From positions 1 to 26,630 of IMG/VR virus record IMGVR_UViG_3300005542_000022: a stretch of 26,630 nucleotides of DNA; one strand, written 5' to 3'. Below are positions 1 to 26,630 of the stretch, piece by piece. A program made the translations under genes and the position numbers. The notes below the pieces were generated by a model. It searched no databases and was not told the DNA's origin. It worked only from the letters and a program-made list of their open reading frames with translations. This stretch comes from a virus. Position 1 is the first letter of the stretch, and the number at the start of each line of letters is the position of its first letter.

Positions 1-57
1 ACTGCGCAGAAGTACATGACCATTCGCCCTGGTTTCGCTGTACCATTTCCTCATTGA
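1..57 (+). CDS. Possible C-terminal end of a gene entering from the left
   Basis: Frame 1 is open from the first base to a TGA at 55-57 and would encode the last 18 residues of a protein ending in PFPH. Nothing in this short tail is recognisable. The promoter-like TTGACA at 54-59 overlaps the stop, which fits a gene boundary. Chance is an equally good explanation for so short a stretch. Confidence 0.25.
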   Translation, partial: TAQKYMTIRPGFAVPFPH

Positions 58-81
58 CAAATAACCTAGATAGCGTAAGAT
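54..81 (+). promoter_or_regulatory. Candidate sigma70-type promoter for the first small gene
   Basis: A perfect TTGACA at 54-59 is followed after 16 bases by TAAGAT at 76-81, which matches four of six bases of a -10 box. Transcription would begin near 88, almost at the ATG at 89, so the first message would be leaderless or nearly so. No Shine-Dalgarno sequence is visible before that ATG. Confidence 0.4.
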
Positions 82-88
82 TGAAAAC

Positions 89-274
89 ATGGAAGCGAAA
101 CAGCGGATCGAAGAGCGGATCAGGCAGATGAGAGCCGCACACGAGCAGAGAGAGCAGGAGTATCGCGCATCTCTGGCCGCCAGGGCTGCTCAAGCTGAGC
201 CAGTCGTACTGAGGATTGACCCGCGAGATGCTGGGCGCATCCATCGCAGTGTAAGCCCAAAATCAGCAGACTAG
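89..274 (+). CDS. Small charged hypothetical protein
   Basis: This 61-residue protein is rich in Arg, Glu and Ala. Residues 1-35 (MEAKQRIEERIRQMRAAHEQ and onward) look like one long amphipathic, possibly coiled-coil helix, followed by a short polar tail. I recognise no family. The start is the only ATG in a sensible place and sits just downstream of a TTGACA/TAAGAT pair, without a Shine-Dalgarno sequence. The reverse-strand frame over the same bases is open too, but has no start signal and a less protein-like composition. Confidence 0.5.
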   Translation: MEAKQRIEERIRQMRAAHEQREQEYRASLAARAAQAEPVVLRIDPRDAGRIHRSVSPKSAD

Positions 275-302
275 CGGCTACCAGCCGCAAGGGAGACGAC
301 AA

Positions 303-503
303 ATGACAGTTACAGCGAACGGCGGAAATCAAGCAAAAGCGGAAATTCTCAGACGATTGGGCCACGAATTCACCGGCACAATTGCATCATGTCTCGACGA
401 GCGTATGATCGAGACGGAAGAGGATAGCGACCAGGCTAGAGACGTTTACACGCATCCGCTGTTGCCGGGTATTCGGGTGGTAGTGGATTGGGATGCCCTC
501 TAG
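303..503 (+). CDS. Small acidic hypothetical protein
   Basis: This 66-residue protein begins after a good ribosome binding site (AAGGGAG, eight bases before the ATG). It contains an N-terminal helix-like stretch (QAKAEILRRLGHEF), an acidic middle (ETEEDSDQ) and a beta-like end (LLPGIRVVVDWDAL). No family is recognised. It is the second of four co-directional small genes spaced like an early or accessory phage operon. Function unknown. Confidence 0.6.
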   Translation: MTVTANGGNQAKAEILRRLGHEFTGTIASCLDERMIETEEDSDQARDVYTHPLLPGIRVVVDWDAL

Positions 504-540
504 CATCCACTGACGATTGCTCATAGATACACTGAGCTCC

Positions 541-801
541 ATGACTCTCATCCAACAACTCGAAGCCAGCATCAAGCGGGCGGAGAAGATGCGGCGACGC
601 AATCTCCGCCCAATCTCCCCGAAACTCTTCCGCTTCCGCTCAATCCAGCGCATAGAGCGCTCCGCCTCCCACCAGGTGTGGTACGAGGTATTGAGCTGTG
701 GCCACCGCGGCCACCTGGCAGAAGGACCGAACAGGCTGTACATCCCTACCGGCGCCCAGCCGACTAAGCGCAGATGCTACGACTGCGGAGACAAGGCATG
801 A
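541..801 (+). CDS. Small basic Cys/His-containing protein
   Basis: The protein has 86 residues from the ATG at 541; a TTG at 517 in the same frame would add eight residues, and neither start has a clear ribosome binding site. The N-terminal half is very basic (a KRAEKMRRRN-like helix). The C-terminal half has C-G-H and H residues followed by CYDCG, which could form one zinc site. The stop overlaps the next start in an ATGA, so the two genes are probably translationally coupled. No named family is recognised; a nucleic-acid-binding role is a guess from charge and Cys spacing. Confidence 0.5.
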   Translation: MTLIQQLEASIKRAEKMRRRNLRPISPKLFRFRSIQRIERSASHQVWYEVLSCGHRGHLAEGPNRLYIPTGAQPTKRRCYDCGDKA

Positions 802-1016
802 ACTCCGACCAACTCTCTGACCCTCGCGACCGCAAGCATGCTGAACGCGCAGAGCGCCGCAATCTCGCACGCACATACACACGCAAGCACGGACTCCGCA
901 TGCAAGAGCCAGCCGGCTATAGCGTTGAGTGTCCGCGCTGCTACGCACAACCCACGTGCATTTGCGAGGAGCAGGAGATCACCTGCGACAACTGCGGAGA
1001 GCTAATCAGACTCTAG
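798..1016 (+). CDS. Small zinc-ribbon-like protein
   Basis: The protein has 72 residues. The chosen start is the ATG at 798, which overlaps the previous stop (ATGA) and has GGAG about eight bases upstream; an in-frame ATG at 774 would add eight residues. The first part is highly charged and basic (RDRKHAERAERRN). The second part holds CPRC, then CIC, then CDNCG, a treble-CxxC-like pattern expected of a zinc ribbon. The family is not recognised. It belongs to the run of small Cys-rich genes between 541 and 1559. Confidence 0.55.
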   Translation: MNSDQLSDPRDRKHAERAERRNLARTYTRKHGLRMQEPAGYSVECPRCYAQPTCICEEQEITCDNCGELIRL

Positions 1017-1040
1017 CGCAGGAAGAGGTGGGCCACCAAA

Positions 1041-1223
1041 ATGAAATTCGCTTGCCTGAAGTGCCACAAGGCGATAGCCTACAAGCAAGGCACGTGCCCC
1101 AACTGTGGGTATGTAGAATTCACAGAGCGAGAATTATTCGCGTGGCTTGTGATCCTGATCGTGTGGCTTGTGATCCTGACGGTTTGCTTTTTCGGTTTGC
1201 TTTTTGACTTCTTGCATCTCTAG
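1041..1223 (+). CDS. Zinc-ribbon protein with a C-terminal membrane segment
   Basis: The 60-residue protein starts with a compact zinc ribbon (CLKC at residues 4-7 and CPNC at 19-22). It is followed by an almost uninterrupted hydrophobic stretch from about residue 33 to the end (FAWLVILIVWLVILTVCFFG), long enough for one membrane helix. This is the layout of small zinc-ribbon membrane proteins. GGAAGAGG lies 14-21 bases before the ATG, rather distant. The DNA of the membrane segment contains two back-to-back tandem duplications (see the repeat entry), so the C-terminal half may be recently altered. Function unknown. Confidence 0.55.
   Translation: MKFACLKCHKAIAYKQGTCPNCGYVEFTERELFAWLVILIVWLVILTVCFFGLLFDFLHL
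1142..1205. repeat. Two adjacent short tandem duplications inside the membrane segment
   Basis: Bases 1142-1162 and 1163-1183 are 21-base copies identical at 19 positions, encoding WLVILIV and WLVILTV. Overlapping their end, the 13-base unit cggtttgcttttt occurs twice in perfect tandem at 1180-1192 and 1193-1205. The first duplication keeps the reading frame; the second does not, so one event probably changed the C-terminus of the gene at 1041. Confidence 0.85.
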
Positions 1224-1259
1224 CCGCGCACCTGCTATAACCAATACCTCTTATAACTG

Positions 1260-1559
1260 TCACGCTTCATCAATCGGAACATACGTAGTCTCTCGCACGA
1301 TCTTCCCACGCGCCGGCTGAGCATCAGGCTGCACTCGTACATCTGACACAGCATCCAATTCGCCCGCTGCCGCGTCCGCAACTTGCGGCTGAGGCCCAAC
1401 ATCCCACTTCATCGTTTTGCAGCCGGCACATCTGCGCGGCAACTGCCCCGATTCCGCGATCCACACGCGCCCACATGCTGGCACGTCACACTTGCAGACC
1501 AACCGACTGAACACTCGTTGATAACTCATGTCCCAATAGTACACCAACCGCTGTCCCAT
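1260..1559 (-). CDS. Zinc-finger protein on the opposite strand
   Basis: The 99-residue protein, facing the rightward genes, has a Cys-rich N-terminal half: CKCDVPAC, then W, then LPRRCAGCK and KWD. The order CxxC...W.......P..CxxCK...WD is the layout of a common small phage zinc-ribbon family in which the last Cys pair is followed by a Trp-Asp. The second half is Ala/Asp/Val-rich and looks disordered. A later ATG at 1529 (MSYQRVF) is an equally good start; neither has a strong ribosome binding site. It converges with the gene ending at 1223, leaving 36 bases between them without a clear hairpin. Confidence 0.55.
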   Translation of the reverse strand: MGQRLVYYWDMSYQRVFSRLVCKCDVPACGRVWIAESGQLPRRCAGCKTMKWDVGPQPQVADAAAGELDAVSDVRVQPDAQPARGKIVRETTYVPIDEA

Positions 1560-1743
1560 TGGTGCAGCCTGATGGATAAGTCAAGCACGAATCAGTTCAT
1601 CCCCTCATCTCCAAAGGCCATGTACCTCTGACACGACTTCGCCTTCCATTCGGGACATGTACTTCCGGCCACCCCTCCTCCGGGTCTAAAAGCGCGGGCC
1701 GTGCCCTACAGCCACGCGCATCCACCGGAAGCAATCGCGGAAA

Positions 1744-1760
1744 AATTTTGCTCCAAAATT
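1744..1760. repeat. Small inverted repeat, possible operator or hairpin
   Basis: AATTTTG at 1744-1750 and CAAAATT at 1754-1760 form perfect seven-base arms around a three-base loop. It lies 30 bases upstream of the TATAAT at 1790. It could be an operator for a dimeric regulator such as the ribbon-helix-helix candidate encoded at 2295, but no second copy was found to support that. Confidence 0.4.
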
Positions 1761-1789
1761 CCGGTTCTGGTTGAGGTTTTCAGTCATCA

Positions 1790-1795
1790 TATAAT
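1790..1795 (+). promoter_or_regulatory. Candidate -10 box (TATAAT)
   Basis: A perfect TATAAT lies about 50 bases before the ATG at 1847, in an AT-rich stretch. No good -35 box is found at 16-18 bases upstream (TTGAGG at 1771-1776 is too close), so it may need an activator or be fortuitous. Confidence 0.35.
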
Positions 1796-1846
1796 TCCCT
1801 ATTTTTTTTACTTTAAACTTTCTGTCCGGTTTGGTAAAAACAGCGC

Positions 1847-2248
1847 ATGCGAGAAGAGTTGAAACGGCGCGTTGGGAAGCGAGGCAGTTTCTCAGCGAGA
1901 GTTGAACGGTACGGAAAGAGAACAAGTTACGGGTACGAAAAAGAAACAATCTTGGTCTGCGATGTGCGAGACGAACAAGGGGCAGAAGTAACAGATCACT
2001 TGTGGTTCACAGTAGGAAAGCAAATCAAGGAAATGAATTTGCAGCCAGGTGAGAAAATATTCTTTTTTGCTCGTGTTGCGCCGTACAAAAAAGGCTACCG
2101 TGGAAGGCGCGAAGACGACGATCTACCTCTGCCGTGTACGGATTACTGCTTGAAATTTCCTAATCAATTTCGCCGCGAATCCGACCAGCCTGAAGAGTTC
2201 AAGCCTGAACTTTATCCGCTGATCTCCGAGATTGAGAACCTGCGTTAA
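1847..2248 (+). CDS. OB-fold-like conserved mobile-element protein
   Basis: The 133-residue protein resembles an uncharacterised family of small single-domain proteins found in phages and plasmids. Conserved-looking blocks are FSARVERYGKR (about residues 15-25), the strand ILVCDVRDEQG, the signature TDHLWF (about 49-54), and FFARVAPYKKGYRGRRED (about 72-89) before a DYxLKFP end. The alternating strands and the KGY element suggest an OB-fold, hence possible nucleic-acid binding; that is an inference. The ATG lacks a clear ribosome binding site. It precedes a promoter-like TTGACA and the ribbon-helix-helix candidate. Confidence 0.7.
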   Translation: MREELKRRVGKRGSFSARVERYGKRTSYGYEKETILVCDVRDEQGAEVTDHLWFTVGKQIKEMNLQPGEKIFFFARVAPYKKGYRGRREDDDLPLPCTDYCLKFPNQFRRESDQPEEFKPELYPLISEIENLR

Positions 2249-2257
2249 AAATACCTC

Positions 2258-2286
2258 TTGACATACGTAAGACTCTGGATTAATCT
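2258..2286 (+). promoter_or_regulatory. Candidate promoter before the ribbon-helix-helix gene
   Basis: A perfect TTGACA at 2258-2263 is followed after 17 bases by TAATCT at 2281-2286, or after 15 bases by ATTAAT at 2279-2284. Either -10 box is imperfect. Transcription would start at about 2291-2294, directly at the GTG at 2295, suggesting a leaderless message. Confidence 0.45.
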
Positions 2287-2294
2287 CTGCGCGA

Positions 2295-2459
2295 GTGGCA
2301 AAGACCATCACAATTCGGCCAAGTGCAAAGCAGCGAAAGATGATTGATATTTTGGTGGAGAAAAAGCAGTTGAAGGTCTCCCAGATCATTTGGCTTGCAG
2401 TGGCAGAATTGGCAGAACGGTCTAACGTTAGAGTAGGACGAGAAAAGGAGAGTGAGTAA
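2295..2459 (+). CDS. Ribbon-helix-helix (Arc/MetJ-like) DNA-binding candidate
   Basis: This 54-residue gene is short but convincing. After a GTG start it reads MAKTITIRPSAKQRKMIDIL and continues through KQLKVSQIIWLAVAELAERS. The pattern is a short basic beta strand with alternating residues (KTITIRP), a helix (SAKQRKMIDILVEK), a turn, and a second helix (VSQIIWLAVAELAER), as in ribbon-helix-helix repressors, which bind operators as dimers through the strand. Its TAA is followed immediately by the next ATG at 2460, whose ribosome binding site (AAGGAG) lies inside this gene. An internal ATG at 2340 is a less likely start because it would remove the strand. Confidence 0.65.
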   Translation: MAKTITIRPSAKQRKMIDILVEKKQLKVSQIIWLAVAELAERSNVRVGREKESE

Positions 2460-3404
2460 ATGGCAGGCAAGGACAAATCAGCAAAGTCATCGGAAGCAAA
2501 AAAGAAACCTGCTTCTGCAAAGCCAAAGAAGGAGCCGGCTAAGAAAGTAGCCAAGGGCAAAAAGGATTCCGCGCAGTCGGACAAGGACTCTATGTCGGAG
2601 TCTTCGCTTGCAACTCTGAAAGCAGATGCAGAGCGCATTGACCGGGAAATCTCTGAGCAAGCCCAAGCACTCGGTTCTGAGTACGGGAAGATGGCTGCTC
2701 AGCATGCGAACGTGGAAGATTTCATTGAGCGCAAACTGTGGCGCTACACTCCCACTCCCTATGTGTCTGAAACCGCATGGGTGAAAGGCAAGAATCACTT
2801 GCTGGGGAGCGCGGCAAAAGTATTTTCCATTGTGGGAAAGTACAAAGCGCTCAAAGGGGAGACCACGCAAGAGCAGCGTGTGAAGATGGGGGCGCGGAAA
2901 GGGTCTGTTGCGACAGCAGCCGCGAAACAGGCCCAAAAGAAGGGGAAGAAAATCCCGGTAGAGATCATTGAAAAGGCCGTTGACCCGAAAGTGACAGAGC
3001 CGGAATTGCGTCAGGCTGTGATTGATGCAGACCTTGGACCTGACCCGGAGCCAATTGTCTCAGACAAATGTCCTGGACTGTACCCTGCTGATGATTCGCT
3101 ACTCGCGAAGCCCGAAGGCAACACGCTACCGGATAAGTTCAGCAAGGGCGGGAGCGGAGTAGTAGAGGGACAGAGCGGTACGGCTTCCCAATTTGATTCT
3201 GCTATCAATGACGCGGTTGAATGTGCATCTCGTGTTTACGTTGCGCCGGGTGAACCTGAAGAACGCGACTATGGGAAGAATCTGCGATTCGTCTGCAATA
3301 TGTGGCTTGGACAAATGTGCGAAGCCACTGGCCACGAAAAGCAGACCAATGCTGAAGCCCTGACCGCATGGCGGCGGAAGCATGCGAAGGGAGCAATAGC
3401 ATGA
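2460..3404 (+). CDS. Large Lys-rich hypothetical protein
   Basis: The 314-residue protein begins with about 45 residues made almost only of Lys, Ala, Ser, Pro and Glu (KKPASAKPKKEPAKK and similar), a disordered histone-tail-like region that may bind DNA. The remainder looks folded: a charged helix (about 48-80), a WRYTPTPYVSETAW segment (about 94-107), a second basic Ala/Lys helix region (about 140-165), and a C-terminal part containing RFVCNMWLGQMCEATGHEK. I recognise no family. It has a good AAGGAG ribosome binding site and overlaps the next gene by four bases. Confidence 0.8.
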   Translation: MAGKDKSAKSSEAKKKPASAKPKKEPAKKVAKGKKDSAQSDKDSMSESSLATLKADAERIDREISEQAQALGSEYGKMAAQHANVEDFIERKLWRYTPTPYVSETAWVKGKNHLLGSAAKVFSIVGKYKALKGETTQEQRVKMGARKGSVATAAAKQAQKKGKKIPVEIIEKAVDPKVTEPELRQAVIDADLGPDPEPIVSDKCPGLYPADDSLLAKPEGNTLPDKFSKGGSGVVEGQSGTASQFDSAINDAVECASRVYVAPGEPEERDYGKNLRFVCNMWLGQMCEATGHEKQTNAEALTAWRRKHAKGAIA

Positions 3405-3829
3405 AATCTGTTTCTCCCGTTGTCCCCGGATTGGAACAGTTCGAACTTAAGATTGGTGGACCTGAGAACGGACAGCCTGAGTATCAGACTCTCACCGCTT
3501 TGCGCGGAACTGACGGCAGAGTGATGAGTCGATGGCACTTAACGCCTATCGAGCGTCAAGCAATTGCAGAGGGCGCCGATTTGATGTTGACGCTCAAGAC
3601 TGACGGACTCTATCCTCCCACTTTAATTCAGGTCGGCAGTTTCGGGCCTGGAGAATCAAAACAAATCAAGGATGACATGCGTCTCCAAGATGAACTAGAG
3701 TTGCGCCTGATCGCGAAAGAGCGAGACTCGGCAGCGCAAGTCTACAAAGAAACCCAAGCAGCATTTGAGCGCAAGGTTGCCGAAGTGTACGGCATCAAAC
3801 CGCAGGCACCAGGGAGTAGAATCCAATGA
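3401..3829 (+). CDS. Hypothetical protein upstream of the chimeric co-chaperonin
   Basis: The 142-residue protein starts at the ATG overlapping the previous stop (ATGA), with GAAGGGAG upstream; an ATG at 3368 in the same frame would extend it backwards into the previous gene and is less likely. The middle has LTPIERQAIAEGADLMLTLK followed by YPPTLIQVG, the shape of small phage proteins that bind another phage protein. The C-terminal third (about 95-130) is a charged helix, probably coiled coil. It overlaps the next gene by four bases. Function unknown. Confidence 0.75.
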   Translation: MKSVSPVVPGLEQFELKIGGPENGQPEYQTLTALRGTDGRVMSRWHLTPIERQAIAEGADLMLTLKTDGLYPPTLIQVGSFGPGESKQIKDDMRLQDELELRLIAKERDSAAQVYKETQAAFERKVAEVYGIKPQAPGSRIQ

Positions 3830-4776
3830 GTGATCCGGTTTTGGGAAACAAATCAGACGAACTAGGCCAGTACGAAGAGGGGCGAGACTTCGAGGGCATT
3901 CAAGCCGGACGTCTTGTGGAGCGCAGAGAGGATGTCAAAGTGCGCATATCAGAAGCGGAGACAGGTGATTTAGTCATAACTCCTGAATCCCGTTTCCGGT
4001 CTGACAGTCCAACCAAATTTACCGAGTCTCCACAAGAAATCACCAAGGCCCAACTCTTCGATGATCCAATGATGGAACGTGGCAACTCTCCGGAACTGCT
4101 TTTGCAGACCGCGATGACAGTGCTATCGAAGTACGCAGTTGCAATCTCGCGCAAGACCTATACGCGAGATAAGTTGATCTATGTCCAAGTCAATGACACG
4201 GAAACCATGTGTGCATTCGGAGACCGCGTTATCGTGATGCAGGACGAGATTGAATCCGAGTACTGTTGCCAGACTTGCGCCGGTAAGGGATATCCTGAAG
4301 AACAGGTATGCCCACGATGCGAAGGGAAGCAAGTAGAGCGCGTCGTTAATCCGCAGGACGTTGGGCAAGCGATGGATATTCCCTGCAGATCCTGCCGCGT
4401 CCTCGGGTACGATGCAACGGAATGGTGGAGTTCCGGTCGGGTGCCGTGCGCTAAGTGTCGTGGAGTTGGGTGGCGGGGTGGAATCATTATCCCTCACATT
4501 GCCCAGAGCAAGCCCATCTCGGGAATCATCGTGAGCGTAGGGCCTGAGTGCATCAATACCCGCATCGGTGACCGCGTAGTCCATTCGCGGTACGCAGGGA
4601 CAACATCACACTGCGCGTATGGAAGCTTCACTATGATGGCAGAGAATGAGATCATCGGCGGCGTGATGAAGTTGAAGCAGGTTTCGCAGGCCCAGATGTC
4701 CAGCGTTGCAACGGGCGGAAAGGTGGGGCGGAAAGGTGGCGCCCTCTCCAGACCGAGACGGCGCAAAAGGAAATAG
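3826..4776 (+). CDS. GroES-like co-chaperonin with an inserted DnaJ-type zinc domain
   Basis: The 316-residue protein (GroES is about 97) combines two chaperone parts. The first GroES strand is FGDRVIVMQDEIES (residues 131-144). The chain is then interrupted at the mobile loop by four Cys pairs, C148/C151, C162/C165, C187/C190 and C208/C211, as CQTCAGKG, CPRCEGK, CRSCRVLG and CAKCRGVG, which is the CxxCxGxG pattern of DnaJ. GroES resumes with GGIIIP (218-223), the GroEL-contact position of the loop, then GIIVSVGPE (233-241), IGDRVVHSRYAGTTS (247-261) and MMAENEIIGGVMK (270-282). An unrecognised 125-residue N-terminal part and a basic tail (RPRRRKRK) frame it. GroES caps GroEL; DnaJ zinc domains bind unfolded substrates. 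A capsid-folding role like T4 gp31 is inferred. The ribosome binding site is GGGAG. Confidence 0.85.
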   Translation: MSDPVLGNKSDELGQYEEGRDFEGIQAGRLVERREDVKVRISEAETGDLVITPESRFRSDSPTKFTESPQEITKAQLFDDPMMERGNSPELLLQTAMTVLSKYAVAISRKTYTRDKLIYVQVNDTETMCAFGDRVIVMQDEIESEYCCQTCAGKGYPEEQVCPRCEGKQVERVVNPQDVGQAMDIPCRSCRVLGYDATEWWSSGRVPCAKCRGVGWRGGIIIPHIAQSKPISGIIVSVGPECINTRIGDRVVHSRYAGTTSHCAYGSFTMMAENEIIGGVMKLKQVSQAQMSSVATGGKVGRKGGALSRPRRRKRK

Positions 4777-4778
4777 CA

Positions 4779-5159
4779 ATGCCGCAATACCACATCCACA
4801 TCCTTGAAAGCCGCATAGACTGGCCTGTTATCGTTACCTCTGTAGAGTGTCCAACGTGCCAGGCAGGCAAGGGAAAATTTTGTAAGCAGGTCGCCACACC
4901 CTTGGGCGGACTCGGGCAACAGTCACAGCGCAGTGACTTCCATGCAGCAAGAAAGTACGCGGCTGCTAAGTTCCTAGAAGAAAACCCGATGCCATCTACT
5001 CAGGTGTCGAGTACTTCGGTCATATCTCCCGATCCATTCAAGGAAATTCTCGAAGGGCGAGTCCCTGAGCATATCAAGGAAATGCGCACTCCTCCGGAAA
5101 AGGGAAAGCGTAAATCTAGGACAAGGAAAGTAGAAGAAACGACTCCAACGTCAGAGTAG
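4779..5159 (+). CDS. Phage zinc-finger protein with CxxC...G..C and HxxR motif
   Basis: The 126-residue protein has VECPTCQAGKGKFC (about residues 22-35) followed by SDFHAARKYAAAKF (about 51-64). The order CPxC, then G..C, then F/H-HAAR is typical of a small zinc-finger family common in phages of actinobacteria and others, thought to bind nucleic acid. The second half is disordered and ends in a basic KGKRKSRTRK segment. It begins two bases after the chimeric co-chaperonin, with AAAGGAA in front of the ATG, so the two are probably co-transcribed. Confidence 0.7.
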   Translation: MPQYHIHILESRIDWPVIVTSVECPTCQAGKGKFCKQVATPLGGLGQQSQRSDFHAARKYAAAKFLEENPMPSTQVSSTSVISPDPFKEILEGRVPEHIKEMRTPPEKGKRKSRTRKVEETTPTSE

Positions 5160-5162
5160 CCT

Positions 5163-5477
5163 ATGCCTGATACACGCGAAGCCCTACTCCATCGCCTAGT
5201 AATAGGTGAACAATGGGATAGACTAATATCGGAATTCCCGGATACTGAAGAGTTGATAGACGTAGCTCTTAGGTTGCTCGTGAAGAGATGCTTGATAATA
5301 GGTTTCGATAAAAATGTTTCACCTATGCATCAGGTAGGAGCAACTAGACTCCTGGCTCAGATCAGGTACAAAGGTCTAGCAGAGGACGAACCAAGCGGGG
5401 ATAAGGATATGAGTTCAGGTATGAGGCAGAAGGACATTGAGGTAATCAAGACCGCAATATCCAGGGGAAAGAAATGA
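5163..5477 (+). CDS. Small helical hypothetical protein
   Basis: The 104-residue protein is predicted to be mostly helical: EALLHRLVIGEQWDRLIS, ELIDVALRLLVKRCLIIG, and GATRLLAQIRYKGL. The ending is polar (SGDKDMSSGMRQKDIEVIKT). It uses more ATA, AGG and AGA codons than its neighbours, a possible sign of different origin. There is no strong ribosome binding site before the ATG. Its last four bases overlap the next gene. No family recognised; the size and position beside the packaging genes would suit a small terminase or accessory subunit, but there is no motif to support that. Confidence 0.6.
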   Translation: MPDTREALLHRLVIGEQWDRLISEFPDTEELIDVALRLLVKRCLIIGFDKNVSPMHQVGATRLLAQIRYKGLAEDEPSGDKDMSSGMRQKDIEVIKTAISRGKK

Positions 5478-5683
5478 TCTACTGGGAATTCATTGAGAAG
5501 GAAGCTGCCTGCCTTGACTGTGGGTGGGTAGGTGTGGCCAAGCTGTATTTCACTCCTGAAGATAAAGAGGTCCAGCATATTGATCCATGCCCGAACTGCG
5601 TAGGTGGTCGTCTAGCTATGCGCATTGAAGCTGACGCAGAGCAATGGTTCGGAACTTACGGAACCAATGGAGGGGTCGCATGA
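5474..5683 (+). CDS. Small zinc-ribbon protein
   Basis: The 69-residue protein carries CLDCGWVG (residues 13-20) and CPNCVGG (about 39-45), a classic two-knuckle zinc ribbon, then a helix and an end rich in Gly and Trp. It starts at an ATGA overlap with the previous gene behind AGGGGAA. It is the last gene of the rightward block and stops three bases before the end of the opposing terminase gene. No terminator hairpin is visible in between. Function unknown. Confidence 0.65.
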   Translation: MIYWEFIEKEAACLDCGWVGVAKLYFTPEDKEVQHIDPCPNCVGGRLAMRIEADAEQWFGTYGTNGGVA

Positions 5684-5686
5684 TTA

Positions 5687-7600
5687 TTAGTAGCCTGCCT
5701 GTCCAATATTAACTGACACTGCTTTCCTCTTTCGATTCTCTTCATCAACAAATGATCTGGCTCCTGCTCGTGATCCGGCGCTCCAAGTTTGCGGAGCATA
5801 CCCAATCGTGGAAAGTAGGTCAGTGAATTTTCCATTCGGGTACTCGGTATATTCTTCAAGGAATAGGTTTACACCGTGGCCACGTCTCGACACCCAGAGC
5901 CATCCGTTTTCATAGATTGATTCCATCCCGATAATTCGATTGTGCATGCCGTTAGCACTCCGGTCTGTCTTCAGTGTTCGGACTCCGAACGAATGATCTC
6001 CATTTCTGTATAGTTCGGATACCTTGTCTTTGAAATAAAACTGCCATCCCTTCTGTCCGCCTGCATCGAATTCTCCGTAAAGGTAATGGACTTTCCACTT
6101 AAGACACAAACCGCGGTGGTCTCTCCGGGAACCCACTGCTGCATCAATCCATCTCTCATGCAGGGAGTCTTCGGCCCAACAGTCAAGCAGGTAAATTCGT
6201 CGGGGTTCCTTTGGCCGATTGTAGAATCCCAAAACGACAATTGCATTCCGGCTTCGCCCGTTGTCGCCTGAGTGATTTGGGTCTATGATCGCTACTCGGT
6301 CAAGGTCTGCGACTCGCACATCTTCAATCGTCTCGCCGTCTTCGACTTCGTGGCGGATTGCTTTCTTCATTCGCATCGGTGTTTGTGCGTGTGCGTCTTG
6401 TCCGTCTAGGTAATCGTCTAGTTGCCCAAGGGACATGCGCCGAATGTCACGCGGGAGCTGAGCGTAATTGGCGACTGTGAGCGGAGAAACTTTTTCATCT
6501 TCTCTGTCTTCCCAAACTGATTCAGAGAAGTGCCGAAGCCACTTACTATTAAAGCGAACAGCTTCAGGGTCTACAGGATTGTTACGGTACTGGCAGGAAT
6601 AATTGTAAGCACCCTCTTCTACTTTGATGAATGCGAGTTTCTTCATGGAATACTCTTCAGGGAATATCGGTTGTCCATGAACAGGATGCAGATCACAGCA
6701 TCCACCTTCAGCATCGTGGGTTATGAAATCCCATGCGTTGAGAGTGTTGTTGTCTCTTATGAGTTGGTTAACATCCTTCTTTGACCATCTGTTACCAATT
6801 ACTAATTGGTCTCCAAGTTTGTCGGGTTGGTCCGGGATAGCTTCAAACATGCCGGGCATCTTCTGATGCCATTCATAGGTGGCATTCATAACCACGTCGG
6901 ATTTGATAGCGTCTTCTCCGACCAAATCATCTTCAATGATTCGTTTATAGTGGCGCGATTGGAGAGCAGATCCAGCTCCAATTAAATCGTAGGTTCCTTC
7001 GCCGTGGTAGCCTTCCGAATCTCCACACCGCACGTGTGTCTTCGTGCTTTCGTTCCATCCTTTGCTAAAAGACTTAGGTATGATCTCCGGATAGACAAGC
7101 CTGAAAACTGAATTCTTCTGATACTGCTGGTCTATCTGGTCTCCAAGGTCTTTAACATTCTTGCCGATTTCCGAACATATCAGCGTTCTGGTGTGGGCAT
7201 TGTGAACATACTTCATCCATCGTATCCATTCGGCACCGTATCCGAGTTCTAGCATTGCTTGCTCATCTTCCTCAAGGAACGGTAAGGCCCACCACATAGA
7301 ACCTGAAATTGTGGCGCACGTGCTTTTGAAGTGCGAGCGAGGAATCTCCATTACCAAGCGCAACTCTTCGCGTTCCAGTTGCCGGCACATGTAGCCATGC
7401 AGATTTGGAGATAGGCGGGTATGGGCAAGGATGATCTTAGAGAAATAAAAAAGGCTTCCAAATCCGTTCAGCCGGATTGCTATTTTCTTGGTGTTCCAAG
7501 GCCACTCCTCATCAATTTCAATTTCCGTCCACTTTTCAGGCTGAGATTCTTCTATGAGTTCTACTTGAGGGCGAAGAGGATCAGAGAAGATAGATTGCAC
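5687..7600 (-). CDS. terL: Terminase large subunit (packaging ATPase/nuclease)
   Basis: The 637-residue protein has the terminase layout. The ATPase half shows a Walker A variant IPRSHFKST (86-94), Walker B RIIEDDLV (220-227) and the coupling-motif-like IGNRWSKKD (268-276). A QYRNNPVDPE segment (337-346) links to the nuclease half. There, acidic residues stand at AIIDPNH (D440), YGEFDAGG (E510, D512) and FTDLLST (D594), matching an RNase H-fold metal nuclease. The protein cuts concatemeric DNA and pumps it through the portal. Translation starts at GTG 7600, two bases after the preceding stop. Unusually, it lies downstream of the portal and on the strand opposite to the capsid genes. Confidence 0.92.
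   Translation of the reverse strand: MQSIFSDPLRPQVELIEESQPEKWTEIEIDEEWPWNTKKIAIRLNGFGSLFYFSKIILAHTRLSPNLHGYMCRQLEREELRLVMEIPRSHFKSTCATISGSMWWALPFLEEDEQAMLELGYGAEWIRWMKYVHNAHTRTLICSEIGKNVKDLGDQIDQQYQKNSVFRLVYPEIIPKSFSKGWNESTKTHVRCGDSEGYHGEGTYDLIGAGSALQSRHYKRIIEDDLVGEDAIKSDVVMNATYEWHQKMPGMFEAIPDQPDKLGDQLVIGNRWSKKDVNQLIRDNNTLNAWDFITHDAEGGCCDLHPVHGQPIFPEEYSMKKLAFIKVEEGAYNYSCQYRNNPVDPEAVRFNSKWLRHFSESVWEDREDEKVSPLTVANYAQLPRDIRRMSLGQLDDYLDGQDAHAQTPMRMKKAIRHEVEDGETIEDVRVADLDRVAIIDPNHSGDNGRSRNAIVVLGFYNRPKEPRRIYLLDCWAEDSLHERWIDAAVGSRRDHRGLCLKWKVHYLYGEFDAGGQKGWQFYFKDKVSELYRNGDHSFGVRTLKTDRSANGMHNRIIGMESIYENGWLWVSRRGHGVNLFLEEYTEYPNGKFTDLLSTIGYAPQTWSAGSRAGARSFVDEENRKRKAVSVNIGQAGY
7583..7600. repeat. Direct repeat copy at the start of terL
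   Basis: Eighteen bases at 7583-7600 (agagaagatagattgcac) match 7960-7977 (agggaagatagattgtac) at 16 positions. The copies bracket the 113-residue gene: this one codes for the terminase start (QSIF), the other for the same four residues near the portal end. Confidence 0.75.
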
Positions 7601-7602
7601 AC

Positions 7603-7944
7603 TCAGTAACCCGCTTCTCCGCTAGGGCGCGGCTGATTCGATGCTTTGTCCTTTGCGTCAATCTGACGTTTGATTACCTCTGGGAACTTCAGCAGATCGC
7701 GCATCATGAGAGTCTTTCCTCGAAGGAACGCGGCGTCATCTCCAGGCCGCATGAGTACGAGATCAACAGACATCTCCGAAATTTCCCTGAGATAAGGCGC
7801 TACTGATTCGAGCCATGCCGAATCATTGAACCACTGACGTAGGCCGTCAAGGTGTGGAGTAATGTGCTTGTTCCATGCGCGTGTTTGGATGTCTACAACT
7901 TGCTGCTCTAACGTTGGACTTCCGGGGGTTTTCTCGTCTGCCAT
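7603..7944 (-). CDS. Hypothetical protein between portal and terminase
   Basis: The 113-residue protein starts at the ATG directly after the portal stop, with AAGGAG inside the end of the portal gene, and ends two bases before the terminase GTG, so the three genes form one leftward operon. The middle looks helical (VAPYLREISEMSVDLVLM), followed by DDAAFLRGKTLMMRDLLKFPEVIK, reminiscent of small portal-associated phage proteins with an LRG...LLxxP element; I cannot name the family. A small-terminase role is possible from position only. It is flanked by an imperfect 18-base direct repeat. Confidence 0.7.
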   Translation of the reverse strand: MADEKTPGSPTLEQQVVDIQTRAWNKHITPHLDGLRQWFNDSAWLESVAPYLREISEMSVDLVLMRPGDDAAFLRGKTLMMRDLLKFPEVIKRQIDAKDKASNQPRPSGEAGY

Positions 7945-9945
7945 TTATCTGACTCCTTGAGGGAAGATAGATTGTACCGCTTGCGGACCTGGCTGCTGCG
8001 GATTTTGTTGTCCTCCTGGTTGGCCACCTTGCGGCTGTAGTTGCGATTTAACAACCTGCTCAAGCATTGCTGCTTTCTCTTCTGCTCCCAGAGGTTCAGG
8101 CAGGTAAGCGCTCACGTCTCCCTGAATGAATGAGCGGGTGATGCGCTCCATCAGGAGATTCGATGCCGCGATGAAGGAGTAAAGGAAATGCTGGACTTCA
8201 GGCGGGTTCATCGGGTTGGCTGCTGCCTGCAACAGTTGGGTGAGCTGCTGGCCATGCGCTCGAACGTTGTTCAGCAGAAGCATGAGGTTTTGCTTTTCAA
8301 CTTCGCTGTTGACTGTTCCAGTCGCTGCGCGGATCGGCAGAATGATCCGGCCCTTTTTGTAATTGTCCAGGGCCTTTTGCAGATACACTCCCTCTTTACC
8401 ACGTGCTGCTATTTCTTCCTGCCTGATGCCGAATCGGGAATCGTACAAAAGGATTGTCCGGCCAACACAGTAATGGGAATGGCGGAAACTCGTAATGTGC
8501 AGGTTGGCTCGTGTGTTCCCTTCAGACATTGTTTGAAAAGTTCCCATTGCTGAGTACTGATTCTTTTTATTGACTGTCCCTGCTCCTGCTCCGCTGGAAG
8601 ACGGCCCTACTCCTGCCCGGTCAGTTGCCAGGCGCAAACTCATTTCCTCATCTTTGATCGTCTCGTTCGCATTTCTCCCAAGCGGGATAACTTCAAGTTG
8701 GCCGGAATCTCCGGAGACCATCGCATTCGGGAAGATGGAGAAGTTTGAATCAAGCTGGAGACCTGGAGCTACGCGGAGCAGGTTCGTGTTTGAGAGTGTG
8801 CTTGCGTCTCCGCGTCTGTTGTGGATAGCTGTGATTTCCTCTTGGTAGTCCTTCAGCATTTCACAGTAGCCGAATCCATACGTGCGCTCTCCATCCGCTC
8901 CAAGGCATCCGGGAACGTAAGGGAGGGAATTATCGGGGAGCCAGTTGAAGACCCTTTTGATTGCTCTCTGTGTTCCATCGTGCCATTCAATGATGAGATG
9001 GAATTTCTTATTGGCGATCTGATAAGGGAGCCAGCATTGATAGATGTCCCACTCTTGAGAGTGTTCTGTTGCGGAGTCGGTCTTTGCGCCGGTCTCCTGC
9101 TCAAGCTTCTGCCTTTGCGCATCCGGGCCGTAACGGTCTGGATTCTTCAGTATCTCGTTGATGGCTGCATGGTCGTAGCTTTCATCCTGGAGCAGCGCAC
9201 GCAATTGGAACTCTTGCATGACGCAACGTTGCGCAAGAATCGGAGATCGTTCTAATTCAACAGTCGTTGCAGGCATGAGCCAATCTTCAAACAGAAGCGG
9301 AGTGCATACTGGGCCGTCATGCCTCACCCGTTCCGAAAAGGAAACATTTCCACGAGAGTCAATCCTTGTAGCTACCTGCTCCACATCCAAGGCGGGCAGG
9401 GTCTTGAGGACTCCATACCCGTACTTTATGAAAGTGCGCGCCCAGATTTCATACTTGGGGAGGAGATTGAGTTGTGAAGGTTCAAGGCCGCGGTAGGCTA
9501 ACCATTTCTGAACGGCGTTCCGTTGCTCTTCTGCTTTCTCTTTGCGCTGGAAATCTCCCTCAAGCCCAGCAATCCAAAATGGTTCCATCCCGAAAATTCC
9601 CATGATTAATTTGGCAGTGAGCTGCGCTTCATAGGAACCGACCAATTGGATAACTACATTCGAGGCATTCTGCCAGGGGAAGCTCTTTACTTTTTCGCGG
9701 GGAGTACCTGCCCAGATACGTCTCCACTGAGTTATTTTCTCTTCACGGATAGGCTTGAGACCGTTGATTAATCCCTTCACGCGGTCTTTGACATAGCCGT
9801 CTATTTCCTTGATTCGATCAGGGCTGAAGTACTTCGACAACGGAATTTCGGATGGTATGGGAATGGTAGTGTACCTCGACCACAATATACCGTAAACATT
9901 TTGTTCTTGACACAAGTAATTGATGTGATGGTAATATTCCTGCAT
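7945..9945 (-). CDS. Portal protein
   Basis: The 666-residue protein resembles large portal proteins of podovirus type. Residues about 377-396 (RRGDASTLSNTNLLRVAPG) look like the core where portals carry an N/R-rich helix and a conserved proline-glycine turn. Before it come FTIxYGYG-like segments (FIKYGYGVLK); the C-terminal 30 residues are Gln/Gly/Pro-rich and disordered. Twelve copies would form the DNA entry ring beside the terminase. The frame stays open upstream to 10347, but that part is antisense to the gene at 9995 and has a non-protein-like Ser/Cys/Ala composition. The ATG at 9945 lacks a ribosome binding site; TTG at 9915 or 9885 are alternatives. Confidence 0.78.
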   Translation of the reverse strand: MQEYYHHINYLCQEQNVYGILWSRYTTIPIPSEIPLSKYFSPDRIKEIDGYVKDRVKGLINGLKPIREEKITQWRRIWAGTPREKVKSFPWQNASNVVIQLVGSYEAQLTAKLIMGIFGMEPFWIAGLEGDFQRKEKAEEQRNAVQKWLAYRGLEPSQLNLLPKYEIWARTFIKYGYGVLKTLPALDVEQVATRIDSRGNVSFSERVRHDGPVCTPLLFEDWLMPATTVELERSPILAQRCVMQEFQLRALLQDESYDHAAINEILKNPDRYGPDAQRQKLEQETGAKTDSATEHSQEWDIYQCWLPYQIANKKFHLIIEWHDGTQRAIKRVFNWLPDNSLPYVPGCLGADGERTYGFGYCEMLKDYQEEITAIHNRRGDASTLSNTNLLRVAPGLQLDSNFSIFPNAMVSGDSGQLEVIPLGRNANETIKDEEMSLRLATDRAGVGPSSSGAGAGTVNKKNQYSAMGTFQTMSEGNTRANLHITSFRHSHYCVGRTILLYDSRFGIRQEEIAARGKEGVYLQKALDNYKKGRIILPIRAATGTVNSEVEKQNLMLLLNNVRAHGQQLTQLLQAAANPMNPPEVQHFLYSFIAASNLLMERITRSFIQGDVSAYLPEPLGAEEKAAMLEQVVKSQLQPQGGQPGGQQNPQQPGPQAVQSIFPQGVR
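7960..7977. repeat. Direct repeat copy near the end of the portal gene
   Basis: This is the second copy of the 18-base repeat also found at 7583-7600, 377 bases away, with 16 of 18 bases identical and 12 in a row (gaagatagattg). Both copies are read in the same frame as VQSIF. See the finding on the portal-terminase junction. Confidence 0.75.
9907..9937 (+). promoter_or_regulatory. Candidate promoter of the rightward virion operon
   Basis: TTGACA at 9907-9912 is followed, after 19 bases, by TAATAT at 9932-9937, directly preceded by TGG (an extended -10, TGn). It lies inside the first codons of the opposing portal gene and would start transcription near 9944, about 50 bases before the ATG at 9995. 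No other promoter-like sequence precedes the following 16 kb of same-strand genes. Confidence 0.5.
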
Positions 9946-9994
9946 GCCATGGCCAGGAACAACAAAAACACCAAGCGCTGAAGAGGTAATCGGT

Positions 9995-10666
9995 ATGAAA
10001 GCCGAAGACCTGAAGGCGAAACTAGATGGAGCTGCTACAAAAGAGGATATTGCCGCAATAGAAACCAAAGTGACATCCTCTCTTGCGGAACTCCAGAAGA
10101 CGCTAGAGGCACTGAAGCCACAGACTCCGGTAGTCACAGAGGGAGAGCCGGACGGCGGCGAACTGCCCGATCCAACTGTCCAGATTATTTCTGACCCGAC
10201 CAAGTTCGTCGGTAAGCAACTTGAGCCTCTGCAAAAAGCGCAGATGGAGACGCAAGCGCAACTCGGGGAGATGAGAGCAAGACAGAATCCGCAGCTTGCC
10301 GGTGCATTTTCCCAGTACGGAACTGAACTGATGGAGAGCGCCAACAAGTTGCCTCTTGCGATGCGTGCTCAGCCGAATTTCTGGGACTGGCACATACGCA
10401 CGATCTTGGGAGACAAGATGGTCAAGGGTGAAATCCGGGAAGGAAAATTTCCTTCGCTCATCGGCTCTTCATCTGTGGTTCCGAATGTTACCGGGAGCAA
10501 AGAGGACAAGAATCACGGTTTCAGCGCTTCCCAGATCGAATGGTTCAACGAACACAAAATTCCCATTGAGTCTGCCAGGGCAATCACGAACATGTACGAC
10601 GATGGCGAACCGATCAATCAATCCGGATACAAAACTTACAAGCAGGCGGTAGGTGCCAATGCCTAA
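9995..10666 (+). CDS. Head-associated protein, possibly scaffold-like
   Basis: The 223-residue protein starts at ATG 9995 after GAAGAGGT; an in-frame ATG at 9944 would add 17 residues. Residues 1-40 (KAEDLKAKLDGAATKEDIAA onward) form a charged coiled-coil-like helix, followed by a Pro/Gly/Glu-rich linker, another helix (about 76-110) and a folded C-terminal part containing WFNEHKIPIESARAITNMYDDG (in two parts, about 185-206). It is the first gene of the virion operon, in front of the capsid genes, which is where scaffolds or internal head proteins occur; no sequence signature confirms this. Confidence 0.75.
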   Translation: MKAEDLKAKLDGAATKEDIAAIETKVTSSLAELQKTLEALKPQTPVVTEGEPDGGELPDPTVQIISDPTKFVGKQLEPLQKAQMETQAQLGEMRARQNPQLAGAFSQYGTELMESANKLPLAMRAQPNFWDWHIRTILGDKMVKGEIREGKFPSLIGSSSVVPNVTGSKEDKNHGFSASQIEWFNEHKIPIESARAITNMYDDGEPINQSGYKTYKQAVGANA

Positions 10667-11345
10667 TCCCAAGAGCACAATAACTTCAGCGTCAATGGGA
10701 GACGGCACCGCGATTCCCGAAGCGACCGAAAGCAACGGTCTCAGATGCGTACCGTTCATGGCCGGCGACGGCCGGATTCTGTACCGCTACGAATCTCCAG
10801 GGATGCCGACCGTTGTCCTGCCGAAACGCCTGGAAGAGTTGACCGATCAAGAGGTTTACGATTCCGGAATTTCCCTTTACGACAACGCACCAAACCGTCT
10901 CCCGGAAAATCTCGTGGTCGAAGGGAAGGACCCGCAATGGGCCTTCCATTGGTTCAACAAGTCAGCCAAAGAAGGATGGCGCGTATCTCGTGCGCTTGAC
11001 ATGGGATGGCAACCCGCCAAGAAAGAAGACTTGAAGTACTACATGAAACGGCTGAACGACAAGGACGGGGCAGTCGAGCAGCACGATCTAATCCTTATGA
11101 AAATCCCGAAGCACATCCTTTACCTTCAGTGCAAGGTGTGGTTGGATGAAGCGAAAAAGCGCGGCGGGATTGAAAATTTCAGCAATCAGGCTCAGGGGCC
11201 TCTTACTCCGCAGCAGAAAGAAAAGATTGACTTCTACGTTACGGAGCAAGCCCAAAATGAAAAGCAGGGCCTTGGGCCGGTTGTGCATTACGCTGTGACT
11301 CCGCGTGAAACCGGGCGGAAACCTTCAGCACAAGGACGGCGATAG
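10659..11345 (+). CDS. Virion-operon protein of unknown function
   Basis: The 228-residue protein starts at the ATG at 10659, overlapping the previous gene by eight bases, with GGTAGGTG in front; a GTG at 10653 is possible. After a short Ser/Thr-rich lead it has a RCVPFMAGDGRILYRYES strand region, then a QWAFHWFNKSAKEGWRVSRA element (about residues 91-110) like the short aromatic WFN/WVN-then-basic segment seen in small phage head-gene-cluster proteins that precede the capsid gene. The C-terminal half is charged and helical. It is encoded just upstream of the decoration and capsid genes. Confidence 0.75.
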   Translation: MPNPKSTITSASMGDGTAIPEATESNGLRCVPFMAGDGRILYRYESPGMPTVVLPKRLEELTDQEVYDSGISLYDNAPNRLPENLVVEGKDPQWAFHWFNKSAKEGWRVSRALDMGWQPAKKEDLKYYMKRLNDKDGAVEQHDLILMKIPKHILYLQCKVWLDEAKKRGGIENFSNQAQGPLTPQQKEKIDFYVTEQAQNEKQGLGPVVHYAVTPRETGRKPSAQGRR

Positions 11346-11359
11346 GAGAATATTGACGC

Positions 11360-12022
11360 ATGCCAAATCCTAACCTTTCAGTACATTTGCCAATCACAGC
11401 GATAGCCACGAGAAGCGGTAATCAAGAAGCCATTGAAAATATCCTTGAGGCTGCTGGTCAAACGTTTCTTGCTGGCACGCCTGTACAGACGAATGGAGCG
11501 GGATTCATCATCCCTTGGGATGGAGCCACGATCTTACGTAAGATCATGGGTATTTCCCTTTTGCAGGGATTCAACTTTGCGACTGCCGGGGCAGGCGCTT
11601 CTCCTCTGTTTGGTTCAGTTGGATTTCCTGGCGGCGAACCCACATTTGGAAGTGTCCAAGGTCAACCTTCGGCGGTGAACTTGTTGGCGGGTTCAGTTTT
11701 CACGAACGGCCTTTCAATGGTTGCTCTCGCTCTGCCTGATACTGTGTTTGAGGCTCAAGTAGATGCTTCAGCAGGCGCCGTATTCAATGCAACCATTGCC
11801 CTGCAAGGTACGCAATTGGGTCTTACGATAGATGCCAATGGAACATGGTATCTCGACCTCGCAAAAAATACGCCAGGAGCAAACACTGTAGTTACAGTAT
11901 GCTCAGGGACTCTGGCACTCAACCCTCAAGATCTAGTTGTGGGATCAACTACGACTCAGGTCAATAACGGCCGTGTCCGATTCACATTCAATCCGGCTGC
12001 TTCGGCAGCGGTAGGAGCGTAA
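11360..12022 (+). CDS. Decoration-like head protein
   Basis: The 220-residue protein, preceded by AGGAG, is rich in Gly, Ala, Thr and Val, with no charged clusters and repeated strand-like segments (FEAQVDASAGAVFNATIAL, GTWYLDL, VNNGRVRFTF). It lies four bases before the major capsid gene, where phages often encode a capsid-stabilising or decoration protein. The composition and position support that reading; no specific family is recognised. Its N-terminus (MPNP) echoes that of the preceding gene, probably by chance. Confidence 0.7.
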   Translation: MPNPNLSVHLPITAIATRSGNQEAIENILEAAGQTFLAGTPVQTNGAGFIIPWDGATILRKIMGISLLQGFNFATAGAGASPLFGSVGFPGGEPTFGSVQGQPSAVNLLAGSVFTNGLSMVALALPDTVFEAQVDASAGAVFNATIALQGTQLGLTIDANGTWYLDLAKNTPGANTVVTVCSGTLALNPQDLVVGSTTTQVNNGRVRFTFNPAASAAVGA

Positions 12023-12025
12023 CTC

Positions 12026-12988
12026 ATGGGAGTAATGGTCAGAAATCAATTCTTCCAGGCAATGACAGCCGCTTGGACGCATAACCTCATTGAGTTTCTG
12101 GACTTCCGCCAAAAGTCTCTCCAGTACCCAATGTGGATGAATGTCCACACGTCCAAACAGGCGTATGAGACTGCCGTACACTATGCCGGATTCGGACCCG
12201 CGCAGCCAAAGAACGAAGGTGAAGCGGTTGTGTACGACTCCCTGATCCAAGGTGGAACGCGGCGATATGTGCATCAGACCTACGGACTGGGCATGCGTTC
12301 TTCGTATGAGTTCATGCAGGACGATCAAACCGGAATGGTCGAACAGTCTCCGAAGGGCCTGATTCAGTCTCACCACTTTGCCCAAGAAATGACCGGGGCA
12401 AACGTTTTCAGTTTGGGATTCAGCTCAACCGGCACTTTGACGGATGACGGCGTGTCGCTGTACAACAATCAGCATCCCCTGTTGGGCGGGGCGGCGGCTA
12501 CCAACGTAGCGCCTGGAGTGGGAACTTTCTCGACTGCATCCGGCACTTATCCCAACCGGCCGCAGACTGATGCTGACTTGAGTTTCACTGCTCTGCAATA
12601 CGGCAGCATGGTTTTCCAGCGCATGCCGAACGCACGAGGATTGCTCATTGCCAGCAGGCCGAGCTACTTGGATGCCCCTCCCGAATTGGAATTTATCTGT
12701 GATGAGCTTCTCGCTTCCAGTGGCCAGCCTTACACGAGTGACAATACCATCAACTCGCTCGTGAGCATGGGACTGAAGAAGCGAATTCACAGTTACTTCC
12801 CTTCCCCGTCAGCTTGGGGATTGACTGCGGAGAAGGATCAACATCGGATCATGTTCTACGAGCGTGAGCCGATCTACGTTGACCGGGATCGCGACTTCGA
12901 CCAGCAGGCGTTCAAGTGCCTGGCAATATCACGGTACAGCGCGGGCGCCGACACGTGGATCAATCTCTTCGGTTCGCTTGGACCTTAG
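12026..12988 (+). CDS. Major capsid protein (HK97-fold type)
   Basis: The 320-residue protein is the capsid candidate. The start ATG follows AGGAG by eight bases. The N-terminal half has an aromatic arm and a long helix region (QFFQAMTAAWTHNLIEFL). A central loop with DGVSLYNNQHPLLGG (residues 141-155) recalls the FNxxHPL element of Mu gpT-like HK97-fold capsids. The C-terminal half contains the beta-rich core (LLIASRPSY, HRIMFYEREPIYV) and ends with NLFGSLGP. Hundreds of copies would form the shell around the packaged DNA. Whether the N-terminus is cleaved is not visible. Its gene lies between the decoration-like protein and a small uncharacterised gene. Confidence 0.85.
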   Translation: MGVMVRNQFFQAMTAAWTHNLIEFLDFRQKSLQYPMWMNVHTSKQAYETAVHYAGFGPAQPKNEGEAVVYDSLIQGGTRRYVHQTYGLGMRSSYEFMQDDQTGMVEQSPKGLIQSHHFAQEMTGANVFSLGFSSTGTLTDDGVSLYNNQHPLLGGAAATNVAPGVGTFSTASGTYPNRPQTDADLSFTALQYGSMVFQRMPNARGLLIASRPSYLDAPPELEFICDELLASSGQPYTSDNTINSLVSMGLKKRIHSYFPSPSAWGLTAEKDQHRIMFYEREPIYVDRDRDFDQQAFKCLAISRYSAGADTWINLFGSLGP

Positions 12989-12992
12989 AAAC

Positions 12993-13268
12993 ATGCCGAA
13001 AGGTTGGCCAAATCGGGATGACGGACACGGCGCTTACCATACCTGCATGCGCTCAGGAATCAAGGGAAACCTGGATGACATGGTATGGGAGCAAGGCCGA
13101 TTAGTTGATCCGAAATTCTCCGATACGTTGGCGGGTGGGCCAACAGCTTTAGTGGGATCGCTGGAAGCAAGATGGGACCAGATCATCAAGCATGACAATA
13201 CAGACTTACAACCTCATCCCAAATTGCAACAGTCAAATGTTCCGGACGATGATGTCTATTTCGAGTAG
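12993..13268 (+). CDS. Small hypothetical protein after the capsid gene
   Basis: The 91-residue protein starts at ATG 12993, five bases after the capsid stop; the frame is open back to 12864 but that part lies inside the capsid gene. It is hydrophilic (GWPNRDDGHGAYHTCMRSG, VWEQGRLVDP) with many Asp, Gly and Pro. There is no clear ribosome binding site; coupling from the capsid gene is possible. No family recognised. Confidence 0.6.
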   Translation: MPKGWPNRDDGHGAYHTCMRSGIKGNLDDMVWEQGRLVDPKFSDTLAGGPTALVGSLEARWDQIIKHDNTDLQPHPKLQQSNVPDDDVYFE

Positions 13269-13281
13269 GGGAGCGTAAGCG

Positions 13282-14229
13282 ATGAAAAGGATTTTGTCTT
13301 TTGGTTTTATGCTGATTGCTTCGCTGGTTTCAGGGCAGCAGTTTATCCAGCAGTCGCCTTTACCTTTGACTGCCACTCAGGTATCAGGGCCAATCCTTGA
13401 GAATGGCGGGGCCAACATCCATACTCTGATTTGGACAACGACCGGATCTCCAACGGGATGCACCATTCAACTTGAAAATTCCTTGACAGGGGCATCATTT
13501 TCTTTGGCGGGGTCAACGCAGACCTGCACTTCCAGTGGGACCTATACCCTTAGCGGAACAACTGCTAACTTCTGGCATGTAAACTTGGCAACGCTGTCAG
13601 GTGGAACCAATCCAACTGTTTCATTTACCTATCTTGGATACCCGCCAATCACCGGAAACTTCACGGATGGATTTTTCTTTGTTCCAGAAACAAGTTGCTT
13701 TGGCGCAACTACTGGTACGGCGGGATCAGGAAACGCGACTGACATTCTGACTGGCTCAGGCGGCGTGAGGGTTTACCGGGTGTCTGCCACGGCAGCCAGT
13801 TCTTCTGCGAATACCTTTACGTGCGTTTTCAGTGTTCCTGGTCGATTGACAACGGGAAAGGGAATCACGATTACCGATGTTACGGCTGTAGTCAGCTGTC
13901 AAACGACTCAGCCGACTACAATCACGCTGCCGACCTTGAAGACGTTTACGGCCCCTGCTGCTGTTGATCCTGAGACGGCCAATTCTGCCACGTTCGTTAC
14001 TGCTGGAGGAACGATCACGCAAACACCTACGTCTGCTCAGTTTGCTGCGTATACACCTGTAGCGGCTGGGCAGTTCTTCACGGTCAAGGCATCTCTCGGT
14101 ACTCCTGTTCTGGTTAATACCGACTTACAAACGTTTCAGTTTGTCATCGTGTTCAATCAGTCCGCGTCGGCAATTTCAATTCAGGAACTAGCCGGTTTGT
14201 ACGTTCATTACAACAACAATCCTCTGTGA
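13282..14229 (+). CDS. Secreted beta-rich virion-region protein 1
   Basis: The 315-residue protein has a Sec signal peptide: MKR, a hydrophobic core (ILSFGFMLIASLV) and a probable cut near VSG before QQ. The mature part is Thr/Ser/Gly-rich and beta-stranded. Its first domain has the pattern IWTTTG...C60T...GASFS...QTC82TS...LSGG...VSFTYLGY, matching the first domain of the protein at 15463, with two Cys that could form a disulfide outside the cytoplasm. Its C-terminal third (about from KGITITDVTAVVSC) resembles the protein at 14236. Likely role: exported or virion-surface carbohydrate or receptor-binding protein (inferred). ATG follows GGGGAG. Confidence 0.75.
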   Translation: MKRILSFGFMLIASLVSGQQFIQQSPLPLTATQVSGPILENGGANIHTLIWTTTGSPTGCTIQLENSLTGASFSLAGSTQTCTSSGTYTLSGTTANFWHVNLATLSGGTNPTVSFTYLGYPPITGNFTDGFFFVPETSCFGATTGTAGSGNATDILTGSGGVRVYRVSATAASSSANTFTCVFSVPGRLTTGKGITITDVTAVVSCQTTQPTTITLPTLKTFTAPAAVDPETANSATFVTAGGTITQTPTSAQFAAYTPVAAGQFFTVKASLGTPVLVNTDLQTFQFVIVFNQSASAISIQELAGLYVHYNNNPL

Positions 14230-14235
14230 GGTAGC

Positions 14236-14910
14236 ATGAGCGGCACGCAAGGAAATTTCGTCTCAGACGTTCCGTTCGCTGGCGGATGGATAATCTACAG
14301 CGCCATTGATCTGACTTCGTTTTCGCCCAACTTGGTTCTTACGCGCAACGCGCTTGGAGACTATTCCCTCAACCGCGCGGCTGCCGGAGCGGAAACATAT
14401 CCGGCTGTGATCGGGATCAATGGTGCTATCAAGCGCCTCACGGTCTATCCGCAATTGTCGTCATTGCCCTTTTTGGAGCAGTTTGGGACTGGGGCAGGAA
14501 CAGCCGGGTATCCAAAGGGAGCAGCCGGAATACCGCCGTTCACAGGGTCATCTCAGTTTACTCCTCCGACTGGACCTCCACCCAAAGGAGTGAGGATAAC
14601 GGATGTATGTGCAGTGTATCAGGTAGGAGTTGTCAATTTGACCGCTGCTTCGCTTTCGTTGAATCGAACGGCCTACGCTAACAACGTTGCGAATTCAATT
14701 ACCAACGTCCCAATTGCGGCAACGGCGCTGCCTCTAACAGCGGCGGGGGATGCTACCGGGCCGTACTTTGTGAAACGTGCGGTGACTACGCCGGTATTTG
14801 AAACAGTGGATCAGTCGGATTTGCTTCTTGAGTTGTCTGTGACGCTTGCCAATACGGGGACGATCAGGATTTATGCTCTCGGGTTCCACCTTGATTTCAA
14901 CTACAACTAG
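14236..14910 (+). CDS. Beta-rich structural protein sharing the C-terminal module
   Basis: The 224-residue protein has no signal peptide. The N-terminal 100 residues are Gly/Ala/Pro-rich strands, followed by FTPPTGPPPKGVRITDVCAV. From about residue 118 onward (VRITDVCAVYQV..., ending in LDFNYN) it is a beta-sandwich-like module related to the C-terminal part of the proteins at 13282 and 15463. The start follows GAGG. It lies between two secreted-type genes and is presumably a virion or adhesin subunit. Confidence 0.7.
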   Translation: MSGTQGNFVSDVPFAGGWIIYSAIDLTSFSPNLVLTRNALGDYSLNRAAAGAETYPAVIGINGAIKRLTVYPQLSSLPFLEQFGTGAGTAGYPKGAAGIPPFTGSSQFTPPTGPPPKGVRITDVCAVYQVGVVNLTAASLSLNRTAYANNVANSITNVPIAATALPLTAAGDATGPYFVKRAVTTPVFETVDQSDLLLELSVTLANTGTIRIYALGFHLDFNYN

Positions 14911-14919
14911 GTAGCAATC

Positions 14920-15195
14920 ATGTACCATCGCGGAAAACCAAGCGAAGCGCACGAATACAACGCCGCGTCAGGTGTGTGCATTCATTGCAACATGACGCGC
15001 TCTGCCGTGGAGTCTCTTTCGCACGTTTGCAAGCCTCACCGTGAAAACCTGGTCGAATCACAGAAATTAGAGGACGCGAATCGGAAATTCCCTGACGGCT
15101 GTACGTGCAAAGAAGAAACAGGCGGTCGCATCCATCCTGGTAATTGCGATTGGTGCAGAGCATACTATGGAGTACGGGAGGGCATTCATGGCTAA
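14920..15195 (+). CDS. Cys/His-rich small protein
   Basis: The 91-residue protein contains CIHCNMT (about residues 20-26), HVCKPH (35-40), GCTCKE (60-65) and HPGNCDWCR (72-80): at least seven Cys and several His arranged as two possible zinc sites. A ribosome binding site AGGTAG precedes the ATG. Such a zinc-finger gene inside a late virion operon is unusual. It ends overlapping the next start. Function unknown. Confidence 0.65.
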   Translation: MYHRGKPSEAHEYNAASGVCIHCNMTRSAVESLSHVCKPHRENLVESQKLEDANRKFPDGCTCKEETGGRIHPGNCDWCRAYYGVREGIHG

Positions 15196-15466
15196 CGACA
15201 TTAGCTCTGGGAACTGGAGAATCGACACGCTCCCATTCTCTTACCCTTACCCGGTAAAGATCATCAACTCAAACTGGACTGACCAATCGACCGCGAACGA
15301 TCAGATTGTTTTCCAGCAACAAAACGGGAAACCGTTGATTGACTCCAAAGCGCAAACTCCAAACTACCAGCAAAACTTTGGGTTCATGGGTTGGTTCACA
15401 TCGGGAATAAAGGGCGTGATTCTAACTTCAGGTGTCCTAAATATCTCTGTGGGGTCTGGTAAGTGA
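15188..15466 (+). CDS. Small virion-region protein
   Basis: The 92-residue protein starts at ATG 15188 behind GGGAGG and overlaps the previous gene by eight bases; an earlier in-frame ATG at 15167 lacks a ribosome binding site. The sequence is polar with aromatic residues (LPFSYPYPVKI, GFMGWFTSG) and ends in a strand-like ILTSGVLNISVGSG, similar in style to neck or tail accessory proteins. Family unknown. Its stop overlaps the GTG of the next gene. Confidence 0.6.
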   Translation: MANDISSGNWRIDTLPFSYPYPVKIINSNWTDQSTANDQIVFQQQNGKPLIDSKAQTPNYQQNFGFMGWFTSGIKGVILTSGVLNISVGSGK

Positions 15467-16764
15467 AATGCAAATTTCTACTTGTGGCGTTTCTGGCCGC
15501 TGGTCTCGTTTGGGGGCAGAGCGGTCCAAACTCTAATTACGTTCTGGGTCCTATCACTGCGCCGACAGCCGGGGCTACAATAAATTGGCAGAGCGTAGCA
15601 ATTGGATTCCATCAGATTGTCTGGACCGTTTCGGGAACCATCTCATCCTGTACCGTTGCTCTTGATTCTTCTGCCGATGGCGTGAGTTTTTCCGCAGGCG
15701 GAATCATCGCGGGACAAACCTGTACTTCCAATGGGTCTTCAGTAGTAACCGGGGCCAACTTTGCTTTTGGGCGAATCAATGTCACGGCCTTAAGCGGAGG
15801 CGGGACATTGACGGTGATTTATATCGGATGGATTACGCAACCGGGAGGTTATCAGGTTACTCAGCCTGTATCTGTTGTAAGTTTGCCATTGCCAGCAAAC
15901 GCCGCACAGGAAACAGGCGGGAATCTGGCCACACTTGCAGGGGCCGTAAGTGGAGGGAAGGTCCAAGTCTCGGGAACTTTCTGGCAGACCACACAGCCTG
16001 TATCTGGTACATTCTGGCAGACCACTCAGCCCGTTAGCGGAACTTTTTGGCAAGCAACACAGCCCGTAAGTGGAACATTCTGGCAAGCGACACAGCCAAT
16101 TATCGGGACTCTTAGCGATAATGGGGCTGCTGCAAATAATAACCGGAGCGCTACTTTACCAGGTGTCTACCAGACAACTCCAGGGAACGGAACGCCAGGG
16201 ACTCAGGGCAGGGATGCTGCTCAGGGAGTAAGTACCGAAGGTATTCTTTGGACTGGAAACCTGCCAGTCCGCAGGCCGGCTAGCTACGTAGCCTCAAAGT
16301 ACTTTGCTGCCAGTTCTACCACGGACAATGCGGTACTTCCGGGGAACGCAACAAATGATGTTCTTGTCACGCGAGTCAAAGTATCATGCACCCAGACAAC
16401 CGCAGGCATCATCCATTTGGAAGTTATTAAAAGGTCGGCAGCAGACACCAGCGGAACATCCGCAGCGATCACCGTGGTTCCTGATGATTCAGGATCCACG
16501 TCTTCAACGTCCGCCCCTCTCTCCTATACTGGCACAGGGCCAAGCGTAGGAACTGCAATCGGGGACGTGGACAACTACCAACTGGGCTGCAATGCTGCAG
16601 CGACACCTGGTCCGAATGACATTTACATTTTGAACCGGACACAGAAACCGATCACACTGATTGGAGTAGCGCAGGAGCTTGCAATCAACTTCGGCGGGGC
16701 GATCACGGGCGGCAATATCACGGTGACGTTCGAATGGATAGAAGTGGCGCACATGACGCCGTAA
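15463..16764 (+). CDS. Secreted beta-rich protein 2 with an 11-residue tandem repeat
   Basis: The 433-residue protein starts at GTG 15463. The signal peptide is MKCKFLLVAFLAAGLVWG, cut before QS. The mature N-terminal domain matches that of the protein at 13282 (VWTVSG...C63T...GVSFS...QTC87TS...LSGG...VIYIGW). A linker (TQPVSVVSLPLP, then a GGNLA..GKV segment) leads to four exact-pattern repeats VSGTFWQ(T/A)TQP at residues 169-212. The C-terminal half is beta-rich and ends with VTFEWIE, related in pattern to the proteins at 13282 and 14236. Phage-associated VSGTFWQ-type repeats are widespread in tail-like proteins of environmental phages. Probably an adhesin or virion fibre; export is inferred. 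Confidence 0.75.
   Translation: MKCKFLLVAFLAAGLVWGQSGPNSNYVLGPITAPTAGATINWQSVAIGFHQIVWTVSGTISSCTVALDSSADGVSFSAGGIIAGQTCTSNGSSVVTGANFAFGRINVTALSGGGTLTVIYIGWITQPGGYQVTQPVSVVSLPLPANAAQETGGNLATLAGAVSGGKVQVSGTFWQTTQPVSGTFWQTTQPVSGTFWQATQPVSGTFWQATQPIIGTLSDNGAAANNNRSATLPGVYQTTPGNGTPGTQGRDAAQGVSTEGILWTGNLPVRRPASYVASKYFAASSTTDNAVLPGNATNDVLVTRVKVSCTQTTAGIIHLEVIKRSAADTSGTSAAITVVPDDSGSTSSTSAPLSYTGTGPSVGTAIGDVDNYQLGCNAAATPGPNDIYILNRTQKPITLIGVAQELAINFGGAITGGNITVTFEWIEVAHMTP
15967..16098 (+). repeat. Four tandem 33-base repeats encoding VSGTFWQ(T/A)TQP
   Basis: Units occupy 15967-15999, 16000-16032, 16033-16065 and 16066-16098, each encoding VSGTFWQTTQP or VSGTFWQATQP, with a weak fifth copy (IIGTL) after them. 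The DNA of the copies differs mainly at third positions, so selection on the peptide is more likely than a fresh duplication. Confidence 0.92.
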
Positions 16765-16775
16765 GGGGAAATCCT

Positions 16776-17414
16776 ATGAAGAAACTTTTCGCAATACTCT
16801 GCATCTTGCTTTGCAGTTCTCTGGCCTTTGCTACGCTGGCCACGCCCACGAACGTTTCCACCACGTCCGTATCTGGTTCCACCATGACGGTGAACAGCAC
16901 GGCGCATGGGCTGTTAGCAGGGCAGGGTTTCTGCATAGATGCTTCTGCCGTCTCGGATAATAATTTCTGCGGATTGGTGGCCACAGCAAGCACGAATTCA
17001 TTCACCTACACCCTCCAATCAGGCCAAACTGTGACGCTGTGTGCTGCCTCTTGTGGCACTACCAGACCGGGGCCGCTTGTGATGTGGGATAGAGTGATAC
17101 CGTTCTCTGATCCGATTTCACAGAACATACAAATCTGCCTTTTTGTCTACGTATCAATAGGAACGCCAAAGGCTGGAGCTACCAGTTCTTGCGCTCAGGC
17201 ATCGGCTTCAGAAGTTGCGGGCTTGGTCAAAGGGAGCGTTGTAGAAGTATCTAGGCAATTCTCGATGCCACTGATTGAAAGTTTTGCAGGCTTCAATAAC
17301 ATCTTCCTCGATTGGCAAACGAGCGCAAAGGACGTTATGAACGGCGCGTCTTTCACTGCTCCTCAGCCTGGAGCCTATGCATCGAGACGGTGCGACACGG
17401 CAGGATGCAATTGA
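16776..17414 (+). CDS. Secreted Cys-containing virion-region protein 3
   Basis: The 212-residue protein has a textbook signal peptide (MKKLFAILCILLCSSLAFA, cut before TL). The start at ATG 16776 has AAGGGGA in front. The mature part begins with a beta domain with the short motif HGLLAGQGFCID and NSFTYTL, like the HGL..G repeats of phage structural proteins, and has five or more Cys (FCID, NFCG, LCAASC). The remaining residues are strand- and loop-rich with MWDRVIPFSD. It overlaps the next gene by ten bases. Exported adhesin-like role inferred. Confidence 0.72.
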   Translation: MKKLFAILCILLCSSLAFATLATPTNVSTTSVSGSTMTVNSTAHGLLAGQGFCIDASAVSDNNFCGLVATASTNSFTYTLQSGQTVTLCAASCGTTRPGPLVMWDRVIPFSDPISQNIQICLFVYVSIGTPKAGATSSCAQASASEVAGLVKGSVVEVSRQFSMPLIESFAGFNNIFLDWQTSAKDVMNGASFTAPQPGAYASRRCDTAGCN

Positions 17415-18142
17415 AGCGTATACTGCTAATACTGATATTATGCGCTCATTCATGGGCTGCGGTCTCGCACGTCAAGGTGCTGATCCAGACAGCGACCAAT
17501 TCGGGAACAATCCAAGCGTCTAACGCGAATGATGCTATCGTCGTTGGGACAATTTGCCAAAACAATTCGAACACGCCTAGTTTGGTCGTAGCTACGGCAC
17601 CCGGCTGGACATTTGCTGAAGTCGGAACAATCTCGGGAACGACGGGAGTTGGATGGGCTGCTGAATTTTCGGCGATAGCACCTGGAACTAATTCAACCAG
17701 TTTGACAGTCACGTGGACAGTAGTCGGAGGATGTTTATTTACTTCCGTCATGGGAGACGAGTTTACCGGAAACGATACCACCGGAGGAGCCACCACTTTT
17801 GATGCCACAGGAACGCTATTTGCTAATAGCTCATCCGGAGCGTGCGACTTTACGAGCGTCAAACCAGGCAATGACAATGATGCGCTTTGGGGTGAATGCG
17901 CACCTCTAACGAGTATCTCTGCGGTTGGATCTGGATTCACGAAGGGCGCCGACGATGGTGCCGGTGACTGGACAGAGTGGAAGATTCTTGGTGCTGGTAC
18001 GAGCGGAGTTTCTCAGAGAATCAACTTCACGTCCACCGGTGGATGGGTAAGCTTTGGCATGACTATCAAGGCAGCGGGATCGGCTGTAGTCAATCCAGGG
18101 AGCAACAAGGCTATCAAGCTAGAGAAGATAGACCCTTTTTGA
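17405..18142 (+). CDS. Secreted beta-rich protein 4
   Basis: The 245-residue protein starts at ATG 17405, inside the end of the preceding gene, and has a signal peptide MQLKRILLILILCAHSWA cut before AV. The frame is open upstream to 17312, but that region codes for the previous gene. The mature part is Thr/Gly/Ser-rich beta strand with several Cys (TICQ, GGCL, GACDF, GECA) and a WVSFGMTIKAA end, the pattern of jelly-roll or lectin-like domains. Its C-terminus ends KLEKIDPF. It completes the run of four signal-peptide genes. No family name is justified. Confidence 0.72.
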   Translation: MQLKRILLILILCAHSWAAVSHVKVLIQTATNSGTIQASNANDAIVVGTICQNNSNTPSLVVATAPGWTFAEVGTISGTTGVGWAAEFSAIAPGTNSTSLTVTWTVVGGCLFTSVMGDEFTGNDTTGGATTFDATGTLFANSSSGACDFTSVKPGNDNDALWGECAPLTSISAVGSGFTKGADDGAGDWTEWKILGAGTSGVSQRINFTSTGGWVSFGMTIKAAGSAVVNPGSNKAIKLEKIDPF

Positions 18143-18147
18143 AAACC

Positions 18148-20022
18148 ATGTCTATTCAACCAAAGGGAGACTTTGAAGTACATTATGGAGGTCCTTGGGC
18201 TGGACTGGACTTTTCTAAGCCCTACACAAACATTGAACCAAACTCTTTAGCACCTGGTAGCGTAAACACACAAACCATCAACGGATTTCTCTGCTCATCT
18301 CCGTGGATAGCAAGCTCTCCATACAGTACGGCCTTTGCGGCGAATGAATTTGTAGTTGGAATTTTTGCAGGTAAATCCCTTACGCAATTCGTTGCCGACG
18401 ATAGGGCTCTCATTGTCACAAATATTGCTGTGTATGAAGCGCAGCTTGCTGGCAGAACGGAAACTACTTCTCCGTTTGTTCCAATTCCTCTAACCCTCAT
18501 CCATACTTGGGGCGCTGGCGAGTTCAGCAATGCCGCTTTTTCAATTGGGGAATGCTGCTCTTTCATAGAAGTGAACGGCACAACCTTCATAGCGGGAATT
18601 TTTCTGAATGGTATTTTCTCTTGGAGCGGATCGGCATTCCTTCAGGCTACCGCTTACGTATCCTGCCGCTACATCGCAGAAAGTGGAGGGCGCTTAATCG
18701 CTGCTGAATGCCGTTTCCCTGGAGGCGGTGGAACCGGAGTCAATGTACTACCAACTATCGCATGGTCTGCCGTGGGAGCCTTTACGCAATGGGACCCGCT
18801 TGTTAATCCGCAGGCCGGTTTCAATCTTCTCTCAGATGTTCCGGATCAAATAACCGGACTTGCCAGCATCGGGCGCTCTGCGCTCATCTTCCGCACGGAA
18901 GGGCTTTCCCAGATGGACCCGAATGCAGGTTCGAGTAGTTCAGGATTGCAGCCCTTCGTCTTCTATCATCTCTGGGCAAGCAGCCAGGGAGTCGGAGCCT
19001 TTCAGGGGTCAGTTGCTCAGTATGGGCAAAGTTGTTTCTTTCGGTCCGATGACAATGTTTATATGATTTCCATTTCGGGAGGACTTCAATCGCTTGGAGA
19101 CAAGATAATTCCTCTTATCGCGGGAGATTTCAGGCGGGTAGGTTCGCTGTTAACAGAAAATTGGGCGAGTCAACCTAATACTGGGTCATGGTACTTTGCG
19201 TCAATTGTCCATATCTCAGGGGAATTGCATTACTTCTTGACATTCACAGCAGCCCTGGTAAGTGAAGTTCCTGGAGATGTTGAATGCCGTGTTTACGATC
19301 TCAATATCAGAGACGGCTCTTGGCATCTCTGGGACATAAACAATTATCTTGCTATCGATGGTTCGTTTCCTGCAACTATTGGCTTCAGTTGTCCCATTGT
19401 GCAAACCAAAGATTCAGGAGGGATCGTTCTAGTCAATGGCGTTCCGCAAACGCTCGCCTATGTGCTATTTGAGAATATTCTGTTTGGCGGGTACACCACA
19501 TACGGAACGCCAACAGTATTTGGACCTGCTGGTGTGCTGAATCAATTGGTGCCATTCGATTATGACATCTCATCTTCCCTCATCACTGCTTACAATTCGC
19601 CAATATATCCGCCCCTGTATGTTCCACAAACAACAGTTCGATTCAGAGGAGAAGTCGTGAGTCCTGGCCACAAGCAGACCATGAGACGGCTGCGCATTCA
19701 GGCCGACAATGCTCCTCTGCCAACCGTGCAAGCAGGCGCGCAGCAGCAGGCGCAAGTTTCAATGGCCGGGCCGACCATTGACCCACAGTCTAACGTTGGA
19801 GTCACAAGTAAATCTCCACTGCTACCTATGGCGGGGAATAAGCCTGCTACCGGGTTACCAATTGTTACCTATTACAGTGATGGAGTGCTAACGGACGAAA
19901 TGGTACAAGCTTCAATCTCTTCACCTGTGCTCGACTCCGCTAACCCCTGGAAAAGTTTAGCAATGTTCCGCATTGCGAATGTTGATATCATCGGAGTTGA
20001 TCCACGAGGCACAACGCAGTGA
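18148..20022 (+). CDS. Large propeller-like tail or stabilisation protein
   Basis: The 624-residue protein is beta-rich with repeated blade-like segments (SALIFRTEGLSQM, GQSCFFRSDDNVYMISISGG, SGELHYFLTF, CRVYDLNIRDGSWHLWDI). This resembles podovirus tail-hub or stabilisation proteins with a beta-propeller such as P22 gp10; that is by general pattern, not by a diagnostic motif. The start is ATG 18148; a TTG at 18139 overlapping the previous stop is possible, and the frame is open to 17977. Near residues 545-585 there is an Ala/Gln-rich hinge, followed by a final SDGVLTDEMVQASIS segment. Confidence 0.65.
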   Translation: MSIQPKGDFEVHYGGPWAGLDFSKPYTNIEPNSLAPGSVNTQTINGFLCSSPWIASSPYSTAFAANEFVVGIFAGKSLTQFVADDRALIVTNIAVYEAQLAGRTETTSPFVPIPLTLIHTWGAGEFSNAAFSIGECCSFIEVNGTTFIAGIFLNGIFSWSGSAFLQATAYVSCRYIAESGGRLIAAECRFPGGGGTGVNVLPTIAWSAVGAFTQWDPLVNPQAGFNLLSDVPDQITGLASIGRSALIFRTEGLSQMDPNAGSSSSGLQPFVFYHLWASSQGVGAFQGSVAQYGQSCFFRSDDNVYMISISGGLQSLGDKIIPLIAGDFRRVGSLLTENWASQPNTGSWYFASIVHISGELHYFLTFTAALVSEVPGDVECRVYDLNIRDGSWHLWDINNYLAIDGSFPATIGFSCPIVQTKDSGGIVLVNGVPQTLAYVLFENILFGGYTTYGTPTVFGPAGVLNQLVPFDYDISSSLITAYNSPIYPPLYVPQTTVRFRGEVVSPGHKQTMRRLRIQADNAPLPTVQAGAQQQAQVSMAGPTIDPQSNVGVTSKSPLLPMAGNKPATGLPIVTYYSDGVLTDEMVQASISSPVLDSANPWKSLAMFRIANVDIIGVDPRGTTQ

Positions 20023-20261
20023 GCATCACTTGGGAAAAGTTGCAGTCCAACAAGCAGGAGATACCATCGCTCCGCAACTCTGGCCATATGTTGCAGTGCA
20101 TTGAGATCGTAAAGAGAAAGTATCCAGATGCGGCAATAGCCGAGATCGAACCTAGAAAGTTATGGGGCCTGGCAAGTGGAGATGTGCATCTTTCAAGCCC
20201 ACATAAATCACATTACGAGTGCTGGGCGGAAGCAAGGGCAGCTATTGAGGCCGCGCAATGA
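20019..20261 (+). CDS. Small hypothetical protein
   Basis: The 80-residue protein starts at a GTG overlapping the previous stop (GTGA). Its pattern is helical with alternating charged segments (QSNKQEIPSLRNSGHMLQC, IVKRKYPDAAIAEIEPRKLW) and an aromatic ending (SHYECWAEARAAIEAA). No family recognised. It overlaps the next gene by four bases in an ATGA, so translation is probably coupled. Confidence 0.6.
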   Translation: MSITWEKLQSNKQEIPSLRNSGHMLQCIEIVKRKYPDAAIAEIEPRKLWGLASGDVHLSSPHKSHYECWAEARAAIEAAQ

Positions 20262-20629
20262 GTAGGACGCAATTTAAGAATTTGATCGTTGGTATGGAGT
20301 CTCCACAGTCAGGAGCCAACCGCGATTACAACTACGCTCAAGCGCTGAATGGTGGTCTCGACTTCGGCCAAAGTACAGAGACAGACATCACGCAAGCGAC
20401 CGGGAACATGAAAGGGCAGTGGGTCAACGTGACGGCTCCTGCGGTAGCGAACACCGAATTTTCTATCCCGCACTCACTTGGATATGTACCTTCGCACCTG
20501 CCTGTGATAAACAAAGACAGGGCATGCGATGTATACCAGTTGCCGAACACAGGCACACCGTGGACCGCAACACATATCTTTGTCAAGTGTTCTGTAGCTA
20601 ATGCAGTCTTGAGGATTTTCGTACAATGA
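20258..20629 (+). CDS. Tail-associated beta protein
   Basis: The 123-residue protein has the segments WVNVTAPAVANTEFSIPHSLG (about 52-72, in two parts), YVPSHLPVINKDRACDVYQ and WTATHIFVKCSVANAVLRIFV. The combination of a T-APAVANTEF...H.LG lead and a WT..IF.KCS end is shared by small tail or fibre domains of other phages. ATG overlaps the previous stop behind GAGG. Presumably a small virion tail component. Confidence 0.7.
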   Translation: MSRTQFKNLIVGMESPQSGANRDYNYAQALNGGLDFGQSTETDITQATGNMKGQWVNVTAPAVANTEFSIPHSLGYVPSHLPVINKDRACDVYQLPNTGTPWTATHIFVKCSVANAVLRIFVQ

Positions 20630-20763
20630 AGTACTGCCTTCCGCGAGTGGAACCTTTCACCTTAACAGGGAGCGGGATTGTTTTTCCGGTAAGGATAATT
20701 TCGTATCCAATAGCGGGTACGGACTGGAGTGTAGCGGTCAATATGCCGCTCTGCTGGAACTGA
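20626..20763 (+). CDS. Overlapping 45-residue hypothetical protein
   Basis: A 45-residue frame starts at the ATG overlapping the previous stop (ATGA) and ends one base before the next ATG at 20765. It begins MKYCLPRVEPFTLTG and ends ..NMPLCWN. A ribosome binding site GAGGA is placed well. The exact fit between both neighbours is the best evidence for it being real; the sequence itself has no known motif. Confidence 0.5.
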   Translation: MKYCLPRVEPFTLTGSGIVFPVRIISYPIAGTDWSVAVNMPLCWN

Positions 20764-20764
20764 T

Positions 20765-21808
20765 ATGTATACCATCGGAACATGCGTCGGTAACCTGCCG
20801 GGGAAATTCGGGAATAGGCGCAATCTTGCGACCTTGGCCGATGGTTCTATTCCCATTGTGGCACTTCAGCAAGCACTGTCAGAATTGACCGAAACTTACG
20901 AGTTTGAAGAGTTGAAGTATCAAACTCCGATTCCTCCCGCTGTTGCTCTCAGCATGACGGTCGGACAACCGATTGTCTCCATTGCTTCCTTACTGGCCAC
21001 AGTTCCGGGGAACACGGCATTCCCGCAATTCCAGGATCAAAACGTTGTGGACATCACGGATGTTTACACGTTTTGGATGTGGTTTTCAGGTGGAGTGAAT
21101 CAGGCGGGAAGATATCTTGAATATCGGCGCGTCACAACAGTTGACTCTGAGAGTTTTGGGATCACGTCTTCAACTCAGGGAGCAGTAGGCACGGCCCCTC
21201 CCGCTGTGTATACCCGTTTCGGTTCAGTGCTTCAAGTCGGGCCGTCTCCAGACCAGGCGTATCAATTCTTTGTTCGCGTGAAACTGCGGCACCCTGTACC
21301 GCTGAACGGTGCGCAGACATTCACTCCTGCCTTGCTTGTGGCCACACTAGCCGGAGGAATTGTGACAGGTGTCACGATCCTCTCAGGCGGCAGCGGGTAT
21401 CTCCCGAGTCCAACTGTGCCTCTGACATTTTCATTCTCTCCGAATGGTTCACAAGCTATCGGAACTATCGGCACAAATGCGCAGGGAGTGATTACGGGAG
21501 CGGCAACTATAGTAACGGGCGGAAGCGGGTACGGCACAACGCCTCCAAGCGTAGCGACTGCGGCCGTAGCATCGCAGGTTGTGTTCATGCCGGACTCATG
21601 GCAACCAAAACTGGAAGCGATGGCGTGTCGCCAGATTGCTCTCTTCGAAGGAGCGGAAGAGTATGTTGCTCTCTTCGAAAACGAATTGCAGACGCGGGGA
21701 GTTGATCTCCAGAAAGCGCGTGAGTCGAAACCACAAATGGAACGCGATGAGAGACACAACACGAGACAACTATCATTGCGAGTTTCCAGTTATACTCATG
21801 CAAGGTGA
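20765..21808 (+). CDS. Head-tail connector candidate with an inserted GGSGY module
   Basis: The 347-residue protein looks like a connector or adaptor. The N-terminal half has TLADGSIPIVALQQALSELTE (in two parts), DITDVYTFWMWFSGG and YQFFVRVKLRHPVPL; the C-terminal quarter (about 271-347) has WQPKLEAMACRQIALFEGAEEY followed by a charged helix. The two parts are separated by about 80 residues (188-270) with two copies of a G(I/V)xTG...GGSGY unit (ILSGGSGY and IVTGGSGY). This GGSGY unit is common in phage tail proteins, so it looks like an insertion. Charged Arg/Gln-rich end. The ATG follows the 45-residue frame by one base. Confidence 0.65.
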   Translation: MYTIGTCVGNLPGKFGNRRNLATLADGSIPIVALQQALSELTETYEFEELKYQTPIPPAVALSMTVGQPIVSIASLLATVPGNTAFPQFQDQNVVDITDVYTFWMWFSGGVNQAGRYLEYRRVTTVDSESFGITSSTQGAVGTAPPAVYTRFGSVLQVGPSPDQAYQFFVRVKLRHPVPLNGAQTFTPALLVATLAGGIVTGVTILSGGSGYLPSPTVPLTFSFSPNGSQAIGTIGTNAQGVITGAATIVTGGSGYGTTPPSVATAAVASQVVFMPDSWQPKLEAMACRQIALFEGAEEYVALFENELQTRGVDLQKARESKPQMERDERHNTRQLSLRVSSYTHAR

Positions 21809-21814
21809 ACTGAA

Positions 21815-22615
21815 ATGAGCGCATCTATCACAGTTCCGAATCTCAACATGTCCGGGCAGACCGGAATGCCCTTCATGCCACCCAACCCACCCGGGAGCGT
21901 TGGTCCGGTATCGGGTGGGCCTGTCAATCCTTCAGGCGGAAGCAACCCAACTCAGTACAGCACGACATGGGGCGGGGCTCCTCCGACTGGAAGCCCTGGC
22001 AGTTACAATTTTGGGAATGCGCAAAATCCGAATCCGCCAATGATGCCGAATCAACCGTTCGCTGGACTGCCGACAACATCCATGAATCCGGGTTCGCCGG
22101 CCGGTCAGACACCGAATCAATTCAATCTCACTGGCAGGCAAGATCAAAGAAGCCTTTCAGAGTTGCAAAAGTACTACGGAGAAGGCATTGGCTCAATGAT
22201 CTACCAGTACCTTCAATCGGGTGGTGGATTCAATAGCGCATTGACTGAGCAAGCGGTGAGTGCGCAAGTAGCCGACATGCAGCAGAACATCCAACGCGGC
22301 CTCGGGAATCTCGACACGCAAATGGGAGAAACCGGGATCAATCCGAACTCTTCAGCATGGGCACTGGAGACCGGAGACTACCAGACACAAGCCGTAAAAG
22401 ACGAAAATGCCATTACGGCACAAGAGTTTTACAACATGTGGAATGATTCTCAAAATAGAGAACTTTCCTTACTCAAAGATACGGCCAACGTTAACGCAAC
22501 AGGCACGGCGAACCAGGGCGGATTCATGGACTTCCTATCTTCCGGATTGGGACTGTTTAATTCGGGTGCCGGTATCCTGGGCAACTTTGGTGTTCCGGGG
22601 TTTGAAGGTTTCTAA
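21815..22615 (+). CDS. Pro/Gly-rich virion protein, possibly ejected
   Basis: The 266-residue protein has a low-complexity Pro/Asn/Gly/Met N-terminus (about residues 10-105, with PNPPG, GSNPTQ and NPNPPMM runs), then a helical Gln/Ala domain (about 107-215, QKYYGEGIGSMIYQYLQSGG and MQQNIQRGLGNLDTQMGETG) and a Gly/Phe-rich end. This resembles internal virion or ejection proteins. ATG follows AAGGTG. It lies in a run with the next two genes, sharing their composition. Confidence 0.7.
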   Translation: MSASITVPNLNMSGQTGMPFMPPNPPGSVGPVSGGPVNPSGGSNPTQYSTTWGGAPPTGSPGSYNFGNAQNPNPPMMPNQPFAGLPTTSMNPGSPAGQTPNQFNLTGRQDQRSLSELQKYYGEGIGSMIYQYLQSGGGFNSALTEQAVSAQVADMQQNIQRGLGNLDTQMGETGINPNSSAWALETGDYQTQAVKDENAITAQEFYNMWNDSQNRELSLLKDTANVNATGTANQGGFMDFLSSGLGLFNSGAGILGNFGVPGFEGF

Positions 22616-24529
22616 ATGTCAACTCCTCCATTCATGCCAACGCAACAATCGGCACAAGATTACCTTGCCCAACTGCTGCAGCATCAGCAGCAGACTACTG
22701 GCATGACTCAAGTATCTCCGCAGGTTCCGCAGCATCAAGTACCAGGCCCAAAGCCGTTCGAGCCACAACCGTTACAGCCTGCTCAAGCTTACGGACCCGG
22801 ACAGGGCGGAGCGCGGCAACGTGCATCAATGCAAAACTTCGCGACATCGCTCACGAATCTGGTTGGGCAGGTAGCGAACAAGATTCAGGAGAAAAAGCAG
22901 AGAGAACAGCAGAAAATATTTGACAACTTCACTGCTTACGCTAAAGGCAAAGATGATGCCCAGTCGCAGATCGAGGAAGGGAAGGCGTTAATTAAAAAGG
23001 GAATGCAGGCGGGGCCAGAGAGTCCTGAGGGCGCGGATATGGTAAAGAAAGGTTCCGCGATGGTTAAGCAGGGACAGGCGTCCTATCAGCAAAACGTTAC
23101 GAATCTTAACGATCTTACGACCGGGAAGAATGAGAAGAACGCCAAAATGCTGTCTAAAGGTTTCGGATTTGATGACAAAAATGCCCAAACTCCTGAGCGG
23201 CAGTTAGCTATAACTGCGTACAAAAAGGCTAATCCGGGAGTGAACGATTCAACCGCTGGCCTCATGTCACGTATGCCAGCAACACAGCAACTTACTCCGC
23301 AGGCACAAGGACAGCAGATGGCGAAGCAGGCCGGCGTTAGCGGACAGCCGGCCACTCAAGGGCAAATCCTGAAGGCGATTACGGATCAGCACAACCAAGC
23401 TCTTAAGCACGGCATTGATGAAGCCAAGGTATCGCTCTCCGCGTACCAAAAGGGTTTTATCCCTGAAGAGCAGGCAGACGGATCAATCAAGCTTCGCCCC
23501 ATGACGCAGCAAGAGCGCGGTGAATACCAGATGGCACAAAAAGGTGTGCTGGCATGGACGATCAAAGACGGTAAGCCCATGGCAGCACTCCGTAACCCAG
23601 CAACGAACCAAATTATTCCGGGAACCGAGAATCCAGATTTGGCTCCGCCTGCCTACCTCACGGAAAGGCTGCATGAGGGAGAATTCACATTCACCGACAA
23701 AGATGGAAATGTTTACAGGGTTCCAACACGATCTGTTAGCACTCCCATTTTGGGAGGAAAGGCGGTAAAAGGTGGATCAACGGGCGCTACAGTATCAACA
23801 GGAATTAAACAACATTCACAATCTTCGATTGGACCAAATACGAATGTTGGAAGCAGCGGAACTTCGCAGTCTCCAAAGGGTGCAAGGTTCATTGGGCAAG
23901 GTAATCAATTGCCAAGAGGAGGAGCAGAAGATATAGCCAAAGGGATAGAGAAAGGAGATATGCCACCTACGATACAAGGACTTCGACAGCAGGGCGCGGC
24001 GGTCGAAGCACAGTTAGCTAGAGATGGATTCGATCTCCGCAAGGCCGAATTAGATTGGAAAGCAACGCAAAGATTTTTAGCAACACTCAATGGGCCTCAG
24101 CAGTTACGGCTTCGGCAGGCAATTGATTTTACTTCCGATTCGCTTGGGATCATAGACAATCTTTACGCGCAATGGATACAGACTGATCTTCCTACCGGGT
24201 TTAAGGATTACAACCGGGCAGCTTTGACGGCAATGAAGCACTTGCCAGGAAATGCAGGCAGCATCGCCACAAGGCTAGATGCTCAGATCAATGATCTAAC
24301 GTCAGAGTTAGGGACTGTGTACAAAGGCGGGAACTCATCTACCGACGAATCCCTTAAACTCGCAGGCGAAAATCTGAAAGGTGAATGGAACGCGCAAACT
24401 TTTCACGATGCCCTAGCGCAAGTAAAGACCAATCTCCAAATTCGGCGAAACTCTATCAAGCACTCAGCGCCAGAAGGTCTTAGTGAATCCAATAGCAAGA
24501 AAAAAGGTGATCCTCTGGGGATACTCTGA
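22616..24529 (+). CDS. Large internal virion (ejection-type) protein
   Basis: The 637-residue protein starts at the ATG after the previous stop (GAAGGT upstream). It begins with a Gln/Pro-rich region, continues with basic coiled-coil-like helices (about 85-190: VANKIQEKKQREQQK, IEEGKALIKKG), then a mixed Ala/Gln segment, a Gly/Ser-rich linker (about 385-445) and a C-terminal helical domain containing LNGPQQLRLRQAIDFTSDSLG and ITSELGTVYKGG-like elements, ending in KKKGDPLGIL. This composition is typical of podovirus internal virion proteins ejected into the host. The stop overlaps the next start. Confidence 0.7.
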   Translation: MSTPPFMPTQQSAQDYLAQLLQHQQQTTGMTQVSPQVPQHQVPGPKPFEPQPLQPAQAYGPGQGGARQRASMQNFATSLTNLVGQVANKIQEKKQREQQKIFDNFTAYAKGKDDAQSQIEEGKALIKKGMQAGPESPEGADMVKKGSAMVKQGQASYQQNVTNLNDLTTGKNEKNAKMLSKGFGFDDKNAQTPERQLAITAYKKANPGVNDSTAGLMSRMPATQQLTPQAQGQQMAKQAGVSGQPATQGQILKAITDQHNQALKHGIDEAKVSLSAYQKGFIPEEQADGSIKLRPMTQQERGEYQMAQKGVLAWTIKDGKPMAALRNPATNQIIPGTENPDLAPPAYLTERLHEGEFTFTDKDGNVYRVPTRSVSTPILGGKAVKGGSTGATVSTGIKQHSQSSIGPNTNVGSSGTSQSPKGARFIGQGNQLPRGGAEDIAKGIEKGDMPPTIQGLRQQGAAVEAQLARDGFDLRKAELDWKATQRFLATLNGPQQLRLRQAIDFTSDSLGIIDNLYAQWIQTDLPTGFKDYNRAALTAMKHLPGNAGSIATRLDAQINDLTSELGTVYKGGNSSTDESLKLAGENLKGEWNAQTFHDALAQVKTNLQIRRNSIKHSAPEGLSESNSKKKGDPLGIL

Positions 24530-26127
24530 TGGCAGATGAAACACAAATCACGAAACAACAATTCGCCCAGAAGATCAAAGCGAAATACCCGGACTACGCC
24601 TCTGTTCCGGATGCTGACTTGACCACAAAAATTCTCGCAAAGCATCCCGAGTATGGCGCTTCAATCTCCGATCTAAGCCCAAAAGATCGCGCATCTCTGT
24701 CCAACGCATCCGCTGAGCAGGAGAAGCAACGGATGATAGCTTCAGCGTCACAGCGTCCTGGTGAGCAATATACCATGAGCGCAAAGCCTGCATGGTATAC
24801 ACCAGCGGGCCTAAAGTCATTATGGTATCAAGCAGTTGATAAAGGATCATCGCTCATGCCAGCGGCAGGCGGGGCAACCGGGGCAATCATCGGGGGTGCG
24901 GGCGGCACTGCGTTTGGAATGGGATTCGGTGGAGTGCCTGGGGCAATCGGCGGCGCGGCGGTAGGCGGGGCAACTGGCGAAGCTGCCAAGCAACTAACGC
25001 GCCGTGCTCTATTGCCAAATCAGGAACAGATTATGCAGCGCATGACTCCAGAGCAGAGAGAGGCTTATTCGCGTCGTCTCCAGGGAGAAGGGAAATTAAC
25101 TGCTGAAGAGAGAGAGGGCCGAGGAATTCCGTCCACGTCACTCGGAGCGGCTGGACATATCGCTATAGAAGCTGGCAAGCAAGCTGCTATTGAGGCAACC
25201 GGACAGGCAGGTGGGAGGGTACTTGGAGAACTAGCCAAAAAAGTGTCTCCCGATATTGCCATGTCTCGCATCCTTGGGGTATCCAAAGCGTCGCTCAAAG
25301 GTGGCAGAGCGGACGTTGAAGCTGTACAGCAAATCGGGAAGATCGTAAACGAGGAAGTTAAGGGTGCTGGCTCTCTCGAATCTCTGGCCAGTAAGATCAA
25401 AATCGCAAAGGAGGCTTACAATAGGCAGATTGAGGACTCCGTTTCTACCGCAGTGGCCAGCAAGGTCACTAACCTCCATCAGATCATCAAAGATGCTGTG
25501 TTCGCTGTAACCAAAAAGTTGCAACTACAGGGCAAGGAATCAGCGGCAGACGCTATCGGCAACCTTGCCAAAAATCTCATGTCTGCTCATCCCGAAAATG
25601 CTACGGCAGCCGAACTACTGGCCGTGAAGCGAGCCATTCGGGATAAAGGATTTGCGCAAGGATTCGGAAAAGATTTGATGCGCGAGCTAGACCACGAAAT
25701 CAATGCAGCAATCGTGAAAGCTCTGCCTCCCGACAAGGCTGCTCAATTCCTAAAAGCGAACACGAAAGTGTCTAATCTGATCCGTGCTGAATCTGCGATA
25801 CAACAAAAGATGCTCAAGGAAGCACTGGGACAACATCTCAAGCATGCCGGAATCGGAGCGGGATTGGGCGCGGGCGCGGGCTATGAGACAACGCACTCAG
25901 GCAAGGGCGCACTGGTAGGAGCGGTAACGGGAGCGGTTGCCAGTCGTGCAGCATCATCCGTACCGGGACAGTTTGCACGTCTGTACGCCAAGAAAGCAAT
26001 CAGCGCAGCAGCGCCGTACATCGCTAAGTCTGGACCATATGCAGCGCACGCAATGAGGGCTGTTGAGGCTGCCATCCAAGCTATAAACTCAACCCCAAAT
26101 AATTCCTTGCCACAAGAGCAGAGATGA
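24529..26127 (+). CDS. Membrane-active ejection-type protein with glycine zippers
   Basis: The 532-residue protein starts with a small repeat-type domain (KIKAKYPDYASVPDADLTTK and KILAKHPEY, residues 15-42) often found at the start of phage internal proteins. Residues about 110-152 are a glycine/alanine zipper (AAGGATGAIIGGAGG and onward), and a second Gly/Ala-rich segment lies near 440-475. The rest is helical. Such zippers allow insertion into membranes, fitting a protein that forms a channel during DNA delivery; this is inferred. It overlaps the previous stop by one base. Confidence 0.72.
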   Translation: MADETQITKQQFAQKIKAKYPDYASVPDADLTTKILAKHPEYGASISDLSPKDRASLSNASAEQEKQRMIASASQRPGEQYTMSAKPAWYTPAGLKSLWYQAVDKGSSLMPAAGGATGAIIGGAGGTAFGMGFGGVPGAIGGAAVGGATGEAAKQLTRRALLPNQEQIMQRMTPEQREAYSRRLQGEGKLTAEEREGRGIPSTSLGAAGHIAIEAGKQAAIEATGQAGGRVLGELAKKVSPDIAMSRILGVSKASLKGGRADVEAVQQIGKIVNEEVKGAGSLESLASKIKIAKEAYNRQIEDSVSTAVASKVTNLHQIIKDAVFAVTKKLQLQGKESAADAIGNLAKNLMSAHPENATAAELLAVKRAIRDKGFAQGFGKDLMRELDHEINAAIVKALPPDKAAQFLKANTKVSNLIRAESAIQQKMLKEALGQHLKHAGIGAGLGAGAGYETTHSGKGALVGAVTGAVASRAASSVPGQFARLYAKKAISAAAPYIAKSGPYAAHAMRAVEAAIQAINSTPNNSLPQEQR

Positions 26128-26151
26128 GAGACAATGTAGTCAATATGTAGA

Positions 26152-26192
26152 TTGTGCAGGTAGCTTTTTTTGGCATATAGTTACCTGCACAA
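26152..26192. repeat. Perfect 11-base inverted repeat, operator-like
   Basis: TTGTGCAGGTA at 26152-26162 and TACCTGCACAA at 26182-26192 are perfect reverse complements around 19 bases that contain seven Ts. The next bases after the second arm are TATAAA, a -10-like sequence, so the repeat overlaps the promoter region of the following gene. It is not a simple terminator, because the T-run is inside the loop rather than after the stem. Confidence 0.85.
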
Positions 26193-26200
26193 CCTATAAA
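26170..26200 (+). promoter_or_regulatory. Candidate promoter for the gene at 26227
   Basis: TTGGCA at 26170-26175 and TATAAA at 26195-26200 are separated by 19 bases, slightly longer than ideal. The -35 lies in the loop and the spacer in the second arm of the inverted repeat, so a protein bound to the repeat would compete with polymerase. Confidence 0.45.
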
Positions 26201-26226
26201 TTAAATCTAACGTTGGAGTGAACAAC

Positions 26227-26490
26227 ATGGCAGGCAGAAGCGCAACCCAAGGACTCGAATCGGTACGGCGTGACGTGAATTCAATCAAAGCAGGCGACTG
26301 GAACGATACCGGGATCGCAGGTTCCGATGTCTCCGCAATCGGTGGAGATGGCCGAAAGGGATCAGATGCCAAAGGCAGTATGTCACTTCCGGCGTTCAAG
26401 CGCATTGATGACGAGTGGGCCGCGAAACAAGGCGGTAAGGCAATGACCGGCGAACAAGGCCAGGGCGGCGGCCACGGCAAAACACTTTAA
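26227..26490 (+). CDS. Small Gly-rich hypothetical protein
   Basis: The 87-residue protein starts at ATG 26227 after TTGGAG; a GTG at 26218 in frame is possible. It is polar and Gly/Asp/Lys-rich (GRKGSDAKGSMSLPAFKRID, GKAMTGEQGQGGGHGK) with no hydrophobic segment. Family unknown. It lies alone between the candidate promoter at 26170 and a terminator-like hairpin, so it is probably a separate transcription unit. Confidence 0.6.
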   Translation: MAGRSATQGLESVRRDVNSIKAGDWNDTGIAGSDVSAIGGDGRKGSDAKGSMSLPAFKRIDDEWAAKQGGKAMTGEQGQGGGHGKTL

Positions 26491-26514
26491 TTTTCCTTGC
26501 TGCCTGAATGCGCC

Positions 26515-26557
26515 AAGGCCAGAGAAACGGGATAGCCGTGTCTGGCCTTTAACTTTA
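26515..26557 (+). terminator. Rho-independent terminator-like hairpin
   Basis: AAGGCCAGA at 26515-26523 pairs perfectly with TCTGGCCTT at 26541-26549, with an inner ACGG/CCGT pairing, and is followed by a short T-containing tail (ttaacttt). The stem is long and GC-rich; the tail is weak, so termination may be partial. It fits the end of the gene at 26227. Confidence 0.7.
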
Positions 26558-26562
26558 CCAGA

Positions 26563-26630
26563 ATGAAAATACTTCTATGCAGCTCTCACGGTACAGGGGC
26601 ATGGTTCATGCTCAGGTTGATGCGTGAGGG
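26563..26630 (+). CDS. Start of a gene cut by the right end (possible GARS-like)
   Basis: The window ends 68 bases into an open frame. The visible 22 residues begin MKILLCSSHGTGAWFMLRLM and end with REG. The layout MKILxxxxxGxGxxxxxRLxxEG resembles the N-terminal strand-loop-helix of phage phosphoribosylamine-glycine-ligase-like ATP-grasp proteins. The match is short and the ribosome binding site is not clear, so this is a tentative call. Confidence 0.35.
   Translation, partial: MKILLCSSHGTGAWFMLRLMRE

Follow-up and report, generated by a model that had tools for sequence, protein, structure and literature searches.

An open reading frame on the plus strand of a 26.6 kb virus record from IMG/VR (positions 3826-4776) encodes a 316 aa protein, P0001, in which a GroES (Cpn10) fold is split by a ~72-residue segment with four DnaJ-type CxxC knuckles. 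The whole 26,630 nt stretch that was analysed is referred to as the window. We interpret P0001, with a probability of roughly 0.55, as a phage co-chaperonin of the GroES/gp31 type that caps the host GroEL for the folding of virion proteins and has zinc arms that hold clients. An earlier reading made from the DNA letters alone (the sequence-only reading) had reported this frame, and its position, strand and length were exactly as claimed.

GroES halves flank an insert inside the mobile loop

The Pfam Cpn10 profile matched residues 217-278 of P0001 with 37.2 bits (E 3.1e-9), over the curated cut-off of 21.1, and also matched all of the family members that were scanned (14/14). The matched part belongs to the remaining GroES barrel, residues 218-282 (4477..4671, +), for which strands were predicted at 231-238, 250-253, 258-263 and 266-272. 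Upstream of the insert, residues 119-144 (4180..4257, +) comprise the first GroES strand and the start of the mobile loop. Here FGDRVIVMQDEIES of P0001 aligned with DRVIVKRKEVETK of E. coli GroES. In a profile search, this first strand was located correctly ahead of a Cpn20 match, and strands were predicted at 127-129 and 134-139 in the AF2 model. The insert enters at approximately K20/S21 of E. coli GroES, a position in the N-terminal arm of the mobile loop. Within a few residues of its end comes the hydrophobic tripeptide I220-I221-I222 (4483..4491, +), the counterpart of the I25-V26-L27 GroEL contact of E. coli GroES. Every aligned member has three aliphatic residues and then a proline at this site. 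The sequence-only reading had assigned GroES to both of the flanking halves, which agrees with the GroES profiles and the GroES/gp31 fold found there. Its placement of the insertion at the mobile loop also holds, with the correction that the insert is within the loop itself, just before I220-I221-I222.

A feature overlooked in that reading is the deletion of the roof β-hairpin, which is missing in all of the aligned members. At the corresponding site (GPECINTRIG; 4540..4569, +), all of these proteins, as well as the GroES of Caudoviricetes sp. vir526, are ~10 residues shorter than GroES. T4 gp31 also has no roof hairpin, which leads to a wider opening (PMC6318259), and the hairpin is therefore not defining for phage co-chaperonins.

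The two ends of P0001 lie outside the GroES fold. The N-terminal region (residues 1-118; 3826..4179, +) is of unknown function, as the sequence-only reading had already noted, and has a motif, LGNxAxExG..GADFxGINxS, that is conserved only in the long form of the family described below. The basic C-terminal tail of 34 residues (residues 283-316; 4672..4773, +), which ends in PRRRKRK, is peculiar to P0001; the long-form relatives terminate around the position of residue 282-290.

The insert resembles the zinc domains of DnaJ and BSD2

The inserted domain spans residues 146-217 (4261..4476, +), and its knuckles are C148-x2-C151 (4267..4278, +), C162-x2-C165 (4309..4320, +), C187-x2-C190 (4384..4395, +) and C208-x2-C211 (4447..4458, +). 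All eight of the cysteines are invariant, both in the 14 aligned members and in an alignment of 15 insert sequences, in line with the four DnaJ-type CxxC knuckles recognized in the sequence-only reading. Most long forms have a complete GxG after the cysteines in knuckles 1 and 4, and in knuckles 2 and 3 it is partial. The match of the Pfam DnaJ_CXXCXGXG profile to residues 148-214 (E 1.4e-5, 25.7 bits) was under the curated cut-off of 32.7, with scores of 20-23 bits for other members. A profile of the insert nevertheless matched DnaJ chains in the PDB, namely 2ctt (E 6.5e-5), 1nlt, 6jzb and 1exk. No Pfam match to the J domain or to the C-terminal client-binding domains of DnaJ was detected in P0001.

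Searching the insert alone, as the sequence-only reading had proposed, and folding it alone likewise revealed a resemblance to DnaJ zinc domains. The isolated model had a pLDDT of 74.7, and the top Foldseek matches were DnaJ 2ctt (E 2e-3), DnaJA2 and 6jzb, followed by BSD2. With VIA, the scores for the DnaJ and BSD2 families were modest (Z 4.5-3.4), including Z 4.5 and rmsd 4.6 over 65 residues for DnaJA2 and Z 3.9 and rmsd 4.2 over 63 residues for E. coli DnaJ 1exk. No family was ranked above the DnaJ zinc domains in the fold search with the insert. The two zinc ions that each insert would bind, with knuckles 1+4 and 2+3 as the putative sites, are inferred from this likeness.

The full-length AF2 model of P0001, built on 18 members, had a mean pLDDT of 63.5 and a pTM of 0.39. 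The zinc domain (pLDDT ~66-95) and the GroES strands (mostly 70-80) scored higher than the loop at 222-228, where values were <50, as they also were for most residues of the N-terminal region. Low confidence at 222-228, just after the tripeptide, is as expected for a mobile loop. Residues 119-282 were matched to GroES 1p3h (Z 10.5, rmsd 5.0, 84 residues), to T4 gp31 1g31 (Z 9.2, rmsd 5.5, 93 residues) and to gp31 on GroEL, 2cgt (Z 9.0, rmsd 2.2, 69 residues). The structural alignments with GroES and gp31 bridged the insert, spanning 117-282 with starts at 117-128 and Z ~8-10.5.

The split architecture recurs in a diverse phage family

A degenerate DNA pattern, C..C.G.G...G[IV]..P, covering the junction from knuckle 4 to the GroES loop, was scanned over 2.9 million IMG/VR viral contigs. 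With the observed spacing, the pattern was present in 20 contigs, and 20/20 were true members, some of them with only a short stored stretch in which just the end of the insert and GroES are visible. Among the control hits, 0/2 were true for a spacing one residue shorter and 1/6 for a spacing one residue longer, the single case being a divergent member, L079. Alignment-based searches added members beyond the pattern, for a total of ~25 contigs and ~20 distinct proteins, and the aligned members are 24-40% identical to P0001. The architecture is not a chance arrangement, and the insertion, which the sequence-only reading had suggested looking for in related phages, is present in many of them. 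By tblastn, P0001 had no match in 50,697 phage records, and its domain part gave weak partial matches only. Exact-peptide searches of IMG/VR with P0001 and with the terminase detected only an identical contig, and the plasmid search gave, among the matches listed, ordinary GroES only. One member of the family was matched by phrog_931, 'head morphogenesis'.

Two forms can be distinguished. The long form, 266-316 aa, has the conserved N-terminal region of ~120 residues, while the short form, ~195-218 aa (L007, L009, L069, L072 and the more divergent L079), is without it, indicating that this region is outside the core design. In the short form, knuckles 3 and 4 are closer together, as in DnaJ. 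Since synonymous sites were near saturation and dN/dS was mostly not computable, selection was assessed by pN/pS. Purifying selection acts on every region (pN/pS ~0.1-0.45 in long-form pairs) and is strongest for the long-form GroES part (0.10-0.18). We also noted that three members (L015, L017 and L023) are near-identical over most of their length and differ in the first ~20 residues, suggesting that the 5´ end of the gene has recombined.

The co-chaperonin gene precedes the head module

The co-chaperonin gene is just upstream of a terminase-portal-capsid module, and its place is constant in the relatives. Directly after it, we detected a gene for a small putative zinc-finger protein (4779..5159, +; Phage_zn_bind_8, Pfam E 3.4e-6), which is syntenic in most long-form relatives and is a possible partner. 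The module itself comprises the terminase large subunit (5687..7600, -; phrog_38, E 2.7e-42), the portal protein (7945..10347, -; SU10_portal, E 5.3e-10) and the major capsid protein, the proposed client (12026..12988, +; phrog_371, E 2.8e-4), which is 70-76% identical among the long-form relatives. The real start of the portal gene is probably inside the ORF at 7945..10347; the matches to relatives span ~606/800 aa. For long forms with enough flanking sequence, the order is co-chaperonin, the zinc-finger protein where found, terminase, portal, other head genes and capsid, and for short forms co-chaperonin, terminase, portal and, where covered, capsid.

Two local features of these modules were also observed. 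In the window, terminase, a 113-aa gene and portal are on the minus strand (5687-10347), whereas in the long-form relatives examined they share the strand of the co-chaperonin gene and run terminase, portal, 113-aa gene. Because the left-to-right order differs too, the block is not a simple inversion. Its left junction is backed by an identical second contig, and a search of the edges of this terminase/portal block for inverted repeats revealed nothing convincing. In one relative, G003 (L062, 14343-14828), an ORF for a LAGLIDADG-like homing endonuclease, with GFFDGEG recognized by eye, is directly before the capsid gene.

In more distant phages with related capsid or portal proteins (Alcaligenes phage QDWS535, MW202785, vir526), the head module encodes an ordinary GroES. 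For vir526 (BK063670), this gene (L059, 1027-1383) is likewise just before terminase and portal, and its product is missing the roof hairpin; it differs from the family in having a plain mobile loop, and the portal and capsid proteins are just ~23% identical. Given these ordinary GroES genes, a co-chaperonin of the head module seems to have been elaborated with the insert.

A lid in this family would have to use host GroEL

Cpn60 was detected in none of the 16 records of the family (0/16). Two relatives appear to be complete, namely G003, which has 48.4 kb and end repeats of 97 bases, and G008, which has 49.4 kb and end repeats of 127 bases. Each encodes just one Cpn10, and thus the lid, if it is a lid, must use the GroEL of the host. 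The proposal in the sequence-only reading that the protein caps host GroEL is supported by these two genomes and by the retained tripeptide, with GroEL binding itself being inferred.

As for the identity of the host, VanY-type endolysins in G003, where the gene is beside a lipoprotein-like gene, and in G011 suggest a bacterial host, but this hint is weak and not firm since VanY is also found in Methanosarcina. The record of vir526 lists Methanomicrobiales as the host. A 3.3 kb contig with a family co-chaperonin and terminase (L039) was binned with a Methanoregulaceae MAG, possibly wrongly; a full-length member was present in only 1/199 genomes of the order of this MAG, and we do not take an archaeal host as shown.

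Proposed function and alternative explanations

We propose that seven subunits would form a dome on host GroEL and grip it via the mobile-loop tripeptide, with both the heptamer and the capping being inferred. Without the roof hairpin, the dome would have a more open top, as for gp31. Each subunit would carry a DnaJ/BSD2-type two-zinc arm, spliced into the mobile loop on its N-terminal side, such that up to seven arms could be positioned at the rim between GroEL and lid. The job of the assembly would be to replace or supplement host GroES in the folding of the terminase, portal and capsid proteins encoded downstream, while the arms might keep hold of unfolded or just-released client. There is good inferential support for the cap role. 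The client-holding role of the arm is less supported and untested; like zinc binding and the clients themselves, it is inferred, and no experiment has been carried out. It relies on two precedents: ZnJ2, a stand-alone DnaJ-type zinc domain, stops the aggregation of denatured proteins (PMC5818400), and BSD2 binds and stabilises RbcL once it is released from the chaperonin (PMC5859369). Given that the capsid protein has only 320 aa, the enlargement of the cage for one large client that has been argued for T4 gp23 does not readily explain the modified lid. We also consider that GroEL could be bound less strongly with a 72-residue insert next to the tripeptide.

The arm of a lid that does cap GroEL might hold no client and instead act as a clamp on a neighbouring subunit or on the GroEL apical domain, tuning the lifetime of the lid or its preference over host GroES. 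We regard this combination as possible and somewhat doubtful, and as an explanation for the arm it is nearly as plausible as client holding. The arm directly adjoins the GroEL-contacting tripeptide, and apart from its fixed cysteines it is variable (long-form pN/pS up to 0.45), as might be the case for a structural stalk. However, the nearest folds are the client-handling domains of DnaJ and BSD2, and far less sequence would suffice to tune a lid, the gp31 loop having merely 22 residues compared to 16 (PMC6318259). A further departure from the co-chaperonin reading, which we think improbable, is that the GroES barrel has been reused and does not cap GroEL at all, serving, for instance, as a packaging factor or scaffold with a zinc arm that binds terminase, portal or DNA. 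The adjoining genes for the small putative zinc-finger protein and terminase, the basic tail of P0001 and the large, unexplained N-terminal region would fit such a factor, but strict retention of the GroEL-binding tripeptide would not be expected, and in the relative vir526 the corresponding position is taken by an ordinary GroES.

Two explanations concern the origin of the gene. GroES-like domains also occur in zinc alcohol dehydrogenases, which likewise have a zinc lobe, and an ADH_N match to residues 231-281 (E 6.9e-4) and the presence of such enzymes further down the fold list (Z ~7) would be consistent with descent from this source. The match is weak, with 20.3 bits for ADH_N compared to 37.2 for Cpn10, the top folds are GroES and gp31, no nucleotide-binding domain was found in P0001 and the zinc lobe of the dehydrogenases is at a different place in the fold. 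Very little likelihood remains for this origin, which the profile scores refute in practice. Even less remains for an assembly artefact that fused two genes; while metagenome assemblies can produce fusions, the same joint recurs in ~25 contigs from many metagenomes, with 25-40% protein identity to P0001, which refutes it.

Relation to known chaperones and implications

T4 gp31, one of the closest known systems, has a GroES barrel with a mobile loop and no roof hairpin, and is a phage gene product using host GroEL. It differs in having a mobile loop of 22 residues that contains no zinc domain (PMC6318259), while the family has the ~72-residue insert with two putative zinc sites and, in the long form, the additional N-terminal region of 120 aa. 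Bacterial GroES/Cpn10 (PF00166) shares the profile and fold with the family but is ~95 aa, with the roof hairpin present and no insert. The DnaJ cysteine-rich domain (PF00684) has four CxxC(xGxG) knuckles in the same order and a similar fold; in contrast to DnaJ, the family has no J domain or client-binding β domains, and some knuckles are without GxG or are spaced differently. Chloroplast BSD2/ZnJ2, to which the insert fold was also matched, has a DnaJ-type zinc domain without a J domain and acts beside a chaperonin (PMC5818400, PMC5859369), but is a separate protein, not within GroES, and has the Rubisco large subunit as the client. Helicobacter pylori GroES (HspA), the closest metal-binding GroES known, also has an extra Cys/His-rich part, though this is a short C-terminal nickel-binding extension, unlike the zinc domain inserted in the mobile loop here (PMC5116745). 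None of the open-access papers searched described a GroES carrying a DnaJ-type insert, consistent with the sequence-only reading, which knew of no described protein of this architecture; most subscription literature and preprints were outside the scope of this search.

Phage co-chaperonins of the gp31 type showed how the lid of GroEL decides which clients fold. In the family reported here, a second chaperone module is placed exactly at the contact between lid and barrel, and it has been kept across diverse phages. We tentatively suggest a one-piece chaperone relay, in which a roofless lid with up to seven zinc arms would combine capture or post-release holding with encapsulation, redirecting host GroEL to virion proteins. 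The family allows a direct test of whether a lid can recruit or retain chosen clients and is a natural example for designed lids that fold difficult proteins. It also indicates that plain 'GroES' labels on phage genes can mask new architectures, in this case one that may bring two chaperone steps together in one viral protein.
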